A stretch of DNA of 64,000 nt from NCBI RefSeq assembly GCF_037996645.1, contig NZ_JBBMXV010000004.1, positions 62,001 to 126,000 on the forward strand. The letters are read 5' to 3'. Each line of letters begins with the position of its first letter. Position 1 is the stretch's first letter. Under the pieces are notes generated by a model. The model saw nothing but the letters and a program-made list of their open reading frames with translations, was not told the origin of the DNA and did not search any database. The position numbers and the translations under genes were made by a program. This document shows, piece by piece, positions 1-64,000 of this stretch. The DNA is from Halalkalicoccus tibetensis. GTDB lineage: Archaea > Halobacteriota > Halobacteria > Halobacteriales > Halalkalicoccaceae.

Positions 1-1571
1 TCCAGGAGGAGTTCACCCGCGTCGGGAGGAAGACCGCCGACAAAGTGCTCGACAACTTCCGGGACCGTTACTTCGGCCGCGAGATGGCCTGGGAGCCGCC
101 CGCCGAGGACGAGATAGCGGACGCCGTGAGCGAGGCGACGACGAACAAGGCCGCCGACGCCATCGAGGCGTTCGCGAACGGGATCGCCGAGCGCGTGGCC
201 GCCCGCGACAGCCTCGCCCACCACGAGCTCGAAGGGGTCGTCGCGGCGGTCGCCGACGAGATCAGCGTCGAACACGGCACCTTCGGCGAGACCGCCCGCG
301 AGAAGGCCGTCGCGGCGGTCTGGAGCGCGGTCACTGAACACCGCGAGGAGGAGTGCCGTCGCCTGGTCGATGGCGCGACGAGCACCCACAAGGACGCGGC
401 GACGATCGAGGCCCTCGCGGGGCGGATCGCCGCGAAGTTCGACGACGGCGGGCGCCACCGGCTGACCCGTTCGGCTCTCGCGGAGTACGTCGACCGCGCG
501 GCGGACATGACCCAGGAGCGCGACGACGTGGCGATCGGCGAAACCGCCCGCGAGAACGTCGTCGAGGCGTTCTGGTCGGCCATGCGGACGGTCCCCGACG
601 ACGTGCCGCTCGCCCGCGAGGTCGCGAGCGACCGCAACACCGCCCGCGACCTGGTCGATGCGATGCGCGAGACCGACATCATCGCCCCGCCGACGGACTG
701 CCTGGCGCCGATCACCGACGAGCTGGTCGAAGCGGGCCTGCGAAAGGAGTTCGACGCGGAGTTCTACGCCGCGGCGACCCGGGACGCCGACGTCCACGGC
801 GGCGACCCGTTCATCGTCGAGGCGGGGATCGCCTACGGCGGCGACATCCCCGCCGAGGGGTCGATCGACGTGATGCGCTTCGCGAACCGCGTCCCGCTGG
901 TCTACCAGCGCGGGGCGTGTGCGACCACCGACGTGGTCAAATCGATCGGCTGGCGCAACTACGGGCTGGACCAGCCCGGCGACACCGGCCTGCCGAACGG
1001 TCCCGCGGTCGTGATGGTCCACGTCGCCTCGACGAACGTCCCGTTCACCAGCGAGTCGAAGGACGCCATCGCGAACGTCCCCGCCATCGAGGACGAGATC
1101 GAGCTCGCGATCCGTGAGGCCGCCCGCGAGCTGAAGTCCTACCTCTCGAAGCAGCGTTCGATCGCCAAACGCCGGAAGAAACAGGACGTACTGGCACAGA
1201 TCCTGCCCGAGATGGCCGAGAAGGTCGCGGAGGTGACCGGGAGGGAATCGCCGAACATCGATGCGGCGCTCGCCCGGATCATGAACAACGTCCAGGTCTC
1301 GCGCGCCGCCGAGAACGGGACGGTGAAGCTGGTCGTCGAGAACCACTCGAGCACCGCCGAGGAGCTCGACGTCACTGACATCGTCTCCGCGGAGCCGAGC
1401 GACCTCTCGGAGGGAACAGTGATAGAAATGGACGGCGAGTGGTTCGTCAAGTGGTCGCCCACGATATCGGCGGGCGAGACGGCGACCCTGGAGTACAGCG
1501 TGGACGGGGAGGCGACGTTCGACCTCGACGTGAGCGGGGTCGAGACCGCGAAACTCACGGTAGACGAATGA
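1..1571 (+). CDS. top6B: DNA topoisomerase VI subunit B, 3' part
   Basis: Carboxy-terminal part of the ATPase subunit of type IIB topoisomerase VI, which relaxes and decatenates DNA together with Top6A. The reading frame is open from the left edge (frame of base 3), so the amino-terminal GHKL ATPase domain lies outside the window. About 522 residues are visible, covering the region after the ATPase (H2TH and transducer) and a halophile-type carboxy-terminal domain. The GTG at 45 is only the first possible start codon in the window and is not the real start. The stop overlaps the ATG of top6A (ATGA), which implies translational coupling. Identity rests on the sequence and on its tight pairing with the recognisable A subunit. 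Confidence 0.9.
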
Positions 1572-2659
1572 GCACGGACACACCACACGACGCGCGAGAA
1601 CAGCTGATCGAACTGGCGGCGGAGTTCTACGACCAGTTCGCGGAGGGGGACATCCCCGAGATGACGCTCCCGACGCGGACGAAGAGCAACATCGAGTACG
1701 ACGAGGACTCGCAGGTTTGGGTCTACGGCGACCGGACGAGCACCCGATCGGCGAACTCGGTCCGGGGGGCTCGCAAGCTCCTGAAGGCGATCTACACGAT
1801 CGAGTTCCTCGCCGACCAGCTCGGCGAGGACCGCTCCTCGACGCTGCGTGAGCTGTACTACCTCTCGGAGAGCTGGGACAACGAGGAGGCGCAGTTCAAC
1901 GACCAGGACGAGTCCAACCAGCTGATCGAGGACCTCGAGATCGTCTCGGAGGTCACCCGCGAGGACTTCCACATGCGCCCCGAGGAGTCGGGCGCGACGA
2001 TCATGGGGCCTCTGGAGCTGCGCGAGCAGACCCGGCGGGGCGAGCGGGTGATCCACTGCCAGGAGGACGTCGGCGAGGGCGGTTATCAGATCCCGAACAA
2101 CCCTGACACGATCGAGTTCCTCGAGAACGACGCCGACTTCGTCCTCTGTGTCGAGACCGGCGGGATGCGCGACCGGCTCGTCGAGAACGGCTTCGACGAG
2201 GAGTACAACGTGATCGTCGTCCACCTCAAGGGCCAGCCCGCCCGCGCGACCCGACGGATCACCAAACGGCTCCACGACGAGCTCGACCTTCCCGTCACCG
2301 TCTTTACCGACTGTGACCCGTGGTCCTACCGGATCTACGGCTCGGTCGCCTACGGCTCGATCAAGTCCGCGCACCTCTCGGAGTACCTCGCGACGCCCCA
2401 GGCGCAGTTCGTCGGCATCCAGCCCGAGGACATCGTCGAGTACGACCTCCCGACCGACCCCCTGTCGGACTCGGACGTCAACGCCCTCGAGAACGAGCTC
2501 GAGGACCCCCGGTTCCAGACCGACTACTGGGAGGAACAGATCGAGCTCCAGCTCGAGATCGGGAAGAAGGCCGAACAGCAGGCGCTCGCCTCCCGTGGGC
2601 TCGACTTCGTCACCGAGACCTACCTGCCCGAACGGCTCGAGGCGATGGACGTCCTCTAA
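1568..2659 (+). CDS. top6A: DNA topoisomerase VI subunit A (Spo11 homologue)
   Basis: DNA-cleaving subunit of topoisomerase VI, 363 residues, the usual family size. The 5Y-CAP part carries TLRELYYLS around residues 92-100, and the second tyrosine (about Y98) aligns with the catalytic tyrosine of Spo11. The Toprim part shows the metal-binding glutamate in VETGG and the acidic DCDPW motif. The ATG at 1568 lies inside the top6B stop, giving a coupled two-gene operon. The gene ends four bases into the convergent zinc-ribbon gene. Confidence 0.96.
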
Positions 2660-3501
2660 ACCGGGTCGTTTCTGACCGTCGTGTCCGTCTCGCCGCTGTA
2701 GTTCTCACGACCTTCGTCCGACGAGTCGCCGGCCGCACAGCGACGGCAGTAGGCGTTCCGGCCGTGTTCGTGGGTCCACAGCGGGATCCCCGCGAGATAC
2801 GTCCGCTCGCCGTAGCGCCGCTCGACGCCCTGCTCGATCGGCGAGGCACAGGCCGAACAGGGCGTCTCGGGCCGTTCGATCACCCGCTCGTCGGTCCCGC
2901 GAACCCGGCCGAACGTGCCGACCGATCGGCGTGCGGCCAGGCGGCGTCGGGCCGGCGGAAGGACCGCGACGGCCCCGAGGAGGCAGATCAGCCCGATCGT
3001 TCCGGCGGCCACCGATCCGCTCGTCGCGAGCACCATCAGGCCCAGAAACAGGAGCAGCGTCGCGAGCAGGACGCTGAACCCCCAGTCGAGCACGTCCCGG
3101 TCGATGTCGGCTTCGGCGTCGCTCGGCCCGCTCAGCCGGCGGCGCGTCCCGTCGGCCCGGAGTTCGACCCGTTCGGCGTTCATCGAGTAGCTGTACCACC
3201 CGTAGAGGAGGTTGCCGACTCCGCCCGTGAACAACAGCAAGAGAACGTGGAGCCCGATCGATCCGATCCCGCGGTCCACCAGGACGACCCGGTCGTCGTA
3301 CTCGCCCTCGATCTCCCAGCCCTCGGCGACCATCGCGTCGAGCTGCTGGCGGAACTCCCCGCGACCGTCGCGCCGTGCCGTCCGTCCACGGAACTCGCCC
3401 GATTCACCGATGGCCGTGCCACACTGCGAGCAGTAGGCGTCCCCGGCCCCGAGACGCGTTCCGCATCGCGAACAGAAGTTCGGCGCCGTCGAACCGCTCA
3501 T
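2656..3501 (-). CDS. Zinc-ribbon membrane protein
   Basis: A protein of 281 residues starting at ATG 3501. The amino end is a double-CxxC zinc ribbon (CSRCG then CSQCG, about residues 9-27). A soluble stretch with [25 protein letters not shown] follows. A hydrophobic pair lies around residues 80-105, with two more segments around 145-190. A second Cys pair (CSAC, then CRRC near the end) may bind another zinc. The soluble part looks like the short domain found in haloarchaeal putative membrane regulators; exact function unknown. It is convergent with top6A (4-bp overlap) and divergent from the amphi-Trp gene. Confidence 0.72.
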
Positions 3502-3668
3502 ATGCGATGTTGTATGTATACTGACAAAAGTGTTGTGGGCGTTACCGGCCGTCGAGCACTCGATGGGCGGCCCGGACGAGGTCGGCAACGGGCGGGACGG
3601 TCTCCAGCTCCGCGGTTCGACTTCGATCCGCGCCCTAGGTTTATCGGCTCGGTGGCCCCAGTGTCGGT

Positions 3669-3944
3669 ATGGCAGAGAAGACCCTGCACGAGGAACGGAT
3701 GAGCCGGGCGGACGTCGCGACACAGCTGCGGCGGCTCGCCGACGAGCTCGACTCCGGCGAGGACGAGGGAGAGGACGGCGGAACGGAGGGCGCTGGCGGG
3801 ATCGAGGTCCCGGTCGGCAACAAGCGCGTCCGGCTCACCCCGCCCGAGGAGATCGGCTACGAGATCGGCGTCCGCGAGGGCTCCTCGGTGCTGCGGGGGA
3901 ACCGGGAGACCGTCTCCCTGACGCTCGACTGGAAGCCCCGTTAG
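3669..3944 (+). CDS. Amphi-Trp domain protein
   Basis: A small acidic protein of 91 residues. It has the layout of the haloarchaeal amphi-Trp family: an amino-terminal helix (RADVATQLRRLADELDSG), an acidic linker, and a beta-rich carboxy half ending in LTLDWKPR with the conserved Trp. A second family member lies at 52591-52875. The role of the family is unknown. A TATA-like TTTATC sits about 20-25 bases before the ATG, suggesting a leaderless message. The stop overlaps that of the convergent permease gene. Confidence 0.78.
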   Translation: MAEKTLHEERMSRADVATQLRRLADELDSGEDEGEDGGTEGAGGIEVPVGNKRVRLTPPEEIGYEIGVREGSSVLRGNRETVSLTLDWKPR

Positions 3945-5116
3945 TCCTCGGTCTCGACCACCGGCGACGTCCCCTCGGTCCGGCTCCCGGCCATCGACGG
4001 CGGCCGCTGGTCCGGTCCGCCGAAGTCGCCGAGGGTCGTCTGGTGGGCGGGGGTGTCCTCGCCCCACAGCACGTACGGCAGCAGGACGTGGGTCGCGTTG
4101 ATCAGGAGGATCAGCAGGATCGGGAGGAAGAACAGCCCGTAGAAGCCGAAGACCGTCGGCCCGACGATGTAGCTGACGAGCAACAGCCCGGTGTGGGTGT
4201 TGTCGCCGCTGATCAGCGCGCGGATGAAGAAGTCGGGGATGAAGTCGACGAAGACCCCCGCGGCGAGGAAGAAGGCCCCGACGTAGATCAGCAGGCCGGT
4301 CTGTCCGGCGGCGAACGCGGCGGCCGCGAGCCCGATCCCGACGGGGATGTAGACGAGCTTGATCCCGATGACGGGGATCAGGCTTCCGATCCCGGCGAGC
4401 GCGGCGAACAGGCCGGGAAACGGCACCTGAACGGTTTCCGGAACGAAGAAGTTGTACGTGAAGAAGACGATCACGCCGACGATCGCGGTGACGAACACGT
4501 TGACGATGTTGCCGAAGAGCGTCATCGAGAGCTCGGGGTCGGCCTCGTCGAAGAACTCCCGGATGATCCCCGTGTCGTCGAAGTTCGTGAGAACCCACGC
4601 CCGCAGCCGCGGCCCGTCGACGAGCATGTAGTAGGTCAGCACTACGAGGATCAGCAGCTGGACGATCGCGCTGCTGACGACGCTCAGCGCCCCCGAGAGG
4701 CTGAACAGCGCGGCGAAGATCGAGCCCTGTGCGCCCGCGCCGGCGATCGCCTCCTGAAGCGTATCGAGGTCCAGTGCGGCGATGTCGAACTCCTCGAGGC
4801 CCTGGCTCAGCACCTGGTCCTGGATGTCGTAGGCCTCGACGAGCGCCTGGACCTCGATGACGATGATCGCGACCGTATAGACCAGCAGGATCAGGAAGGG
4901 GATCCCGAAGAGGAGGATCGCGAGGAGCGCTCGGAGGCGTTGTGGGATCCCGAACCGTCGGAGGAAGCGGTGGATCGGCCGCACCGAGTAGTAGAGGAAG
5001 ACCGCGAACACGACGACCGCGATGAACGCCTCGATGACGTAGGCGGCAATGAGAAACAGCCCGAACACGACCAGTCCGAGCCCGATCCGGCGCCCTACCC
5101 CGCGGTCGTACTCCAT
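3941..5116 (-). CDS. AI-2E family (PerM/UPF0118) transporter
   Basis: Polytopic membrane protein of 391 residues with about eight hydrophobic segments and the family layout: paired helices at the start, a long soluble region near residues 90-140, then a carboxy-terminal helix bundle with a PVIGIK-type loop. Members include the putative autoinducer-2 exporter TqsA and Na+/H+ antiporter-like proteins, so the substrate cannot be inferred. The ATG at 5116 starts directly before the first membrane segment. A start at 5197 would add 27 residues that look non-coding. Confidence 0.85.
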   Translation of the reverse strand: MEYDRGVGRRIGLGLVVFGLFLIAAYVIEAFIAVVVFAVFLYYSVRPIHRFLRRFGIPQRLRALLAILLFGIPFLILLVYTVAIIVIEVQALVEAYDIQDQVLSQGLEEFDIAALDLDTLQEAIAGAGAQGSIFAALFSLSGALSVVSSAIVQLLILVVLTYYMLVDGPRLRAWVLTNFDDTGIIREFFDEADPELSMTLFGNIVNVFVTAIVGVIVFFTYNFFVPETVQVPFPGLFAALAGIGSLIPVIGIKLVYIPVGIGLAAAAFAAGQTGLLIYVGAFFLAAGVFVDFIPDFFIRALISGDNTHTGLLLVSYIVGPTVFGFYGLFFLPILLILLINATHVLLPYVLWGEDTPAHQTTLGDFGGPDQRPPSMAGSRTEGTSPVVETED

Positions 5117-5369
5117 TACGTCCACCCAAAGCGCGGTCCGTTCATCAATCCCCTGGGTCGACCCACGGTGCCCTTCGAACGGTCGTTTCCATGCCACGGG
5201 ACGGGGTACCGGACGGCCCGGGGTTCGACTAGCGGCCGCGACCCCGTTCCGGATAGGGCCGGCTCGGACCGGGTCCCATCACGCGCGGTCGGGGCCGCAT
5301 CCGGGTCCGACGTTGACGCTGCAAGGCGTACTGCTAACCACGAACGGGCTGTTTATCGTCCGGGAACCA

Positions 5370-6707
5370 ATGGTCGACGACAGCACCGCAGACGAGCGCA
5401 TCGAGACGACGACCGACCACGAAACGATCCGCGAATGGGTCGAAACGCGAGGCTCGACCGCGGCACGAACGACCGGGTCGTCGGACGAGGAGACGGGGAG
5501 CCTCGCGATCGTACCCGAGGGAACGGACGACGCCTCGGTCGAGACCGTCCCGTGGGAGGAGTTCTTCGAGGTCTTCGAGGACGAAGGCCTCGCGTTCGCC
5601 TACCAGACGACCAGGGAGGACCCCGACGAGCGGTGGTTCTGTACGTTCGTCGCCCGCGAGGGGGAGGTCGACGAGGACGTCTTCGAGGCCGAGCGATCCG
5701 GAACGACCTGGTCGAGCGCCGGCCGACGCGCGGAATCGGCGGACGGGGAGGCGACGGGGACGAGGACCTCGGGGACCGCGGCGACGGACGAGAGCACCAT
5801 CGAGGAGGGCGACGTCGCCGAGACCGAGGTCACGAGGACGGAGGTCGTCCGGAAGGAGATCGTCGAGACCGACCGGGTCCGGAGCCGGGTCGTCGAAAGC
5901 GAGGTCGTCGAGGAGGAGGCGATCGACCGATCGCTCGTCGGCCGGGAGATAGAGCGCTGTGAGATCGTCGACGACGCCGTCGAGACCGAAGTCGTGGAGC
6001 TCCACCGGGTGACGACCGAGGTCCTCGAGGCCCATACGGTCGAGAGCGAGGTCGTCGACAGCGAGACCGTCGAGCGCGACCTGGCCGAGGACGAGACCCG
6101 AACCGACGCGGACGGCAAGCCGACGACCGAGGGCGCCGCCGACCTCGGGGACAGCGGCCTCACCCACGACACGATCGTCGAGAGCGAGCTGGTCAGGCGC
6201 GACCTGGAGGAGGGCGAGCTCCGGGAGGGCGAGGTCGTCGAGACCGAGGTGGTCGAACGGCGCGTCCTCGAAAGCGAGGTCGAAACGCGGCTGCTCGTCC
6301 GAAGCGAGCTCGCGAGCGGCGAGTCGATCGACGAGCGGATCGTCGAAACCGAGCTGGTCGAGAGCGAGATCGTCGAGCGGGATGCCGACGGCGAGCTCGG
6401 ATCGGGGCGCTCGGACAGCGGCGTCGACACGGTTCCCGACGCCCCGACGGGCTCGGACGCCGGGCCCGGCGCCACCGCGGTAAGCGACGACGAGGTGGGA
6501 AAGACCGTCGTCGACGCCCGCGGCGAGGAGGTCGGGATCGTCTCGGAGGTCGGCGCGGGCACGCTGTACGTCGACCCCGACCCGACGGTCGCCGAGCGGA
6601 TCTCCTCGAAGCTCGGCTGGGGCGACGCCGACGACGGGTCGTATCCGATCGAGGCGGACCGGATCGAGGCCGTCACCGACGACGAGGTCCGACTCGCCCG
6701 CCTTTAG
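5370..6707 (+). CDS. Val/Glu pentad-repeat protein with PRC-barrel-like C-terminus
   Basis: Acidic protein of 445 residues. Residues 1-95 form a haloarchaeal domain (HETIREWVETRG, later WEEFFEVFEDEGLAF and RWFCTFVAREG). Residues of about 150-345 are a low-complexity array with roughly five-residue periodicity, in which units such as VESEV, VETEV and VERRV follow one another; it is interrupted near 235-265 by a Gly/Asp-rich spacer. The last 75 residues resemble a PRC-barrel (VGKTVVDARGEEVGIV, YVDPDP, KLGWGD). The arrangement recalls PRC-barrel plus DUF2382 stress proteins, but the repeat is not clearly that domain. Function unknown. ATG 5370 is preferred over upstream in-frame codons. Confidence 0.8.
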   Translation: MVDDSTADERIETTTDHETIREWVETRGSTAARTTGSSDEETGSLAIVPEGTDDASVETVPWEEFFEVFEDEGLAFAYQTTREDPDERWFCTFVAREGEVDEDVFEAERSGTTWSSAGRRAESADGEATGTRTSGTAATDESTIEEGDVAETEVTRTEVVRKEIVETDRVRSRVVESEVVEEEAIDRSLVGREIERCEIVDDAVETEVVELHRVTTEVLEAHTVESEVVDSETVERDLAEDETRTDADGKPTTEGAADLGDSGLTHDTIVESELVRRDLEEGELREGEVVETEVVERRVLESEVETRLLVRSELASGESIDERIVETELVESEIVERDADGELGSGRSDSGVDTVPDAPTGSDAGPGATAVSDDEVGKTVVDARGEEVGIVSEVGAGTLYVDPDPTVAERISSKLGWGDADDGSYPIEADRIEAVTDDEVRLARL

Positions 6708-6811
6708 ACGGCCCGCCGGCCGTGGTCCCCCGCCCCGGTTCGCCGTTCGGCGACGTCGGGCCGGGCTCGACACTCCTACTTTAAAGGTGATCGCCGGCCG
6801 ATCCCCGGGTA

Positions 6812-8332
6812 ATGACCGAATCCCAGCTCGCGGCGGCGGTGACCGAGGCCCTCGGGATCGACGCAACGACGTTCCAGCGTCGCGCGGCCGAGGACGCCGA
6901 CGTGATCATCGAGGCGCTCTCCGAGGGAGTCTTCGACAACCCCCAGGCGATCGTCGGCTTCGAGTACGAGTTCTACGCCGTCGACGGCGAGACGAGCGCG
7001 CTCCGGCGCGTCCCCCGGCGGATGCTCGAGTACATCGGCTTCGAGAAGGAACTGGGGCTGCACAACGCCGAGATGTCGACCAGCCCCCAGCCGCTGAACG
7101 CCCACGGCCTGCGCGCCCAGGAGGCGGAGATCAAGGCCCGGCTCACCACCGCCCTCGAGTGCGTCCGGCCCGAGGGGATCACGCTCGTCAGCGACGGCAT
7201 GTGGACGATCCCGCCCGAGGGCGAGGGGTCACGCGAGTACCTCACCGACCACATCACCGACGGCGGGATCCGCATCGCGACCAACATGAGCGACTCGGTC
7301 CGCTATCACGCGATGGCCAACGCCGAGGGCGAGACCACCGCCGGGATGCATCTCGACGCCCCGAACGTGACGCTCGACTCGGCGACGGTGATGCCGGAAA
7401 GCCTCATCACGTCGATCCAGCCCCACTACCAAGTGGCCCACGCCGCCGACCTGCCTGACTACTTCAACTACGCGCTGCGCATCGCCGGTCCGCTGCTCGC
7501 GCTCGGGGCGAACTCGCCGTTCTTCCCGCCCGCGCTCTACGACGACGTCCCCGACGAGCGGGTCGTCGACGAGGCCTGGATGACCAACCGGATCCCGGTC
7601 TTCGAGAGCGTCCTCAACGAGGGGACGCCGGGGAAGGTCCGCTTTCCCCACGACCTCCAGAGCGTCGAGGAGGCGGTCGACCGGGTCGTCGCCGACGAGA
7701 TCATCGTCCCGATGCCCGTTGAGACCTCGGACCGGTTCGACGACGAGTTCGCCCACTTCCGCATGAAACACGGCACCTACTGGCGGTGGGTCCGACCCGT
7801 GTTCGACGGATCGACCCGCTCCGCGGCCAACGCCCGCATCGAGTTCCGCCCCATCGGCTCCCAGCCGACGGTCCGCGACTCCGTCTCCTTCCTCGCGGTC
7901 TTCGCGGGCCTCCTCGAGAGCCTCCCCCGCCGCGAGCATCCCGTGATCGGCCTCGACTGGGCGGACGCCCGCGAGAACTTCTACGCCGCCATGCGCGACG
8001 GCCTCGGCGCGGACCTCTCGTGGATCACCGGCGGCGGCGAGGAGACGATCGACGGCGAGCGCCTCTTCGCCGACCTGTTCGACCACGCCCGCGACGGCCT
8101 GAAGCTGCGCGGGCTCAGCGATCAGGAGGTCGAAACGTATCTCTGGCCGCTTCGCCACCGCGCCCGGCACGGCTACTCGCCCGCCGAGTGGCGCCACGAG
8201 CGCGTCGCGGACCTCGTCGAGGAAGGGACGTCCCTCTCGGGAGCTATAGAGACGGCTCAGCGCGAATACATCGACCGTCAGAAGGAAACGCTGTTGGAGG
8301 GCAGTTTCGCCGACTGGGTCGACGACCGGTAG
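6812..8332 (+). CDS. Glutamate-cysteine ligase-family (GCS2-like) enzyme
   Basis: Protein of 506 residues with the GxExE nucleotide/metal-binding signature of the glutamate-cysteine ligase/carboxylate-amine ligase fold (GFEYEFYAVDG, residues 49-59). Later come AGMHLDAPN and a conserved arginine in NARIEFRPIGSQPT. Haloarchaea make gamma-glutamylcysteine as their main thiol, but the proven enzyme GshA is shorter, so this may be a paralogue with another amine acceptor. A TTTAAAG box about 30 bases upstream suits a leaderless transcript. It is convergent with psmB. Confidence 0.68.
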   Translation: MTESQLAAAVTEALGIDATTFQRRAAEDADVIIEALSEGVFDNPQAIVGFEYEFYAVDGETSALRRVPRRMLEYIGFEKELGLHNAEMSTSPQPLNAHGLRAQEAEIKARLTTALECVRPEGITLVSDGMWTIPPEGEGSREYLTDHITDGGIRIATNMSDSVRYHAMANAEGETTAGMHLDAPNVTLDSATVMPESLITSIQPHYQVAHAADLPDYFNYALRIAGPLLALGANSPFFPPALYDDVPDERVVDEAWMTNRIPVFESVLNEGTPGKVRFPHDLQSVEEAVDRVVADEIIVPMPVETSDRFDDEFAHFRMKHGTYWRWVRPVFDGSTRSAANARIEFRPIGSQPTVRDSVSFLAVFAGLLESLPRREHPVIGLDWADARENFYAAMRDGLGADLSWITGGGEETIDGERLFADLFDHARDGLKLRGLSDQEVETYLWPLRHRARHGYSPAEWRHERVADLVEEGTSLSGAIETAQREYIDRQKETLLEGSFADWVDDR

Positions 8333-9076
8333 TTATCGGCCGCTCTGGATGTCGTCGACGCCCTCGAACTCCTCGTAGCGCTCGATCTCGACCTCGTCCT
8401 CGGTGATCGTCGCGATGTTGATGCCGTTGCCGCTGGCGGTGTCGCGTTCGACGGCGCTGCCGACGCTTCGGATGGCGACGTCGCGGGCCTCCTCGACGCT
8501 CAGGTCCTCCTCGTAGTCCTGTTCGAGCACGCCCAGCGCGAACTGCGAGCCCGAGCCCGAGACGGCGTAGGCCTCCTCGGTGGTGCCCCCGAGCGCGTCC
8601 AGGCTGTAGATGTGGGGGCCGTCGTCGTCGACGCCGCCCAGCACGGGCACGACGATGAAGAAGCCGCCGCTGCGGAGCAGGTTGCTCGTCAGCGTCGAGA
8701 GCGCGGTCATGCTCATGTCCTCGCCCTGGCGGGCGTCGTAGAGGTTGACCTCCGCGCGGAGGGTGCGGATCAGCGACTGGGCCGCCGAGACCGAGCCGGC
8801 GATGGTGAGCGCGCCCGTCGGGTGGACGTCCTCGACCTTCTGGACCGTCTTACTCGAGACCATGTTGCCGAGGCTGGCGCGCATGTCGGTCGCCATCACG
8901 ACGCCGTCCTCGGCGCGCAGGCCGACCGTCGTCGTTCCGGTCTTGAGCTCGGCGGCGTCTGCACCCTCGGGGAGCTCGGCGTCGGGCAGCGTTCCCAGTT
9001 CGGGCTCGTAGGGGTCCGCCTGGCCGGGACTGGAGACGAGCGAGTCGGAGAGCTCTAGTTCGTTCGGTGTTCGCAT
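8333..9076 (-). CDS. psmB: Proteasome beta subunit
   Basis: Catalytic beta subunit of the archaeal 20S proteasome, 247 residues. A propeptide of 47 residues precedes the self-cleavage site KTG/TTTVG, so Thr48 becomes the amino-terminal nucleophile. The conserved Lys, Asp and SGSGSQFALGVLE elements of Ntn hydrolases follow, with a normal beta-subunit carboxy end. The subunit stacks with PsmA rings for ATP-dependent protein turnover in the cytoplasm. The stop abuts the convergent GCS-like gene. A TATA-like element lies about 29 bases before the ATG. Confidence 0.97.
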   Translation of the reverse strand: MRTPNELELSDSLVSSPGQADPYEPELGTLPDAELPEGADAAELKTGTTTVGLRAEDGVVMATDMRASLGNMVSSKTVQKVEDVHPTGALTIAGSVSAAQSLIRTLRAEVNLYDARQGEDMSMTALSTLTSNLLRSGGFFIVVPVLGGVDDDGPHIYSLDALGGTTEEAYAVSGSGSQFALGVLEQDYEEDLSVEEARDVAIRSVGSAVERDTASGNGINIATITEDEVEIERYEEFEGVDDIQSGR

Positions 9077-9100
9077 TACCGAACGTTACCCCCTACGGAC

Positions 9101-9108
9101 TGATAAAC
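9101..9108 (-). promoter_or_regulatory. Probable TATA box of psmB
   Basis: On the minus strand the bases read GTTTATCA, centred about 29 bp before the psmB ATG. That spacing puts transcription initiation at or next to the start codon, as in haloarchaeal leaderless genes. Called from sequence and position only. Confidence 0.5.
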
Positions 9109-9125
9109 CCATTCGTTCCGGCCGA

Positions 9126-9302
9126 TCACTCCGCGAGCGAACGCCGCTCGTAGGCCCGCTCGGCGCGCGTAATGAGCCGATGGACCGGCAGCGTGAGGCC
9201 GACCCGCCGCATGGCGAGCGCCACCGGGAGCATCAACAGCCCGATGAGGACAGTGGTCTGGTACAGTGCGAACAGCGTGGCGCGGTGCAGCCGTGTGATC
9301 AT
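9126..9302 (-). CDS. Small conserved haloarchaeal membrane-helix protein
   Basis: An open frame of 58 codons starting at ATG 9302 with protein-like composition. MITRLHRATLFALYQ is followed by a hydrophobic stretch (TTVLIGLLMLPVALAM, one membrane segment) and then a basic/acidic tail (HRLITRAERAYERRSLAE). It resembles short haloarchaeal proteins I recall with an amino-terminal LHR-LFALYQ motif, but I cannot name the family. It lies between psmB and the divergent DUF555 gene. Codon choice fits the host. Confidence 0.6.
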   Translation of the reverse strand: MITRLHRATLFALYQTTVLIGLLMLPVALAMRRVGLTLPVHRLITRAERAYERRSLAE

Positions 9303-9568
9303 CCGATACCAGTCGCTGATTACCAGACCCTACATAACTCTTGTTGCCGAGCGTGAACGTAACGATCTATTCTATCGATCGTGTCCCCGCTGCCCGCTCT
9401 CGGTTTTCGATCCCGTCGGTCGGGCCACGACGGAACCACTCCGAACGTTACAGACTTTTGAAACTATTGGGTTGGGAACCCGCGGGATTCCCATACGTTA
9501 CGGGAAACGTCGGGATGACGTGCGCGCCGAACCGCAACGCACTCCACCACGGAGGGGCGAGGAGGGGT

Positions 9569-9919
9569 ATGAACTATCTGGTAGTGATGGAGGCGGCCTG
9601 GTTGGTTCGCGACGTCGAGGAGATCGACGACGCCATCGGCGTCGCGGTCAGCGAGGCCGGCAAGCGTCTCAACCAGCAGGAGATGGACTACGTCGAGGTC
9701 GAGGTCGGCGCCACGGGCTGTCCGGCCTGCGGCGAGCCCTTCGACTCGGCGTACATCGCCGCCGGCACCGCGCTGGTCGGTCTCGTCCTGGAGATGACGG
9801 TGTTCAACGCCGAGAGCGAGGAGCACGCCCAGCGCATCGCCAAAAGCGAGGTCGGCGGCGCGCTACGTGACGTCCCCCTCTCGGTGGTCGAGACCATCGA
9901 GGCCGAGGAGGACGAGTAG
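9569..9919 (+). CDS. UPF0212 / DUF555 family protein
   Basis: Protein of 116 residues matching the archaeal DUF555 family. It has MNYLVVMEAAWLVRDVEEIDDAIGVAVSEAGKRLN, the Cys pair CPACGEPF, and AYIAAGTALVGLVLEM. The CPAC pair alone could bind zinc as a dimer. Role unknown. ATG 9569 follows a G-rich GGAGGGG run that could act as a ribosome binding site, and in-frame codons further upstream look non-coding. Confidence 0.85.
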   Translation: MNYLVVMEAAWLVRDVEEIDDAIGVAVSEAGKRLNQQEMDYVEVEVGATGCPACGEPFDSAYIAAGTALVGLVLEMTVFNAESEEHAQRIAKSEVGGALRDVPLSVVETIEAEEDE

Positions 9920-9933
9920 CCCGAACCTTTTAT

Positions 9934-9950
9934 AATAACCGGTGGTTATT
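9934..9950. promoter_or_regulatory. Inverted repeat overlapping the HTH-CBS promoter
   Basis: AATAACC-GGT-GGTTATT is a perfect seven-base inverted repeat with a three-base spacer. It overlaps a TATA-like TTTATAAT (about 9929-9936) and ends eight bases before the ATG of the HTH-CBS regulator at 9958. The placement would block initiation, so an autoregulatory operator is the simplest reading. Confidence 0.5.
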
Positions 9951-9957
9951 GGCGCGC

Positions 9958-10497
9958 ATGAACCTCCCGACGCCACAGGACCTGCGCGAACGCCGGATCG
10001 ACCTCGATCTGACCCAGAGCGCGCTCGCCGAGCAGGCGGGCGTCTCCCAGCCGCTGATCGCCCGGATCGAGGGCGGGGACGTCGACCCGCGGCTCTCGAC
10101 GCTCCGGCGGATCGTCGAGGCGCTCGACGAGGCCGAGGGCGGCATCGTGCGCGCGGGCGACCTCATGAACACGGAGGTGATCCACGTCGAGCCCGACGAC
10201 GCCATTCGCGACGCGGTCGCGAGGATGGACGAGGAGGCCTACTCGCAGCTCCCGGTCCTACAGAACGGTGTTCCCGTCGGCTCGATCAGCCAGGGTGACC
10301 TCGTCCACCTCGACGCGGAGGCTCGCGACGAGCCCGTCGTCGAGCACATGGCCGAGAGCTTTCCCACGGTGTCCCGGGAGGCGAGCCTCGACGAGATCGG
10401 AAACCTGCTCGACCACTACAAAGCGGTGATGGTGACCGAGGCCGGCGAGACCGTCGGGATCATCACCGAGGCCGACATCGCCGCGCGGCTCTCCTAG
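9958..10497 (+). CDS. HTH (XRE-type) regulator with a CBS-domain pair
   Basis: Protein of 179 residues. Residues 3-60 form a Cro/C1-type helix-turn-helix (LRERRIDLDLTQSALAEQAGVSQPLIARIEGG). Two CBS domains follow (MNTEVIHVEPDDAIRDAVARM, then MAESFPTVSREASLDEI, ending VGIITEADIAARLS). CBS pairs usually bind adenosyl nucleotides, so this is likely a DNA-binding sensor of energy or methyl-donor state. The ATG at 9958 is chosen because a TATA-like element lies about 25 bases upstream; the TTG at 9949 would fall inside the inverted repeat. Confidence 0.88.
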   Translation: MNLPTPQDLRERRIDLDLTQSALAEQAGVSQPLIARIEGGDVDPRLSTLRRIVEALDEAEGGIVRAGDLMNTEVIHVEPDDAIRDAVARMDEEAYSQLPVLQNGVPVGSISQGDLVHLDAEARDEPVVEHMAESFPTVSREASLDEIGNLLDHYKAVMVTEAGETVGIITEADIAARLS

Positions 10498-11642
10498 AGG
10501 TAGTCTTCCTCGACCAGCCGGTCGACCGCTTCCTCGATGCGCTCCTCGCTGTTGGCATAGGAGATCCGCGCGTAGCCCGGCGTGCCGAACGCGCTTCCCG
10601 GGACGGTGGCAACGTGGGCGTCCTGGATCGCGCCCTCGCACCACGCCTGATCGTCCTCCTCTACAGGTACCATCATGTAGAAGGCCCCCTCGGGCGCGCG
10701 GACCTCGACGTCCTGCTCCGCAAGCAGATCGACCAGGAGGTCCCGGCGCGATTCGAACGCCTCGACCATCTCCTCGACCGACTCCTCGGTGTTCTCGAGG
10801 GCCTCGATCCCCGCGTGCTGGACGAAGTTCGTCGCACACGAGACCGAATGGGAGTGGAGCTTTCCGGCCTCGTCGATCAGCTCCTCGGGCGCCGCGATGT
10901 AGCCAAGCCGCCACCCGGTCATCGAGTACGCCTTGGAGAAGCCGTTGATCGTGACGGTTCGCTCGGCCATGCCCTCCAAGGTCGCGAGCGGCGTCGGCTC
11001 CTCGCCATAGGTGATGCGCTCGTAGATCTCGTCGGAGATCACCGTGATATCGCGCTCGACCGCGAGATCCCGGACGCCCTCGAGCGCTTCGTCGCTGTAG
11101 ACCGCCCCCGACGGGTTGCTCGGGGAGTTCACCACGAGCAGTTCGGTGTCGTCGCTGACGGTCTCGGCGAGTTCGTCGAGCGCGGGTTCGAGGCGGAACT
11201 CGTGGGCCGAGAGGTCCACCCGCGAAAGCTCCCCGCCCGCGAGCTTCGCCATTGCCTCGTAGGAGACCCACGCGGGGTCGAGCAGGACGACCTCGTCGCC
11301 CTCGTCGACCAGCGTCTGAAACGTCTCGTAGAGCGCCTGTTTGGCGCCCGGCGTGACGATGAGGTTCTCGGGGCCGTACTCCAGCCCGTCGGCCTGTAGT
11401 TTCTCGGAGATCGCCTCGCGGAGCTCGCTAATCCCGTTCGAGGAGGTGTAGCCGGTGTCGCCGGCGTCCATCGACTCCTTGCCGGCGTCGACGACGTTCT
11501 CGGGGGTCGGGAAGTCGGGCTCGCCCACCGAGAGGTCGACCACGTCCGCACCCTCGTTCTCGAGTTCGGTCGCCAGTTGGCTGATCGCAAGCGTTGCGCT
11601 CGGTTCGACTCGGCTGACTCTGTCGGTAAACTCCATGCTCAT
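10494..11642 (-). CDS. aspC: Class I/II pyridoxal-phosphate aminotransferase (aspartate type)
   Basis: Protein of 382 residues of fold type I. It shows VGEPDFPTPENV near the start, NSPSNPSGAVYS in the middle, the aspartate in ISDEIYERITYG, the Schiff-base lysine in NGFSKAYSMTGWRLGY near residue 230, and an arginine near the end (GYARISYANS) for the alpha-carboxylate. Aspartate aminotransferase is the likely activity; related specificities cannot be excluded. The start overlaps the stop of ribH (ATGA), making a two-gene operon. It is convergent with the HTH-CBS gene. Confidence 0.9.
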   Translation of the reverse strand: MSMEFTDRVSRVEPSATLAISQLATELENEGADVVDLSVGEPDFPTPENVVDAGKESMDAGDTGYTSSNGISELREAISEKLQADGLEYGPENLIVTPGAKQALYETFQTLVDEGDEVVLLDPAWVSYEAMAKLAGGELSRVDLSAHEFRLEPALDELAETVSDDTELLVVNSPSNPSGAVYSDEALEGVRDLAVERDITVISDEIYERITYGEEPTPLATLEGMAERTVTINGFSKAYSMTGWRLGYIAAPEELIDEAGKLHSHSVSCATNFVQHAGIEALENTEESVEEMVEAFESRRDLLVDLLAEQDVEVRAPEGAFYMMVPVEEDDQAWCEGAIQDAHVATVPGSAFGTPGYARISYANSEERIEEAVDRLVEEDYL

Positions 11643-12040
11643 AGTTCCTCCACCAGATCGATGGCGGCGTGAACCGCCTCCGCACCCTTCTCGACGCGTT
11701 CGCGCGCCTCCGCGCCGGACATCCCCGGCCCGCTGACGCCGAAGGTCACGGGGGTATCGCGCTCGAGGCTCACCTCGGTGAGCCCGTCGGCCGCCGATCC
11801 CGCGATCACGCGGTCGTGGTCGGTGTCGCCGGTGACGATCGCGCCGACCACCGCCACCGCATCGATCCTCTCGCGGCGCGCCAGGCGGTCGGCCGCCAAC
11901 GGGCTGTCGTACGCGCCCGGCACACGGAGGGTCTCCGCGACCTCCGCGCCGCGCTCGTCGGCCGCCTCGCGGGCCGCCTCCGCCATTCCATCGGTGACCG
12001 ACCGGTTGAACCGCGCGACGACGAGCCCGAGCGTGACCAT
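11639..12040 (-). CDS. ribH: 6,7-dimethyl-8-ribityllumazine synthase
   Basis: Penultimate riboflavin enzyme, 133 residues, the short archaeal length. It joins the ribitylaminouracil and dihydroxybutanone phosphate precursors. Visible family elements are VARFN near the start, VPGAYDSPLAADRL, and AVVGAIVTGDTDHD with the GDTxHD loop. It leads the ribH-aspC operon with a 4-bp overlap. Gas vesicle genes begin 31 bp upstream on the same strand. Confidence 0.93.
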   Translation of the reverse strand: MVTLGLVVARFNRSVTDGMAEAAREAADERGAEVAETLRVPGAYDSPLAADRLARRERIDAVAVVGAIVTGDTDHDRVIAGSAADGLTEVSLERDTPVTFGVSGPGMSGAEARERVEKGAEAVHAAIDLVEEL

Positions 12041-12071
12041 ACCGGGGGGTGTGAGGGCGCGATAAAAGGCC

Positions 12072-12344
12072 TTACCGTTCGTCGCCGGGCGTCGTCGGGC
12101 GCGGACGGCGCCCGAACTCCGAGCGCCGGTAGCGCTCCTGGTTGCGGATCTCCTCGTCCCACTCGGTGAAGATGCCGTACTCGACCATCGTCGTCATCCC
12201 CGCGATCGCCGCCCGGAGGTTGATGCCGACCAGCGGGATGTCCGCGACCGTCACGACGACGTCCGCCTGGACCAGCGCCCCCTCGGTCAACAGCACGTCG
12301 AGCACGTCGACGACCGCGTGACCCTCGGTGCGCGTCGGCTCCAT
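12072..12344 (-). CDS. gvpM: Gas vesicle protein GvpM
   Basis: GvpA-family minor protein, 90 residues, last gene of the leftward gvp operon. The GvpA-like core reads VVDVLDVLLTEGALVQADVVVTVADIPLVGINLRAAIAG. The tail EWDEEIRNQERYRRSEF is typical of GvpM. ATG 12344 is used; it overlaps the gvpL stop (TGATG), while the preceding GTG would add one residue. GvpM belongs to the F-M accessory set needed for vesicle nucleation. Confidence 0.88.
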   Translation of the reverse strand: MEPTRTEGHAVVDVLDVLLTEGALVQADVVVTVADIPLVGINLRAAIAGMTTMVEYGIFTEWDEEIRNQERYRRSEFGRRPRPTTPGDER

Positions 12345-13189
12345 CACTCCTCACCCCCGATCGACGGGGCATGCGAGTACGGCGGCCACGGCCCCGTGTA
12401 GTTGACGTCGAACCCCTCCCGCTCGAGGAACCCCTCGAGGACGTCGCCGATCGGCCCCTCGCTCTCCCCGGGCGCGAGCACCGAGAGCTGGACGACCGTC
12501 TCGAGGCCGTCGTCGACCCCGTTCGTCCCGCTGGCGTCCAGAAGCGTCGACCCGCCGTCCCCGGCCGTCTCGACCGCCGCGGCGTGTTCCGCGACCCGAT
12601 CGTAGAGTTCGCCCGCGAGCTCGTCGCGGCGCGCCTGGAGGCGCTCCGCGAGGCGCTGGTCGTACTGCTTCTCGATCAGGTAGCCGGTGCCCTCGCTCGA
12701 ACCCTCGATGCGCTCCTCGAGCTCCGCGAGCTCCTCGTCGCCCTCGGCGATCCCCTCGCGAACCGCCGCCTCGTCCCATCTGAGCTCGATCCGGTACTCC
12801 CAGCGGCCCGAGAGCTCGTCGAGGGCCTCGTCGAGCTGCGCGCCGTTCTCGTCGATCCAGCCCTCGACGCGCCCGTCGTCGCCCTTGATGACGGTGTCGA
12901 ATCGGAAGGGGACGGGGGTGTCGAACGCCTCGCCCGCGGCGTCGACGACGCGCTGATGGGCGAGTAGCCACCGCTTGACCTGCGTGAGGTCGTCCGAATC
13001 GAACATCGCGTCGACGGGCTGGACGACCGCGCCGATCCCCTCGTGCTCGACGATCCGGACCTCGCCGCCCTCGATTCCCTCGACGTCGATCGAGGCGTCA
13101 CCGTCGGCCCGGACCGCACAGTAGAGGTACCGACCCTCGTCGAACTCCGTGGCGCGCTGGTTCTGGTTTCGACTCTCGTTCCCGCTCAT
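12344..13189 (-). CDS. gvpL: Gas vesicle protein GvpL
   Basis: Protein of 281 residues of the GvpL/GvpF family, starting at ATG 13189 within the gvpK stop. It begins the conserved part with GRYLYCAVRADGD and ends with FDVNYTGPWPPYSHAP, the YTGPWPPY signature shared with GvpF. GvpL is thought to act as a hub that binds the other accessory proteins during nucleation. A longer upstream open frame on this strand is gvpK sequence read in another frame and is not coding. Confidence 0.92.
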   Translation of the reverse strand: MSGNESRNQNQRATEFDEGRYLYCAVRADGDASIDVEGIEGGEVRIVEHEGIGAVVQPVDAMFDSDDLTQVKRWLLAHQRVVDAAGEAFDTPVPFRFDTVIKGDDGRVEGWIDENGAQLDEALDELSGRWEYRIELRWDEAAVREGIAEGDEELAELEERIEGSSEGTGYLIEKQYDQRLAERLQARRDELAGELYDRVAEHAAAVETAGDGGSTLLDASGTNGVDDGLETVVQLSVLAPGESEGPIGDVLEGFLEREGFDVNYTGPWPPYSHAPSIGGEE

Positions 13190-13518
13190 TCTTCGAGCTC
13201 CTCGTAGTGGTCGTCGTAGACCCGTTCGATCCCGTCCGAGAGGAGGTCGTTGAGCTCGCCGCGCAGCTCGCCGACGTCGCTCTCGATCCCCTCTCGCTCC
13301 TTGATGCCCTCGATCTCCTCCTCGATCGCCTGGAGCTGCGTCCCGAGGCGTTCGATCTCCTCGGGGTCGAGAGCACCCGACTCCATCCGTCGGATCGCCT
13401 CCTTCTCCATGGCCTCGACGAGCAGCTCGACGACGGTGATCACGAGCGCCAGCAGCCCCGAGGCCGCGTCCGCCTCGCTTCCCTCGTCGCTCTCGCCGCC
13501 GAGGTCGATCTGTCTCAT
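13186..13518 (-). CDS. gvpK: Gas vesicle protein GvpK
   Basis: Protein of 110 residues matching GvpK: LLALVITVVELLVEAMEKEAIRRMESGALDPEEIERLG, then a coiled-coil-like acidic carboxy half. It is essential for vesicle formation in haloarchaea and bacteria. It overlaps gvpJ and gvpL by 4 bp at each end, which suggests translational coupling. Confidence 0.92.
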   Translation of the reverse strand: MRQIDLGGESDEGSEADAASGLLALVITVVELLVEAMEKEAIRRMESGALDPEEIERLGTQLQAIEEEIEGIKEREGIESDVGELRGELNDLLSDGIERVYDDHYEELEE

Positions 13519-13988
13519 GAATCGCCCTCACTTTCGTCGTCCGCGTCGGTCACCTCCTCGCCGCCCCCGTCACCCTCGTCCTCGCTCCCGCCCTCGCCGT
13601 CGTCGGTGGCGATCGGGACCTCGGGGTTCGGGCGCTCGCTCGGGGGGTCGCTGCTGGAGCTCTCGCTCCCGCCTTCATCGTCGTCCGCGTTCGAGCCCCC
13701 CTCGCTCGCGCTGATCCCAAGGTTGACTTCCTCGCCCTCCTCGACCTCGAGGGGTTCGCGGCCCGAGGCCTGTTCGACCCGGCGCATGTCCGTGCCGCTC
13801 GGGAACGCCAGTCCGTACTCGGCGGCGGTCTCGAAGGAGGCGATCGCCGCCCGGATCTCGACCCCCAGGAGCTCGGTCTCGCCGACGGTGACCGCGATGT
13901 CGGCGTTGATCACGATTCCCTTATCGAGCACGAGCTCGAGGACGTCCGCGAGGTCGCTTTTCTGTCGTGTTGGTTTTGCGCTGCTCAT
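13515..13988 (-). CDS. gvpJ: Gas vesicle protein GvpJ with long acidic tail
   Basis: GvpA paralogue of 157 residues. The GvpA/J core is residues 8-75 (LADVLELVLDKGIVINADIAVTVGETELLGVEIRAAIASFETA). A tail of about 70 residues, mostly Ser, Gly, Asp and Glu, makes it noticeably longer than the roughly 110-120 residues usual for GvpJ. Minor wall or nucleation protein. It sits seven bases after the unassigned gvpI-position gene and overlaps gvpK. Confidence 0.9.
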   Translation of the reverse strand: MSSAKPTRQKSDLADVLELVLDKGIVINADIAVTVGETELLGVEIRAAIASFETAAEYGLAFPSGTDMRRVEQASGREPLEVEEGEEVNLGISASEGGSNADDDEGGSESSSSDPPSERPNPEVPIATDDGEGGSEDEGDGGGEEVTDADDESEGDS

Positions 13989-13995
13989 GGTTAGG

Positions 13996-14796
13996 TCACT
14001 CCGTGTTCGCGTCGTCGAACCGTCGGCCGTAGATCCGCCGCGGGTTGTCCGCCCGCGAGTACTTGACCTGCGAGGGCACCGTCGAGCGCCGCGTCGAGGC
14101 CGAGTTCGCGAGCGGGCCGCTCGGCATCGTCGAGACCGCCGTCGGGTTCAACGAGTCCTGTCCGCTCAGCTTCTCCTGGTTGTACTTATAGAGCAGACGG
14201 AGCTTGTCGTGGGTCTCCAGCAGTGCGGTCCGGAACCCCCCAACCGCCTTCGAGATCAGGTTCTCGATGTGTTGCTGGCGGTTCTCGGGGTCGAACTGCA
14301 TGTGGGCGCCGTCGCCCATCCCCAGCTCCGTATCGAGCAGGCCGCCGTCGTCCTCGTTCGCGCCGTCGACGTCGTCGTCGGTGACGTCGTCGATCTCCTC
14401 CTCGAGCTCCTCCTGTTCCTCGCGCAGGTCCCCGATGTCCGCGGCCTCCCACAGCTCCCGGAACCGGATCGCGTCCTTGAGGTCGGTGAGATCGATCGCG
14501 TCGCCGTCCTCGTCATCGGCGATCGCCTCGGGGATCTCCTCGACGTCGACGGCGTCGGGCAGCTCGTCGAGCTCGATCACGTCGGGCACCTCCTCGAGGT
14601 CGAGGGTCTCGAGGACGTCCTCGGCCTCGTCGAGGACGTCCCAGATCTCCTCGGCGGTCTCGATGACGTCCTCGTCGTCGCTCCCCTCGACGATGTGGCG
14701 CTTCAGCTCCTCGATCCCGTCGGCGATCTCCGGGAGCAGCTCCTCGAGCTCGTCGAGGATCGACTCCTGGAGCGTCTCCGATTCGGTCTCGCTCAC
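13996..14796 (-). CDS. Acidic protein in the gvpI position, family unassigned
   Basis: Protein of 266 residues between gvpH and gvpJ, the place of gvpI in halobacterial clusters. Classical GvpI is short and basic. This protein is long and acidic, with three imperfect units (LEEVPDVIE, LDELPDAVD, VEEIPEAIA, around residues 66-95), then FRELWEAADIGDLREEQEELEEE. A later helix, VGGFRTALLETHDKLRLLYKYNQEK, precedes a basic Ser/Arg-rich end (RADNPRRIYGRRF). The carboxy end could be a GvpI remnant fused to an unrelated haloarchaeal domain; I cannot confirm that. It overlaps gvpH by 4 bp. Confidence 0.7.
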   Translation of the reverse strand: MSETESETLQESILDELEELLPEIADGIEELKRHIVEGSDDEDVIETAEEIWDVLDEAEDVLETLDLEEVPDVIELDELPDAVDVEEIPEAIADDEDGDAIDLTDLKDAIRFRELWEAADIGDLREEQEELEEEIDDVTDDDVDGANEDDGGLLDTELGMGDGAHMQFDPENRQQHIENLISKAVGGFRTALLETHDKLRLLYKYNQEKLSGQDSLNPTAVSTMPSGPLANSASTRRSTVPSQVKYSRADNPRRIYGRRFDDANTE

Positions 14797-15317
14797 GATC
14801 CTGCCCCCTCGGGTTCGGTCCGCAGGCGGACCTCGAGGACGCCGTTCCTGAACGTCGAGTCGGCCACGTCGATCCCGGCGTCGCCGAGCGGGATCCGCTC
14901 GATCACCTCGCTCCCGAGCCCGATGACGAGGTCGCCCCGCTCGCGGTCGATCCCGGCGGTGACGTCCTCGGCGGTCGCCTGCGGGAGGTCCGCGAGCACG
15001 ACCACGGCGTCCTCCTCCTCGCGGATGTCGACGAGGTGGTCGTCGTCGGCGGGTGCGGGCGTCGACGCCGAGCCCGACGACCCCGATCCGCTCGCCTCGC
15101 TTTCCTCGTCGACCCCGAGGCGCTCCCAGAGGCTGTCGGGGTCCGGTCCGGTGCCGACGCTGAACCCGTAGTCGGTGCGCGTGTGGTTGCCCGAGACCGT
15201 CCCGCTGCCCGTTCCACTCCCCTCGCCGTCTCGTTCCGCGTCCTGTAGCGTCTCGACGACGTGTCTGAGGACGTCGAGCAGCGACGAGGCTTCGCGATGG
15301 TTGTCGTCGGTCGTCAT
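14793..15317 (-). CDS. gvpH: Gas vesicle protein GvpH (Hsp20-like)
   Basis: Protein of 174 residues. The amino half is Gly/Ser/Thr-rich and low complexity. The carboxy half is a small-heat-shock-like domain (HLVDIREEEDAVVVLADLPQ, then FRNGVLEVRLR, the alpha-crystallin FxNGVLEV pattern). GvpH in Haloferax and Halobacterium is dispensable and thought to chaperone other Gvp proteins. It overlaps gvpG upstream and the unassigned gene downstream. Confidence 0.9.
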   Translation of the reverse strand: MTTDDNHREASSLLDVLRHVVETLQDAERDGEGSGTGSGTVSGNHTRTDYGFSVGTGPDPDSLWERLGVDEESEASGSGSSGSASTPAPADDDHLVDIREEEDAVVVLADLPQATAEDVTAGIDRERGDLVIGLGSEVIERIPLGDAGIDVADSTFRNGVLEVRLRTEPEGAGS

Positions 15318-15568
15318 TGTTGGATCTGGATGTTCTTGTTGTTGAGCTGTTCGTGTGCCTGTTCGGCCGTCTCGAGCTCCGCCTCGAGCTCCGCCTTCCG
15401 CTCAGTGTACTCCGCCTCGGTAAGCTCCCCGAGCTCGTAGAGCAGCTGGTTCTCCTTCAGGTCGTTCTGGATCTCCTCGATGTCGTACAGCTCCTTGACC
15501 GCCATCGTGTGGATCGCGTCGAGGATGGAGGTGAACGGTCGGATGAGGATGTCATCGAGGATGAACAT
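15314..15568 (-). CDS. gvpG: Gas vesicle protein GvpG
   Basis: Protein of 84 residues with the GvpG pattern: MFILDDILIRPF at the start, then AVKELYDIEEIQNDLKEN and a coiled coil (LGELTEAEYTERKAELEAELETAEQAHEQL). Essential accessory protein. The gene follows gvpF by 6 bp and overlaps gvpH by 4 bp. Confidence 0.92.
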   Translation of the reverse strand: MFILDDILIRPFTSILDAIHTMAVKELYDIEEIQNDLKENQLLYELGELTEAEYTERKAELEAELETAEQAHEQLNNKNIQIQQ

Positions 15569-15574
15569 GATTGG

Positions 15575-16204
15575 TTATCGTTCGGCGGTGATCTCGATGT
15601 CGACGAAGTTGTAGGGTGCCCACGGCCCGGTGTACTGTACGAGCAGCTCGTCGTGGTCATCCTCGAACTCGCCGACGGCCCCGTCGAACGCCTCCCGGTC
15701 GTCGCGCTCGACGAGGTACGATCGGTTGATCACGAGTCGATCACTGAACAGTTCGTTCTCCACCACGTTAACACTTATCCGGTCGAACCGCTCCTTGACC
15801 TCCGCGAGGAGCTCCTCGCGATCGACCTCGGCGTCCTCCTCGGTGAGGACCTTCAGGCCGAGCTCGACCATCCCGTCGATCTCCCGTAGCGTCCGTCTGA
15901 ACACCGGCCTGGCGTTCCTGAGGACGTTCTTCAGGGTGCGCTCGTTCTTGAACCCCATGCCGAACCCCATCGGGACGATCGTCCGGCCGCCGTCGTACTG
16001 GAGGATCGTCTGGAGCACCTCGTCGTGCCGGCGGACGTTCTCGTCGGTCCGCTCGGGTTCGACCGTGTCGATGTCCGAGACGACGGCCGAAAGCGATTGG
16101 TAGTCGACCGTGTAGGCGCGCTCGCCCCCGTCGACGCCGTCGATCTCGACATCGAGGTCCTCGTTCTCGATCACGCCGTACACGTAGAGTGAGTCGTCGG
16201 TCAT
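15575..16204 (-). CDS. gvpF: Gas vesicle protein GvpF
   Basis: Protein of 209 residues, first gene of the leftward operon, starting at ATG 16204. Family features are [11 protein letters not shown], the central [19 protein letters not shown], and the end [20 protein letters not shown] with the same YTGPW-PYNF element as GvpL. GvpF is a minor structural/assembly protein that contacts GvpA. An upstream extension to 16360 would run into the divergent gvpA promoter and is rejected. Confidence 0.93.
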
Positions 16205-16332
16205 GGTGGCTCGGTACCGAACTCTACTCGCACGCACCCGCATATGTGTCACGGTCAGCCAACGCGGCACTTGCGCTCGAAGGGGAAACCCTAAGATGGT
16301 GGGGAGTGCCATTGGAGATAGAGGGGAAGACC
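16205..16332. promoter_or_regulatory. Divergent gvpF-gvpA promoter region
   Basis: A gap of 128 bp separates the divergent starts of gvpF (16204) and gvpA (16333), the usual arrangement of halobacterial clusters. I see no strong canonical TATA box on either side: an AT-leaning ACGCACCCGCATATGTG lies at about 16231-16247 and CCCTAAGAT at about 16289-16297. The activator GvpE and repressor GvpD, which act here in other species, are not encoded nearby. Confidence 0.5.
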
Positions 16333-16596
16333 ATGAGTCAAGCAAGACCAAGCACGTCAAGTCTGGCGGAAGTACTCGACCGGATCCTCGACAAAGGCGC
16401 TGTCATCGACATCTGGGTCCGCGTCTCGCTCGTCGGGATCGAGATCCTGACCGTCGAGGCCCGTGTCGTCATCGCGTCCGTCGACACGTTCCTCCACTAC
16501 GCGAGGGAGATATCGAAGATCGAGCAAGCCGAGGAGGAAGGGGACTTAGACGACCTCGAGGACATCGAGATCGAGGCGTCCGCCGAATCCGCGTAA
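16333..16596 (+). CDS. gvpA: Major gas vesicle protein GvpA
   Basis: Main wall protein, 87 residues. The core is near-canonical: [58 protein letters not shown]. It forms the amphipathic rib lattice of the vesicle. The carboxy tail is more acidic than usual ([21 protein letters not shown]). The ATG at 16333 follows GAGGGGAAG, a possible ribosome binding site. gvpO follows 9 bp downstream. Confidence 0.97.
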
Positions 16597-16605
16597 GCGG
16601 GCCCC

Positions 16606-17058
16606 ATGTCCGCTGCGGGATCAGACGACGGGCAGTGTCGGGCGCTGACGTCCGACGGTGAGCGGTGTACCCGGCCGGAACAGGACGACGGGTTCTGTTA
16701 TCAACACGGGCCCGACGACGAGACGATCGACGATCAAGAGACAGGATCCACTATGTCAAGCGAAACCGACGTCAGCGAGACCGAGATCGGTGCCGTGCGC
16801 ACGAAGATCAACGAGGTCGCCGAGGACCTCATCGGACGGCCGCTCATAAGCGTCGTCTCCGTCGACCGCGACCGCAAGAAGGACGACGACGAGGAGCCGG
16901 GCTGGGTCGCGGCCGTCGAGATCCTCGAACGCAAGAGCGTCCCCGACACCCAGGACATCCTCGGACGCTACGAGATCACGCTCGATGCGGACCAGACGAT
17001 CACCGGCTACCGTCGAACCCACCGGTACCGCCGCGACGACATGGATCAGGACGTCTGA
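16606..17058 (+). CDS. gvpO: Gas vesicle protein GvpO with N-terminal Cys/His knuckle
   Basis: Protein of 150 residues. The carboxy part (about 65-145) is GvpO: ISVVSVDRDRKK, then GWVAAVEILERKSVPDTQDILGRYEITLDADQTITGYRRTHRY. The first 35 residues form a separate module, CRALTSDGERCTRPEQDDGFCYQHG, with a C-x8-C-x8-C-x2-H pattern that probably binds a metal. An internal ATG (codon 50) would give the classical GvpO alone. Both starts read well; the longer is annotated because the knuckle is clearly protein-like. Confidence 0.87.
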   Translation: MSAAGSDDGQCRALTSDGERCTRPEQDDGFCYQHGPDDETIDDQETGSTMSSETDVSETEIGAVRTKINEVAEDLIGRPLISVVSVDRDRKKDDDEEPGWVAAVEILERKSVPDTQDILGRYEITLDADQTITGYRRTHRYRRDDMDQDV

Positions 17059-17109
17059 TCCGTCGTCACGGCAACGGGAGTTATAGACGTACGCGTTCTA
17101 CCCATACTC

Positions 17110-17448
17110 ATGAGTGACGACGAGATCGTCCTGCCATGGATCGACGAACCGATGAACGTAGAGGAAGCCGTCGAGGCGCTCGGGCAGGCCTCAGTCGACG
17201 ACGGCGAGCACCTCGAGGAGCTGGAAGCACGTATCGAACGCCTCGAACGCCTCGTCGACAGCCTTCAGGACGGTTCAGGGGTCGAATGCCCCGAGTGCGG
17301 GAGCGAGGAGGAGGTCTACAAGGCCGGCGTCGGCGCCGCGAAGCTCGCGAACGACGGCGGGCTGACCGACGGCAGCGCCGACGCGCTCAACCGTGAGTCC
17401 CACGTCTGTCTCGACTGCCAGGAGTCGTTTACACCCTCGTTCAAGTGA
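17110..17448 (+). CDS. Coiled-coil zinc-ribbon protein downstream of gvpO
   Basis: Protein of 112 residues, not recognised. Residues 1-30 are acidic with a possible amphipathic helix (MNVEEAVEALGQA). Residues 35-55 form a short coiled coil (LEELEARIERLERLVDSL). The rest has two CxxC pairs (CPEC and CLDC) flanking about 40 residues, a likely zinc ribbon. It is 51 bp after gvpO on the same strand. A role in vesicle assembly or regulation is a guess from position. Confidence 0.75.
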   Translation: MSDDEIVLPWIDEPMNVEEAVEALGQASVDDGEHLEELEARIERLERLVDSLQDGSGVECPECGSEEEVYKAGVGAAKLANDGGLTDGSADALNRESHVCLDCQESFTPSFK

Positions 17449-17515
17449 ACGAATCGGAGACCTAGAGCAAACCGTCATGAACCTACTTATGTGTGTGGAC
17501 TGACTCACTCAAACG

Positions 17516-20038
17516 ATGGGTGATGAACGTACGACCGATGACTCCATAGAGCGATCCGAGAGGCACGTACTGCTTTCGGATGGTGGGGAGTCAGCGGACG
17601 AAAGCGAGGAGGACGACGAAGAGGGAGAAGCGTCCGAAGACACGGGACCCGAGAACGGAGAGGACGACGAAGAAGGGGAAGACGAGAGGAGCGAAAGTGA
17701 CGAGGAAGACGATGAAGTGGAGCAAGACGACGAAAGTGAGGAGGACGAAGAGGAGAACGGCGACGAGGAAGACGAGGAAAGCGAGGCCGACGAAGACGAC
17801 GAAGACGAAGAAGACGAGGAAAGCGAGGCCGACGAAGACGACGAAGACGAAGAAGACGAGGAAGCGGAGGAAGACGAGGAAGAGACATACGAACTTTCGG
17901 TAACCGTCGAGAACAGCGAGGGCGAATCCGTCGCGGGCGCGCCCGTCACCGTCGAGAGCAAGGATATGGGGGTCATCGAGGGCGTTGTCGACGATCCCGA
18001 GCAGGAAGAAACCGACGAGGACGGCGCGGTCACCTTCGAGTTAGGGGACGCTGAATACAGCGTCGAAACAGTCGTCGGCGACGAGGAAGTCGAGGAACGA
18101 ATCGAGACCGACGGCGCCGACGAGGAGGTTACCCTTTCGCTCGATACCGACGCCGAAGACGCGGAGGAAGCAGAAAACGAAGACGAGGCGGACGAAGACG
18201 AGGCGGACGAAGACGAGGAGGAGGCCGAGGAAGAACAAGCCGATGAAGGCGAGGAGGACGAAGAGGATGCGGAGGGCGAAGCCGACGACGGCGACGAGGA
18301 GGAAGCAGCCGAGGAGAGCGAGCGAAACGAGCTGATCGTCGTCGTCGAGAACGAAAACGGCGAGTATATTCAGGGCGCGACCGTCTCGGTCGAAAACAAG
18401 GACGACGACTCCTTGGGTGGGGGCGAACAGCAGGACACCGGCTCCGATGGCGAGACACGGTTCCTCGTCGAGGACGGCGATTACGTCGTCGAGGCCGAGG
18501 CCGACGAGGGGAGCGCCGAAGACCAGTTCCCCCTTGAAGGCGACGAGGAGATCACGTTGACCGTCGTCTCCGACGAGGAGACTCACACGCTCACAGTCAC
18601 CGTACAGGACGACGAAGGCGAGCCCGTTTCAGGGGCGTCTATTACCGTCGAAAGCGAGGATATGGGGTTGGTCGAGGGATTTCAGACTCGCCCCGACGAA
18701 GCCGAAACCGATTCGAGCGGACAGGAGTCCTTCGATCTGGCGTCAGGTCAGTACACGGTGGCCGTCGAAGCCGACGACGAGACGAACGACCAAGCGATCG
18801 AGATCGAGGACGACGACGAGGATGTCACGCTCACGCTCGATGTCGGCGAAGAGGACGAGGAGGACGAAGAGGAAGGTCGTGTCGGCCCGAAGGAAGCGGA
18901 GGGCGAGGTCGACGAGGACGAGTCCGCGAGCCACGGCACCGAACGCGGATCGACGGTGCTGTATCTCGATCTCGAGGGGCTGTTCCTCGATCTCCTCGGA
19001 CTGGAGGTCGATCTCCACGAGGTCGTCCTCGACGTTCGGGCGATCACTGGAGAGGGGAACCTACTCGGGAACCTGCTGTCGGCGGTCGCAGGGCTGTTGG
19101 ATTCGCTGTCGGGCGTGCTCAACCGATTGCTCAACACCGTCCTCAATCTGTTGAGCTACATCACTTCGCCGTTGAAATGGCTCTGGAACCAGATCAAAAA
19201 ACCGTTCAAATGGGCCCGCCAGCTCTTGAGCCGGGTCGCGAACACGCTCGCGGCGCCGATCAGTGCGATCAAGAGCGCTGCAAGTCGGGTCTGGGGTGTC
19301 ATCACCTCGCCGATCAACGCACTCAAGAGCGCTGCGAGCTGGATCTGGGGAATCGTCAGTTCGCCGGTGGATTCGATCAAAAACGCGCTGGGACGGCTCC
19401 GGGGGCTACTCCCCTCGTTGCCCTCGCCCGGTGGCTGGCTGGGGAGTGTCACAGAGCGACTCAAGAGCGCCCTCGGCGTTCCGGCCGACTACCTGCGCGT
19501 CGGCGCGAACCGTCTCGGAAACTCCATCGAGAACGCGATCGACGCGCTGCGTGGCCTCGGCGGTCGAGTTCTTGGAGTTCTTACCTCGCCGATCAGTGCG
19601 CTCGGTAGCGCACTGGGTCGGCTTCGAGATGCGTTGGCCTCGCCGATCGAGACGCTTCGAAACGCCGCGAGCCGCGCTTTCGGCGTGCTCACCGCGCCGG
19701 TCGACTGGCTGCGTGGGCTGTTCGGCGGCGACGATGAAGAGGACGAAGAGGACGAAGGGGACGGATTGCTGAGTGGGATTGCAGAAAGCGTCTCCGACCG
19801 GCTGAGCAGCGTCGTCGAATGGGCGAGCGACATCGAGGATCGGATCGCGGGCTGGGCGCGAAACGCTGCGGATCGGATCTCGAACTGGCTGCGCAACGTC
19901 GCGAACTGGCTCACCAGCCCGATCCAGATGCTGCTTTCGGCGTTCCCGATCGAGTCGCTGCTCAACGAGCTGCTCAAGCAGTTGATCGGTGAATCAGAGG
20001 ACAACGAGTCGAACGGTGGGGAGGACACTACCGAGTGA
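17516..20038 (+). CDS. Large acidic modular protein: Cna-B-like domains, LGNLL domain, 18-residue helical repeats
   Basis: Protein of 840 residues with no signal peptide. Residues 25-125 are almost pure Asp/Glu/Ser. Three homologous beta domains of the Cna-B/carboxypeptidase-regulatory type lie at about 126-207, 272-348 and 357-437 (VTVENSEGESVAGAPVTVES and relatives), separated by acidic linkers. Residues 482-525 form a compact hydrophobic domain (LFLDLLGLEVDLHEVVLDV, then GNLLGNLLSAVAGLLD). Residues 580-735 are amphipathic helices punctuated by Ser/Ala-Pro, often 18 residues per unit. Two more helical stretches follow an acidic spacer. Function unknown; a surface-coating protein is an inference. 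TATA-like CTACTTATG lies about 25-30 bases upstream. Confidence 0.8.
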   Translation: MGDERTTDDSIERSERHVLLSDGGESADESEEDDEEGEASEDTGPENGEDDEEGEDERSESDEEDDEVEQDDESEEDEEENGDEEDEESEADEDDEDEEDEESEADEDDEDEEDEEAEEDEEETYELSVTVENSEGESVAGAPVTVESKDMGVIEGVVDDPEQEETDEDGAVTFELGDAEYSVETVVGDEEVEERIETDGADEEVTLSLDTDAEDAEEAENEDEADEDEADEDEEEAEEEQADEGEEDEEDAEGEADDGDEEEAAEESERNELIVVVENENGEYIQGATVSVENKDDDSLGGGEQQDTGSDGETRFLVEDGDYVVEAEADEGSAEDQFPLEGDEEITLTVVSDEETHTLTVTVQDDEGEPVSGASITVESEDMGLVEGFQTRPDEAETDSSGQESFDLASGQYTVAVEADDETNDQAIEIEDDDEDVTLTLDVGEEDEEDEEEGRVGPKEAEGEVDEDESASHGTERGSTVLYLDLEGLFLDLLGLEVDLHEVVLDVRAITGEGNLLGNLLSAVAGLLDSLSGVLNRLLNTVLNLLSYITSPLKWLWNQIKKPFKWARQLLSRVANTLAAPISAIKSAASRVWGVITSPINALKSAASWIWGIVSSPVDSIKNALGRLRGLLPSLPSPGGWLGSVTERLKSALGVPADYLRVGANRLGNSIENAIDALRGLGGRVLGVLTSPISALGSALGRLRDALASPIETLRNAASRAFGVLTAPVDWLRGLFGGDDEEDEEDEGDGLLSGIAESVSDRLSSVVEWASDIEDRIAGWARNAADRISNWLRNVANWLTSPIQMLLSAFPIESLLNELLKQLIGESEDNESNGGEDTTE
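17768..17851 (+). repeat. Two perfect 42-bp tandem copies in the acidic tract
   Basis: Bases 17768-17809 and 17810-17851 are identical, and the first bases of a third copy follow. Each codes for fourteen residues rich in Glu and Asp with one Ser and one Ala. The plus strand here is nearly all purine plus C. Confidence 0.9.
19253..19693 (+). repeat. 18-residue proline-punctuated helical repeats (54-bp units)
   Basis: Three contiguous units code for residues 580-597, 598-615 and 616-633 (APISAIKSAASRVWGVIT, SPINALKSAASWIWGIVS, SPVDSIKNALGRLRGLLP). After a diverged 57-residue stretch, two more units follow at 691-708 and 709-726. The consensus is [SA]-P-[IV]-x2-[LI]-x2-A, then x2-R in most units, ending in a hydrophobic pair. 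Eighteen residues equal five alpha-helical turns. Confidence 0.85.
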
Positions 20039-20183
20039 GTAGACCGATGTTCCGGACATCGGCCACGTCGGGTGGCGGACGGATCGGTGTCCGCTCTATC
20101 GGAGTCCCCGTCGCAGGGACCCGAGTTTGCAAGGGCATAGGATTACAACCACGTGCGATGAAAACGCAGATGCGAGAACTATC

Positions 20184-20675
20184 ATGAGTGACAACGGAAA
20201 TGACGACAACGGCAGTGGTACCGAGAACGAAAACGGAAACGGCGGCTCTTCGCTGCTCGATACGGTCACGGAGGCGGTCGGCGACATCGATTTCGAGCAG
20301 GTGTTCGAAGGAACAGTATTAGAGGATTCCTTCGACCCGGACGAGCAGAACACCGGGGTGGCGGTCGGGCGTGCGGTTGGCGAATTCCTTGGCCAGAAGC
20401 TCGGTGAGGTCGCTGGTCGGAAGATCGCGGAGATGATCGCCGAGGAGTTAGCCGAGAGTGATGATGAAGACGAAGAGGATGAGGAAGACCAAGAAGACGA
20501 GGAGGAAGACGCTGATGAAGAAGAGGATGACGGCGACGAGGACGAAGACGAGGAATCGGAGGGGGAAAACGAAGAGGATGAGGGCGAAGACGCTGATGAA
20601 GAAGGGGATGACGGTGACGAGGACGAAGACGAGGAATCGGAGGAGGAGCCCGAGGAAGAAGACGAGGAGGACTGA
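20184..20675 (+). CDS. Glycine-zipper acidic protein 1
   Basis: Protein of 163 residues. A Gly/Asn-rich start is followed by a helix (residues 59-90) with Gly at exactly every fourth position (62, 66, 70, 74, 78; GVAVGRAVGEFLGQKLGEVAG), then about 75 residues that are nearly all Asp and Glu. The segment before the helix, EGTVLEDSFD, matches EGTQLEDTDG in the next protein, so the two are paralogues. ATG 20184 is chosen over 20127 because the paralogues also start MSD. Function unknown. Confidence 0.72.
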   Translation: MSDNGNDDNGSGTENENGNGGSSLLDTVTEAVGDIDFEQVFEGTVLEDSFDPDEQNTGVAVGRAVGEFLGQKLGEVAGRKIAEMIAEELAESDDEDEEDEEDQEDEEEDADEEEDDGDEDEDEESEGENEEDEGEDADEEGDDGDEDEDEESEEEPEEEDEED

Positions 20676-20786
20676 GACGGATGGGACGACCGGCTGACCG
20701 ATTCACCGGGAGCACCGATTCACGCATCACACGAACCGTGGCGAACCAGCGACGCAAGCGGTGTTCGAGCGGAGGCTCTGACAGCT

Positions 20787-21470
20787 ATGAGTGACGACAA
20801 CAACGACGACGACAGTTCGGTCCTCGAAAGCATCGATACGGACGAACTCCTCGAAGGGACACAGCTAGAGGACACCGACGGGGATACCAAGAGCCTGGGC
20901 GAGGCGATCGGCCGTGCGATCGGTGCGATCATCGGAAGGCATATCGGCGAACTAATCGGACGGATGGTTACCGACCGGCTCAGCGGCGGAGACGAAGAAG
21001 AAGACACTCATGAACTGACGGTCACCGTGGCAGACGAGGACGGCGAACCCGTTCCGGGCGCGACCGTGACGACCAAGGACGCGGATGGGGGCCTTCTGAG
21101 TGGCGTTCTCGGGAGTGCCGAACGCGCCGAGACCGACGACGACGGCGAGACCACCGTCCAGCTCGAAGACGGCGACTACACGGTCGAGGTCGACGCCGAG
21201 GACGGAAGCGGCGAGGACAACGTGACCATCGAGGGCGAGGACGAGGAGCTCTCGGTGACCATCGAGGATGAAAGCGACGACGAGGAAGACGCCGGAGAGG
21301 ACGAAGCCGAAGACGCTGAAGAAGACGAAGCCGAAGAAGCTGAAGAAGCTGAAGAAGACGAAGCCGAAGAAACTGAAGAAGCTGAAGAAGACGAAGCCGA
21401 AGAAGACGAAGCCGAAGAAACTGAAGAAGCTGAAGAAGACGAAGCCGAAGAAGACGAAGACGAAGAATGA
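20787..21470 (+). CDS. Glycine-zipper acidic protein 2 with one Cna-B-like domain
   Basis: Protein of 227 residues. The amino part is homologous to the preceding protein and has Gly at 38, 42, 46, 50, 54 and 58 (LGEAIGRAIGAIIGRHIGEL). A single Cna-B-like domain follows at about 74-150 (HELTVTVADEDGEPVPGATV), closely related to the three in the 840-residue protein. The tail is Glu/Ala/Asp repeats. The mix of modules ties this gene to both types of neighbour. Role unknown. Confidence 0.75.
   Translation: MSDDNNDDDSSVLESIDTDELLEGTQLEDTDGDTKSLGEAIGRAIGAIIGRHIGELIGRMVTDRLSGGDEEEDTHELTVTVADEDGEPVPGATVTTKDADGGLLSGVLGSAERAETDDDGETTVQLEDGDYTVEVDAEDGSGEDNVTIEGEDEELSVTIEDESDDEEDAGEDEAEDAEEDEAEEAEEAEEDEAEETEEAEEDEAEEDEAEETEEAEEDEAEEDEDEE
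21363..21458 (+). repeat. Two perfect 48-bp tandem copies (Glu/Ala/Asp tract)
   Basis: Bases 21363-21410 and 21411-21458 are identical and sit in a longer purine-rich tract (about 21290-21468). The tract uses GAA for glutamate almost throughout, unlike the GAG preference of most genes in the window. Confidence 0.9.
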
Positions 21471-21532
21471 GGGAATGAAAGCATGACCACGAGAAGATCA
21501 CGGGAAACAGAAATATCGGCGGAGTGTGGATC

Positions 21533-22468
21533 ATGAGTGACGAGTCGATCATCGAGGCTGTCAATACTGGGGCACTGCTCGAAGCTATCGACATCGGCGA
21601 TCTACTCGAAGAGGTCGATCTCGAAAAACTGGCCAAGCGCGAGGATGTCAACGCAGCGGTCGCGGAGGTCGGTGCGGTCCTTGGGCGCGAACTGGGGCGG
21701 GCACTCGGCCGGGAACTCGGAGAGGTTACCGCCGAAGCGTTCGCCGAACACCCCTCAGCTGACGAGCTGATCGAGGAGATTAAAGGCGCGATCCACGAGG
21801 CGCTCAGGAGCCTGCTGGTGGATCCTGACGCTCGGTCGTCGCTCAAAGACGAACTCAAATCAATTGGTACGGAGCAGCTCTCCGGAGACCTGATATCGGA
21901 CGCTGTGGGCGGTTCGCTCGGCGATGACGAGGAAGAAGATGGCGAAGACGAGCAAGCGAGCGAGGAGGACGCCGAATCAGATGGGGAAGAGTCTGGCGAG
22001 AGCGACGATGAGGACGCTGAAGACGAGTCCGAAGAGGTGGAAGAAGACGAAGGAAGCGATGAGGGCGGGGACGAGGAAACCGAAGACGAAGAGGAGAAAG
22101 ACGAAAAGGACGAGGAGGCTGAAGAAGACGAGGAAGCTGAGGAAGACGAAGAAGGCGACGAGGGGGAGGACGACGAAGAAGAGGAAGAAGGTGACGAGGA
22201 AGGTGAAGAAGAGGACGAAGACGAAGAAGAGGCGGACGAGGAGGCTGAAGAAGACGAGGAAGCTGAGGAAGACGAAGAAGAAGAGGACGAAGGCGACGGG
22301 GACGAGACTGAAGGGGACGAGGACTCTGATCCGTCGAGCCGCGAGGAGTTAGAGGAGCTGTCCTACCGCGAGCTGCAGTCGCTCGCGAAGGACCACGACA
22401 TCAAGGCCAACCTCGGTCGCGAGGAGATGACCGACGATCTCGTCGAGGCGCTCGACCTCGAGGAGTAG
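21533..22468 (+). CDS. Glycine-zipper acidic protein 3 with SAP/Rho-N-like C-terminus
   Basis: Protein of 311 residues. The start resembles its neighbours (MSDESIIEAVNTGALLEAID). A helix has Gly at 47, 51, 55, 59 and 63 (VGAVLGRELGRALGRELGEV). Residues of about 75-130 look globular and helical. A Glu/Asp tract runs to about 265. The last 45 residues (LEELSYRELQSLAKDHDIK, then a short helix ending LVEALDLEE) resemble the SAP/Rho-N helix-extension-helix fold that often binds nucleic acid. ATG 21533 follows a GGAGTG sequence. Function unknown. Confidence 0.75.
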   Translation: MSDESIIEAVNTGALLEAIDIGDLLEEVDLEKLAKREDVNAAVAEVGAVLGRELGRALGRELGEVTAEAFAEHPSADELIEEIKGAIHEALRSLLVDPDARSSLKDELKSIGTEQLSGDLISDAVGGSLGDDEEEDGEDEQASEEDAESDGEESGESDDEDAEDESEEVEEDEGSDEGGDEETEDEEEKDEKDEEAEEDEEAEEDEEGDEGEDDEEEEEGDEEGEEEDEDEEEADEEAEEDEEAEEDEEEEDEGDGDETEGDEDSDPSSREELEELSYRELQSLAKDHDIKANLGREEMTDDLVEALDLEE

Positions 22469-22472
22469 TCCG

Positions 22473-22655
22473 TCAGTCGGTCGCCGGCCGCGGCTCGACG
22501 CCCTCGCCGTCCGGGTCGGACGACTCGGTCGGCTCGACCGGCGTGTCGCCACAATCGACGCAGACGTACTCCCCTTCTACCGTCCGGACGACGGGCGCGT
22601 TGCAGGCGATACATTTGATCCGCGCGCTGCGTGCCTCTCGTGGATAGCGGCCCAT
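22473..22655 (-). CDS. Small zinc-ribbon protein
   Basis: Protein of 60 residues starting at ATG 22655 (MGRYPREARSARIKCIACNAPVVRTVEGEYVCVDCG). Two CxxC pairs (CIAC and CVDC) 18 residues apart form a typical zinc ribbon, followed by a Pro/Glu/Asp tail. It lies convergent with the acidic cluster and downstream of otsB, possibly in the same transcript. No family name recognised. Confidence 0.68.
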   Translation of the reverse strand: MGRYPREARSARIKCIACNAPVVRTVEGEYVCVDCGDTPVEPTESSDPDGEGVEPRPATD

Positions 22656-22687
22656 GAGTTTCGTTGGTTCTCGCTCGTGATCGGTAG

Positions 22688-23524
22688 TTATCGCTCGATG
22701 CCGTCCGCCCGCGGTCGTCGCTCGGTCCCGGCGTGCCACTCGGCGAGCGCCGAGAGACACGGGGTGACTCCCGACTGCGTCGGGACCCGGTAGTGGGCGT
22801 CGGTCTCGCCGGTACCGACGTAGATCGCGAGTCCGTCGTCGACCGCCCGGAACGCCGACTCGTCGGTGGTGTCGTCGCCGATGTAGATCGGGAGCCAGTC
22901 GTCGGGGTGGTCGTCGACGAGCATCGAGACGGCCATCCCCTTGTGCCAGCGCACCTCGGGCCGGAGCTCGACGATCTCCTTTCCGTCGGTCTTCTCGATC
23001 CCGCTGCCGCCGAAGCGTTCGACGGCGTCGTCGACGGCCTCGCGGACCACGGGCACCGCCTCGTCGGGCGTTTGCCGGTAGTGGATCGTCGCGGTGACGC
23101 CCTTGTCCTCGATGCCCGTCCCGTCGATCCCCGCGAGCGCCTCGCTGAGCGCCTCACAGATCCGCTCGATCCGGTCGGCGTGTCGCTTCGCGATCGGATG
23201 AACCACGACCGAACCCTCGCGTTCGAGCTCGAGCCCGTGGTTGCCGGCGTAGGCGATCCCCTCGACCCCGACGCGCTCGCGGACGTCCGTGAGCGCGCGC
23301 CCGCTGACGACCGCGACACGGGTGTCGCCGGCGTCTCGGAGCCGCTCTAACAGCTCGCGGTTCTCCGGGTCGATCTCCGGGGCGTCGGGGTCCTCCTCGA
23401 TGGGCGCGAGCGTGCCGTCGAAGTCCGTACACACCACCAGACCCGCGGCCTCCTCGACGGCCTCGCGGATCTCCCCGTGGGAGTCCTCGAACCGTTCGAG
23501 CGAGTCGCCCGCGACCTCAGACAT
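22688..23524 (-). CDS. otsB: Trehalose-6-phosphate phosphatase
   Basis: HAD-superfamily phosphatase, 278 residues, converting trehalose 6-phosphate to trehalose. Motif I is DFDGTLAPI (residues 34-42), followed by VVSGR, the family stretch GNHGLELE, the catalytic lysine region around WHKGMAV, and motif IV YIGDDTTDESAF. The start overlaps the otsA stop by 8 bp, so both enzymes are co-produced. Trehalose is a compatible solute in many haloarchaea. Confidence 0.94.
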   Translation of the reverse strand: MSEVAGDSLERFEDSHGEIREAVEEAAGLVVCTDFDGTLAPIEEDPDAPEIDPENRELLERLRDAGDTRVAVVSGRALTDVRERVGVEGIAYAGNHGLELEREGSVVVHPIAKRHADRIERICEALSEALAGIDGTGIEDKGVTATIHYRQTPDEAVPVVREAVDDAVERFGGSGIEKTDGKEIVELRPEVRWHKGMAVSMLVDDHPDDWLPIYIGDDTTDESAFRAVDDGLAIYVGTGETDAHYRVPTQSGVTPCLSALAEWHAGTERRPRADGIER

Positions 23525-25001
23525 GCGTCACCGAGAGGTCGCGGTCGTTCTCGCGGGCGAGCGCGGTCTCGAGGACGTCGTCCATCCACGCGACGAGGTC
23601 GTACTCTGAGACGCGTCGTCGCTGGGCGGCCATCCGGTCCGTCCGCTCGTCGGCGGGCATCGAGAGCGCCCGCTCGATCGCGTCGGCGAACGCCCGGGTG
23701 TCGTAGGGGTTGATCGTCACCGCGTCCTCGCCGAGCTCCTCGTGGGCGCCCGCGAACTCCGAGAGCAGGAGGACGCCGTCGTCGTCGATCTGGGAGGCGA
23801 CGTACTCCTTCGCGACGAGGTTCATCCCGTCGCGTAGTGCGCTCACGAGCGCGAGGTCGCCGTGGCGGTACAGCGCGTACAGCTCCGCCTCGGGGAGCAT
23901 CTCGTCGACCCGAACGACGGGCCGCCACTCGTCGGTCCCGAACCGGTCGTTGACCCGCTCGATCGCGGTGTCGACCCGCTTTTGGAGGTACTCGTAGGCC
24001 TCGATCTCGCTCCGGCTCGCCGAGCCGTTCTGGACGTAGGTGAACTCGCCGCGCCACTCGGGGTTCTCCTCGAGGAAGCGCTCGATGGCGTCGATCCGTT
24101 CGGGAATGCCCTTGGTGTAATCCAGCCGGTCGACGCCGACTGCGACCGTCTGGCCCTCGAGCCCGTACCGTTCGGCGAGGTCGGGCCAGACGTCCGGCCG
24201 GTTGGCGAGCTCCGCCGTCCGCTCGGCGTCGATCCCGAGCGGGAACGCCCGAACCGCCGTCTCCACCCCGGCGTGGCTGACCGTCCGGTCCTCGCGGTCG
24301 ACGCTCGCCCCGGGAACCGCCTCCGCGACGCAGTCGAGGAAGTTCTCCACGTACTCAGGGACGTGGAAGACGAGCAGGTCGTTGGCCAACAGCCCGTCGA
24401 GCAGCTCCTCGGCCTGCGGGCAGGCGCCGAAGGTGTCGGCTGTGGGCCAAGGGATGTGCCAGAACTGCGCGAGCAACGCCCCCGGGAGCTCCCGGCGGAC
24501 GAACCGGGGCGCGAGCGCGAAGTGGTAGTCCTGGAACCAGATCAGGCTCCCGTCGCCCGCCTCCTCGACGGTCGCGTCGGCGAACCGGCGGTTGACCGAC
24601 CGGTAGCGCTCGAAGTCCCGCCCGTCACAGCGCATCGGATAGACCATCCCGTGACAGAGCGGCCAGAGCGCCTGGTTGCTGTAGCCGAAGTAGTAGCCCT
24701 CGAGCTCCGCCTCGCTCAGGTCGACCCGCGAGAGCGTATACGAGGGGTCGTCGGGGGGCACCTCGACGCGCCCGTCGTCCGCGACCTCGAAGTCGGCGTC
24801 GCCGTCGCCCCACGCGATCCAGGTGCCCTCGGCGCGCTGCATCACCGGGTCGATCCCCGCCGTCAGCCCGCCCGCGGGCCGGGAGACGGTGATCTCCCCG
24901 TCCTCGCGATCGTGCGAGTAGGGCTGCCGGTTCGAGACGATCAACAGGTCGCGCTCCGAGAGCGCCTCGGTCACCGACGGGCTCAGCTGGTGGTCGCTCA
25001 T
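23517..25001 (-). CDS. otsA: Trehalose-6-phosphate synthase
   Basis: GT20 glycosyltransferase, 494 residues, joining a nucleotide-activated glucose to glucose 6-phosphate. Visible family elements are LLIVSNRQPYSH, RPAGGLTAGI, WFQDYHFALAP, FWHIPWP, GVDRLDYTKGIPER and ALRDGMNLVAKEYVA. ATG 25001 overlaps the stop of the upstream unknown gene (ATGA). Long extensions further upstream are not supported. The order unknown-otsA-otsB suggests one operon. Confidence 0.95.
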   Translation of the reverse strand: MSDHQLSPSVTEALSERDLLIVSNRQPYSHDREDGEITVSRPAGGLTAGIDPVMQRAEGTWIAWGDGDADFEVADDGRVEVPPDDPSYTLSRVDLSEAELEGYYFGYSNQALWPLCHGMVYPMRCDGRDFERYRSVNRRFADATVEEAGDGSLIWFQDYHFALAPRFVRRELPGALLAQFWHIPWPTADTFGACPQAEELLDGLLANDLLVFHVPEYVENFLDCVAEAVPGASVDREDRTVSHAGVETAVRAFPLGIDAERTAELANRPDVWPDLAERYGLEGQTVAVGVDRLDYTKGIPERIDAIERFLEENPEWRGEFTYVQNGSASRSEIEAYEYLQKRVDTAIERVNDRFGTDEWRPVVRVDEMLPEAELYALYRHGDLALVSALRDGMNLVAKEYVASQIDDDGVLLLSEFAGAHEELGEDAVTINPYDTRAFADAIERALSMPADERTDRMAAQRRRVSEYDLVAWMDDVLETALARENDRDLSVTHV

Positions 25002-25411
25002 GGGAGCGGCTGTGGTCCCGGGTCGTCGGGCGCCGTCCGCCCCCACTCGTCGTGGCTTTCGATCGCCGAGTCGGCCTCGAGCAGCTCGAGTAGTCTGTTC
25101 AAGGAGATGCCCTCGTCCGATTCGCCGACCTCGTTTATCTGTTGCATGTGTCTGAGTAACGTATCCACTGCGGCGTTCGTCGTGGATACGTATCCTAGCC
25201 CCATATCGCTTTTCGCTTCGCCGACCCGCCGTTCGCAGGCGAGTCGCCAGAGCTGGCTCGCACACAGCTCCGGAAGGGCGGGGCTCTCGTCGGCCGGCTC
25301 CGCGATGAGCCGGATCCGATCCTCGTCCCGCCTGAACGCGATCCTGTCCTCGTGGGTGGTCTCTGCGACCCATCCACACGGCAGGAGTATGTCCTCTAGT
25401 TCGGGTTTCAT
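24998..25411 (-). CDS. Unknown protein leading the trehalose operon
   Basis: Protein of 137 residues, not recognised. MKPELEDILLPCGWVAETTHEDRIAFRRDEDRIRL looks like a small alpha/beta unit. It is followed by LCASQLWRLACERRVGEAKSDMGLGYVSTTNAAVDTLLRHM and an acidic helix. No catalytic motif stands out. The 4-bp overlap with otsA suggests a regulatory or accessory role in trehalose synthesis. A TATA-like CATATAAAG lies about 70 bases upstream. Confidence 0.75.
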   Translation of the reverse strand: MKPELEDILLPCGWVAETTHEDRIAFRRDEDRIRLIAEPADESPALPELCASQLWRLACERRVGEAKSDMGLGYVSTTNAAVDTLLRHMQQINEVGESDEGISLNRLLELLEADSAIESHDEWGRTAPDDPGPQPLP

Positions 25412-25658
25412 GGCCCTGTCTTGGGAACACCTACAACGCTCCGAGCACTCCCCCTTCTGCCTGCGATACCGTGGACTTTATATGTGATCCGCTCTCGACG
25501 ATGGATACTTCACTCGGATCCGTATCAACCTGGTCTCTCCGCGATATCGGCGGTTCACAGCGGGCTTCGGCCGATACCCATGAATAGGGCGCGCACGCAA
25601 GGCCCCCATATTTGCTATTAATGACCCAATATCGACCATCCCCACTAGGGACTGAACG

Positions 25659-27110
25659 ATGGGACATCCAAACATCGCGGTCGTCGTCATGGACACGGCG
25701 CGGGCGACGGAGACCGTTCCGGCCGACCCGGCGGTCACGCCGACGCTCGCCGAACTCGCGGCGGAGGGTACCGAGTACACGAACGCCTTCACGAGCGCAC
25801 CGTGGACGCTGCCGTCCCACGCGTCGCTGTTCACCGGGACCTACACGTCGCGCCACGGCGCCCACGGCGGACACACGCATCTCGGAGAGGAGCTCCGGAC
25901 GCTCGCCGAGGCGCTCGGGACCGAGGGCTACGAGACGGTCGGCATCTCGAACAACACGTGGATCACCGAGGAGTTCGGCTACACCCGCGGGTTCGAGACG
26001 TTCCACAAGACCTGGCAGCTCGTCCAGTCCGAGACCGACCTCGGCGAGGTGACGCGGGCCGAGCACGCCCGCGGAAAGCTCGACGCCTTCGTCTCGCAGG
26101 CGCTCTCGGGTAACCCGCTGGTCAACGGCCTGAACGCGCTCTACGACGAGTTCGTTCGAACGAACGACGACGACGGGGCCGCGCGGACGACCGAGTGGAT
26201 CGGCGACTGGCTCGACGAGCGTGAGGAGGACCGTCCCTTCTTCTGTTTCGCGAACTACATCGAGCCCCACATCGAGTACGGCCCGCCCCGCGAGTACGCC
26301 GAGCCGTTCCTGCCCGAGGGGGGCTACGACGAGGCGACCGCGATCCGACAGGACCCCCGGGCCTACGACGTCGGCGAGTACGACATCGACGATCGGGAGT
26401 TCGAGCTGCTCGAGGGGCTCTATAAGGGCGAGCTCGCCTATCTGGACGCGAAGATCGGCGAGTTCGTCGATGCCCTAAAGGACGCCGGCGAGTGGGAGGA
26501 CACCGTCCTGATCGTCTGTGGCGACCACGGCGAGAACGTCGGCGATCACGGCTTCTTCGGCCACCAGTACAACGTCTACGACACCCTGCTCCACGTCCCG
26601 CTGGTGATCCACGGCGGGGCCTTCGAGCCCGCCACCGGCGAGGACGAGCTGGTCCAGCTGCTCGACCTGTTCCCGACGCTGCTCGACCTCGCGGACGCCG
26701 ACGCGCCCGCCGCGTGCGAGCAGGCACAGGGCCGGTCGCTGCTCGCCGGCGGGCCGGACCGGGAGTCGGTGGTCGCCGAGTACGTCTCCCCCCAGCCGTC
26801 GATGGAGCAGCTGGAGGAGCGTTTCGGCGAGATACCCGAGGAGCTCTACGAGTACGACCGCTCGCTGCGGGCGATCCGCACCCGGGAGTACAAGTACGTC
26901 CGGGGTTCGGACGGCACCGAGGAGCTCTACGACGTCGAACAGGATCCCGAGGAGCGCTTCGACATCGCGTCGACCGAGGCCGAGATCGCCGCCGACCTCG
27001 CCGACGAACTCGACGACTGGCTCGACTCCTTCGAACACACCGAGGAGGGCGGCGAGGTCGAGATGACCGACGCCACTAAGGGCCGGCTGCGCGATCTGGG
27101 CTATCTATGA
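25659..27110 (+). CDS. Alkaline-phosphatase-superfamily hydrolase (sulfatase-like)
   Basis: Protein of 483 residues with the sulfatase fold signatures: a metal-binding Asp near the start (VVVMDTARA), APWTLPSHASLFTGTYTSRHG, and CGDHGENVGDHGFFGH. The modified-cysteine site CxPxR is replaced by Thr50-Leu-Pro-Ser-His54, so a formylglycine residue cannot form. Thr could act directly as in LtaS/EptA-type phosphotransferases. A phosphodiester or phospho-transfer substrate is therefore as likely as a sulfate ester. The stop overlaps the next hydrolase gene (ATGA). Confidence 0.85.
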   Translation: MGHPNIAVVVMDTARATETVPADPAVTPTLAELAAEGTEYTNAFTSAPWTLPSHASLFTGTYTSRHGAHGGHTHLGEELRTLAEALGTEGYETVGISNNTWITEEFGYTRGFETFHKTWQLVQSETDLGEVTRAEHARGKLDAFVSQALSGNPLVNGLNALYDEFVRTNDDDGAARTTEWIGDWLDEREEDRPFFCFANYIEPHIEYGPPREYAEPFLPEGGYDEATAIRQDPRAYDVGEYDIDDREFELLEGLYKGELAYLDAKIGEFVDALKDAGEWEDTVLIVCGDHGENVGDHGFFGHQYNVYDTLLHVPLVIHGGAFEPATGEDELVQLLDLFPTLLDLADADAPAACEQAQGRSLLAGGPDRESVVAEYVSPQPSMEQLEERFGEIPEELYEYDRSLRAIRTREYKYVRGSDGTEELYDVEQDPEERFDIASTEAEIAADLADELDDWLDSFEHTEEGGEVEMTDATKGRLRDLGYL

Positions 27111-28522
27111 GCCGTCCGAACGCCCTGTTCCTTCTTACCGATCAGGAGCGCTACGACCTCACTGAGCCAGGTTCTCCCGTCGAGACGCCGAACCTCGACC
27201 GATTGTCCGAGGACGGAATGGCCTTCGAGCGGGCCTACACCCCGATCAGCATCTGTTCGTCCGCGCGCGCGTCGCTGCTCACGGGGCTCTACCCGCACAA
27301 CCACGGGATGTTGAACAACTGCCACGAGGCCGACGCGATCCGGCCGAACCTCCCGCCCGAGCTGCCGACGTTCGGGGAGCTGCTCGCCGAGGCGGGCTAC
27401 GTGAACCGGTACGTCGGCAAGTGGCACGTCGGGCGCGATCAGGGTCCCGAGGACTTCGGCTTCGAGTACCGCGGCGGGGCCGACCGCCACCACGACCCCG
27501 GCCTCGCCGGCGACTTCGAGCGCTACCGGGAGGAGCTCGGCGTCGACGTGGACGAGGGGGACCTGGAGGACCTGGAGGACCGGATCCACACCGGTACCGG
27601 GACGCTCGTCGCCGCGACCGACCCGGCCCCCGTCGAGGCGACGCGACCCTACTACATCGCCGAGCGGGCCATCGAGTGCCTACGTGGCGAGACTGACGAG
27701 CCGTTCTTTCTCAGAACCGACCTCTACGGGCCCCACCACCCCTACGTCGTGCCCGAACCGTACGCCTCGATGTACGACCCCGAGGCGATCGAACGGCCGG
27801 GGAGTTACGCCGAGACGTTCGAGGGCAAGCCCGCCGTCCACGAGCGGTACCTCCGCTATCGCGGGGCCGACGCGCTCGACTGGGAGACCTGGTCGGAGGC
27901 CATCGCCAAGTACCGGGGGTTCATGACGCTGCTCGACGACCAGGTCGGCCGGATCCTCGACGCGCTCGATGAGGGGGACCTCGAGGACACGCTGGTCGTC
28001 CACGCCTCGGACCACGGCGACTTCACGGGCGGTCACCGCCAGTTCAACAAGGGACCGCTGATGTACGAGGACACCTACCGAATTCCCCTCCAGATCCGCT
28101 GGCCCGGCGAGGTCGAATCGGGCTCGACCTGCCGGGAGTTCGTCTCGCTGCACGACCTGATGCCGACCTTCCTCGATCTGGCGGACGCGGAGATCCCCGA
28201 CGTCGACGGTCGGTCGATCCGCCCGCTGCTCGACGGGGGGGTCCCCGCCGACTGGCGCGAGGCCCATTTCGCCCAGTACCACGGCGACGAGTTCGGGCTC
28301 TACTCCCAGCGGATGCTCCGCACGAAACGATACAAGTACGTCCACAACGGCCCCGACAGGAACGAGCTCTACGACCTCGAGTCGGATCCCCACGAACTGA
28401 CCAACCTGATCGAGCATCCAGACTACGAGGATGCCCGTGGGGACCTCGAGAGGCGGCTGCTCGAACGGATGCGCGAGACGGACGACCCGCTCTCCCAGTG
28501 GGCCGGGGACGTGCTCGGGTAG
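27107..28522 (+). CDS. Sulfatase family hydrolase
   Basis: Protein of 471 residues. It shows LFLLTDQERYD, the activation site Cys50-Ser-Ser-Ala-Arg54 followed by ASLLTGLYPHNHG, GKWHVG, and SDHGDFTGGHRQFNKG. Cys and Arg of the CxPxR signature are kept, with Ser at the Pro position. It needs a formylglycine-generating enzyme, which is not in the window. It is coupled to the preceding Thr-type homologue, so the pair may act on the same sulfated or phosphorylated polymer. Confidence 0.88.
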   Translation: MSRPNALFLLTDQERYDLTEPGSPVETPNLDRLSEDGMAFERAYTPISICSSARASLLTGLYPHNHGMLNNCHEADAIRPNLPPELPTFGELLAEAGYVNRYVGKWHVGRDQGPEDFGFEYRGGADRHHDPGLAGDFERYREELGVDVDEGDLEDLEDRIHTGTGTLVAATDPAPVEATRPYYIAERAIECLRGETDEPFFLRTDLYGPHHPYVVPEPYASMYDPEAIERPGSYAETFEGKPAVHERYLRYRGADALDWETWSEAIAKYRGFMTLLDDQVGRILDALDEGDLEDTLVVHASDHGDFTGGHRQFNKGPLMYEDTYRIPLQIRWPGEVESGSTCREFVSLHDLMPTFLDLADAEIPDVDGRSIRPLLDGGVPADWREAHFAQYHGDEFGLYSQRMLRTKRYKYVHNGPDRNELYDLESDPHELTNLIEHPDYEDARGDLERRLLERMRETDDPLSQWAGDVLG

Positions 28523-28559
28523 CGGTGGGCTTTTGGCCTCCCTCGCGGAAGCGCCCTCC

Positions 28560-29744
28560 ATGACGATGCGAACCGTACCTGGACCCACGTTGGGCGTCGT
28601 CGGCGGCGGCCAGCTCGGACGGATGCTCGCCGAGGCGGCGGCGCCGCTCGGGATCGAGACCGTGGTTCTGGACCCGACGCCCGACTGCCCGGCCGCGCCC
28701 GTCGCGCGCGAGCAGGTCGTCGGCGCGTTCGACGACCCCGAGGGGATCCGGGAGCTCGCCGAGCGCGCGGACGTCCTGACCTTCGAGATCGAGCTGGCCG
28801 ACCCGGACGTCCTCGAGGAGGTCTCGGCGGAGACGGGCGTCGACGTCCAGCCCTCGCCCGACACCCTCCGGACGATCCAGGACAAGCTGGTTCAGAAGCG
28901 CGCGCTCGCGGACGCCGGGATCCCGGTCCCCGAGCTCCGGGCCGTCGATTCCCCTGGGGAGCTGCGGGCAGCCCTCGACGACCTGGGAACGCCCGCGATG
29001 GTCAAGGCCCGCGAGGGCGGCTACGACGGCCGGGGTAACCTTCCGATCGAGGACCCCGACGACGCCGAGGCGGTGCTTTCCGAACTCGGCGGGAGGGCGA
29101 TGGTCGAGGAGATGATCGACTTCGAGCGCGAGCTGTCGGTGATCGGCGTCAAAGGAACGGACGAGACCGCGACCTACGTCGTCGGCGAGAACGTCCACGA
29201 GGAGGAGATCCTCCGGGAGACCGTAGTCCCGGCGCGCGCGAGCGGGGCTGTCCGCGAACGCGCCCAGTCGGTCGCTCGCGAGGTGCTCGAACTGCTCGAG
29301 GGTCGCGGGGTGTACGGGATCGAGCTGTTCGAAGTGAGCGAGGGACGGAGTTCCTCGGGAGAAGCGAGCGGGGAGATCCTCGTCAACGAGATCGCGCCCC
29401 GGCCGCACAACTCGGGCCACTGGACGATCGAGGGCGCGCGCAGCTCGCAGTTCGAGCAGCACGCGCGGGCGGTCTGTGGCCTGCCGCTGGGATCGACGGA
29501 GCTGCGCGAGCCGGTCGTGACGAAGAACGTGCTCGGCGACGACCGCGAGTCCCGCGAGGCGCGCCTCGCCGGGGTGGATCAGCTACTCGCCGAGCCGCTT
29601 GCCCACCTCCACTGGTACGGAAAGGACGAGGTCCGCCCGCTGCGCAAGATGGGTCACTTCGCCGTCCTGGGCGGGGATCGTTCGGCCGACGAACTGCTGG
29701 AGTCGGCACGTACATACCGCCGGCACGTGGAGTTCGAGCCATGA
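28560..29744 (+). CDS. purK: N5-carboxyaminoimidazole ribonucleotide synthetase
   Basis: ATP-grasp enzyme of purine synthesis, 394 residues. It has the dinucleotide-like start VVGGGQLGRMLAEAA, ATP-grasp elements KAREGGYDGRGN and VEEMIDFERELSVI, and NEIAPRPHNSGHWTIEGA near the active site. It carboxylates AIR with ATP and bicarbonate, and PurE then rearranges the product. ATG 28560 is used; ATG 28566 is equally possible. The stop overlaps purE. Confidence 0.95.
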   Translation: MTMRTVPGPTLGVVGGGQLGRMLAEAAAPLGIETVVLDPTPDCPAAPVAREQVVGAFDDPEGIRELAERADVLTFEIELADPDVLEEVSAETGVDVQPSPDTLRTIQDKLVQKRALADAGIPVPELRAVDSPGELRAALDDLGTPAMVKAREGGYDGRGNLPIEDPDDAEAVLSELGGRAMVEEMIDFERELSVIGVKGTDETATYVVGENVHEEEILRETVVPARASGAVRERAQSVAREVLELLEGRGVYGIELFEVSEGRSSSGEASGEILVNEIAPRPHNSGHWTIEGARSSQFEQHARAVCGLPLGSTELREPVVTKNVLGDDRESREARLAGVDQLLAEPLAHLHWYGKDEVRPLRKMGHFAVLGGDRSADELLESARTYRRHVEFEP

Positions 29745-30355
29745 CCCTTCAGGACCTGATCGAGGGGTTCGAGCGCGAGGCGGAGCGCGAGCGCGAGCCC
29801 GAAGCGACCCCCGAGGTGGGGATCATCATGGGCAGCGACTCGGACCTCGACACCATGTACGGGGCCTACGAGGCCCTCACGGAGCTCGGCTTCGAGGAGG
29901 TCACCGACTACGACGACCCTCCGGAGGCGCGGTTCACCTTCGAGACGTACGTCGTCTCGGCCCACCGAACGCCGAAGCTGATGGACGCCTACGCGACGAC
30001 GGCGGCCGACCGGGGGTTGGACGTGATCATCGCGGGCGCGGGCGGCAAGTCGGCGGACCTGCCGAACATGACCGCCTCGCTGGCCTTTCCCGTTCCGGTG
30101 ATCGGCGTACCCGTCCAGGAGAAGTCGGTCGACTCGGTGATCGGGATGCCGACGGGCGCGCCGCTGGTCGCGGTCGACGCGGGCAAGTCATTCAACGCGG
30201 CGCTGTCGGCGGTGCAGGTTCTCGCGCGCGAGCACGGGGAGCTGCGCGAGCGGCTGGTCGAGTACCACGAGGGGTTGCAGGGGGAGGTCGCGGCGGTCTC
30301 CCGGGAGCTCCACGAGTCGGGGACCCCCGGATTCCGCGCGGAGGGAAAGCAGTGA
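29741..30355 (+). CDS. purE: N5-CAIR mutase (AIR carboxylase catalytic subunit)
   Basis: PurE class I enzyme, 204 residues. After about 25 variable residues comes GIIMGSDSDLDTM, then VVSAHRTP with the catalytic His, and IAGAGGKSADLPNMTA. The carboxy end is longer than in bacterial PurE (about 165 residues). It overlaps purK by 4 bp in the same operon and completes the two-step carboxylation of AIR. Confidence 0.95.
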   Translation: MTLQDLIEGFEREAEREREPEATPEVGIIMGSDSDLDTMYGAYEALTELGFEEVTDYDDPPEARFTFETYVVSAHRTPKLMDAYATTAADRGLDVIIAGAGGKSADLPNMTASLAFPVPVIGVPVQEKSVDSVIGMPTGAPLVAVDAGKSFNAALSAVQVLAREHGELRERLVEYHEGLQGEVAAVSRELHESGTPGFRAEGKQ

Positions 30356-30443
30356 GGCTTGCCCCTGACGGGTGCGAAATAACGAGAATCAACCCTTATG
30401 TAGGTGGGTTCCCAACCGACGAACGTTACGGAGAACACGGCCT

Positions 30444-30848
30444 ATGAGCACATGGATAGCAGTCGGGGCACTGGCGGTCGTGGGGGTGGCGATCCCGCTC
30501 GGTATGATGGCGGTATCGGCACTGCTGCGGCCAACGGTCCCCGAACAAGGCAAAAGTAGCATCTACGAGAGCGGTGAGATCCCGACGGGGACGACGCGCA
30601 TTCGCTTTAACATTCAGTACTACATGGTGGCGCTGTTGTTTCTCGTCTTCGACATCGAGACGATCTTCATCTTCCCCTGGGTACTCATCTACAGTGACGC
30701 CGTGGCGCAGGTCGGCCTGCTCCACGCGCTGGGGCCGATGTTGGTCTTCATCGCCGTTCTCGTCGCCGCGCTGATCTGGGCGTGGCGCACGGGTGTGGTA
30801 CAGTGGATCAAGAGCCCGGAAGCGACCAAACGGAGCAGACTACAATGA
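30444..30848 (+). CDS. nuoA: NADH dehydrogenase-like complex subunit A
   Basis: Membrane subunit of 134 residues with three helices and the conserved YESGEIPTGTTRIRFNIQYYMVALLFLVFDIE loop. First gene of the eleven-gene nuo operon. The start at ATG 30444 is 88 bp after purE, leaving room for a promoter. The stop overlaps nuoB (ATGA). Confidence 0.94.
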   Translation: MSTWIAVGALAVVGVAIPLGMMAVSALLRPTVPEQGKSSIYESGEIPTGTTRIRFNIQYYMVALLFLVFDIETIFIFPWVLIYSDAVAQVGLLHALGPMLVFIAVLVAALIWAWRTGVVQWIKSPEATKRSRLQ

Positions 30849-31546
30849 GCGACACACCAAAACGAACGATACACGAAAGCAGCGATCCCATGACGAAGAC
30901 CCGCGAGGCTCGCATGGGCGACGTCGACAGCCGGTTCAACTCGCGGCTGCGTGAGGCCTTCGGCTCCTCGCCGTTCATTCTCACCAAGTTCGACCAGTTC
31001 ATGAACTGGGCGCGAGGTTCCTCGATGTTCATGCTGCAGTTCGGGATCGCCTGCTGCAGCCTGGAGATGATGCACACCTACGCCGTGAAACACGACCTCG
31101 ACCGGTTCGGCTCGGGCGTGCCACGGGCCTCGCCCCGACAGGCCGACACGATCATCATCCCCGGGACGATCGTCTCGAAGTTCGCCCCGCGGATGAAGCG
31201 CGTCTACGACCAGATGGCCGAGCCCAAGTTCGTCGTGAACATGGGTTCGTGTGCCATCTCCGGCGGGCCGTTTCAGGAGGGCTACAACGTCGTCAAGGGC
31301 GCCGAGGAGGTCATCCCGGTCGACATCAACGTCCCCGGCTGCCCGCCCCGCCCCGAGGCACTGCTCTACGGCGTCGTGAAGCTCCAAGAGCGCATCTCAC
31401 AGGGCGAGTCCGCGCCGGTGACGGTCAAGCCATACGAGCTCGAGCAGTTCGGCGACCTCGAACAGGACGAGCTGACCGAGAAGCTCGCGGATCAGATCGA
31501 CACCGACGACCTGATCATGCGGTACAACTGGGCCGATTCGCCATGA
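30845..31546 (+). CDS. nuoB: NADH dehydrogenase-like complex subunit B
   Basis: Protein of 233 residues that carries the N2 [4Fe-4S] cluster next to the quinone site. Cysteines are in [22 protein letters not shown] and [15 protein letters not shown], the normal pattern. The amino end has about 45 extra polar residues. ATG 30845 overlaps the nuoA stop, and the stop overlaps nuoCD. Confidence 0.96.
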
Positions 31547-33207
31547 GCCTCGAGAAACCACCCCGACAACGGTACGCAACGGACGAGAGCGTCGACTACG
31601 ACGCGATCGAGGAGCTGCTCGGCGAGCACGTGCTGGGCCGCGAGACCCATACGGACACGGAGGCGTTCGTCATCCGCCCCGACGAGGTCCAGGACGTGCT
31701 GTTCGCGCTCCGCGACGAGGCGGGGTTCGATCACCTCTCGCTGCTCGTCCCCCAGGAGTACGAGGACCGCTACGAGTCGATCTACTACCTCACGAAGTAC
31801 GACGACCGGACCCAGGAGGTGGGCATCGTCGTGCCGACGGCCAAGGACGACCCGGTGAGCCAGACCGCCGAACCGGTCTACCGGACCGCCGACTGGCATG
31901 AGCGGGAGGCCTTCGACCTGGTGGGCATCGAGTACGAGGGCCACCCCGATCCGCGGCGGATCCTGCTGCCCGAGACCTGGCAGGGCCACCCGCTGGCGCT
32001 CGATTACGACCAGGACCGCCCGCAGATCGTCACGCTCGCCGAGCACGAGAACCCGATCGCCGACGACCACTACGACGAGGACACGGACACGATGTTCCTC
32101 AACATCGGTCCCCACCACCCGGCGACCCACGGCGTGCTCCACCTGAAGACGGTGCTCGACGGCGAGCAGGTCGTCGACGTCGATCCGGACGTCGGCTACC
32201 TCCACCGGTGTGAGGAGCAGATGGCCCAGAACGGGACCTACCGCCACCAGATCATGCCGTACCCCGATCGGTGGGACTACTCCTCACAGCCCACGAACGA
32301 GTACGCCTACGCCCGGACCATCGAGGACATGGCGGACATCGAGGTCCCGGAGTACGCCCAGATCCTCCGGACGATGTCGGCGGAGTTCGGCCGGATGATG
32401 GGCCACTTCCTCGCACTCGGGACGTTCTGTCTCGACATCTACGGGGACTTCACGGCGATCTTCATGTACGCAATCCGTGACCGCGAGAAGGTCCAGGACA
32501 TTCTCGAGGACCTGACCGGCCAGCGGATGATGCTCAACTACTTCCGCGTCGGTGGGGTCGTCTGGGACGTCCCCGAGCCCCGCGAGGAGTTCTTCGAGAA
32601 GATCCGCGACTTCCTCGACGAGCTGCCGGTTGCGACCCAGGAGTACCACGACCTGATCACCTCCAACGAGATCTTCCAGAAACGGACGGTCGACACGGGC
32701 GTGCTCGACCGCGAGACCGCGAAGCAGTACGGGGTCACGGGGCCCGTCGCCCGCGGGTCGGGCATCGACTACGACCTCCGGCGCGACGACCCCTACGGCT
32801 ACTACCCCGAACTCGACTGGAACGTCGTCACGGAGGAGGCCGGCGACAACTACTCACGCCTGCTCGTTCGCATGCGCGAGGTCGAGGAGTCGGCCCGGAT
32901 CATCGAGCAGTGTGTCGACCTGCTCGAGAGCTGGCCCGAGGACGACCGGCAGGTCCAGGCCAACGTCCCCCGGACGCTGCGACCGGACCCCGACGCCGAG
33001 ATCTACCGTGCCGTCGAGGGCGCGAAGGGCGAGGTCGGGATCTACATGCGCTCGGACGGCACCGACAAGCCCGCCCGGTTCAAGATCCGCAGCCCGTGTT
33101 TCCACAACCTCCACGCGCTGCCGGAGATGGCCGAGGGCGAGTACGTCGCCGACCTGGTCGCCTCGCTCGGCAGCCTCGACATCATCCTCGGGGAGGTGGA
33201 TCGCTGA
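31543..33207 (+). CDS. nuoCD: NADH dehydrogenase-like complex subunit CD (fusion)
   Basis: Fused NuoC-NuoD, 554 residues. The NuoC part is about 1-175 with the family element [27 protein letters not shown]. The NuoD part starts near [17 protein letters not shown] and holds the quinone-site histidines and Tyr. C-D fusion is common in haloarchaea and enterobacteria. The gene is followed directly by nuoH. Confidence 0.95.
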
Positions 33208-34281
33208 ATGGTCGGTTTGTTGCCGCTGCAGGACGTGGTGCTGCCCGACCGTATCGCCGACCTCACCGGGCTCGATCAGTTCGGGGTCTTCGGCGAGTTC
33301 ATCGCCGCGCTCCTCGCGGCATTCGTCATCGCCAACCTGATGCTCGCGATGAGCGGCGTCGCCGGGCCGTGGGCGAAACGGAAGATCACCGCCGCCTTCA
33401 CCGACCGGATCGCGGTCAACCGACACGGACCGGCCGGGATCCTGATCATCCCCGCGGCCTCGGTCCAACTGCTCGCGAAGGAGCTGATCATCCCCGACGG
33501 CGCCGACCGACCGGCCTACGACCTCGCGCCGCTGATCATCGCCTCCTCGGCGATGCTTGGCTTCGCGGTAATTCCGATGGGCAACGGCATCCATCTGGCC
33601 GACCCCGAGACGGGGCTGGTTCTCGTCTTCGCGATCGCCTCGATCGCCTCGCTCGGCCTGACGACCGCGGGCTACGCCTCGAACAACAAGTACTCGATGC
33701 TCGGCGGGCTGCGCGCGGTCGCCCAGAACATCGCCTACGAGATCCCGCTGATCGTCACCGCGGCGTCGGTCGTGATCTTCGCGGGGACGCTCCAGATGAG
33801 CGAGATCGTCGCCGCGCAGGCCCAGCCGCTCGCGACGGTCGCGGGCGTCGGGATCCCCTCGTGGTACGCGTTCGTCAATCCGTTCGCGTTCGTGCTGTTC
33901 ATGGTCGCGAACATGGCCGAAGTGGGTCGTAACCCCTTCGACGTGCCCGAGGCACCGACCGAGATCATCGCCGGCTACCAGACCGAGTACTCGAGCGTCT
34001 ACTTCGTGCTGATCTACCTCGGGGAGTTCCTGCACATCTTCCTGGGGGCGGCGATCGTCACGACGCTGTTCCTCGGCGGGCCCGCGGGGCCCGTGCTGCC
34101 GGGGATCGTCTGGTTCATCATCAAGATCTGGGCGATCTTCCTGTTCACCCAGTGGGCGCGCTCGGCGCTGCCCCGGGTTCGGATCGATCAGCTGATCGAG
34201 ATCGGTTGGAAGGGCATGCTCGTGCTCTCCTTCGCCAACCTGGTTCTCACGGCCATCATCGTGGGGGTGTTCATCGCATGA
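33208..34281 (+). CDS. nuoH: NADH dehydrogenase-like complex subunit H
   Basis: Membrane subunit of 357 residues with eight to nine helices that forms the quinone channel. Visible: RHGPAGILIIPAASVQLLAKE, AEVGRNPFDVPEAPTEIIAGYQTEYSS and WARSALPRVRIDQL. GGAGGTGG at 33192-33199 is a good ribosome binding site eight bases before the ATG. The stop overlaps nuoI (ATGA). Confidence 0.96.
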   Translation: MVGLLPLQDVVLPDRIADLTGLDQFGVFGEFIAALLAAFVIANLMLAMSGVAGPWAKRKITAAFTDRIAVNRHGPAGILIIPAASVQLLAKELIIPDGADRPAYDLAPLIIASSAMLGFAVIPMGNGIHLADPETGLVLVFAIASIASLGLTTAGYASNNKYSMLGGLRAVAQNIAYEIPLIVTAASVVIFAGTLQMSEIVAAQAQPLATVAGVGIPSWYAFVNPFAFVLFMVANMAEVGRNPFDVPEAPTEIIAGYQTEYSSVYFVLIYLGEFLHIFLGAAIVTTLFLGGPAGPVLPGIVWFIIKIWAIFLFTQWARSALPRVRIDQLIEIGWKGMLVLSFANLVLTAIIVGVFIA

Positions 34282-34739
34282 TCGGACTAATGAAATCGAT
34301 GGCAACGACGATGAAGCACGCGCTCGACGGCAACACGTTCACCGTCGAGTACCCCGAAACCGCGCCCGAAGTGAGCCCCCGGTTCAGGGGGATCCACAAG
34401 TTCAGCCAGGAACGCTGTATCTGGTGTCGTCAGTGTGAGAACGTCTGTCCGAACGACACCATCCAGATCGTGATGGACGAACAGCGAAACGGCGAGCAGT
34501 ACAACCTCCACATCGGCCAGTGCATCTACTGCCGGCTGTGCGAGGAGGTCTGTCCCGTCGACGCGATCCTGCTGACCCAGAACTTCGAGTTCACGGGCGA
34601 TACGAAGGACGACCTGGTCTACAACAAGGAACAGCTCGGGAACGTCCCGTGGTACAAGGACATCGACCCCCTCGAGTCCCGGGAGCCCGACCGCGGCGCG
34701 TGGATCGGCGAGGGCGAGGGCGAGGTCGACTACCAGTAG
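34278..34739 (+). CDS. nuoI: NADH dehydrogenase-like complex subunit I (two 4Fe-4S ferredoxin)
   Basis: Protein of 153 residues with two CxxCxxCxxxCP motifs, CIWCRQCENVCP and CIYCRLCEEVCPVD. It passes electrons towards NuoB. Because NuoEFG are absent, the electron donor to this subunit is probably ferredoxin or an unknown module. ATG 34278 lies in the nuoH stop. A gap of 118 bp to nuoJ1 breaks the tight spacing and may hold an internal promoter or mRNA processing site. Confidence 0.95.
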   Translation: MIGLMKSMATTMKHALDGNTFTVEYPETAPEVSPRFRGIHKFSQERCIWCRQCENVCPNDTIQIVMDEQRNGEQYNLHIGQCIYCRLCEEVCPVDAILLTQNFEFTGDTKDDLVYNKEQLGNVPWYKDIDPLESREPDRGAWIGEGEGEVDYQ

Positions 34740-34857
34740 CTACCCGCGGTAGCGGTTCGTTTTCATCCCCGAACAGCGACAGTACTGAACCGAAAATTCG
34801 CGTGCCGCCGCGTTCATCTCGAAATCTTCAAAGGGCGTGCGCCTGAGTGATGAGATA

Positions 34858-35166
34858 ATGGTATTAGAAACAGCGGCGTTCGCGCTGTTTGCGGGGGTGA
34901 CTCTCGCGAGCAGCCTCGGCGTCGTCCTCGTCAGGGACGTCTGGCACGCGGCGCTCCTGCTCGGGGTGGCACTCCTGAGCGTCGCGATCCACTACGTGAC
35001 GCTGCAGGCCGAGTTCCTCGCGGCGGTGCAGATCCTCGTCTACGTCGGCGGGGTGCTCATCCTGATCACGTTCGCCGTGATGCTGACGCACGACGAGACC
35101 CAGGAGGCCGACCGGGGCGCACAGGGCGTGGGGCCGACCGACACGGAGGCGAGCAATGCCGACTAA
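34858..35166 (+). CDS. nuoJ1: NuoJ amino-terminal half (NuoJ1)
   Basis: Protein of 102 residues equal to the first half of NuoJ: three membrane helices with LASSLGVVLVRDVWHAALLLGVALLSVAIHYVTLQAEFLAAVQILVYVGGVLILITFAVML, including the conserved YVGG pi-bulge region. The polar tail stops where bacterial NuoJ would continue. ATG 34858 is preferred over GTG 34837. It overlaps nuoJ2. Confidence 0.92.
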   Translation: MVLETAAFALFAGVTLASSLGVVLVRDVWHAALLLGVALLSVAIHYVTLQAEFLAAVQILVYVGGVLILITFAVMLTHDETQEADRGAQGVGPTDTEASNAD

Positions 35167-35497
35167 GCCCAAGCTCCAGCTCGGAAGCCACCTGCTTCCC
35201 GGGCTGGGAGCCGTCGCGCTCTTCTGTGTGCTGGCGTTCGTCTTCGTCACGTCGTCGTTCCCCGCCCCGCAGGGGTTCCCGGCCGACGCGAACATCACCG
35301 CGAACATCGGCTACGCGCTGTTCAACATCGAGGCCGGCGAGGTGCCCGCCGAGGGCTTCATCGTCGCCTTCTTCGCGATCGCGATCGTGCTCGACGCCGC
35401 CCTCGACGGCTCGGTGATGCTCGCACGGAACGACGACGAGGAACGGGATCGGGAGCTGGTCCCCGAACGCGGGGGCTTCGAGGGGGGTGAGGAGTAG
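35156..35497 (+). CDS. nuoJ2: NuoJ carboxy-terminal half (NuoJ2)
   Basis: Protein of 113 residues with two or three membrane segments, matching the second half of NuoJ (IGYALF, then FIVAFFAIAIVLDAALDGSVMLAR). It overlaps nuoJ1 by 11 bp in another frame. A split nuoJ is usual in haloarchaea, so this is not a recent frameshift. It is immediately followed by nuoK. Confidence 0.88.
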   Translation: MPTKPKLQLGSHLLPGLGAVALFCVLAFVFVTSSFPAPQGFPADANITANIGYALFNIEAGEVPAEGFIVAFFAIAIVLDAALDGSVMLARNDDEERDRELVPERGGFEGGEE

Positions 35498-35821
35498 ATG
35501 ATCGCTCCGACCCAGCTGCTCGTCCCCGTCGAGTGGTACCTCGTCCTCTCGGCGGGCGTGTTCTGTATCGGCCTGTTCGGCGTGCTGACCCGACGTAACG
35601 CGCTGATGTTCCTGATCAGCGTCGAACTCATGCTCAACGCAGCGAACATCAACTTCGTCGCCTTCTCGCTGCAGTGGGGCAACCTGACCGGACAGACGTT
35701 CGCGCTGTTCGTGATGGCGCTTGCCGCCGCGGAGGTCGCGATCGGGATCGGGATCATCCTCGTCCTCTATCGCAACTTCCGTGGCATCGACGTGACCGAG
35801 GCGACGACGATGAGGTGGTAA
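35498..35821 (+). CDS. nuoK: NADH dehydrogenase-like complex subunit K
   Basis: Protein of 107 residues with three membrane helices and two conserved membrane glutamates (LISVELMLNAANINF and ALAAAEVAIGIGI), part of the proton path. The preceding GGGGTGAGG acts as a plausible ribosome binding site. Confidence 0.95.
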   Translation: MIAPTQLLVPVEWYLVLSAGVFCIGLFGVLTRRNALMFLISVELMLNAANINFVAFSLQWGNLTGQTFALFVMALAAAEVAIGIGIILVLYRNFRGIDVTEATTMRW

Positions 35822-35825
35822 CGAG

Positions 35826-37826
35826 ATGGCATTCGAATACGCACCGTTGATCGCACTGTTCCCGCTCGCATCGTTCGTCATCGCGCTCGCTGCGGGCGAG
35901 TACCTCCCCAAGAAGGGGGCGTTCGTCGGCATGGCCGCGACCGGCGGCTCGCTGCTGCTCTCGATCTGGGCGATGGTCCGGGTCTCGGGCGGCGAGATCT
36001 ACGACGAGACGCTCTACACGTGGGTCGCCGGCGTCGGCGAGGAGACGATCTCGCTGACCTTCGGCCTGCTTTTGGACCCGCTGTCGACGATGATGCTCGT
36101 CATCGTCTCGCTGATCGCCTTCCTCGTCCACATGTTCAGCCTCGGCTACATGAACGACGAGGGCGAGACCGGCCTGCCGCGATACTACGCCGGCCTCGGG
36201 CTGTTCACCTTCAGCATGCTCGCGTTCGTCTTCGCGGACAACCTGCTGATGGCGTTCATGTTCTTCGAGCTCGTGGGGCTGTGCTCGTTCCTGCTGATCG
36301 GCTTCTGGTTCCGCGAGGACGCCCCTCCGAGCGCCGCGAAGAAGGCGTTCCTCGTCACCCGCTTCGGCGACTACTTCTTCCTGATCGGCGTCGTCGGGAT
36401 CCTCGCGACGTTCGGCACCGCACAGTTCGCGGGCGAGGGGGCGTTCCCCCAGCTCGCCCAGGAGGCCATCGAGGGCGGCGAGACGCTGTTCGGCTTCACC
36501 GCCGAGACGTGGATCACGATCCTCGGGCTGTTGGTGCTCGGCGGCGTGATCGGCAAGTCCGCCCAGTTCCCGCTTCACACCTGGCTGCCCGACGCGATGG
36601 AGGGCCCCACGCCGGTCTCGGCGCTGATCCACGCGGCGACAATGGTCGCCGCCGGGGTCTACCTGGTCGCGCGGATGTTCGGCTTCTACGCGCTGAGCCC
36701 GACCGCGCTGGGGATCATCGCCTTCACCGGCGGCTTCACGGCGCTGTTCGCGGCGACGATGGGGGTCGTGAAGGACGACATCAAGCAGGTGCTCGCGTAC
36801 TCGACGATCTCCCAGTACGGCTATATGATGCTCGGGCTGGGGGTTGCGGGCTACGTCGCCGCGACCTTCCACCTGATGACCCACGCGTTCTTCAAGGCGC
36901 TGCTGTTCCTGGGTGCGGGTGCGGTCATCATCGCGATGCACCACGAACAGGACATGTGGCATATGGGCGGGCTGAAGGACGAGATGCCCGTCACCTACTA
37001 CTCGTTCCTCGCGGGCTCGCTCGCGCTCGCGGGGATCATCCCGTTCTCGGGCTTCTGGAGCAAGGACGAGATCCTCTACGACGCGCTGATCGTGGGGCTC
37101 AACGAGCCGATCATGCTCGCCGCCTACGCCATGGGGCTGCTCGCGGTGTTCTTCACCGGCCTCTACACGTTCCGGATGGTCCTGCTGACCTTCCACGGCG
37201 AGCCCAGAAGCGACCACGCCGAACACCCCGTCGCGCTGGGGTGGAACACGAAGATCCCGCTGGCGGTGCTGGGCGTGCTGGCGGCGGTCGCCGGCTTCGT
37301 CAACATGGTGCCGGTCGCGGAGGTGACGGGTGCGGACATCACCTACCTCTCGAACTGGCTCGATAGCGGTCCCGAGGAGCTCGCCTACTCGACGTACACG
37401 GCGACCGCCGCGGAGTTCGCCGGCCTCGAGGCCGCCGAGCTGAGCCCGCTGCTGCCCGGCGTCGTCGCGCTCGCCGTCGCGCTCGCGGGCGCGGGTGTCG
37501 GGGTGTTCCTCTACCGAGGCCCCGAGCCCGAGCGCCACACCGAGAAGCTCGGCGGGGCGAAGGACGTGCTGGTCGCGAACTACTACCAGGACGAGTACCA
37601 GGTCTGGCTCGCCGAAGGCCTGACCCAGCGGACGGCCCGCGCGGCGGACACGTTCGACCAGGGCGTCATCGACGGCGTCGTCAACGGCGCCAGTAGCGTC
37701 AGCCTGCTCGGAAGCGACCGGATCCGCCGGGTCCAGAGCGGGGTCGTCACCAACTACGCGGCGATGATCACGATCGCGCTGGTCGTCCTGCTTGTGGCCT
37801 TCGGCATCTACGGAGGGTGGTTCTGA
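35826..37826 (+). CDS. nuoL: NADH dehydrogenase-like complex subunit L
   Basis: Antiporter-like membrane subunit of 666 residues with about 14-16 helices and the lateral carboxy helix. Visible: FFELVGLCSFLLIGFWF, KSAQFPLHTWLPDAMEGPTPVSALIHAATMVAAGVYL, and FSGFWSKDEIL. It contributes to proton pumping. It is directly followed by nuoM with no gap. Confidence 0.96.
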   Translation: MAFEYAPLIALFPLASFVIALAAGEYLPKKGAFVGMAATGGSLLLSIWAMVRVSGGEIYDETLYTWVAGVGEETISLTFGLLLDPLSTMMLVIVSLIAFLVHMFSLGYMNDEGETGLPRYYAGLGLFTFSMLAFVFADNLLMAFMFFELVGLCSFLLIGFWFREDAPPSAAKKAFLVTRFGDYFFLIGVVGILATFGTAQFAGEGAFPQLAQEAIEGGETLFGFTAETWITILGLLVLGGVIGKSAQFPLHTWLPDAMEGPTPVSALIHAATMVAAGVYLVARMFGFYALSPTALGIIAFTGGFTALFAATMGVVKDDIKQVLAYSTISQYGYMMLGLGVAGYVAATFHLMTHAFFKALLFLGAGAVIIAMHHEQDMWHMGGLKDEMPVTYYSFLAGSLALAGIIPFSGFWSKDEILYDALIVGLNEPIMLAAYAMGLLAVFFTGLYTFRMVLLTFHGEPRSDHAEHPVALGWNTKIPLAVLGVLAAVAGFVNMVPVAEVTGADITYLSNWLDSGPEELAYSTYTATAAEFAGLEAAELSPLLPGVVALAVALAGAGVGVFLYRGPEPERHTEKLGGAKDVLVANYYQDEYQVWLAEGLTQRTARAADTFDQGVIDGVVNGASSVSLLGSDRIRRVQSGVVTNYAAMITIALVVLLVAFGIYGGWF

Positions 37827-39359
37827 ATGTTGATCGAGACACTCATCGCAGTCACGTTCGTCGCGGCGCTCGCCGTCTTCATCACGCCGGAAGCCTACGC
37901 GCCACAGGTCGCGTTCGCACTGAGCCTGCTCCCGCTCGTCGGGAGCCTCTACATGTGGACCGGCTTCGACGCGAGCGGCAACGCCCTGCTCGAAGGCAGC
38001 ACCGTTGCCTTCGAAACACAAACCCAGTGGATCGGCTTCGAACCCTACGCGATCAACTGGCACGTCGGCCTCGACGGCGTGAGCTTCCCGCTTCTCGTCC
38101 TGACGACCGTGCTGGTCCCGCTCGCGATCATGAGCGCGTGGACGCCGATCACCGAGCGGGTCTCGCAGTTCTACGGGCTGATCCTCTTCATGGAGGCGAG
38201 TCTCATCGGCGTGTTCACCGCGCTCGACTTCTTCGTCTGGTTCGTCTTCTGGGAGGCCGTGCTGATCCCGATGTACCTGCTGATCGGCGTCTGGGGCGGT
38301 CCCCGGCGCAAGTACGCCGCGATCAAGTTCTTCGTCTACACGAACGTCGCCTCGCTGGTGATGTTCATCGGCTTCATCGCGCTGGTCTTCGGGCTGGGCG
38401 ATTCGGTGACGAGCTTCGGCATGCCCGAGATCACCCAGGCGCTACATGACGGTGAGCTCGGCGGCTTCGCCGGGCTCACTAGTGACGCGCTCGCGCTCGC
38501 CGCGTTCATCGCGATCTTCTTCGGCTTCGCGGTCAAGGTGCCGATCTTCCCGGTCCACACCTGGCTGCCCGACGCCCACGTCGAGGCCCCGACGCCGGTG
38601 TCGGTGCTGCTTGCGGGCGTCCTCCTGAAGATGGGGACCTACGCGCTGCTTCGGTTCAACTTCACGATGCTCTACGACGTCGCGGCGACGCTCGCGATCC
38701 CGATCGCGGCGCTCGGCGTCTTCAGCGTCATCTACGGCGCGATGCTCGCGCTGGCCCAACAGGACCTCAAGCGCATCGTCGCGTACTCCTCGATCTCCTC
38801 GATGGGCTACGTGATCCTCGGGCTGGTGGCGTTCACAGTGTATGGAATCGGCGGCGCGACCTTCCAGATGGTCGCCCACGGGCTGATCTCGGGGCTGATG
38901 TTCATGGCCGTCGGCGTGATCTACAACGCCACGCACACGCGGATGGTCGGGGACATCTCGGGGATCGCCGACCGGATGCCGATCACCGTCGGGATCCTGA
39001 TCGCCGCTGCCTTCGGCTACATGGGCCTGCCGCTGATGGCCGGCTTCGCCGGGGAGTTCATGATCTTCCTCGGGGCGTTCCAGTCGACCGTCCTGCCCAG
39101 CGCGCCGATCTTCACCGCGATCGCGATGTTCGGCATCGTGATCGTCGCGGGCTACCTGCTCTTCGCGATGCAGCGCACGCTGTTCGGGCAGTTCAGGCTC
39201 GAGACCGACTACGAGGTCACGCGCGCACCGCTACACGACGTCGCGCCGCTGTTCGTCCTGATCGGCCTCATCATCCTGCTGGGGGTCGATCCGGACATCT
39301 TCTTCACCATGATTCAGGACGCCGTTGATCCGATCGTCGAACTGGGGGGTGATGCCTGA
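37827..39359 (+). CDS. nuoM: NADH dehydrogenase-like complex subunit M
   Basis: Antiporter-like subunit of 510 residues with 14 helices. It has the conserved FWEAVLIPMYLLIG with its glutamate, KVPIFPVHTWLPDAHVEAPTPVSVLLAGVLLKMGTYAL, and QQDLKRIVAYSSISSMGY. It shares one base with nuoN (TGATG junction). Confidence 0.96.
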   Translation: MLIETLIAVTFVAALAVFITPEAYAPQVAFALSLLPLVGSLYMWTGFDASGNALLEGSTVAFETQTQWIGFEPYAINWHVGLDGVSFPLLVLTTVLVPLAIMSAWTPITERVSQFYGLILFMEASLIGVFTALDFFVWFVFWEAVLIPMYLLIGVWGGPRRKYAAIKFFVYTNVASLVMFIGFIALVFGLGDSVTSFGMPEITQALHDGELGGFAGLTSDALALAAFIAIFFGFAVKVPIFPVHTWLPDAHVEAPTPVSVLLAGVLLKMGTYALLRFNFTMLYDVAATLAIPIAALGVFSVIYGAMLALAQQDLKRIVAYSSISSMGYVILGLVAFTVYGIGGATFQMVAHGLISGLMFMAVGVIYNATHTRMVGDISGIADRMPITVGILIAAAFGYMGLPLMAGFAGEFMIFLGAFQSTVLPSAPIFTAIAMFGIVIVAGYLLFAMQRTLFGQFRLETDYEVTRAPLHDVAPLFVLIGLIILLGVDPDIFFTMIQDAVDPIVELGGDA

Positions 39360-40867
39360 TGCTGTCGCAGCTACCACAGCCGCTCGTGACTCAGCCCTCG
39401 ACGTGGATCGCGTTGGCGCCGGTCGTCATCCTCGCGACGACGGCGTTCCTGCTGTTCATCGCCGACAGTATCGACCCCAAGGGCTCGAACAACGGCCCGC
39501 TCGCGGCCTTCTCGCTCGTCGGCATCCTCGGCACGCTCGGGGTCACCGTCTGGTACTTCTTCGCCGGCGTGGGCCAGCCGGAGGGGCTCTCCCTGCTCGC
39601 CGACCAGGTGGTCGTCGACGGGATGAGCCTCTTCTTCACGTTCGTCGTCACGAGCGTCGCGGCACTGGTCGTCGTCGGGAGCTACGACTACCTGCACGAC
39701 CAGCCCCACCAGGGCGAGTTCTACTCGCTGATCGTGCTCGCGACGACCGGGATGGCGCTGATGGCCAACGCCAACAGCCTCATCACTGCGTTCATCGCGA
39801 TCGAACTCGCGAGCCTCTCGTCGTTCGCGCTGGTCGCGTTCCTCAAACACAACCGCGGCAGCGTCGAGGCCGGGCTGAAGTACTTCCTGATCGGCGCGCT
39901 TTCGAGCGCGATCCTCGTCTACGGGATCAGCCTCGTCTACGCGACGACGGGCTCGCTGCAGCTCGACGCGGTCGCCGCGGGCGTCGCCGAGACCGACAAC
40001 GTCGGGCTGCTGGGCGTCGGCGTGCTGATGATCGTCGGCGGGGTCGCTTACAAGACCGCCTCGGTGCCGTTCCACTTCTGGGCACCGGAGGCCTACGAGG
40101 GCGCGCCCGCACCCGTGAGCGCGTTCCTCTCCTCGGCGTCGAAGGCCGCCGGCTTCGTGATCGCCTTCCGCGTCTTCGTCGAGGCGTTCCCGCTGGACGT
40201 CGTCGTCGCGCTGGGCATCGACTGGGTGCTGATCTTCCAGGTGCTCGCGGTCGTGACGATGATCGTCGGCAACTTCGCCGCCGCGATGCAGGAGAACGTC
40301 AAGCGGATGCTCGCCTATTCGTCGGTGGGACACGCGGGCTACGTGCTGATCGGGCTCGCCGCGCTCGGCGGCGGGCAGGACTCGCTGGTGATGGGTGCGG
40401 CGATGATGCATCTCCTCGTCTATGGATTCATGAACACCGGCGCGTTCCTGTTCGTCGCGCTCGCGGAGTACCGCGGCATCGGGCGGACTTTCGAGGACTA
40501 CAACGGGATGTGGCGCCAGGCGCCGATCGCGAGCGTCGCGATGACGGTGTTCCTGTTCAGCCTCGCGGGTCTGCCGATCGGGGGCGGCTTCCTCTCGAAA
40601 TACGTCCTCTTCACCGCCGCGGTCGGCGCGGGCGTCTGGTGGCTCGCCGCGGTCGGCGCGCTCACCAGCGCGCTGTCGCTGTTCTACTACTCCCGGCTCG
40701 TGAAGGCGATCTGGATCGAGGACCCGATTCGGGAGTTCGACGTCGCACGCCAGCCCGTCGGGCTCTACGTGGCGATCATCGCCGCCGGCCTGATGACGGT
40801 CGCGCTGCTGCCGGCGTTCCCGGTCGTCGACCTCGCACAGACCGCCGCGGCCTCGCTGCTCGCCTGA
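39359..40867 (+). CDS. nuoN: NADH dehydrogenase-like complex subunit N
   Basis: Antiporter-like subunit of 502 residues, last gene of the operon. Elements: IELASLSSFALVAFLKH, YKTASVPFHFWAPEAYEGAPAPVSAFLSSASKAAGF, QENVKRMLAYSSVGHAGY. A pyrimidine-rich CTTCCGTCCCTTCTCCC just after the stop could serve as a terminator. Confidence 0.96.
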   Translation: MLSQLPQPLVTQPSTWIALAPVVILATTAFLLFIADSIDPKGSNNGPLAAFSLVGILGTLGVTVWYFFAGVGQPEGLSLLADQVVVDGMSLFFTFVVTSVAALVVVGSYDYLHDQPHQGEFYSLIVLATTGMALMANANSLITAFIAIELASLSSFALVAFLKHNRGSVEAGLKYFLIGALSSAILVYGISLVYATTGSLQLDAVAAGVAETDNVGLLGVGVLMIVGGVAYKTASVPFHFWAPEAYEGAPAPVSAFLSSASKAAGFVIAFRVFVEAFPLDVVVALGIDWVLIFQVLAVVTMIVGNFAAAMQENVKRMLAYSSVGHAGYVLIGLAALGGGQDSLVMGAAMMHLLVYGFMNTGAFLFVALAEYRGIGRTFEDYNGMWRQAPIASVAMTVFLFSLAGLPIGGGFLSKYVLFTAAVGAGVWWLAAVGALTSALSLFYYSRLVKAIWIEDPIREFDVARQPVGLYVAIIAAGLMTVALLPAFPVVDLAQTAAASLLA

Positions 40868-40960
40868 CGGCTTCCGTCCCTTCTCCCGACGCCCGCTCGT
40901 GATGATCACGTTCGTTCGAGACGGTAGGCTTTAGCGCGTCCGTGGGCTACCGACTCACAT

Positions 40961-42439
40961 ATGGCGTCTCGACTGCTCCTCGGATGTGGCGCCGGGACCG
41001 TCGGCCACGCGCTGATCGATCTCGCGAAGGAGCAGGCGGTCGGGGTCCACGTCGTGACGCTCGATCCCGAACAGCGGGAGTTCCCGCAACGAGACGTGAC
41101 GATCACGGCCGCGGATCCGGCCGACGAGTCGGTGCTCTCGAACGTCCGTACGGAGGTCTCGAGCGTCTTCATCGGGACCGGCTCGCCCGAACGGAACGTC
41201 GCGATCGCGCGGGCGGCGAGCGAGATCTTCGCGGGGCTGCCGATCGTCGCTTACACCGGCCACGACCCGACCGAGGCGGAGCGCGAGGCGCTCGAGGAAC
41301 TGGTCGAAACGGTCCTCGACCCGACGAGCGCTCTCCGCGAGCACGCCGCCGAAACAGTTACCGGCTACGCCCCCGAGCACGCGCGCCACCTCCGGTCGCT
41401 GCTCGCGGGGATCGACGGGGAGCTCGGCGTGATGCTCCACGACAACCCCGACCCCGACGCGATCGCGAGCGGGATCGCCCTCGCGACGCTCGCCCGCTCC
41501 GTCGGGGCCGAGGCCGGCGCGTACTACTTCGGGGACATCTCCCATCAGGAGAACCGCGCGCTGGTCAACGTCCTCGACCTCGAGCTCACCCGGCTCAAGG
41601 ATCCCGAAGTGATCGAGCGGTTCGACGCGATCGCGCTGGTCGATCACTCCCTTCCCGGCGTGAACGACCCGCTCCCGGAGGACACCCCGATAGACGTCGT
41701 CATCGATCACCACCCCTCGCCGGGGCCGGTCGAGGCCCGCCATCTCGACGTCAGAAGCGACGTCGGTTCGACGAGCACGATGCTCGTCGAGTACTTCGAC
41801 GCGCTCGGGCTCGAGCCAAACGAGGAGCTCGCGACCGCCCTCCTCTTCGGGATCCGGACCGATACTGACGACTTCTCGCGGGGGGTCTCCTCGCTCGACT
41901 TCGAGTCGGCGGCGTTCCTGCTCCCGCTGGTCGACGCGGGCGTCCTCGATCAGGTCGAACGACCCACGGTCAGCTCGGAGACCTTCGAGACGCTCGCCCG
42001 CGCGATCCGTAACAGCCGCGTCGAGAAGGGCGTCTGTACGACCTGCATCGGCCGTCTTCGGGACCGGGACGCCCTCGCCCAGGCGGCCGACCGCCTGCTC
42101 GGCATGGAGGGCGTCACCGCGTCGCTCGTCTACGGCTTCACCGACGGAACCGTCTACATCTCCGCGCGGGCGCGCGGCCCCGACCTCGACATCGGCGAGA
42201 CGCTGCGCGACGCGTTCGACCAGATCGGGAGCGCGGGCGGTCACGCGGGGATGGCGGGCGCGCAGATCCCGCTCGGCTTCCTCGGCGAGGAGGGCGAGGA
42301 CAACGAGGAGCTGCTCACCGAGATCGTTCAGGGAGTGATCGACGGGCGTTTCTTCGAGACGCTTTCGGCCCGGAACGCCGGCGGTTCCCGACCGTCCGAC
42401 GACCCGAGCGACTGGTACCCGACGCCTCGGCGCCGGTAG
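40961..42439 (+). CDS. DHH family phosphoesterase with N-terminal Rossmann-like domain
   Basis: Protein of 492 residues. The first 120 residues resemble a TrkA-N/Rossmann domain (LLLGCGAGTVGHALIDLAKE). The middle is a DHH domain with LHDNPDPDAIASGIAL, VDHSLPG and IDHHPSPGP, and a DHHA1 domain ends near GSAGGHAGMAGAQIP. These residues bind two metal ions. Related archaeal enzymes cleave cyclic dinucleotides, oligonucleotides or pyrophosphate; the substrate is not evident. ATG 40961 follows a TATA-like CTTTAG about 30 bases upstream. Confidence 0.88.
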   Translation: MASRLLLGCGAGTVGHALIDLAKEQAVGVHVVTLDPEQREFPQRDVTITAADPADESVLSNVRTEVSSVFIGTGSPERNVAIARAASEIFAGLPIVAYTGHDPTEAEREALEELVETVLDPTSALREHAAETVTGYAPEHARHLRSLLAGIDGELGVMLHDNPDPDAIASGIALATLARSVGAEAGAYYFGDISHQENRALVNVLDLELTRLKDPEVIERFDAIALVDHSLPGVNDPLPEDTPIDVVIDHHPSPGPVEARHLDVRSDVGSTSTMLVEYFDALGLEPNEELATALLFGIRTDTDDFSRGVSSLDFESAAFLLPLVDAGVLDQVERPTVSSETFETLARAIRNSRVEKGVCTTCIGRLRDRDALAQAADRLLGMEGVTASLVYGFTDGTVYISARARGPDLDIGETLRDAFDQIGSAGGHAGMAGAQIPLGFLGEEGEDNEELLTEIVQGVIDGRFFETLSARNAGGSRPSDDPSDWYPTPRRR

Positions 42440-42475
42440 CGTGAAGCTTTTGCGAACCGCCACCCTGGGTGGGGC

Positions 42476-43273
42476 ATGAACGTAGGCGTCACCGACGGGA
42501 AACCGCGCGTCAACGAGTACATGACCCGCGACGTGGTGACGGTCTCGCCCGACGCCTCGGTCGGGAAGGTGGCCACGCGGATCGCCGAGAGCGACGAACA
42601 CAGCGGCTTTCCCGTCTGTGAGGGTCGGCGCGTCGAGGGGTTCGTCAGCGCCCGCGACCTGCTGCTCGCGAACGACGGCGAGCCGATCTTCAAGGTGATG
42701 AGCACGGACCTCGTCGTCGCCCACCCCCGGATGAAGGTGACCGACGCCGCCCGGGTCATCCTCCGGTCGGGCATCCAGAAGCTCCCGGTCGTCGACGACG
42801 CGGGCAACCTCGTCGGGATCATCTCGAACGCCGACGTGATCCGCAGCCAGATCGAGCGCGCCACCCCCGAGAAGGTCGGCAAGCTGATCCGCACCCTCGA
42901 GAGCATCCACGACATCTCCGTGAGCGAACAGCGCCGCACCGTCCCGCTCTCGAACCTCGTCCCGACCCAGGGGAAGGTCTACGCCGACGAACTCGAAGGC
43001 CGGCGCTACGAGCTCGAACACGGGCTCGCCGAGCCGCTGGTCGTGATCGACGTCGACGGCCGGCTCCTGCTCGCCGACGGCCACCACCGGGTCATGGCCG
43101 CCGACAGGCTCGACATCGGGGAGATGGACGCCTACGTGATCGTCATCGACGAGGAGCTCGAACTCGGAATGGAGCGGACCGCCCGCAAGGAGGGGCTCTC
43201 CTCGATCGACGACATCGCGGTGGTCGATTACGCGCGCCACCCGTTGGTCGAGACGACCGAACGGCTCCAGTGA
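42476..43273 (+). CDS. CBS-domain protein fused to ParB/SerK-like domain
   Basis: Protein of 265 residues. Two CBS domains (about 12-130) begin with VNEYMTRDVVTVSPDASVGKVA and FKVMSTDLVVAHPRMKVTDAA. The carboxy part (about 155-265) is a ParB/sulfiredoxin-like fold with VPLSNLVPTQGKVYADEL and LLLADGHHRVMAA. The same architecture class includes the ADP-dependent free serine kinase SerK of Thermococcus. Kinase activity is plausible, but a regulator of unknown activity is equally possible. CBS domains suggest nucleotide sensing. Confidence 0.82.
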   Translation: MNVGVTDGKPRVNEYMTRDVVTVSPDASVGKVATRIAESDEHSGFPVCEGRRVEGFVSARDLLLANDGEPIFKVMSTDLVVAHPRMKVTDAARVILRSGIQKLPVVDDAGNLVGIISNADVIRSQIERATPEKVGKLIRTLESIHDISVSEQRRTVPLSNLVPTQGKVYADELEGRRYELEHGLAEPLVVIDVDGRLLLADGHHRVMAADRLDIGEMDAYVIVIDEELELGMERTARKEGLSSIDDIAVVDYARHPLVETTERLQ

Positions 43274-43274
43274 C

Positions 43275-43418
43275 TCACCCCGATCGACCGATCAGAGCAC
43301 CGTCGGCGGGGCGGTCAGTCTTCACCTCCATCTCGCCGAGCTGGATACAGTTCAGACAGGGCACGGTTCGGAGCGGCTCGCCGCAATGCTGGCAACACCA
43401 GTCGGGATAGCGGACCAT
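43275..43418 (-). CDS. Tiny zinc-binding protein
   Basis: Open frame of 47 codons starting at ATG 43418 (MVRYPDWCCQHCGEPL, then VPCLNCIQLGEMEVKT). CxxC pairs 12-13 residues apart make a short zinc ribbon. A clear TATA-like TTTATATAA lies about 30-35 bases upstream on the minus strand in an otherwise AT-rich gap, which supports expression. Function unknown. Confidence 0.6.
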   Translation of the reverse strand: MVRYPDWCCQHCGEPLRTVPCLNCIQLGEMEVKTDRPADGALIGRSG

Positions 43419-43427
43419 GAGTTACGT

Positions 43428-43512
43428 CAGACATATGTATTTCTACTTATATAAATTTTAACCAAAATATCCCAAAAAAATACGCCGGCTCGCCCGGAAT
43501 CCTTAATGGTCG
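43428..43512. promoter_or_regulatory. AT-rich divergent promoter region
   Basis: An AT-rich block between the tiny zinc protein and the methylmalonyl-CoA mutase gene. The minus-strand TTTATATAAG (about 43447-43456) fits the zinc-protein gene. CCTTAATGG at 43501-43509 is about 25 bp before the mutase ATG and fits a leaderless mutase transcript. The run of seven A near 43484 is unusual for this genome. Confidence 0.5.
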
Positions 43513-43530
43513 TCCCGGCAAAATCGGGGT

Positions 43531-45237
<1,707 letters not shown>

Positions 45238-45300
45238 CCACCCTCTTGTGTCCGTCAGATGAGAGATACCGTGTACGGTTTTGTGCCTCCCGAACGGAGG

Positions 45301-45308
45301 GGAGGTGA
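45301..45308 (+). promoter_or_regulatory. Strong ribosome binding site before the GlcG-like gene
   Basis: GGAGGTGA, an excellent match to the 3' end of archaeal 16S rRNA, ends six bases before ATG 45315. A small CCTCC-CGAAC-GGAGG stem (about 45287-45301) lies directly upstream and could influence access. It shows that this gene has a leader, unlike many here. Confidence 0.6.
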
Positions 45309-45314
45309 GAAACC

Positions 45315-45725
45315 ATGAACGACATCGAACTCGGGGCGGCGACGAACGTGATCGAGGCGGCGGAGGCGAAGGCCGAGGAGATCGACGTTCCGATGTGTAT
45401 CGCCGTCGTCGACCGCGGAGCGAACCTCGTCGCCTTCCATCGGATGGACGGGGCGATGCTCGCGAGCGTCGACATCGCCCAGGGGAAGGCCTACACCGCG
45501 GTCGGCCTCCGGATGCCGACGGACGAGCTGGCGGCCGAGGCCCAGCCGGGCGAGTCGCTGTTCGGGGTCGAGGCGACCAACGACGGCCGGATCGTCGTCT
45601 TCGGGGGCGGGTTCCCGCTCCGGTCCGACGGGGAGATCGTCGGCGGTATCGGCGTCAGCGGCGGAGTCGTCGACGAGGACATGGCGGTCGCGGAGGCCGG
45701 CGTCGAGGCGTTCGAGGAGGAGTAA
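45315..45725 (+). CDS. GlcG/HbpS family protein
   Basis: Protein of 136 residues of the GlcG/HbpS family (haem-degrading or corrinoid-associated fold). Features: AKAEEIDVPMCIAVVDRGANLVAFHRMDGAMLASVDIAQGKAYTAV and GGGFPLRSDGEIVGGIGVSGG. It follows the B12-dependent mutase by 77 bp; family members are also seen next to cobalamin enzymes, so a cofactor-related role is possible. Confidence 0.85.
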   Translation: MNDIELGAATNVIEAAEAKAEEIDVPMCIAVVDRGANLVAFHRMDGAMLASVDIAQGKAYTAVGLRMPTDELAAEAQPGESLFGVEATNDGRIVVFGGGFPLRSDGEIVGGIGVSGGVVDEDMAVAEAGVEAFEEE

Positions 45726-45743
45726 CCGCCCGACGAAAACGTA

Positions 45744-45760
45744 TATCACGATTTGTGATA
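45744..45760. promoter_or_regulatory. Inverted repeat before the acyl-CoA synthetase gene
   Basis: TATCAC-GATTT-GTGATA is a perfect six-base inverted repeat with a five-base spacer, overlapping a TATA-like GTATAT and ending 15 bases before ATG 45776. Likely an operator, perhaps for an acyl-CoA-responsive repressor; the regulator is unknown. Confidence 0.5.
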
Positions 45761-45775
45761 AACGTTCGTCGAGGT

Positions 45776-47383
45776 ATGCACAAGCCACTGCTGACGACCG
45801 ACTTCCTCGACAGAGCGCGCAGGCATTACGGCGACCGGGAGGCCGTGGTGGCGACGACGGAGGAGCGATACACGTACGACGAGCTGGGCGAGCGGGTCGA
45901 TCGGCTCTCGGCGGCCCTCCAGGAGCGGGGGATCGGGAAGGGCGACCGGGTAGCGGTGCTCGACCCGAACACCCACTACCACCTCGAGGCCGCCTACGCG
46001 ATCATGCAGCTGGGTGCGATCCACACGCCGCTGAACTACCGGCTGGTCCCCGACGACTTCGAGTACGTCCTGAACGACGCGGGCGTGACGGCGGTCATCG
46101 CGGACCACGAGCACGCCGGGAAGATCGAGCCGATCCGCGACTCGGTGCCCACGGAGCTCTACGTCTCGAACGACGCGGGCGCGACCGAGGGCGACTGGGA
46201 GGACTTCGAGACGCTGATCGACCGGAACGGCGAGTACGACCGCCCCGAGATGAGCGAGGACGAGGTCATCACGATCAACTACACCTCGGGGACGACCGGC
46301 GATCCGAAGGGCGTCTGTCGGACCCACAGGGGCGAGACGATCCACGCCTACCTCGTCTCCGTCCACCAGGAGGTCCGTGACGACGACGTCTACCTGTGGA
46401 CGCTGCCGATGTTCCACGTCAACGGCTGGGGTCACATCTACGCGGTCACGGGGATGGGCGCGAAACACGTCTGTACGCGGGGGATCGACGCCGAGTGGAT
46501 CCTCGAGACCGTTCGCGAGGAGGGCGTCTCATACCTCTGTGCCGCACCGACCGTGTTGAACATGCTGATCGAGCGCTACGAGGAGACCGGCGAGGACACC
46601 CGGGGGACGAACCCCGTCCGGGCGGCCACCGCGGGCGCCGCGCCGCCCGAGGCGACGATCCGCACGATCGAGGACGAGTTCGGCTGGCACCTCAAACACG
46701 TCTACGGCGCGACCGAGACGGGGCCGCTGATCACGACCTCGGACGCCGGACGCCTCCTGCCGGAGGGGACCGAACGGTTCTCGATCAAGAAGCGCCAGGG
46801 ACTCGGCTATCTCGGCACCGACGTCCGGGTCGTCGACGAGGACGGCGCGGACGTCCCCCGCGACGAGGGCACGATCGGCGAGATCGTCGTCCGGGGCAAC
46901 CAGGTGATGGACGGCTACTGGGAGAAGCCCGAGGCCACCGAGGAGGCGTTCTCCGAGCGGATCGAGGGCTACTACCACACCGGCGACCTGGCCGTCGTCG
47001 ACGAGCACGGCATGGTCTCGATCCAGGACAGGAAGAAGGACATCATCATCTCGGGCGGCGAGAACATCTCCTCGATCGAGCTCGAGGACACCCTGTTCGA
47101 ACATCCCGAGGTGGCCGACGCCGCGGTGATCCCCGCGCCCAGCGAGAAGTGGGGCGAGACCCCGAAGGCGTTCGTCGTGCCGGCCAATGGCGACCCCGAG
47201 AACCCGGGGACGAGCGCCGAGGCGATCGCCGAGTTCACCCGCGAGCGCCTCGCGGGCTACAAGGCCGTCCACGAGGTCGAGTTCGTCGAGGAGCTCCCCA
47301 CGACGGCCACCGGCAAGATCCAGAAGTTCGAGCTCCGCCAGAAGGAGTGGGACGAGGAGGACCGGATGGTCGGGGAGGGATGA
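45776..47383 (+). CDS. Acyl-CoA synthetase (AMP-forming, fatty-acid type)
   Basis: Adenylate-forming enzyme of 535 residues. Motifs: INYTSGTTGDPKGVCRTHRG (P-loop-like A3), VYGATETGP (A5), YYHTGDLAVVD (A7), DRKKDIIISGGENISSIELE (A8) and the catalytic lysine in TATGKIQKFELRQ (A10). It loads a carboxylic acid onto CoA, with medium- or long-chain fatty acids most likely. A start further upstream is rejected because it runs through the GlcG gene in another frame. Confidence 0.92.
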   Translation: MHKPLLTTDFLDRARRHYGDREAVVATTEERYTYDELGERVDRLSAALQERGIGKGDRVAVLDPNTHYHLEAAYAIMQLGAIHTPLNYRLVPDDFEYVLNDAGVTAVIADHEHAGKIEPIRDSVPTELYVSNDAGATEGDWEDFETLIDRNGEYDRPEMSEDEVITINYTSGTTGDPKGVCRTHRGETIHAYLVSVHQEVRDDDVYLWTLPMFHVNGWGHIYAVTGMGAKHVCTRGIDAEWILETVREEGVSYLCAAPTVLNMLIERYEETGEDTRGTNPVRAATAGAAPPEATIRTIEDEFGWHLKHVYGATETGPLITTSDAGRLLPEGTERFSIKKRQGLGYLGTDVRVVDEDGADVPRDEGTIGEIVVRGNQVMDGYWEKPEATEEAFSERIEGYYHTGDLAVVDEHGMVSIQDRKKDIIISGGENISSIELEDTLFEHPEVADAAVIPAPSEKWGETPKAFVVPANGDPENPGTSAEAIAEFTRERLAGYKAVHEVEFVEELPTTATGKIQKFELRQKEWDEEDRMVGEG

Positions 47384-47437
47384 ACGCGTCCCGTCCCGGC
47401 GCCTGAACGGCCCCTGGGCTCGCGGCGAGCGCCCGGT

Positions 47438-47701
47438 TCAGTCCTCGGGGGCGACGTAGCGCACGGCGAGCAGCAGCACTCCGAGTATGACGGCGATCGT
47501 TATCGAGCCGTAGGCGGCGAGTCCGATCGGCGTCGGCGGGATCGGGATCACGCCGAGCAGCGCGACCGATTCGAGGTCGTCGATCATGAACCCGAGGATC
47601 AGCCCCATGACCCCGGCGAAGACGACCAGTCCGGTGTAGATCGCAACGACGACGCGCTCGCCGGCCACCCCGCGCGAACCGGCGGTAGCAGATTCGTTCA
47701 C
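47438..47701 (-). CDS. Two-helix membrane protein of the oxidase cluster
   Basis: Protein of 87 residues (GTG 47701) with membrane segments VVVAIYTGLVVFAGVMGLILGF and IGLAAYGSITIAVILGVLLLAV. An earlier GTG at 47743 would leave only 17 bp for divergent promoters, so the shorter form is chosen. It lies next to coxA together with other small membrane proteins. Function unknown. Confidence 0.65.
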   Translation of the reverse strand: MNESATAGSRGVAGERVVVAIYTGLVVFAGVMGLILGFMIDDLESVALLGVIPIPPTPIGLAAYGSITIAVILGVLLLAVRYVAPED

Positions 47702-47760
47702 ACCGGGGGTTCGGCGGGCGAAGCGATGAGGCTTTCCCTCCACCGATCCGACCTCGGGTA

Positions 47761-47865
47761 ATGCTCGACAGAGAACTAACCGAAAAGGAGCTACTGGCGC
47801 TCGTTCTCGGCGGGATTGCCGTCCTGATGGGGATGACGGCGTTCTTCATCGTCATAACCGGGTAG
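47761..47865 (+). CDS. 34-residue single-helix membrane protein
   Basis: A short open frame from ATG 47761 coding for MLDRELTEKELLALVLGG followed by one membrane helix (IAVLMGMTAFFIVITG). Haem-copper oxidases often have tiny one-helix subunits, and this gene lies 30 bp from the convergent coxA end. The protein is well formed with host-like codons, but evidence is limited to sequence shape and place. Confidence 0.55.
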   Translation: MLDRELTEKELLALVLGGIAVLMGMTAFFIVITG

Positions 47866-47895
47866 AAAAGCGCGTTCGAAACCGCCCGCGGTCGC

Positions 47896-49671
47896 TTACT
47901 CGTCGGGGTCGTCGGTGACCGACCCGCCGTCGGCCATCGCCGCCCCGTCGCCCGAGGCGTCCTCGCCGCCGTCGGCCAGCTGCGTCTCGAGTTTTCGCTC
48001 GAACCAGGTCCATTCCTGGGTGACCAGACCGTCGTCCTTGAGGTTCCACGGGTCGCCGTCCTCGACGCGCGGCCCCTCGAGCCACGACTGGACGATGTTG
48101 AACAGGAAGACGAGCCCGCCGATGAACAGCAGGAACGCGCCGACCGACGTGATCTGGTGGAGACCTGCATAGGCGGGCAGATACTCGGCGTACCGGCGGG
48201 GCATGCCGCCGTAGCCCAGCAGGATCATCGCGAAGAACGTCACGTTCGTCCCGATGAAGGAGAGCCAGAAGTGCACCAGCCCGAGCTTGCGCTGGTACAT
48301 CCGGCCCGAGACCAGCGGGAACCAGTAGTAGACGCCCGCGAACAGCGCGAAGCCGATCGCGCCCATTACGATGTAGTGGAAGTGCCCGACGACGTAGTAG
48401 GTCGCGTGGAGCACCTGGTCGACGGGGATCGAGGCGAGGAACACGCCCGTAACGCCGCCGATGATGAAGTTCGAGACGAAGCCGATACAGAACAGCATCG
48501 GCACCGTCAGCCGGAGGCGACCGGCCCACAGCGTGGTGATCCAGTTAAAGACCTTCACCGCACTGGGCACCGCGATCGCCAACGACACCGCCATGAACGC
48601 CGCGCGGATCCGCGGGTCGATACCCGTGGTGAACATGTGGTGGGCCCAGACGCCGAACGAAAGGACGCCGATCGCGAGCGTCGAGTAGACGACGAACTTG
48701 AAGCCGAACAGCTTCCGGCCCGCGAAGCGGGGCAGGATCAGGCTGACCAGCCCCATCGGCGGCAGCACGAGGATGTAGACTTCTGGGTGGCCGAAGAACC
48801 AGAACAGGTGCTGGTAGAGGATATACCCCCCGCCGTCGGTGGTGAAGAAGGTCGTCCCGAGGTTCCGGTCGAGCAGCAGCATGACCAGGACGCTACCCAG
48901 AAGCGGGAAGGCGAAGAGGATCAGTCCCGACTGGACGAGCATCGTCCACGAGAAGATGTCGAGGCGCTCCCAGCCGACGTCGGGCGCGCGCTCGGTGAAG
49001 ATGGTCGCGATGAAGTTGATCGCGCCCATGGTCGCGCTGATCCCCGAGAGATGCAGCCCCAGCAGCATCAGGTCGAGCCCGAGGGTGTCCTGCTCGATTG
49101 ACATCGGCGGGTAGATCGTCCAGCCCGACTGTGCGGGGTCGACCCCGACCGCGAGCAGGGCGAAGGGGATCCAGATCAGGACGCCCGCGATCGGCAGCAG
49201 CCAGAAGGCGATGGCGTTGACCCGGGGGAACGCCATGTCGTCGGCTCCGATCAGAAGCGGGATGAAGTAGTTCGCGAACGCCGAGATCATCGGCGTCCCG
49301 AACAGGAACAGCATCGTGACCCCGTGGCTCGTCATCAGCGAGTTGTACATCTCGGGCTGGATGAGCACCGATTCGGGCGAGAAGAGCTCGGTCCGCATGA
49401 GCGTCACCGCGATCCCGCCGATGGCAAGCGCTATCGTTCCGAAGAGCCCGTAGAGGAGCCCGATGTCCTTGTGGTCGACCGTCGTCAGCCAGCGGGTGAT
49501 CCCGCCGGGTTTCTCCTGTGTCTCGTACGCGTCGTCGTCGATCGCACGCCCACCCCCACTGGCGAGCGGCGTGTATGAGCGCCAGTCCTCGATGCGGGTG
49601 ATCCAGCCTGCGACGATCAGCAGGAAGAGCCCCATCAGGACGGTCAAGGCTATTTGCCCGTCTATCTGCAT
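47896..49671 (-). CDS. coxA: Haem-copper cytochrome oxidase subunit I
   Basis: Protein of 591 residues with 12-13 helices. It has the haem and copper ligands in SHGVTMLF, WFFGHPEVYILVLPPMG (His-Glu cross-link region, A-type HPEVY), AHHMFTTG, and HATYYVVGHFHYIVMGA. YILVLPPMG and the intact K-channel Tyr indicate an A-family oxidase. It reduces O2 at the membrane and pumps protons. coxC and coxB lie on either side of the AT-rich island downstream in the window. Confidence 0.96.
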   Translation of the reverse strand: MQIDGQIALTVLMGLFLLIVAGWITRIEDWRSYTPLASGGGRAIDDDAYETQEKPGGITRWLTTVDHKDIGLLYGLFGTIALAIGGIAVTLMRTELFSPESVLIQPEMYNSLMTSHGVTMLFLFGTPMISAFANYFIPLLIGADDMAFPRVNAIAFWLLPIAGVLIWIPFALLAVGVDPAQSGWTIYPPMSIEQDTLGLDLMLLGLHLSGISATMGAINFIATIFTERAPDVGWERLDIFSWTMLVQSGLILFAFPLLGSVLVMLLLDRNLGTTFFTTDGGGYILYQHLFWFFGHPEVYILVLPPMGLVSLILPRFAGRKLFGFKFVVYSTLAIGVLSFGVWAHHMFTTGIDPRIRAAFMAVSLAIAVPSAVKVFNWITTLWAGRLRLTVPMLFCIGFVSNFIIGGVTGVFLASIPVDQVLHATYYVVGHFHYIVMGAIGFALFAGVYYWFPLVSGRMYQRKLGLVHFWLSFIGTNVTFFAMILLGYGGMPRRYAEYLPAYAGLHQITSVGAFLLFIGGLVFLFNIVQSWLEGPRVEDGDPWNLKDDGLVTQEWTWFERKLETQLADGGEDASGDGAAMADGGSVTDDPDE

Positions 49672-49756
49672 ACGACTCCCTCAGTAACGGAGCGTAATGA
49701 AACGTTAGGTTCCGACCGCGCGAGAAACCGGCTGCCAGCGTAGCGCCGTCAGGTTG

Positions 49757-49984
49757 TTAGATGCGCTTTGCGGTCGCGTAGGTCAGATGCAACAGTCCCC
49801 AGATCATGCTGATCATGATCGTCCACATGTAGATGTCCATCAACGCCCCGTCGCGCCACCCTTCGGGGATCGTCACCGCGAAGAGGACGAAGAAGAACAA
49901 CAGGATGCCGAACGGCACGAGGTTCACCGTCGAGTCGAGCAGCGTCTCCTTGTTGAAGACACGGTCGTCGAGCAGTCGGCTCAT
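49757..49984 (-). CDS. Small two-helix oxidase-cluster protein
   Basis: Protein of 75 residues starting at ATG 49984 (MSRLLDDRVFNKETLLDSTVNLVPFGILLFFFVLFAV, then a second helix DIYMWTIMISMIWGLLHLTYAT). A TATA-like CTATTTGAT about 25 bases upstream favours this ATG over the one at 49993. Related proteins occur beside haloarchaeal cox genes, so an assembly factor or accessory subunit is plausible. Confidence 0.72.
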   Translation of the reverse strand: MSRLLDDRVFNKETLLDSTVNLVPFGILLFFFVLFAVTIPEGWRDGALMDIYMWTIMISMIWGLLHLTYATAKRI

Positions 49985-50031
49985 ACTCGGCATTGATCGC
50001 CGCCGATCAAATAGCTAGTGGTTCCCGACGG

Positions 50032-50415
50032 CTACACCGGGGCCTGGCGCTGGAGGAACACGCGCCCGAGGATCGAGCCCGCGACACAGAGCAGGCCCGC
50101 GACCGCGATCGAGATCGCCCGGAAGCCGACGTCGAAGGCCCCGCCGCCGCCGAGCGGGTAGAGCGTCGTGAGCACGATCCCCACGATCGCCAGGGCGGTC
50201 CCGAGCACGCCGATGAACACCCACGGGCTATCGGCGTAGCCCGACTCGCTCATGATCCCCCCGAGGCTGCCGACGAGCAACAACAGCCCCCCGACCGCGA
50301 GCGGGATGAGGTCGAGGACGACCCCGACCTCCGAGAGGCCCAACCCCAGGGCGATGAACATTGGCCAAGGGCTGGCCTTGCGGTGTCGGTCGCTTAGTCC
50401 GTTTTCCTCTTCCAT
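50032..50415 (-). CDS. Four-helix oxidase-cluster membrane protein
   Basis: Protein of 127 residues from ATG 50415 with about four membrane segments (SPWPMFIALGLGLSEVGVVLDLIPLAVGGLLLLVGSLGGI, then WVFIGVLGTALAIVGIVL and AISIAVAGLLCVAGSILGRVF). It is found with cox genes in other haloarchaea as far as I recall; function unknown. The longer open frame reaching 51741 is a shadow of coxC. Confidence 0.75.
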   Translation of the reverse strand: MEEENGLSDRHRKASPWPMFIALGLGLSEVGVVLDLIPLAVGGLLLLVGSLGGIMSESGYADSPWVFIGVLGTALAIVGIVLTTLYPLGGGGAFDVGFRAISIAVAGLLCVAGSILGRVFLQRQAPV

Positions 50416-50453
50416 GGCCGAGCTACGGGCTAGCCGACTGAAAACCCATCGAA

Positions 50454-50717
50454 CTACGCGAGCACGAGGTAGAGATAGAGGAACGTGAAATACATCCCGA
50501 TCAGCACCGCGAGCGCCTTCAGGCGGAACCGTTTGATTTCGTCGTTCTCCGCGCGGTAGACCTCGGCGAACCGCGTCCGGTCCTCCTCGGTGAGCGTCTC
50601 GGGGTGCTCGAGACCCCGATGGAACGTCACGTACTCTGCGCGCGCGAACGGCCGCCCGCACTGTGGACAGGTGTGATCCTCCCCATCCGCGGGGCGGTCG
50701 ATGACGGTCCGGTCCAT
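50454..50717 (-). CDS. C2H2-type zinc finger membrane-anchored protein
   Basis: Protein of 87 residues from ATG 50717. A CxxC...HxxxxH finger (CPQCGRPFARAEYVTFHRGLEH) is followed by a helical acidic stretch and a carboxy-terminal membrane helix (ALAVLIGMYFTFLYLYLVLA). It is divergent from coxC, with 88 bp between the starts. A role in oxidase biogenesis is suggested only by position. Confidence 0.75.
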   Translation of the reverse strand: MDRTVIDRPADGEDHTCPQCGRPFARAEYVTFHRGLEHPETLTEEDRTRFAEVYRAENDEIKRFRLKALAVLIGMYFTFLYLYLVLA

Positions 50718-50805
50718 GGGGGGCGTCGTCGCTCGGGCTGGTTGTAGGTTCCGGACCGCGGCGAGGTTGGGAGGATTTTTGGTAGTCGACGCGAAAGCCC
50801 CTCCC

Positions 50806-51711
50806 ATGTCCGTTGAAGACTCCGGAGACGATCACGGCCATCACCTCCCGGCCGTCGAGGACTGGCCCCACGGGTTCGGCGAGGCCAGCTGGTGGCCCTT
50901 CGTCGCCGCGATGGGCGCCTCGGGGATTTACGTCGGGGCCGCACTGTTCATCCTCGCTCTGGGCGACCTGCCATTGCAGCCGCTCGTCGGCGGGGGCGTC
51001 CTGCTCGCGAGCGTCGCCGTCTTCCTCGTCGGGCTGTACGGCTGGACGTACCACGCGTTCATCAAGGCGTTCTGGGAGGCCGACGGCCACACCGACAACA
51101 GCAGTCTCAGATGGGGGATGTTGCTGTTCCTCTGTACGGAGGTCGCGACCTTCGGCGCCGTCTTCGTTTACTACTTCCAGATCCGGATCGCCTCCTGGCC
51201 GCCCGCCGACTTCGATGTCATCTCCGGACCGCTCGTGGCGGGGAGGTTCACGCTCGGATCGATCCAGATCCCGATCATCAACGAGCTCGTCCTGCTCAAC
51301 ACGCTGATCCTGATCATCAGCAGCGGGACGATCCACTGGGCGCACATCCAGCTCCGGAAGAACAACCGCCGAAACTTCATCGTCGGGCTCGGAGTCACGC
51401 TCCTCCTGGGCGTTATCTTCCTCGCCGGTCAGGGCTACGAGTACTACGAGTTCATCGTCGAGTACGGCTTCACCCTCGCCGCGGCCGAACAGGCGCTGTA
51501 CGCGAGCGCCTTCTACGGGCTGACCGGCCTCCACGGCCTCCACGTCGCGATGGGTGCGGTGCTGCTGGCCATCGTCTTCGTTCGCGCGCTCTACGGGCAG
51601 TACTCCGCCGAGCGCCACACTTCCGTCTCGACGGTCTCGATGTATTGGCACTTCGTCGACGTCGTCTGGGTGTTCCTCGTCGTCGTCCTCTACCTGGGCG
51701 CGGTCGTCTGA
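50806..51711 (+). CDS. coxC: Cytochrome c oxidase subunit III
   Basis: Protein of 301 residues with seven membrane helices. Elements: WWPFVAAMGASGIYVGAALFIL, LFLCTEVATFGAVFVYYF with the conserved Glu, TGLHGLHVAMGAVLLAIVF, and the end VSMYWHFVDVVWVFLVVVLYLGAVV. Subunit III stabilises subunit I. It is transcribed opposite to coxA and coxB and is the last recognisable gene before the AT-rich island. Confidence 0.95.
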   Translation: MSVEDSGDDHGHHLPAVEDWPHGFGEASWWPFVAAMGASGIYVGAALFILALGDLPLQPLVGGGVLLASVAVFLVGLYGWTYHAFIKAFWEADGHTDNSSLRWGMLLFLCTEVATFGAVFVYYFQIRIASWPPADFDVISGPLVAGRFTLGSIQIPIINELVLLNTLILIISSGTIHWAHIQLRKNNRRNFIVGLGVTLLLGVIFLAGQGYEYYEFIVEYGFTLAAAEQALYASAFYGLTGLHGLHVAMGAVLLAIVFVRALYGQYSAERHTSVSTVSMYWHFVDVVWVFLVVVLYLGAVV

Positions 51712-51820
51712 GGATACAGTATTTCCCTGGCTTCTGCGCAAGACCTACGATGCTCCAATTGCTCCTTCCTGAGCCGGATCCACAGATAGTGTAATAACAA
51801 GCACCAGTGATCTACCAGTG

Positions 51821-52153
51821 CTACTCCCGTATTAGCTCATTTAGACCATTCAAATTCAAAAGGAGGTTAATTAACAAAAGGCACTTTTCGGCGATTTCTT
51901 CTGCACGGAGAGTCCCAGATGTCGTATCAAATATCTTATTTAATAGATCATTGTTCTCAACAAGAATAAGATTGTATCTAGTAACATCTGAAACCTCGTT
52001 GGCATCCACATCATAGAATTCTGCGATAGTCTCTGATTCTATACGTATATCTGTGCCCGAACCAGAAAATTCAGAATTAAACGCCTGCAGGTGAGCGTTG
52101 GATACTAGTAACCCGTATTTAGACTGGGAATCTGCTGTTGAGACGTTTACCAT
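51821..52153 (-). CDS. Unknown AT-rich gene in the oxidase-cluster island
   Basis: Protein of 110 residues with no recognised motif (MVNVSTADSQSKYGLLVSNAHLQAFNSEFSG, then helical DVTRYNLILVENNDLLNKIFD and CLLLINLLLNLNGLNELIRE). Codon use is AT-rich and unlike the neighbours. The frame stays open for 20 codons upstream of the ATG to a TGA at 52214-52216 and still looks protein-like, so the amino end may have been lost or the start may differ. Probable transferred gene. Confidence 0.5.
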   Translation of the reverse strand: MVNVSTADSQSKYGLLVSNAHLQAFNSEFSGSGTDIRIESETIAEFYDVDANEVSDVTRYNLILVENNDLLNKIFDTTSGTLRAEEIAEKCLLLINLLLNLNGLNELIRE

Positions 52154-52182
52154 TTCTGTAGAGCCGCCTGCTATGTCAACGG

Positions 52183-52311
52183 CTATTTCATCCTCCCACT
52201 CACTTGCGTATTCTCAATAACCGTTGATTCTCCCTTATCAACGACGCTATCAAAATCACAATTCCGAATTGTGATATTCCTGCAATTCTCTCCAATCCGC
52301 ATAAGTTGCAT
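52183..52311 (-). CDS. Small beta-helix-like frame, possibly a fragment
   Basis: From ATG 52311, 42 codons give MQLMRIGENCRNITIRNCDFDSVVDKGESTVIENTQVSG and a short end. The N-C-x-N-I-T-I-R-N-C-D pattern is like one or two rungs of a right-handed beta-helix. It is 29 bp upstream of the preceding entry on the same strand and equally AT-rich. It could be a real small protein or the tail of a degraded larger one. Confidence 0.4.
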   Translation of the reverse strand: MQLMRIGENCRNITIRNCDFDSVVDKGESTVIENTQVSGRMK

Positions 52312-52590
52312 GTCTTACTATTCACGCGTGCATTAGTGTTTGGGAATTTTACATCTATATATGCGAAGAATGTTCGAACGAATCAATACATAATTTCCGA
52401 GCCGGATTGGGATTATCACCTGAGGTAACTTGGAATTTCGCGTGAGCAGCTTTTCTGGTTGTTTACTTTCGGCTGTTGAACATGTAAACCTCCGTGACCA
52501 ACTACAAGCCCTTGACTTGCTGTGTCCTGGCCTTGCCCGCAATCTCTGATATTATTATTGAAACTTTTGGCCAGTACTACCGACCACCAA

Positions 52591-52875
52591 TCACTCGATC
52601 GTTAGTTCGCCGCCCGCGCCGTCGCCCCCTTCCTGTCCCTCGTCCCACTCGAGCTCAAACTCGACGCTGAGCTCGGTCCCGTCGCTCTCCTGCTCGCGCT
52701 CGGCCTTGATCTCGAACGTCGGGCGCTCGGGGACGTCCATCTCGACGGACTCCCCGCCGGCGCTGAGCGAGAGCCGGCCATCCCCGTCGAGCTTGTCGGC
52801 GACCGTCCGGAGGTACTGTGCGATCTCGCCGCGCGATCGGGACTGTTCGGTCTCGAAGAGCACTTCTTCCGTCAT
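52591..52875 (-). CDS. Amphi-Trp domain protein (second copy)
   Basis: Protein of 94 residues with the same layout as the protein at 3669: an amino-terminal SRGEIAQYLRTVADKLDGDGRLSL helix region and a beta half ending VEFELEWDEG with the conserved Trp, then an acidic Gly-rich tail. It lies between the AT-rich island and coxB on the coxB strand. Role unknown. Confidence 0.8.
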   Translation of the reverse strand: MTEEVLFETEQSRSRGEIAQYLRTVADKLDGDGRLSLSAGGESVEMDVPERPTFEIKAEREQESDGTELSVEFELEWDEGQEGGDGAGGELTIE

Positions 52876-52979
52876 GGCTCGATCTACGCGCTCCCGGGTA
52901 TTAAATCACGATACGAACGAGCCGTCGCCGTCGTCAGCCACAAGTCGAATGCAGCGATGAAGAAAACCGGACCGGCGGG

Positions 52980-53879
52980 TTACTCGCCGTCCTCGCCAGC
53001 GTCGTCTTCCGCGTCGTCAGCGTCCTCGGTGTCTTCAGCCTCCTCCTCTTCCTCCTCGGCCTCATCGTCGGTCATCTCCTCTTCTTCTGCGTCCTCGGCG
53101 TCCTCAGCGGCTTCCTCCTCTTCAGCCTCTTCGTCCATCTCCTCCTCCTCGGCCTCCTCGTCATCGCCGTTGGCCTGCTGCTCGGTCACCCAGTCCTCGT
53201 ACTCGTCCTCACCCACCGCGTCGAGAGTGAAGTACATGTTCGAGTGGCCCACGCCACAGTACTTCGAACAGTAGCCCTGGTACTCGCCCTCGTCGTAGAC
53301 CTCGGTCTTCACCGTGTTGGTCTCGCCGGGGTTCGCGTCCTGTTTCAGCCCGAGATCAGGCACGTGAAAGCCGTGTATGTAGGAGTTCTGCTCCGCGTCC
53401 GCAGTTACGTTGAAGTAGACCTCCGTGTCGGTCGGGATCACCGCCTCACCAGTCGACTCGATCCCCTCGTCCTCGTAGATGAAGTCCCAGCCGTAGTTGT
53501 ACGCGACGACATCGATCTCGACGTCGTCCTCGCCGGGGACGTCGTCGTGTTGGTGCGTGATGAACGGGTCGGCCATTACCTGATAGGAGGCCAGCCCGAC
53601 GAACAGCAGCACGATCGCGGTCGCGACCGTCCAGGTGATCTCCAGACGGCGGTTCTCCTGGGTCGGTCGGGGTTCGTCGTTGTTCCGGAACTTGATGACC
53701 GCGTAGAGCAGGATCACCTGTACCAGCAGCGTGATCGGGATCGCGGCGTACAGCAGGACGTTGTTGAGGTCGCCGATGAGCTGATCGTTGATCGAGCTTT
53801 GGGCCGCGACGGGCTCCGCCGCGATCAAAAACAGCCCCGCGAGGAGCAGTCCCACGAGCGTGGACCGGGTCCGTTTCAT
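52980..53879 (-). CDS. coxB: Cytochrome c oxidase subunit II with long acidic tail
   Basis: Protein of 299 residues. A signal-like start (LVGLLLAGLFLIAAEPVAAQ) and two membrane helices precede the CuA cupredoxin domain. Ligands are visible: His in SYIHGFHVPDLG and the CSKYCGVGHSNM stretch (C-x3-C-x3-H-x2-M). The last 60 or so residues are almost only Asp, Glu and Ala, facing the salty exterior. It accepts electrons from a blue-copper protein or cytochrome. It is divergent from ctaAB by about 100 bp. Confidence 0.95.
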   Translation of the reverse strand: MKRTRSTLVGLLLAGLFLIAAEPVAAQSSINDQLIGDLNNVLLYAAIPITLLVQVILLYAVIKFRNNDEPRPTQENRRLEITWTVATAIVLLFVGLASYQVMADPFITHQHDDVPGEDDVEIDVVAYNYGWDFIYEDEGIESTGEAVIPTDTEVYFNVTADAEQNSYIHGFHVPDLGLKQDANPGETNTVKTEVYDEGEYQGYCSKYCGVGHSNMYFTLDAVGEDEYEDWVTEQQANGDDEEAEEEEMDEEAEEEEAAEDAEDAEEEEMTDDEAEEEEEEAEDTEDADDAEDDAGEDGE

Positions 53880-53980
53880 ACCGCGTTACTTTGCGAGGGC
53901 GGGCATAAATGTGTGCGTTTTCGGCCGGCGGCGGGCACATCGCGGAATCTAAGTAGGCCCGCTCCAAGGGCTAGACAGAC

Positions 53981-55393
53981 GTGTCTACCGAACGGATCGG
54001 CGACCGGCAACGGTCGCGCTTCCTCGCGGTACTTGCCACGACCGCAATAGGAGCCTATCTGCTCGTGATCGCGGGCGCGACGACCGCGCTCACAGACGCG
54101 ACGGCTGCCTGTTCGACCTGGCCCGCCTGCGGCGGGGGCTACCCGTTCGAGGGGACCGCGGTGACGATCGCTTGGACCCACCGCCTGCTCGCGCTGGTGG
54201 TCGGCGCCGGCGTCCTCTACAGCGCCGTCGTCGCCTGGCGAACGGAGCCGACGCGAGTCCGGGCGGCGCTTTCCGTCCCAGCGCTCCTCTATCCCGTCCA
54301 GATCGGGATCGGCGCGGTCGTCGCCACGACCGGCGCGCCCGCGACCCTCTCGGCGGTCCACCTGCTGCTCGGAACCGTCATCTTCGGCGGCCTGCTCGTC
54401 GGGCTGGCCTGGTCGCTCGAACGGCGGTTCCCGACCCGCGAGCGCGACGAGCCGCTCACGAAGTCGCCCGAACCGGCACCCGAGGCCGACGCCGCGTTCG
54501 GGCCCGAACCCGGCCCGCGACCCGCGGGGATCCGGGCCACCCTGGGAGCGTACTTCAGCCTGATGAAGCCCCGGCTGATGTGGCTGCTCTGTCTCGTCGC
54601 GGCGGCGGCGATGGCGCTCGCCGTCGGCCCCGCACTCACCGTCGACACCATCGTCGCAACCCTCCTCGGGGGCGTGCTCGCGATCGGCGCGAGCGGCACC
54701 TTCAACCACGTGCTCGAGCGCGACATCGACCGGCGCATGAAACGTACCGCCGACCGCCCGCTCGCGACCGAGATCGTCCCCGTCCGTAACGCGCTGGCGT
54801 TCGGCGTGCTGCTGGGGCTGGCATCGCTCGCGACCTTCTACGTGTTCGTCAACGCGCTGGCGGCGCTGTTGGGGCTGACGGCGATCGTCTTCTACAGCGT
54901 GATCTACACGCTCGTCCTGAAACCCAACACCGTTCAGAACACCGTCATCGGCGGGGCGGCGGGCGCGCTACCCGCGCTGATCGGCTGGGCCGCCGCGACC
55001 GGCGAGATCGGCCTGCCGGCGCTCGTGCTCGCGGGCGTGATCTTCTGTTGGACGCCCGCGCACTTCTACAACCTCGCGCTCGCGTACAAGGACGACTACG
55101 AACGCGGCGGCTTCCCGATGATGCCCGTGGTCCGTGGCGAGCGCACCACCCGGAAACACATCGTCTACTATCTGGGCGCGACCCTGATCGGCGCGAGCCT
55201 GCTCGCGGCGGTCGATACGCTCGGCTGGCTGTTCGCGGCGACCAGCGTGGTCTTCGGCGCGGTCTTCCTCTATGAGGTGATGCGTCTTCACCGCGAACAG
55301 AGCCGCGGGGCCGCGATGCGCTCGTTCCACGCCTCGAACGCCTACCTCGGTACGCTGCTGCTGGCGATCATCGTCGACGCGCTCGTCCTATGA
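53981..55393 (+). CDS. ctaB: CtaA-CtaB fusion: haem A synthase-like domain plus protohaem IX farnesyltransferase
   Basis: Protein of 470 residues starting with GTG 53981. Residues 15-150 are a half-size CtaA (four helices, CSTWPACGGGYPF, WTHRLLALVVG with the haem-ligand His, SAVHLLLG). After an acidic linker, residues 185-470 are a UbiA-type CtaB with NHVLERDIDRRMKRTADRPL and YKDDYERGGFPMMPVVRG. It makes haem O (and perhaps haem A) for CoxA. The stop overlaps the next gene (ATGA). Confidence 0.93.
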   Translation: MSTERIGDRQRSRFLAVLATTAIGAYLLVIAGATTALTDATAACSTWPACGGGYPFEGTAVTIAWTHRLLALVVGAGVLYSAVVAWRTEPTRVRAALSVPALLYPVQIGIGAVVATTGAPATLSAVHLLLGTVIFGGLLVGLAWSLERRFPTRERDEPLTKSPEPAPEADAAFGPEPGPRPAGIRATLGAYFSLMKPRLMWLLCLVAAAAMALAVGPALTVDTIVATLLGGVLAIGASGTFNHVLERDIDRRMKRTADRPLATEIVPVRNALAFGVLLGLASLATFYVFVNALAALLGLTAIVFYSVIYTLVLKPNTVQNTVIGGAAGALPALIGWAAATGEIGLPALVLAGVIFCWTPAHFYNLALAYKDDYERGGFPMMPVVRGERTTRKHIVYYLGATLIGASLLAAVDTLGWLFAATSVVFGAVFLYEVMRLHREQSRGAAMRSFHASNAYLGTLLLAIIVDALVL

Positions 55394-56151
55394 CCGACAC
55401 CGAGACCCTCGACCTGTTCGACCCGCTTCCCGAGCGCTTTCGCCCCCGGACCACGACCCTCGTCTACGGCGGGCTGCTGGTCAACACTGAGGTCCTGCTC
55501 GTGCTCGTCTACTTCGCCGTCTCGGACGTCCAGGTCAACGACCTCTTCGGGGTCGTCTACCCGTTCATCTGGATCAACGTCGGGCTCTGGGCGATCGTCC
55601 GGACCGACCCCGTCGCCCGCACGCGCAGACACCGCTACGTCGCCGGCACGGTCGCCGTGGGCTACCTGTTGGCGCTGTTCGTGCTCGGCGGGATGGCCTG
55701 GACCGCCCACCCCGAGATCGCGCGGGGCTTCGACGTCTCGATGCTCCTGCCCGGGCTCGGGCCCGTCGTCGCCTACAACGGCGAGTTCGTCCGGTTCACC
55801 CTGATCCCGTTTCTCGTGATCGGCTACGCCGCGCTGACCTATCTCGTCTACGCGACCCTGTTGGACGCCGCGGGCTCGGCGATCGGCGGCGTGCTCGGGC
55901 TGTTCTCCTGTCTCTCCTGTGTCTGGCCGTTGATCGCGCCGGTCTTCATCGGCGTGTTCGGCAGCGCGGGGGCCGCGGCCGCCGCGAGCCTCCAGTCGTA
56001 CGTCACGGGCACCGTCGTCTTCGTCGGCACGGTCGCGCTGCTGTACTGGCGGCCGTTCAAGCGCGAGCGCGACGAGAGCGGGGACGGTGAGGAGGGGATG
56101 AGCGATCGCGAGCGGCGGTGGCGCCGGAAACGTGAGGAGCGCAGTCAGTGA
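55390..56151 (+). CDS. Multi-helix membrane protein coupled to ctaAB
   Basis: Protein of 253 residues with six to seven membrane segments. LFSCLSCVWPLIAPVFIGVFG contains a CLSC pair. The carboxy end is a basic/acidic tail (KRERDESGDG, then RERRWRRKREERSQ). It is coupled to ctaAB by ATGA. The Cys pair and context suggest oxidase maturation, perhaps copper handling, but this is inference only. Confidence 0.75.
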   Translation: MTDTETLDLFDPLPERFRPRTTTLVYGGLLVNTEVLLVLVYFAVSDVQVNDLFGVVYPFIWINVGLWAIVRTDPVARTRRHRYVAGTVAVGYLLALFVLGGMAWTAHPEIARGFDVSMLLPGLGPVVAYNGEFVRFTLIPFLVIGYAALTYLVYATLLDAAGSAIGGVLGLFSCLSCVWPLIAPVFIGVFGSAGAAAAASLQSYVTGTVVFVGTVALLYWRPFKRERDESGDGEEGMSDRERRWRRKREERSQ

Positions 56152-56152
56152 C

Positions 56153-57166
56153 TCAGTGGCCGTACCGCTGGTCGGCCTCCTCGTAGCGCGCGTCGTCGAT
56201 CCGTTCGCGCTGCTCGCGCGAGAGGTCGACCTCGACCGCGCCGACGTTCTCCTCGAGTTGGTCGGTCGTGCGCGCGCCGACGATCGGCGTACACGAGAAC
56301 GCCTCCTGGTCCATCAGCCATCGCAGCGAGACCTGTGCGGGCGTCGCGCCCTCCTCGTCGGCGACCGTGCGGATCTCCTCTAAGACCTGCCAGCCCCGAT
56401 CGGAGACGTAGTAGTCCTCGAAGCGGTCGTCCAGATCCGCCCGCGAGCCCTCGGGGCCGACGACCTCCTCGCCCTCGCGCTCGTACTTGCCGGTGAGGAA
56501 GCCGCCCGCGAGCGGCGAGTACGGACAGACCGCGAGCTCCTGGTCGGCACAGACGTCGAGGTAGTCCGCGACGTCGTCGCGATACGCCGCGTGAAAGAGC
56601 GGCTGGGTGACCTCGAAGCGTTCGTACCCCTCTACCTCAGACTTCCAGAGGGCCTTCGTCAGCTGCCAGGCGGCCATCGTCGAGGCGCCGAGGTAGTTGA
56701 CCTTCCCCTTGTCGACGAGCGTATCGAGGGTGTCGAGCGTCTCCTCGATGGGCGTGTCCTCGTCGAAGCGGTGGATGTAGTAGAGGTCGAGGTAGTCCGT
56801 TCCCAGCCTGTCGAGCGTGCCCTCGACCTGCGCGCGGATGTGCTTTCGACCCAGCCCGGAGTCGTTCGGGCCGGGCTCGCCCCAGCCGTCGAAGGGGAAG
56901 TAGACCTTCGAGGCGAGCACGAAGTCCTCGCGGTCGTGGTCATCGAGCCACTCGCCGATGTACTCCTCGCTGGTCCCGTGGGGGGTGCCGTAGACGTTCG
57001 CGGTGTCGATGAAGTTGATCCCGTTCTCCCACGCCGCGTCCAGCAGCTCGTGGGCTTCGTCCCTGCTGGTCTCGACGGTGCCGTTGCTCTCCTTGCCGAA
57101 GCGCCACGTCCCGAAACAGAGTTCCGAGACCTGCGTGCCGGTCGAACCGAGGCTGTGGTACTCCAT
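56153..57166 (-). CDS. Aldo/keto reductase
   Basis: TIM-barrel oxidoreductase of 337 residues, starting at ATG 57166. Catalytic tetrad candidates are Asp and Tyr in FIDTANVYGTPHG, Lys in VLASKVYFP and His in LYYIHRFDED. The NADP-binding end is GARTTDQLEENV. It is closest to the YghZ/Kv-beta-like subgroup; substrate unknown. It is convergent with the membrane protein at 55390. Confidence 0.92.
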   Translation of the reverse strand: MEYHSLGSTGTQVSELCFGTWRFGKESNGTVETSRDEAHELLDAAWENGINFIDTANVYGTPHGTSEEYIGEWLDDHDREDFVLASKVYFPFDGWGEPGPNDSGLGRKHIRAQVEGTLDRLGTDYLDLYYIHRFDEDTPIEETLDTLDTLVDKGKVNYLGASTMAAWQLTKALWKSEVEGYERFEVTQPLFHAAYRDDVADYLDVCADQELAVCPYSPLAGGFLTGKYEREGEEVVGPEGSRADLDDRFEDYYVSDRGWQVLEEIRTVADEEGATPAQVSLRWLMDQEAFSCTPIVGARTTDQLEENVGAVEVDLSREQRERIDDARYEEADQRYGH

Positions 57167-57289
57167 GGGCCTGCTGGAACCTCCACCGACTAAACGCTCC
57201 CCCTCCCGGCCATTCCTTCGGGCTGCGGGTCGCGGGCCATCGCTCGGCGTAACGGGAACCGTTTTGATCCCCGTTTCTGTAGCCGGCGT

Positions 57290-58315
57290 ATGCCCATCCG
57301 AATCGGCGCGATCGGCCTCGGCGCGCTCGGGACGATCTCGACGCGGATCCTCGACGAGCGCGAGGACGTCCGAGTCGTCGCCGGGGTCGACACCGACCCC
57401 GACGCCAGAAGCGCGTTCGAGGCCGACTACGACGCCGCGAGCTACGACGACACCGAGTCGCTGCTCGCGAGCGAGGAGCTCGACGCCGTCTCGATCGTCA
57501 CCCCGCATACGCTCCACGCACGTCAGATCCGCGCCTGCCTCGAGGCCGGCGTCTCGGTCCACGTCGAGAAGCCGATGGTGACCGACCTCGAGGAGGCGGT
57601 CGCGCTCACCGACCTCGCCGCCGAGCGCGAGCCGGTCCTCCAGGTCGGCTACCAGCGACACTTCCACCCCCGCTTTCGCGAGCTCAAGCGGATCGTCGAC
57701 GACGGGCGGATCGGGACACCGCACATGATCGCCTGCCACCTCGAACAGGCCTGGCTCGACGCGGTCGGCGGCAGCTGGCGTACCGACCCCGAGCTCTCGG
57801 GCGGCGGCCAGCTCTACGACTCGGGCTCGCACCTGCTCGACGCGCTGCTGTGGGTCACCGGCTCGCGGCCCGTCTCGGTCGCGGCGACGACCGACCCGCG
57901 GGGCGAGCGCGTCGACGTCAACGGCGCGCTGGCGGCGACCCTCGAACGCGACGGGAGCCCGATCACCGCGAGCATCGGCGTCACCGGCGAGGGATCGACG
58001 GGCCCCGATACGGGCGAGGGGCTCTCGGTCTGGGGAACCGAGGGCGCCGTCGAGTACGACGGCGATCGGGTCCGGGTGCGGGAGGGAGGCGTTGACTACG
58101 AGGCGGGGATCGAGGACCCCTCCTTCGAGACGCTCACCCGGCGGAAGCTCGCGAGCTTCCTGCGTGCGGTCCGCGGCGATGAGCCGCCGGCGGTGGGCCC
58201 GGAGGTCGGACTGCGGGTCACGGCGCTGACGGAGGCGGCCTACGAGGCCGCGGAGACGGGCCGGACCGTCGACGTCGAGGAGCGGATCGCGGCCGCCCGG
58301 GATCGAACCCCTTAG
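57290..58315 (+). CDS. Gfo/Idh/MocA-family oxidoreductase
   Basis: Protein of 341 residues: an amino-terminal Rossmann domain (RIGAIGLGALGTISTRIL), the family EKP motif in VHVEKPMVTDLEEAV, and a carboxy-terminal alpha/beta domain with GGGQLYDSGSHLLDALLWVTG, including the usual Asp-x3-His pair. It is an NAD(P)-dependent dehydrogenase of sugars or similar polyols; the substrate cannot be inferred. It starts 123 bp from the divergent aldo/keto reductase. Confidence 0.9.
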   Translation: MPIRIGAIGLGALGTISTRILDEREDVRVVAGVDTDPDARSAFEADYDAASYDDTESLLASEELDAVSIVTPHTLHARQIRACLEAGVSVHVEKPMVTDLEEAVALTDLAAEREPVLQVGYQRHFHPRFRELKRIVDDGRIGTPHMIACHLEQAWLDAVGGSWRTDPELSGGGQLYDSGSHLLDALLWVTGSRPVSVAATTDPRGERVDVNGALAATLERDGSPITASIGVTGEGSTGPDTGEGLSVWGTEGAVEYDGDRVRVREGGVDYEAGIEDPSFETLTRRKLASFLRAVRGDEPPAVGPEVGLRVTALTEAAYEAAETGRTVDVEERIAAARDRTP

Positions 58316-58339
58316 GGCCGTCTCGGCGTTTCCCCCGGT

Positions 58340-59251
58340 ATGGAGCCCGTACTCGTCGCCGAGGACGTCCACCGGAGCTACGGCGACACGACCGCCCTCG
58401 ACGGCCTCTCGCTGTCGGTCGCGGCGGGCGAGGTGTTCGCGCTCATCGGCCCCAACGGCGCGGGTAAGACGACGCTCGTGCGCGCGCTGACCGGCACCAC
58501 GACGCCCGATTCGGGGCGCGTCTCGGCGCTCGGGTCCGCGCCCGACGACGTCGACAGGAACCGGATCGCGCTGCTGCCCCAGGCGTTCTCGCCGCCCGAA
58601 CGACTCACCGGCCGGGAGCTGCTCGACTATTACGCCGGCCTCTACGACGACCCCCGACCCGTCGACGAGGTGCTCGCGGAGGTGGGGATGGCCGGCGACG
58701 CCGACTCGTGGTACGAGACGCTCTCGGGGGGACAACAGCGCCGGATCTGCGTGGGGACGGCGCTGGTCAACGACCCGGACGTGCTCTTCCTCGACGAACC
58801 CACGACGGGGATCGACCCCGCGGGCCGCCGGGACCTCTGGGCGCTGATCGCCGACCTCGCCGCGGGCGGCACCACCGTCTTCCTCACCACCCACGACATG
58901 GCGGAGGCCGAGGAGCTCGGCGACCGGGTCGGCCTGCTCGCGGCCGGCCGGCTCGTCGAGGTCGGCTCCCCCGGGGCCCTCGTTGCCGACCACGGAGGAG
59001 AGAGTCGCCTCGTGGTCGAGACCGACGCCGGTGCCGACGCGATGGCCGGAAGAGACTACCGCGTCTCGGAATCCGGCCGGGGACTGACGATCCACGGGAT
59101 CGACCCCGAGGGGATCGGCGGGGCGGTCGCCGCGCTCGAGGACGCGGGCATCGAGTACGAGTCGCTGACCTGGAGCCAGCCCTCCCTGGAGGACGTCTAC
59201 CTCGAACTGGCCGGCGACCGCGCCGAGGATGCCCTCGGAGGTGGCCGATGA
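58340..59251 (+). CDS. ABC transporter ATP-binding protein
   Basis: Protein of 303 residues with Walker A GPNGAGKTTLVRAL, signature LSGGQQRRICVGTAL, Walker B DVLFLDEPTTGIDP and the switch His in LTTHDMAEAEELG. A carboxy extension of about 80 residues is typical of DrrA-like multidrug or ABC-2 exporters. The stop overlaps the permease gene (ATGA). Confidence 0.94.
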   Translation: MEPVLVAEDVHRSYGDTTALDGLSLSVAAGEVFALIGPNGAGKTTLVRALTGTTTPDSGRVSALGSAPDDVDRNRIALLPQAFSPPERLTGRELLDYYAGLYDDPRPVDEVLAEVGMAGDADSWYETLSGGQQRRICVGTALVNDPDVLFLDEPTTGIDPAGRRDLWALIADLAAGGTTVFLTTHDMAEAEELGDRVGLLAAGRLVEVGSPGALVADHGGESRLVVETDAGADAMAGRDYRVSESGRGLTIHGIDPEGIGGAVAALEDAGIEYESLTWSQPSLEDVYLELAGDRAEDALGGGR

Positions 59252-59994
59252 GCACGCTCGCGCGCACCCGCGCGGAGTTCGTCGCCGCCTGGAACTCCTT
59301 CGTCCGCCGGCGGACCGCCGTCTTCTTCACCTTCTTCTTCCCGGTGATCCTGATCGTCATCTTCGGCGCGCTCGTCACCACCGATCCGACCGGCGGCGGC
59401 CTCTTCACCGAACCGCCCGAGTACTACCTCGCGGGCTATCTCGCGGTCGTCGTCCTGTTCACCCCGCTCTCGCGCGTGGGCAGCACCGTCGCGCGCCACC
59501 GCGAGGGAAACAGGTTCGAGAAGCTGGCGACGACGCCGCTCCGGAGGATCGAATGGCTGCTCGCACACACCCTCGTGAACGCGATCCTCGTCGGGATCGC
59601 GAGCGCGATCCTGCTGGTCGTGCTGTGGCTGCTCACCGATGCGACGTTCGCGCTCTCGCCCGCCCTGGTCCCGTTCGTCCTGATCGGTTCGGCGGTCTTC
59701 TGCGGGATCGGCGCCCTATTGGGGAGAGTCGCGGACTCCCAGGACGGCGTGATCGCCGCCGCCAACACCATCGCGCTGCCGATGCTCTTCCTCGCGGAGA
59801 CGTTCGTCCCGCCGGAGCTGCTCCCGGGCTGGATGGGACCGGTGATCGACCTGCTTCCCCTGACGTACTTCTCGCGGGGCGTCCGCGAGGCCACGGTGGC
59901 GGGCGGGCCTTGGCTCGCGGATCTGGCGATCCTGTCGGGGCTCGCGATCGCCTTCTTCCTCCTGGGCGCCTACGCGCTCCCCCGAACGGACTGA
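59248..59994 (+). CDS. ABC-2 type transporter permease
   Basis: Protein of 248 residues with six membrane segments: FVRRRTAVFFTFFFPVILIVIFGAL, then YLAVVVLFTPLSRVGSTVARHREGNRFEKLATTPLRRIEWL, and the ABC-2 end LPLTYFSRGVREATVAGG. It forms an exporter with the ATPase at 58340; substrate unknown (drug, lipid or polysaccharide). Confidence 0.93.
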   Translation: MSTLARTRAEFVAAWNSFVRRRTAVFFTFFFPVILIVIFGALVTTDPTGGGLFTEPPEYYLAGYLAVVVLFTPLSRVGSTVARHREGNRFEKLATTPLRRIEWLLAHTLVNAILVGIASAILLVVLWLLTDATFALSPALVPFVLIGSAVFCGIGALLGRVADSQDGVIAAANTIALPMLFLAETFVPPELLPGWMGPVIDLLPLTYFSRGVREATVAGGPWLADLAILSGLAIAFFLLGAYALPRTD

Positions 59995-60034
59995 CCGCGG
60001 GAAGACTTATACATACTCACATTAATTATCGGAT

Positions 60035-60184
60035 ATGTCCGTCGAAGGAGCGAGCGGGAACAAGGGTGGGCGGTACCGGTACACCGAGTACCGTCAGGGA
60101 TCGGGGACGATCGCGGTGATCCAGGACGTCGAGAGCGACCGCGCGTGGATCCAGTCGACCGTCAGCGTCCCCGCCGATCCCTGA
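60035..60184 (+). CDS. Small conserved haloarchaeal protein, 49 residues
   Basis: Open frame from ATG 60035: MSVEGASGNKGGRYRYTEYR, then GTIAVIQDVESDRAWIQSTVSV. The compact beta-like core (TIAVIQDVE..AWIQST) resembles small haloarchaeal proteins I have seen annotated as domains of unknown function. TATA-like CTTATACATA lies about 25-30 bases upstream. It is convergent with the MOT1-like gene. Confidence 0.65.
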   Translation: MSVEGASGNKGGRYRYTEYRQGSGTIAVIQDVESDRAWIQSTVSVPADP

Positions 60185-60191
60185 CGCCGGA

Positions 60192-61292
60192 TCAGGCCCC
60201 TCGGCGGTAGCGCTCCATCGCGAGGTGGGCGACGATCCCGAGCAGGAACGCGACGCCGATGTTCCAGACCAGCGCGAGGAGGCCGATCCCGATCGAGAGG
60301 GGTAGATCCGAGGACTCGGTCACGTTCGCGCCCAGCGAGACGGCGACGAGCGCCAGCAGCACCCCGAGCATCGCGAGCGGGAAGGCGGCGACGAGCGCGC
60401 CGGTCGCCACCAGGGCGAGCGCGAGATAGCCGACCCCGAGGATCACGTTCGCGCCGCCGGTGCGCGCGCCGAACTCGTACTTGCCGGCGACGCCGTCGCA
60501 GCCGTGACACATCGGGATCCCGCCCAGCGGCACGGCGAGGAGGTTCGTCACGCCCATGCTCCCCGAGAGCTCGTCGGCCGGCACCTCCCGGTCGAACAGA
60601 TCGGAGAACAGCAGCGAGGTCGCGAGCGCCGCGTTGCCGATCGTCATCGCGAACTGCGCGACGATCCCGTCGGCCGCGCTCCAGGTCAGCGCACTCCCGA
60701 CGGCCGGAACCGGCGGGAGGCCGGGCGACTGGACCGGCGGAACGCCGGCCGTCCAGACCGCGATCGCCGCGCCGGCCGCGAGGACGACGAGCGCGCTCGC
60801 GTTCCGATAGCCGAGCGCGACGACCCCGAGCGCGATCGCCAGCCCCACGGCGGCGAGCGGGGGGCTCCCGGCCGCGAGCGAGAGGGCGGTCTCGAGCAGG
60901 ATCAGCCCCACCGCGAACTGGATCCCACGAATGACCGGCTCGCCGATCCAGCGCTCGACGACCGACAGCGCACCCGCCGCGCCGATCGCGAGCAGGACGA
61001 CCCCCAACACCAGCCCGGCGAGCGCGAGCTCCGCGTACGACAGGGCTCCGGCGATCGCGAGCGCCGCGAGCGCCTTCATCGGCTCGACGGAGACCGGCAG
61101 CCCGTACCACGCCCCCCAGACGATCTGGAAGAGCCCGAAGGCGATCAGGACGTGCGGCAGCGAGATCTCGGTCAGCAGCGCCAGCGCGACGACGATCGGG
61201 AGGACCGTAAGCGAATCCCCTACCGCACCGGTCAGTTCGTCCGCGGAGAACTCGAGCCGCCGGGATCCGGTGATATCGACTGAAACGGCCAC
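60192..61292 (-). CDS. MOT1-like molybdate/sulfate permease
   Basis: Membrane protein of 366 residues with ten or more helices and the MOT1 signatures [14 protein letters not shown] (the PxKAxxA motif) and [30 protein letters not shown]. Family members move molybdate or sulfate. GTG 61292 starts next to the first conserved residues ([33 protein letters not shown]); a start at 61595 would cover the neighbouring promoter region. An 18-bp inverted repeat lies about 70 bp upstream. Confidence 0.82.
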
Positions 61293-61362
61293 TATAGGCC
61301 CTATCAGACGGACACGTATCACGTTTCCCGGAAACCGAACGACGTGGAATCGGCGGGGGTTC

Positions 61363-61380
61363 GAAACCGGATTCGGTTTC
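61363..61380. promoter_or_regulatory. Inverted repeat between MOT1-like gene and mcmA2
   Basis: GAAACCG-GATT-CGGTTTC is a perfect seven-base inverted repeat with a four-base loop in the 181-bp divergent intergenic region. It could be an operator for either gene or a hairpin. No extended AT tract surrounds it. Confidence 0.4.
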
Positions 61381-61460
61381 ACGGCGGTTTGTGCCCGCCA
61401 CCATAATGGACGTCCGTTACAGTGAAAGCCCTCGACGGGGTAGTACGACCATGAACCCCT

Positions 61461-61465
61461 GGAGG
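61461..61465 (+). promoter_or_regulatory. Ribosome binding site for mcmA2
   Basis: GGAGG lies eight bases before GTG 61474 and decides that start. The ATG at 61451 is out of frame with the B12-binding protein. The TATA-like CCATAATGG near 61403-61411 would give a leader of roughly 35-40 nucleotides. Confidence 0.5.
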
Positions 61466-61473
61466 CGATCGAA

Positions 61474-61890
61474 GTGAGCGTCGAGGAGGACCAGCGCGCG
61501 ATCCGCTGTCTCGTCGCGAAGGTCGGCCTCGACGGCCACGACCGGGGCGCCCACGTCATCTCGCGGGCCTTTCGGGACGCCGGTTTCGAGGTCATCTACT
61601 CGGGGCTGCACAACGCGCCCGACGAGATCGTCCAGGCCGCGGTCCAGGAGGACGTCGACGTGCTCGGCATCTCGATCCTCTCCGGCGCGCACAACACGCT
61701 CGTCCCGAAGGTCGTCGCCGGGCTGAAGGAGTACGGCGCCTTCGAGGACACCCTGATCATCCTCGGCGGGGTGATCCCCGAGAAGGACCAGCCGGGGCTC
61801 AGGGACGCGGGCGTCGACGCGATCTTCGGGCCGGGGACGCCGATGAGCGAGACCATCGAGTTCGTCCGCGAGAACGCCCCCGATCGATGA
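61474..61890 (+). CDS. mcmA2: Methylmalonyl-CoA mutase, B12-binding subunit
   Basis: Protein of 138 residues with the cobalamin-binding signature DxHxxG ([17 protein letters not shown]), [10 protein letters not shown] and [10 protein letters not shown]. His in DGHDRG is the lower axial ligand to cobalt. It pairs with the catalytic subunit at 43531, about 16 kb away. The stop overlaps meaB (ATGA), so subunit and chaperone are co-produced. Confidence 0.95.
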
Positions 61891-62870
61891 GCGACGAGCT
61901 CCTCGACGACCTCCTCGACGGCCAGTACCGCGCGCTCGCGCGGGCGATCACGAGGATCGAGAACCGCTCGCCGGGCTATCGCGAGCTGGTCGCCGCGCTC
62001 CACGACCACACCGGCGACGCCGAGGTGATCGGGATCACGGGCAGCCCCGGCGCGGGCAAGTCCACGCTGGTCGACAAGCTCGCGAAGGCCTACCGCGACG
62101 AGGGGCTCACCGTGGGTGTGATCGCGGTCGACCCCTCCTCGCCCTATACGGGCGGCGCCGTCCTGGGCGACCGGATCCGCATGGCCTCGACCACCGGCGA
62201 CATGGACACGTTCGTCCGCTCGATGAGCGCCCGCGGCCAGCTCGGGGGACTGTCGACGGCCACCGGCGACGCGATCAAGGCGTTCGACGCCTTCGGGATC
62301 GACCGGGTGATCGTCGAGACGGTCGGGGCGGGCCAGAACGAGATCGACATCGTCCGGACCGCCGACACGGTCGCCGTCCTCGTCCAGCCCGAGAGCGGCG
62401 ACGACATCCAGATGCTCAAGGCCGGCATCCTCGAGATCGGCGACGTCTTCGTCGTCAACAAGGCCGACATGTCAGGCGCGGATAGGACGGTCAAACAGCT
62501 CTCGGAGATGCTCGAGGGCCGAGAGAACGGCGAGTGGACCCCCGAGATCATCGAGACCGTCGCGACGAGCGGCGAGGGCCTCGACGAGCTGCTCGAGACG
62601 TTCGCCTCACACCGGGAGTACCTCGAGTCCTCCGGGGCCTTGGAGGAGAAGGCCCGCACCCGCTACGCCGAGGAGGTTCGCACGCTGCTCCGCGAGGACG
62701 CCGGCAGCCTGCTCGAGGGCGAGATCGAGCGCCGGGGCGGGATGGAGGAACTGGTCGATCGGATCGTCGCCCGGGAGACCGACCCCTACACCGTCGCCGA
62801 CGACGTGATGGCGCCCCTAGAGGAGTGTCTCGCCCGCGAGGAGCGCGAGCACGAGCCGTCGCCGCGCTGA
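61887..62870 (+). CDS. meaB: Methylmalonyl-CoA mutase-associated GTPase MeaB
   Basis: G3E-family GTPase of 327 residues that loads and protects the B12 cofactor of the mutase. It has P-loop GITGSPGAGKSTLVDKL, AVDPSSPYTGGAVLGDRIRM, the switch region ETVGAGQNEIDI and specificity motif VVNKAD, with the usual carboxy dimerisation helix. Downstream of and coupled to mcmA2. Confidence 0.95.
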   Translation: MSDELLDDLLDGQYRALARAITRIENRSPGYRELVAALHDHTGDAEVIGITGSPGAGKSTLVDKLAKAYRDEGLTVGVIAVDPSSPYTGGAVLGDRIRMASTTGDMDTFVRSMSARGQLGGLSTATGDAIKAFDAFGIDRVIVETVGAGQNEIDIVRTADTVAVLVQPESGDDIQMLKAGILEIGDVFVVNKADMSGADRTVKQLSEMLEGRENGEWTPEIIETVATSGEGLDELLETFASHREYLESSGALEEKARTRYAEEVRTLLREDAGSLLEGEIERRGGMEELVDRIVARETDPYTVADDVMAPLEECLAREEREHEPSPR

Positions 62871-62959
62871 GCCGTCCTCAGCGAGCCGGTGCCCGCCTAC
62901 GGCCCTACCCGGGGACCGATCCGGCCAGGGTTAAGACCCCTCCGTCCGATTGTCGTCGT

Positions 62960-63898
62960 ATGAAGCTCCGACACCTGATCGGTGGTACCGCGGCCGCCGC
63001 CGGCCTCGCCGCCGCCGGCAACCGGACGCTCGCCGGCCGCGCGGGCTCGCTTTCGGACCCCCTCCCGGGCCGCCAGCACACCTACCGCTGGCGGGGGATC
63101 GACGTCTCCTACACCGAGGCCGGCGACCCCGCGGATCCCGACCTGCTTCTGGTCCACGGGGTCAACGCCGCCGCCTCCAGCCACGAGTTCGCGGAGGTCT
63201 TCGAGGGGCTCGCCGAGGAGTTCCACGTGATCGCGCCCGACCTGCCCGGCTTCGGGAGCTCGGAACGCCCGCCGCTTCTGTACTCCGCCTCGCTCTACGA
63301 GGCCTTCCTCGCGGACTTCGCGCGCGACACCGTCGAGGACGCCACCTGCGTCGCCTCCTCGCTGTCGGGCGCCTACGCCGTCGAGGCCGCCGAGGACGCC
63401 GGCTTCTCGCGGCTCGTGTTGATCTGTCCGACCACGACGGCGATGCCGGCCCAGCGCCCCCGGCTTCGCTCGCTGCTGCGCGCGCCCGTCGTCGGCACCG
63501 CGCTCTACAACCTGATCACGAGCAGGCCCTCGATCCGGTACTTCAGCGCGGACCACGGCTACTACGACCCGGAGAACTTCACCGACGAGAAGCTGGAGTT
63601 CGAGTGGACGAGCGCCCACCAGCCCGGCGCGCGCTACGCGCCCGCCTCGTTCGTCTCCGGCTTCCTCAACAGCCAGCTCGACCTGGGCAAGGAGCTCGCC
63701 GAGATCGACGTCCCGACGACGCTCGTCTGGGGCCGGGAGGCCGACGCCACGCCGCTCAAACGGGGGCGCACCCTCGCCGAGACCGCAGACACCAAGCTGG
63801 TCGTGATCGACCGTGCCCGACTGCTGCCCCACGTCGAACACCCCCGCGAGTTCGTCGGCGTCGTCCGCGAGGAGCTACGCGGGGCGGAAGACGAGTAG
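62960..63898 (+). CDS. Alpha/beta hydrolase
   Basis: Protein of 312 residues from ATG 62960. The start (MKLRHLIGGTAAAAGLAAAGNRTLAGRAG) may be a membrane anchor or Tat-less signal. Then come LLLVHGVNAAASSHEF (oxyanion loop) and APDLPGFGSSERPP. At the nucleophile elbow VASSLSGAYAV the Ser (about S134) is kept, but both glycines that usually flank it are Ala and Ser. A likely catalytic His is in LLPHVEHPREF. Esterase or haloalkane-type activity is possible. Confidence 0.85.
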   Translation: MKLRHLIGGTAAAAGLAAAGNRTLAGRAGSLSDPLPGRQHTYRWRGIDVSYTEAGDPADPDLLLVHGVNAAASSHEFAEVFEGLAEEFHVIAPDLPGFGSSERPPLLYSASLYEAFLADFARDTVEDATCVASSLSGAYAVEAAEDAGFSRLVLICPTTTAMPAQRPRLRSLLRAPVVGTALYNLITSRPSIRYFSADHGYYDPENFTDEKLEFEWTSAHQPGARYAPASFVSGFLNSQLDLGKELAEIDVPTTLVWGREADATPLKRGRTLAETADTKLVVIDRARLLPHVEHPREFVGVVREELRGAEDE

Positions 63899-64000
63899 CG
63901 GCTCCTCCTTCGTTTCGCGTTCCTCGACGCCGACGGCCACGCTCATTCCGACCTCGGGCTCCTCGACGTCCCGGAGCTGACCGGTCAGTCGGACGAGCCC
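63875..64000 (-). CDS. OB-fold (DUF35-like) protein, 3' end
   Basis: The last 41 residues of a protein that starts beyond the right edge: GLVRLTGQLRDVEEPEVG, then MSVAVGVEERETKEEPLLVFRPA. This matches the carboxy-terminal OB-fold of zinc-ribbon/OB-fold proteins that partner archaeal thiolases and acyl-CoA enzymes; the zinc ribbon itself would lie outside the window. It overlaps the end of the alpha/beta hydrolase by 24 bp on the other strand. Confidence 0.6.
   Translation of the reverse strand, partial: GLVRLTGQLRDVEEPEVGMSVAVGVEERETKEEPLLVFRPA

Follow-up and report, generated by a model that had tools for sequence, protein, structure and literature searches.

GvpC is the main handle by which gas vesicles are engineered, both as reporters for ultrasound and as carriers of antigens. 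In haloarchaea, GvpC (e.g. that of pNRC100) contains helical repeats of 32-38 residues and a C-terminal acidic region, and its gene lies in or near the gvp cluster and is found only together with gvp genes. The GvpI of Halobacterium is a short (144 aa), reportedly basic protein that binds GvpC, GvpH and GvpL (PMC9501494, PMC7688916). In Bacillus megaterium, clustering of vesicles has been reported for GvpU and GvpT (PMC11445434, PMC10903477). The loss of GvpC in many haloarchaea is already known, and the GvpC-less clusters were reported to be without gvpDE (PMC4390858).

We analysed a stretch of 64,000 nt from Halalkalicoccus tibetensis (NZ_JBBMXV010000004.1, positions 62,001 to 126,000, forward strand; hereafter the window), in which four genes, P1-P4, follow the gvp cluster. 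They represent a module for which there was no description in the literature searched. The module resembles GvpC in having genes in or near the gvp cluster, in occurring only with gvp genes and in a distribution complementary to that of GvpC, and its LGN protein (P1 in the window) shares helical repeats and an acidic region with GvpC. However, the two have no sequence similarity, the repeats of the module are of 18 or 11 residues, the additional domains are different, and the module comprises several genes that are mostly unlinked to gvpA. A possible role in the spatial organisation of vesicles would bring the module close to GvpU/GvpT, although these belong to a different lineage.

The gvp locus and the four acidic proteins

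Table 1. Genes of the gvp locus and of the adjoining P1-P4 cluster, with positions in the window.
Feature	Position	Strand	Evidence or content
gvpM	12072..12344	-	PF00741, 44.8 bits
gvpL	12344..13180	-	PF06386, NF045778
gvpK	13186..13518	-	gene of the gvp cluster
gvpJ	13515..13988	-	PF00741, 50.7 bits
gvpI, long (266 aa)	13996..14796	-	alignment with Halobacterium GvpI; GVPI profile
gvpH (Hsp20-like)	14793..15317	-	PF05455
gvpG	15314..15568	-	PF05120, NF045779
gvpF	15575..16204	-	synteny and homology to GvpF
gvpA (87 aa)	16333..16596	+	PF00741, 56.8 bits
gvpO	16606..17058	+	PF05800, 78 bits; NF045806
ZnR (112 aa)	17110..17448	+	coiled coil and zinc ribbon
P1, LGN protein (840 aa)	17516..20038	+	Pfam, LGN profile, period-18 repeat, AF2, dN/dS
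P2, ZIP protein (163 aa)	20184..20675 (first ATG)	+	glycine-zipper helix, 71-aa acidic tail
P3, ZIP protein (227 aa)	20787..21470	+	glycine-zipper helix, one PF13620 domain, acidic tail
P4, ZIP/SAP protein (311 aa)	21533..22468 (first ATG)	+	glycine-zipper helices, 134-aa acidic tract, C-terminal SAP/Rho_N-like domain

A first-pass annotation, made from the sequence alone, had described four acidic genes on one strand downstream of gvpA-gvpO and a zinc-ribbon gene, and both their coordinates and their acidic tracts were confirmed. The Asp/Glu tracts, put there at 70-150 residues, measured 96 aa (residues 28-123, 76% D+E) and 50 aa (214-263) in P1, 71 aa (93-163, 83%) in P2, 68 aa (160-227) in P3 and 134 aa (131-264) in P4. 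Its Cna-B-like domains in two proteins held for P1 and P3; they are PF13620 (CarboxypepD_reg) domains, three in P1 (64.5 bits) and one in P3 (39.4 bits), above the cut-off of 32.3. The helices with glycine at every fourth position, claimed for three proteins, are common to P2, P3 and P4, which are paralogues, and the LGNLL domain with helical repeats is indeed found in one protein, P1. The reported absence of gvpC, gvpN, gvpD and gvpE held as well, both for the window and for the loci of the family that we searched.

Following its N-terminal acidic tract, P1 contains the three Ig-like PF13620 domains, the LGNLL domain (about aa 476-530), amphipathic helical repeats of 18 residues (signal above 1000 shuffles), an acidic insert and a conserved C-terminal amphipathic helix. 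The AF2 models of P1 and P4 had low overall confidence (pTM 0.30 and 0.35); that of P1 showed a beta-hairpin and a helix of about 100 residues, with no confident overall fold. The glycine zippers matched PF13488 at 15.6-18.2 bits, below the cut-off of 25, but the G-x3-G pattern itself is conserved. The C-terminus of P4 was modelled well (pLDDT 92-95), and the acidic tracts had low confidence in the model. With its short helices and loop, this C-terminus may have the helix-extended loop-helix fold of SAP and Rho N-terminal (HeH) domains; its best Foldseek matches included the Rho NTD and the SAP domains of Tho1, DEK and Ku70 (33-40 residues superposed with an rmsd of about 1 A, but E values >1), and its sequence scores (PF18953 and PF07498, both 16.0 bits) were under the family cut-offs of 26.3 and 24.9. 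Sequence searches of the PDB with the SAP or LGN regions found nothing useful. The P2 frame is also open from a TTG at 20127, and an alternative GTG start of P4 is possible at 21524.

Could these simply be chance acidic reading frames, or a diverged GvpC? The former is ruled out by syntenic homologues and purifying selection, as all four genes recur in relatives with dN/dS of about 0.06-0.7 depending on the domain (about 0.08 for LGN); the lengths of the acidic tails vary freely and the domains are conserved. The latter is ruled out by the absence of similarity: the Pfam scan of P1-P4 contained no PF01304 (GvpC), this profile gave nothing above cut-off in the genomes of the family, including that of the window, and the Halobacterium GvpC repeats had no match in the window or its genome. 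GvpD was not found in the window genome either.

The product of gvpA has an extended acidic C-terminal tail, as judged by tail comparison, and ZnR is syntenic in several lineages, between gvpO and LGN. The long GvpI consists of an acidic helical N-terminal extension followed by the GvpI C-terminus (NPxAxSTMP...STVP...R.YG.R); with this motif present and the gene lying between gvpH and gvpJ, it meets the criteria for GvpI.

A class-wide module confined to genomes with gvp genes

P1-P4 are a local, expanded form of a conserved module, LGN - ZIP - ZIP/SAP, in which LGN combines the LGNLL domain with amphipathic helical repeats, ZIP is a glycine-zipper protein, and ZIP/SAP carries a zipper and a SAP/Rho_N-like C-terminus. 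In the window, ZIP has been triplicated and LGN has three added Ig-like domains. Modules standing away from gvp are usually completed by a fourth gene, a GvpI paralogue. Its product has the STMP...ST(M/V)P C-terminus of GvpI, shared with the long GvpI of the window, and matches the latter near the N-terminus (in several standalone modules, with blastp E values of about 1e-4 to 1e-6). The GVPI profile matched it in most standalone modules, and with the double STxP and the similarity to long GvpI, the criteria for GvpI are met. Unlike GvpI, the fourth-gene proteins are without the final R.YG.R, and their N-terminal half is acidic and helical. LGN and ZIP are found inside the gvp operon, or at its end, in Halocatena and at three further loci.

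We surveyed 292 Halobacteria genomes, 119 with gvp genes and 173 without. LGN with ZIP was found in 94 of them, and a damaged copy in one more (G200), where ZIP, ZIP/SAP and a GvpI-like gene remain and the first gene is truncated. All these 95 genomes carry gvpA, which makes carriers of 95 of the 119 gvp-bearing genomes. The first-pass reading would have been refuted by a module residing mostly in genomes without gvp; the opposite was found, with no carrier among the 173 gvp-less Halobacteria. For the list of LGN matches against gvp, the raw Fisher p was 2e-54, uncorrected for phylogeny and including G253, whose match is an LGN protein outside the module. The zipper matches in gvp-less G067, G123 and G255 were judged to be chance, as there is no LGN there, and the LGN match of G198 is marginal.

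A referee may object that linkage alone could explain such co-occurrence. Among 94 placed LGN genes, only 19 are no more than 15 kb away from gvpA, another 39 share its contig at a distance of at least 170 kb, and 36 are on another contig; linkage is therefore rejected as the explanation. In Natrialbaceae, the counts were 108 with both LGN and gvp, none with LGN only, four with gvp only and 13 with neither (3 of the 13 incomplete), and the two are absent together in at least four genera. We consider the association of the module with gas vesicles strong. The cluster is not restricted to the genus of the window; that the module is class-wide, mostly unlinked to gvp and usually accompanied by a GvpI paralogue had been missed by the first-pass annotation.

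Relation to GvpC and possible roles

GvpC was found in 11 of the 292 genomes, all of them with gvp genes and none with the module; conversely, none of the 95 module genomes has GvpC. This mutual exclusion supports the earlier proposal that the module replaces GvpC. The same proposal left a vesicle coat, a clustering matrix or a condensate as possibilities, and which one applies is not shown by the sequence. There are 13 gvp-bearing genomes with neither an intact module nor a GvpC match, among them G200 with its damaged module and G242, where an acidic ORF of unknown identity occupies the place of gvpC. The replacement is therefore not an obligatory one-for-one swap, and a coat may be dispensable. 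GvpD was found only in genomes with GvpC and not in module genomes, so that replacement of GvpC and replacement of GvpD/E are partly confounded. Moreover, GvpC-less species have been listed as without visible vesicles (PMC4390858), and expression is therefore unproven.

We suggest, with a probability of roughly 0.5, that the module is a gas-vesicle surface system standing in place of GvpC in most GvpC-less haloarchaea. Its confinement to gvp genomes, the exclusion of GvpC and the homology with GvpI are shown; the coat mechanism is inferred, and no experiment puts the proteins on vesicles. The long amphipathic helices of LGN would bind the GvpA shell, with the acidic tails projecting outward, and LGN would do the reinforcing or shape-controlling job done elsewhere by GvpC. 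The ZIP helices may pack into oligomers, the SAP-like end of ZIP/SAP may attach the coat or the vesicles to another partner, and the GvpI-type proteins might connect the assembly complex of GvpH and GvpL with the module. In favour of the coat, the amphipathic repeats and acidic segments of LGN reproduce the gross anatomy of haloarchaeal GvpC; the lack of sequence similarity between them speaks against it. A bolder version, in our view only slightly less probable, is an undescribed multi-protein exterior layer (LGN, ZIP, ZIP/SAP and the GvpI paralogue) on most GvpC-less haloarchaeal vesicles, of GvpC-independent origin, that reinforces and organises the vesicles. There would then be at least two unrelated solutions for gas-vesicle coats.

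It is possible instead that the module is a clustering or condensate system that does not reinforce the shell, in which vesicles are bundled, as by GvpU/GvpT, through its acidic tracts, the oligomers of ZIP and the SAP-like ends. The long, poorly modelled acidic tracts, the oligomer-type zipper helices and the contrast between variable tails and conserved domains fit this, as does the longer C-terminal tail of GvpA in module genomes, since that tail is the target of GvpU/T in B. megaterium (PMC10903477). However, the longer tail is also found in gvp-bearing genomes without the module, and clustering alone does not explain the exclusion of GvpC. An unlikely alternative is that the module and its own GvpI paralogue form a second accessory complex acting in vesicle initiation or elongation and absent from mature vesicles. 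The GvpI paralogue in the standalone operon, the placement of LGN and ZIP in three loci (L109, L111 and L121), where gvpH and gvpI flank them, and the control of vesicle length by GvpI (PMC7688916) are in its favour, but these genomes already have the canonical GvpF-M proteins, and exclusion of the coat protein GvpC would not be expected.

We consider it very doubtful that the module replaces GvpD/GvpE, with the SAP-like domain binding DNA or RNA (itself only an inference) and the rest controlling gvp expression or vesicle partition. The SAP/Rho_N-like C-terminus and the lack of GvpD in module genomes, in line with the reported absence of gvpDE, would agree with it. However, three genomes with GvpC and without GvpD (G023, G211 and G243) have no module, acidic amphipathic-helix proteins are unlike regulators, and SAP folds mediate protein contacts too. 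A function unrelated to vesicles, for example at the surface of storage granules and sharing only its ecology with gvp, finds some support in helices inferred from the repeats to be phasin-like and is strongly disfavoured by the absence of gvp-less carriers, the repeated joint absence in Natrialbaceae, the GvpI homology and the insertion in the gvp operon.

Because 95 of the 119 gvp-bearing genomes have a module never seen with GvpC, the apparent deficiency of GvpC-less haloarchaea probably hides a different accessory system. Such a system, if real, would offer new surface parts to engineers, and the question is directly testable. The module also shows that gas-vesicle genes can be distant from the gvp cluster.

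Association of the module with gas-vesicle genes

The four acidic-protein genes P1 to P4 form a real, conserved gas-vesicle accessory module, in which a protein with an LGNLL domain and amphipathic helical repeats (LGN) is followed by glycine-zipper proteins (ZIP), one of them with a SAP/Rho_N-like C-terminus (ZIP/SAP). The module is apparently undescribed; no description was found in the literature searched, a search that left most subscription journals and preprints outside its coverage. Its association with gas vesicles is strong and very likely genuine (probability above 0.9). The first-pass annotation had tied these genes to gas vesicles, and the tie held across haloarchaeal genomes. In one common set of 292 genomes, gvpA was found in 119, the zipper in 98 and LGN in 96 (the match in genome G198 being marginal), with LGN and ZIP together in 94. 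Genome G200, which retains ZIP, ZIP/SAP and the GvpI-like gene with a truncated first gene, raises the carriers to 95, all of them with gvp genes, and none of the 173 gvp-less genomes had the module. Three zipper matches in gvp-less genomes, where LGN was absent, were judged to be chance, and an LGN match in genome G253 was rejected as a non-module protein.

The association of LGN with gvp genes gave a Fisher p of 2e-54, with kinship among genomes ignored. Because the genomes in the whole set are related, a comparison within the Natrialbaceae is the stronger test: 108 genomes had both LGN and gvp genes, 4 had gvp genes only, 13 had neither and none had LGN alone. The joint absence recurred in four genera (g6, g28, g69 and g74); in g17 and g83 it was seen in incomplete genomes only. 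Physical linkage cannot explain the association, because only 19 of the 94 placed LGN genes lay within 15 kb of gvpA, while another 39 shared its contig at a distance of 170 kb or more and 36 were on other contigs.

Organization of the loci

The features that had been described for P1 to P4 were confirmed. The acidic tracts measured 50 to 134 residues each in five long Asp/Glu-rich stretches. PF13620 Ig-like domains occur in P1 (three) and P3, zipper helices in P2, P3 and P4, and the LGNLL domain in P1, whose helical repeats have a period of 18 residues (harmonics 36 and 54; signal above 1000 shuffles). Purifying selection acts on the core domains, with dN/dS of 0.08 for LGN, 0.06-0.44 for the zippers and 0.11-0.39 for SAP. 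The claim that gvpC, gvpN, gvpD and gvpE are not nearby also held, for the window and for the gvp loci of the family; a genome-wide search, covering GvpC and GvpD only, found neither in H. tibetensis.

Features of the window, G000:C4:62001-126000, and of other loci examined
Feature	Position	Strand	Remark
gvpM-L-K-J-I-H-G-F	12072-16204	-	haloarchaeal gas-vesicle cluster in window
Long acidic GvpI	13996-14796		266 aa, between gvpH and gvpJ
gvpA-gvpO	16333-17058	+	same cluster; gvpA 16333-16596
Zinc-ribbon ORF, then P1-P4	P1-P4 17516-22468	+ (P1-P4)	3' of gvpA-gvpO
Natrialbaceae module loci			Natrialba, Natrinema, Natronococcus, Natronorubrum, Halopiger and others
Second gvpO and zipper-like gene	L120 7816-8855		Haladaptatus halobius plasmid gvp cluster, between gvpA and gvpF
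Acidic ORF, 416 aa	L133 9684-10934		between gvpA and gvpN; Natrialbaceae genome without module
Non-module LGNLL proteins	L053 1071-1787; L055 4467-5123; L216 7763-8401; G007:C2:335311		about 210-240 aa, LGNLL terminal
Lone gvpA-like gene	L057 7244-7447 (G000:C4 about 607243-607446)		67 aa

In every sampled genome of the family with an assembled cluster, LGN adjoins gvpA/gvpO and has zipper or zipper/SAP genes beside it. Some relatives have just a short LGN of 277-309 aa with a single zipper/SAP protein. The form in the window is expanded, with three zipper proteins and three Ig-like domains in P1. Zipper-profile homologues are spread across Halobacteria. In Natrialbaceae the module stands alone as an operon of the order LGN - ZIP - ZIP/SAP - fourth gene. 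The fourth product ends in a double STMP/STVP motif shared with Halobacterium GvpI and in several loci resembles the window's long GvpI near its N-terminus. Elsewhere LGN and ZIP lie inside the gvp operon between gvpH and gvpI (Halocatena, L109, L111), 3' of gvpM (L144) or, in other lineages, 3' of gvpO (L104, L105, L107, L115, L141, L142).

A putative coat and its alternatives

The distribution of the module, its kinship with GvpI, the repeated amphipathic helices and the acidic tails are shown; how they act is inferred. For the C-terminal part of P1, AF2 predicted a small beta hairpin within LGN and, after it, a helix ~100 residues long (pLDDT 80-90 mid-helix; overall pTM 0.30). LGN proteins of Natrialbaceae have repeats of 11 residues, compared with 18 in P1; both are near whole numbers of helical turns, which keeps one face of the helix in register. 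P4 finishes in a small helical domain predicted with confidence. Among the structures that match it at ~1 A are SAP domains and the N-terminal domain of Rho, but with E values above 1. In Halobacterium, GvpH and GvpL bind GvpI, which also interacts with GvpC (PMC7688916, PMC9501494). We suggest that the LGN helices would lie on the GvpA shell with the acidic tails facing the cytoplasm, that the zipper helices would oligomerise, that the SAP-like end would attach a partner and that GvpI-type proteins would connect the module to GvpH and GvpL. This GvpC-like coat is the best reading, but it is unproven and we give it a probability of 0.5.

Of the 292 genomes, 11 had matches to the repeats of Halobacterium GvpC; every one of these was gvp-positive and none had LGN (exclusion within gvp-positive genomes, p = 2e-9). 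LGN and GvpC matches were both missing from thirteen gvp-positive genomes: G200 with its damaged module, G242, in which an unidentified 416-aa acidic ORF lies between gvpA and gvpN and GvpI is short, and eleven others. The 416-aa ORF, listed above at L133, is possibly a diverged gvpC. Pfeifer reported vac regions without gvpC and gvpDE in Halopiger, Haladaptatus, Natrinema, Natrialba and Natronobacterium, species called Vac-, with the expression of their clusters stated as unknown (PMC4390858).

An alternative is that the module clusters vesicles instead of coating them, for which GvpU/GvpT, the clustering proteins of Bacillus megaterium, provide a precedent. GvpD occurs in 8 genomes, all GvpC-positive. 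Replacement of GvpD is less favoured than replacement of GvpC, because the three GvpC-positive genomes without GvpD also lack the module, although these numbers are small.

A possible docking site is the C-terminal tail of GvpA, which after FLHY has 31-61 residues in module genomes versus 22 in the GvpC type. The tail is, however, also longer (28-48 residues) in gvp-positive genomes without the module; longer tails belong both to module genomes and to gvp-positive genomes that lack the module as well as a GvpC match.

Side observations

The longer GvpA tail usually carries an EISKIE..GDLEDLEELEI-like motif (the window, L045-L142, L118 and L122). Clusters without GvpC have a long acidic GvpI of about 250-400 aa (the window, L119, L121 and L123), compared with 117-144 aa in GvpC-type clusters, and it is labelled 'hypothetical protein' in public records. 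The LGNLL domain also terminates non-module proteins, those of L053 and L055 having a twin-arginine-like N-terminus, and therefore has uses besides gas vesicles. No other gvp genes surround the lone gvpA-like gene of L057, which is 69% identical to the gvpA of the window.

Follow-up and report, generated by a model that had tools for sequence, protein, structure and literature searches.

Which surface, if any, is bound by the proline-punctuated helical repeats encoded at 19253-19693 of the window, the 64,000-nucleotide stretch of Halalkalicoccus tibetensis DNA that we analysed? The original prediction had likened these repeats to apolipoprotein helices and had offered a gas vesicle, a lipid body or a polyhydroxyalkanoate (PHA) granule as the coated surface. 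The coordinates correspond to aa 580-726 of an 840-aa protein (17516..20038, + strand), which is called from its open frame, a codon-based gene call and orthologues in the same place. We consider, with a probability of about 55%, that the repeats are the amphipathic rod of an accessory protein serving haloarchaeal gas-vesicle clusters that lack GvpC.

The repeats were recovered much as they had been described. Five 18-residue units beginning with [S/A]P[I/V] start at aa 580, 598, 616, 691 and 709, and a partial sixth starts at aa 727 (19253..19747, + strand), giving spacings of 18, 18, 75, 18 and 18 between unit starts. Identity autocorrelation over aa 501-770 peaks at lag 18 (z=8.5), with lags 36 and 54 ranking next, and a 54-bp tandem unit is present at the DNA level at 19254-19366. 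The mean 18-residue hydrophobic moment of aa 580-726 was 0.453, compared with 0.200 in composition-matched shuffles (z=8.6), and was reached by 0 of 999 147-aa segments from 43 other proteins of the window, in which the maximum was 0.334. The moment peaks at 100 degrees, and 18 residues at this angle make 1800 degrees, or five turns, so that a straight rod keeps a single greasy side. Accordingly, the one-faced, five-turn geometry of an amphipathic surface-binding helix holds, with a high moment at 100 degrees that lies above background. The repeat zone is also basic, as had been claimed, with 16 K/R and 7 D/E, whereas aa 1-479 of the same protein contain 13 K/R and 224 D/E. The hydrophobic stripe is phase-coherent over aa 516-740 (19061..19735, + strand; moment 0.445 at 100.5 degrees; shuffle 99th percentile 0.18) and holds its phase through stretches without [S/A]P, indicating that the amphipathic stretch extends beyond 19253-19693. 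The AF2 model of the C-terminal half, of modest overall confidence (pLDDT 66, pTM 0.28), places a single helix at aa 516-614 with pLDDT mostly 75-90.

From the N to the C terminus, the 840-aa protein comprises an acidic segment, three Ig-like domains, a hydrophobic module, the rod, an acidic patch and an amphipathic helix. The acidic segment (17516..17875, + strand) carries near its start a conserved VL.DGG motif, which by eye is found in minimal orthologues too. The Ig-like domains (17888..18847, + strand) are of the CarboxypepD_reg/Big_1 type, matched in three stretches (Pfam PF13620 1.2e-17, PF02369 8.4e-15) with acidic linkers between them. The module of 55 hydrophobic residues, VLYLDLEGLFLDLLGLEVDLHEVVLDVRAITGEGNLLGNLLSAVAGLL (18950..19102, + strand), ends in GNLLGNLLSAVAGLL and is conserved in 133 genomes (alignments A1 and A3). 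The C-terminal helix FPIESLLNELLKQLIG (19901..19999, + strand) resembles LPLEELLxQFxxELVxQLL of the minimal orthologues, and P340 is nearly invariant in alignment A2. The protein contains no cysteine, and its sequence has no visible hydrophobic signal-like N terminus. It is this module (LFLDLLGLEV...GNLLGNLLSAV), and not the repeats, that is the conserved core, and the 18-residue repeats are a lineage-specific elaboration on it. Pfam and NCBIfam contain no family for the module, a Foldseek search of the module model against the PDB gave no match at E<=0.001, and profile comparison with PDB sequences yielded no more than a weak match, put down to chance (E 0.018).

The gene lies within a gas-vesicle locus. 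Upstream on the + strand are gvpA (16333..16596; Pfam PF00741, 56.8 bits), gvpO with an N-terminal DUF5763 (16606..17058; Pfam GvpO 4.4e-22) and a gene for a small Zn-ribbon protein, ZnR (17110..17448), which has weak zinc-ribbon matches and orthologues in other gvp clusters. Downstream, also on the + strand, are genes for three acidic Gly-zipper partners: zip1, with a Gly-rich amphipathic helix and an acidic tail (20184..20675); zip2, with a Gly-zipper-like helix, an Ig-like domain (CarboxypepD_reg 8e-10) and an acidic tail (20787..21470); and zip3, with a Gly-rich helix, an acidic linker and a C-terminal SAP/Rho_N-like domain assigned from sub-threshold Pfam matches (21533..22468). We regard these genes, from gvpA to zip3, as a putative rightward operon, and gene order and orthologues place the gene of the 840-aa protein in it. 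The leftward genes gvpM, L, K, J, I, H, G and F occupy 12072..16204 on the - strand (Pfam, GvpA-family matches, orthology). Among them, the 266-aa GvpI homologue (13996..14796, - strand) was recognised because a profile of its relatives matches Halobacterium (Hbt.) salinarum GvpI, including the double STxP motif (1.5e-18, single-sequence search). Pfam and NCBIfam have no family for the zip proteins or the GvpI-like partner. No GvpC match was found in the genome itself, and a plasmid search with the helical half of the 840-aa protein gave no match.

Several further features of the locus were noted. The N half of the Zn-ribbon protein (17110-17448) is coiled-coil-like, and several families keep its gene in the interval from gvpO to the module gene; this protein might take the place of the zinc-finger end of GvpC. 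An Ig-like domain is common to zip2 (20787-21470) and the 840-aa protein, and therefore the two have probably exchanged domains. In this genome gvpN is unlinked to the gvp cluster (C1:344713-345477, L065), and a lone fourth gvpA-family gene, 68% identical to gvpA of the window, lies far from it (C4:607273-607383; L064:7244-7447). The SAP/Rho_N-like domain of zip3 is also the C-terminal extension of a ribosomal protein, uS3, in families f10 and f12 (L280, L281, L282, L284), where the uS3 identity was judged from the place in the ribosomal operon. The zip3 matches in G009, G011, G025, G037 and G048 were set aside, being mostly uS3 extensions and otherwise in unrelated contexts, with no module or gvp neighbours.

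Relatives of the protein show which of its parts vary. Minimal module proteins of 238-344 aa consist of the module and the C-terminal helix without the long rod, and in families f1, f4, f5 and f13 this form occurs in the order gvpA-gvpO-ZnR-module protein-zip3. The module gene of the Natrialbaceae is not part of the gvp cluster; it is followed by zip2-like and zip3-like genes, often together with a gene carrying the GvpI motif (RHSTMAPPPS..RHSTMP); here the rod has a period of 11 residues, which is likewise compatible with a helix. In L285 (G251), zip2, zip3 and the GvpI-like gene are still present although the module gene looks broken or truncated. The 18-residue repeats are confined to near relatives, in which 2-6 units were counted by eye. 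Considering that a 54-bp DNA repeat is present, that the repeat number differs between species and that the minimal orthologues have no repeats, the units could have arisen not long ago by tandem duplication within a hydrophobic tail and have no surface function under selection, so that only the module and the C-terminal helix matter. We regard this as unlikely, because neither the divergence of the units nor the non-repeat stretches (aa 516-580 and 634-690) throw the stripe out of phase, and the Natrialbaceae relatives have the 11-residue period instead.

We examined the distribution of the module in 392 related genomes of the order. On the one hand, gvpO is present in 163 genomes and the cytosolic module in 133, and 132 of these 133 also carry gvpO (Fisher 1e-72). 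On the other hand, none of the 12 gvpC genomes has the module, compared with 132 of the 151 other gvpO genomes (Fisher 3e-10; genus level 8e-4; 163 gvpO genomes); these P values are descriptive, since the genomes are phylogenetically non-independent and unevenly sampled, with the Natrialbaceae dominating. Both states occur within genera g25 and g29, where one species has gvpC and a different one the module operon. The 12 gvpC genomes comprise 11 with a clear GvpC and one, G284, with a divergent GvpC-like protein carrying the FEAYA motif, encoded between gvpA and gvpN (L295:7184-8434); the search with Hbt. GvpC did not pick up the latter, which was added from reading the cluster. The module count leaves out G077, G081 and G089, whose modules are of a secreted two-cysteine type, and G008, whose match is weak and partial (8.6e-8). 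Nineteen gvpO genomes have neither GvpC nor the module. The Halococcaceae gvp clusters of G053, G085 and G093 (L286, L288, L289), which have neither gene, encode a short Gly-rich acidic protein after gvpM.

By genomic linkage and by co-occurrence with the core gvp genes, the 840-aa protein is a gas-vesicle accessory (Gvp) protein in the broad sense, and the link of the module protein to gas vesicles is strong. Among the surfaces originally proposed, operon position, synteny in other families and near-perfect co-occurrence with gvpO strongly favour the gas vesicle, and the lipid body and PHA granule are left without support. Amphipathic helices of 11- or 18-residue period are known in apolipoproteins and perilipins, which speaks for a coat on a lipid body or PHA granule. 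We consider such a coat very improbable, given that 132 of 133 module genomes carry gvpO and that no PHA or lipid-body gene, including any pha gene, was recognised among the neighbouring gene calls of the window. The apolipoprotein likeness therefore stands for the geometry, in that apolipoprotein A and perilipin also have amphipathic helices with a single hydrophobic face, either punctuated by proline or built on 11 residues. It fails for the family: the 840-aa protein matches no apolipoprotein or phasin family in Pfam or NCBIfam, and its gene, unlike theirs, stands in an archaeal gas-vesicle context.

A surface-coating role of the 840-aa protein on the gas vesicle is plausible. In this case, the rod would lie flat on the outside of the GvpA shell with its hydrophobic side inward and its basic residues toward the acidic surface helix of GvpA. 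In cyanobacterial GvpC, hydrophobic residues and an arginine that meets GvpA glutamates make the contact with helix alpha2 of GvpA (PMC9994262), and accordingly a basic hydrophobic stripe would suit this site. So placed, the rod would bind the surface and stiffen or space the ribs, a GvpC-like job done by a protein that is not a GvpC homologue. On the cytoplasmic side, the Ig-like domains would form a hydrophilic coat together with the acidic tail and the three acidic Gly-zipper partners, and this coat would either separate vesicles or link them. Considering that GvpI binds GvpC in Hbt. salinarum (PMC9501494), we count the GvpI-like gene beside the module gene in favour of the GvpC-like reading. 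Deletion of GvpC gives large, deformed and weak vesicles (PMC4390858, PMC9372576), and loss of the 840-aa protein would be expected to give a similar phenotype. The rod cannot be the only function of the family, because the minimal orthologues in gvp clusters have no long repeat rod; since some members lack it, the module and the C-terminal helix must suffice for the basic function, which we infer the rod strengthens or extends. A GvpC-like coat is also not obligatory, in view of the 19 gvpO genomes with neither protein and of Bacillus megaterium, whose vesicles are without GvpC (PMC9994262). Counting against the coat, clusters without gvpC and gvpDE were reported from Halopiger, Haladaptatus, Natrinema, Natrialba and Natronobacterium, and the five species were all Vac-negative (PMC4390858).

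Comparison with known GvpC proteins showed similarity in organisation and difference in sequence. GvpC of Hbt. salinarum (WP_010890518.1) is likewise a product of the gvpA operon, with repeated amphipathic helices forming a rod, a variable repeat number, an acidic tail and a hydrophobic moment of similar size (0.396). However, the two proteins have no sequence homology (blastp E 0.009, 17% identity; hhalign probability 1.5%), and the repeats are 18 or 11 residues long in the module family compared with 33-40 in haloarchaeal GvpC. The 840-aa protein differs further in its net basic stripe, its module and its Ig-like domains and has no C-terminal zinc finger in the same chain, and its module family was not found in gvpC genomes. 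A likeness of the GvpC segment IGNLLAAIEAL to GNLLGNLL was judged to be chance. Cyanobacterial GvpC, with 33-residue repeats, also forms a helical rod laid along the GvpA ribs (PMC9994262), but each of its repeats rotates by 60 degrees, compared with 0 for 18 residues, and the 840-aa protein gave no Pfam match to it in a comparison made by Pfam only. We also considered a rod length matched to the GvpA spacing and rejected it, since the fit is too loose: 27 A for 18 residues compared with about 24-25 A for two GvpA.

The large acidic and Ig-like extensions suggest another use of the same anchor. The rod or module may hold on to the vesicle with no role in wall strength, and the acidic, Ig-like and SAP-like parts may connect one vesicle with another, or with the nucleoid, ribosomes or the membrane. 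The partner proteins are nearly always encoded close by the module gene, and the SAP/Rho_N-like domain of zip3 is of a type that other haloarchaea fuse to uS3, both of which would fit a tether or organiser of this kind. However, nucleic-acid binding by zip3 depends on the sub-threshold matches, and tethering alone leaves the mutual exclusion with gvpC unexplained. We therefore hold this alternative to be rather doubtful, though the most serious of those considered.

Returning to the coat on the GvpA shell, the standard view makes GvpC the second wall protein of gas vesicles, although many clusters of haloarchaea do without it. A recognisable gvpC is present in only 12 of 163 gvpO genomes, and most of the remainder share one unnamed gene set. 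We tentatively suggest, at slightly less than even odds, that most haloarchaeal gas-vesicle systems use an unnamed outer-shell set rather than GvpC, which would make the set a non-homologous substitute for the wall's second structural protein. The set would consist of the module-rod protein, the acidic Gly-zipper partners and a second GvpI-like protein, and in the Natrialbaceae would be encoded away from the gvp cluster. We found no proposal of a replacement for GvpC in the literature searched, which covered few subscription journals and preprints. If the replacement is true, the archaeal vesicle wall as usually described is that of a minority type, and the gene set becomes a new handle on vesicle stiffness, clustering and surface display, as in imaging and antigen display. 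It would also give a widespread unnamed protein module a candidate function to test.

The module has homologues (alignment A3) in secreted-looking proteins of bacteria and haloarchaea that, unlike the 840-aa protein, have two conserved cysteines, a signal peptide-like N terminus and no gvp or zip neighbours. Since related modules come after signal peptides, a net basic amphipathic helix is a classic membrane-binder form and GvpI-like genes accompany the module, the module and repeats might bind the cytoplasmic membrane and act in vesicle biogenesis or GvpF-M assembly instead of coating the shell. However, the stripe is a long one that runs straight and keeps its register for 225 residues, as would a rod on an ordered surface, and the two cysteines of the secreted modules are missing from the cytosolic ones, making membrane binding improbable in our judgement. 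Neither cysteine occurs in 136 module copies of the haloarchaeal set, whereas an upstream cysteine was present in 47 of 47 GNLLGNLLC loci read in L096-L154; as an exception, the cytosolic, gvp-linked copy of G065 keeps both. The secreted GNLLGNLLC proteins of L096-L154 are widespread in Actinobacteria, Chloroflexi, Cyanobacteria and other groups without a Pfam or NCBIfam name, and AF2 predicted four short strands and two helices for the bacterial module (pLDDT 72, pTM 0.37). Two Kribbella have a short signal-less module protein encoded 3-5 kb from gvp genes, and one further short signal-less bacterial form adjoins a gvpA.

Follow-up and report, generated by a model that had tools for sequence, protein, structure and literature searches.

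GvpC, an outer shell protein that attaches to gas vesicles from outside and strengthens them, contains amphipathic repeat helices and a very acidic region, is encoded beside gvpA and has a GvpI-type partner in its system. In Halobacterium salinarum, GvpI binds GvpC, GvpL and GvpH in split-GFP (PMC9501494), and its loss leads to very long vesicles (PMC9501494, PMC7688916). A long N-terminal extension of GvpI has been recorded for two species (PMC3403918), and several species with gvpC-less clusters were reported to be vesicle-negative (PMC4390858); these statements are taken from the available parts of the four papers. As for glycine-rich helices, the YG box of SMN forms a soluble helix in which Gly recurs every four residues and close packing is expected; its GxxxGxxxG is combined with interdigitated Tyr (PMC8287954, available in part). 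The transmembrane glycine zippers of the Gly-zipper_Omp and Gly-zipper_YMGG families have (GxxxG)n spacing.

The locus described here is located in a stretch of 64,000 nucleotides of Halalkalicoccus tibetensis, the whole of which is referred to as the window. Like the GvpC system, it encodes amphipathic repeat helices, very acidic regions and a GvpI-type protein beside gvpA. However, no sequence similarity to GvpC was found: the zip proteins have glycine-zipper helices, and the repeats of the LGL protein, punctuated by Pro, are of another kind. A literature search found nothing that joins "gas vesicle" or "haloarchaea" with "glycine zipper", nor was a zipper/LGL module found in the available parts of papers on gvpI, gvpC, Halalkalicoccus, soluble zippers and accessory genes.

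Glycine stripes and domains of the zip proteins

Three adjacent paralogues, zip1, zip2 and zip3 (positions 20184-22468, plus strand), carry Gly at an exact four-residue spacing, with six, six and five Gly, respectively (Table 1). The three open frames with this spacing had been pointed out in a preliminary description, and re-reading of the translations confirmed the positions. The Gly counts given there were correct for zip2 and zip3, but zip1 contains six rather than the five listed, since Gly58 had been left out. The EGTxLED motif is present in zip1 and zip2, as claimed.

Table 1. Features of the gas-vesicle cluster and the adjoining zip/LGL module (positions in the window)
Feature	Position	Strand	Remarks
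gvpM	12072..12347	-	gas-vesicle cluster
gvpL	12344..13189	-	PF06386, E 2.7e-61; start inferred
gvpK	13186..13518	-	gas-vesicle cluster
gvpJ	13515..13988	-	PF00741, E 1.4e-12
gvpI homologue, long acidic N-terminus	13996..14796	-	266 aa; family profile
gvpH	14793..15317	-	PF05455, E 4.7e-21
gvpG	15314..15568	-	gas-vesicle cluster
gvpF	15575..16204	-	start inferred
gvpA	16333..16596	+	start inferred
gvpO	16606..17058	+	PF05800, E 4.4e-22
zinc-ribbon-like gene (ZnR)	17110..17448	+	below Pfam cut-offs
LGL protein	17516..20038	+	840 aa; acidic N-terminus, three CarboxypepD_reg/Big_1 domains, LGL domain
LGL domain (LYLDLEGLFLDLLGLEVDL..GNLLGNLLSAVAGLLD)	18938..19150	+	conserved partner of zipper genes
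zip1 (type A)	20184..20675	+	163 aa; FEGTVLED segment N-terminal, glycine-zipper helix, acidic tail
zip1 six-glycine stripe	20355..20417	+	residues 58, 62, 66, 70, 74, 78
zip2 (type A)	20787..21470	+	227 aa; LEGTQLED segment, glycine-zipper helix, Ig-like domain, acidic tail
zip2 six-glycine stripe	20898..20960	+	residues 38-58, within predicted helix 34-66
zip2 CarboxypepD_reg/Big_1-like domain	21015..21260	+	same domain type three times in LGL protein
zip3 (type B)	21533..22468	+	311 aa; N-terminal helix segment, glycine-zipper helix, long acidic linker, conserved tail
zip3 five-glycine stripe	21671..21721	+	residues 47-63
zip3 C-terminal SAP/Rho_N-like tail (SYRELQSLAKDHDIKANLGREEM)	22313..22465	+	below Pfam cut-offs

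Plain chance and low complexity were rejected as the source of the Gly runs on the basis of two analyses. Composition-preserving shuffles of the N-terminal parts matched the runs of zip1, zip2 and zip3 in 30, 2 and 51 of 100,000 cases, respectively. Among 957 distinct predicted genes (from 42 sequence stretches, i.e. 41 loci and 25 kb of the window), runs of at least five Gly were present in 40 of the 50 zipper-profile genes versus 3 of the 907 others; this count and the homology-based selection are linked, since some of these genes had been used to build the profiles. Homologues conserve the glycine spacing, a point on which the preliminary description had made its interpretation depend: four Gly columns are invariant in the alignment of type A (21 sequences) and three in that of type B (12 sequences). 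Comparison of the helix codons with those of three close relatives revealed ratios of synonymous to amino-acid changes of 14:5 for zip2, 25:7 for zip3 and 18:16 for zip1. Gly was retained in 47 of 48 comparisons of Gly residues, although its codons differ synonymously; these residues are thus under selection.

The small-xxx-Gly-xxx-small spacing of the glycine zipper motif is thus found within one predicted helix. In the repeating tetrad, position +3 is occupied by I/L/V/M/F/A in 99% of cases (nearly always Ile/Leu/Val) and +1 mainly by R/E/A, while +2 is mixed. The stripes, known from sequence and prediction, differ from the SMN YG box: they contain 4 to 8 Gly, +3 is Ile/Leu/Val, and +1 is Arg/Glu. 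They also differ from the transmembrane zippers: against Gly-zipper_Omp (PF13488) and Gly-zipper_YMGG (PF13441), zip2 reached 17.6 bits (cut-off 25) and a type B homologue 13.6 and 13.0 bits, below the cut-off. The helix appears too charged for a plain membrane span, and a membrane-spanning zipper was considered unlikely given the charges at +1. Neither the zipper part nor the LGL domain matched any Pfam or NCBIfam family above cut-off; there were no convincing relatives among PDB sequences (best E 0.21 and 0.72), and zip2 and LGL had no match in the plasmid collection. A separate haloarchaeal family with Gly tetrads and the motif VG[RK]YTPGQ was detected outside the module (L005, G000:C3:193871; L035, G066:C3:123065).

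An AlphaFold2 monomer model of zip2, based on 21 related sequences, contains one helix (residues 34-66), with a pLDDT of about 86-88 over residues 41-60 and lower values toward the helix end. The hydrophobic moment of the zipper helices peaks at 88-90 degrees (period 4.0), reaching 1.6-2.0, compared with 0.09-0.74 at 100 degrees. With this periodicity, the Gly and Ile/Leu/Val stripes should wind around the helix rather than lie on a single fixed face. Of the amphipathic helix proposed initially, the long helix is thus borne out by the zip2 model, but simple alpha-helical amphipathicity is not. In GxxxG packing, a winding stripe with a period of 4.0 favours a close right-handed helix crossing. 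We infer that the zip helices may oligomerise via the Gly stripe, and the fact that types A and B often occur as a pair points to hetero-oligomers.

The paralogy proposed initially is supported for all three proteins. Profile-profile comparison of types A and B gave a probability of 98.6 (E 4.8e-16), and the homology spans 79 columns, including the non-glycine N-terminus. The C-terminal tail of type B (SYRELQSLAKDxDIKANLSREEM) is conserved in almost all members; in zip3 it weakly resembles SAP and Rho_N domains, scoring 15.4 and 15.3 bits, respectively, below the curated cut-offs of 26.3 and 24.9 bits. Taken as a whole, the initial interpretation was right about paralogy, spacing and helix and wrong about simple amphipathicity; it had overlooked the surrounding gas-vesicle genes, LGL and GvpI as partners, and the SAP/Rho_N-like tail of zip3.

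Gas-vesicle cluster and the zip/LGL module

The window contains a haloarchaeal gas-vesicle cluster (at 12-17 kb), in which gvpA, F, G, J, K, L, M and O are all present. On the plus strand, the genes run gvpA-gvpO-ZnR-LGL-zip1-zip2-zip3, separated by roughly 10 to 150 bases and with the zip genes last; gvpF-G-H-I-J-K-L-M are located on the opposite strand. The ZnR gene between gvpO and LGL is kept in 8 of 21 neighbourhoods, and the window GvpO (16606-17058) has a Cys/His-rich DUF5763 domain at its N-terminus. The cluster has no gvpN, and the sole GvpN of the genome (G000:C1, near 344713; L071) is encoded on another contig, far from gvp genes. Genes for trehalose-phosphate phosphatase and synthase (22688-25430) adjoin the module and are its neighbours in several genomes of the genus. 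The segment 52001-54000 has a G+C content of 0.57, versus about 0.67 for the window.

The window GvpI shares with H. salinarum GvpI the C-terminal STMP..STVP..YS..RxYGxR region (hhalign probability 96.8, E 2.2e-10), and a profile of the window type finds the H. salinarum protein at 1e-7. In place of the short, strongly basic N-terminus of the latter (144 aa in total), it has a long acidic one.

The C-terminus of the LGL protein, as read from the sequences, consists of Pro-punctuated amphipathic helices in a row; its structure model is of low confidence (pLDDT 55). Close to their N-terminus, most LGL proteins have the short motif DGG[EQ] in common (e.g. from window position 17516 onwards). When the search was extended beyond the sampled order to 294 genomes of the phylum, LGL matched in 17, every one a member of the same order. 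Some LGL-like matches contain in-frame stops and are apparently decaying (G007:C2:335299, G008:C357:4464, G009:C132:1629, G110:C113:4369), and one row (L006), partly nonsense sequence, was left out of the alignment.

In 20 neighbourhoods from relatives, the zipper genes are in most cases accompanied by an LGL-domain protein and often by a GvpI-like gene; a home-made gene caller underlies several of the counts reported here. Eleven neighbourhoods contain a gvp cluster. Where zipper genes are linked to gvp clusters, their site varies: (i) after gvpO/LGL, (ii) between gvpH and gvpI, as in two genomes (L050, L051) whose clusters contain both LGL and a zipper gene at this site, (iii) between gvpF and gvpO, and (iv) beyond gvpM. 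In one genome (G107) a zipper gene is placed between gvpA and a gvpO. In the nine other neighbourhoods the module has no gvp genes nearby (L040, L042, L043, L044, L046, L047, L048, L052, L053); most of these separate modules have the operon-like order LGL-zipA-zipB-GvpI-like, and all nine genomes carry GvpA-family genes elsewhere. In G172, the module and the gvp cluster directly adjoin each other, and each has a GvpI-like gene.

Distribution of the module and of GvpC

The tie to gas-vesicle genes was examined in 195 genomes of the order, which are related and sampled and hence not independent. GvpA-family genes were detected in 81 of them, LGL in 63 and zippers in 68. The zipper profile matched 66 of the 81 GvpA-family-positive genomes versus 2 of the 114 negative ones (Fisher p 1.5e-34, descent ignored), and LGL matched 61 versus 2 (p 2.6e-30, again ignoring descent). 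By genus, LGL was present in 25 of 33 gas-vesicle genera versus 1 of the 33 others. The GvpA-negative genomes with zippers (G077, G113) gave weak matches only (4e-4 and 6e-5), and those with LGL are a genome that is 70% complete (G008) and one with a broken match (G017). At least 30 of the 66 genomes with both zipper and GvpA have a zipper match no more than 7 kb from a GvpA-family match, and at most 36 have zipper genes without demonstrated gvp proximity. Neither GvpC nor LGL was found in 12 of the 81 gas-vesicle genomes, six of which also had no zipper match; the module is therefore not essential for gas-vesicle genomes.

With H. salinarum GvpC as query, no match was obtained in the source genome (G000) at E 0.001. 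Strong matches (E below 1e-20; 8 of the 12 rows at E 0.001) were present in 8 of the 195 genomes, and none of these eight had zipper or LGL (p 3.9e-6). The four weak rows that were dropped (G035, G117, G161, G180; 3e-5 to 1e-3) belong to genomes absent from the GvpA-family list. When 36 clusters were placed in a tree based on GvpL+GvpF, those with GvpC (these eight and H. salinarum, nine in all) formed one clade (support 1.0). The mutual exclusion of GvpC and the module thus amounts to one evolutionary split, not eight, and the above p value overstates it. The gas-vesicle machinery therefore comprises two lineages, with GvpC and without it. Within a single genus (g25), G061 has the module and a GvpC-less cluster, whereas G068 has GvpC and no module, i.e. 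the module follows the gvp lineage and not the host.

These observations bear on whether the co-occurrence reflects shared lifestyle or descent only, with the module serving some other function of halophiles. The genomes lacking demonstrated zipper-gvp proximity and the non-independence of the sample would fit such an explanation. It nevertheless seems very improbable, given that the module occurs in only two gas-vesicle-negative genomes per profile, in weak or broken form, that it is linked to gvp genes in at least 30 genomes, that it encodes a GvpI-type protein, and that G061 and G068 differ as described. The zip/LGL module very likely belongs to the gas-vesicle system. Since the zip genes lie beside gvp genes and their relatives occur almost only in gvp-carrying microbes, the zip proteins are probably an unrecognised part of its machinery.

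The split is paralleled by GvpI, which is short and basic with GvpC and long and acidic without it. In the GvpC lineage the short, basic form was found in eight clusters, the ninth (L065) being matched at 69% identity. Outside GvpC clusters, the N-terminal pI was 4.1-4.3 in 31 of 33 cases and 6.1 in two (among the 40 listed of 46 open frames); in these two an upstream start was probably taken.

GvpD/E were found in 8 of the 9 GvpC clusters and in no GvpC-less gvp locus that was examined, so that lacking GvpD/E cannot be separated from lacking GvpC. This pattern would be expected if the module regulated the gvp genes, zip3 with its tail binding nucleic acid and replacing the missing GvpD/E, and the conserved, weakly SAP/Rho_N-like tail of type B fits that idea as well. 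We regard such regulation as unlikely: every SAP/Rho_N score is below the Pfam cut-offs, the LGL protein and the poly-acidic tails seem unlike regulators, and one genome with GvpC and neither GvpD/E nor the module (G064) weakly favours a tie to GvpC.

Possible role in GvpC-less gas vesicles

The best explanation, to which we assign a probability of about 0.5, is that zip1-zip3 are accessory proteins of GvpC-less gas vesicles that form oligomers through their Gly helices and take part, with LGL and GvpI, in shaping or reinforcing the shell. Each zip protein would consist of a short acidic N-terminal segment, a helix of about 30 residues and a further acidic part, tail or linker, that suits high salt, and the Gly stripe would allow tight right-handed packing against a sister helix. 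Together with LGL and GvpI in its long acidic form, the zip proteins may act on the growing shell or close to it; these partner contacts and this location are presumed. Considering the contacts of H. salinarum GvpI, it is probable that a module encoding a GvpI-type protein of its own links up with the assembly complex. The likeliest job would be shaping or reinforcing the shell, as GvpC does in the other lineage; that the zip/LGL set does a GvpC-like job in its own lineage is a tentative proposal, with somewhat less than even odds. Still more speculative is a second, GvpC-independent cladding or shaping of the vesicles, in which the zipper helices of two or three paralogues would polymerise with an amphipathic LGL scaffold on the shell and be recruited by the altered, acidic GvpI.

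The same helices could instead serve as cross-links that tether or cluster finished vesicles, mutually or to the nucleoid or membrane. One to three paralogues with helices of the oligomerisation type, long acidic spacers, a possible nucleic-acid-binding tail and the dispensability of the module in some gas-vesicle genomes would suit that role. The GvpI of the module, however, points to the assembly complex and not to finished vesicles, and we consider tethering as doubtful as regulation.

Work on haloarchaeal gas vesicles rests on a few GvpC-bearing model clusters, while most of the sampled gas-vesicle genomes have no recognisable GvpC but do have zipper and LGL proteins that fall outside Pfam families (above cut-off). 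If the second cladding route is true, it would represent the commoner lineage in the sample (LGL in 61 of the 81 gas-vesicle genomes, GvpC in 8). As for the vesicle-negative records of several GvpC-less species, which weigh against the explanation preferred here, the published gene lists may omit a needed, and sometimes unlinked, module. If the zip and LGL proteins shape or strengthen the shell, this would explain how GvpC-less clusters could work. It would also widen the set of parts for vesicle engineering and give structural biology a soluble glycine zipper of unusual length.
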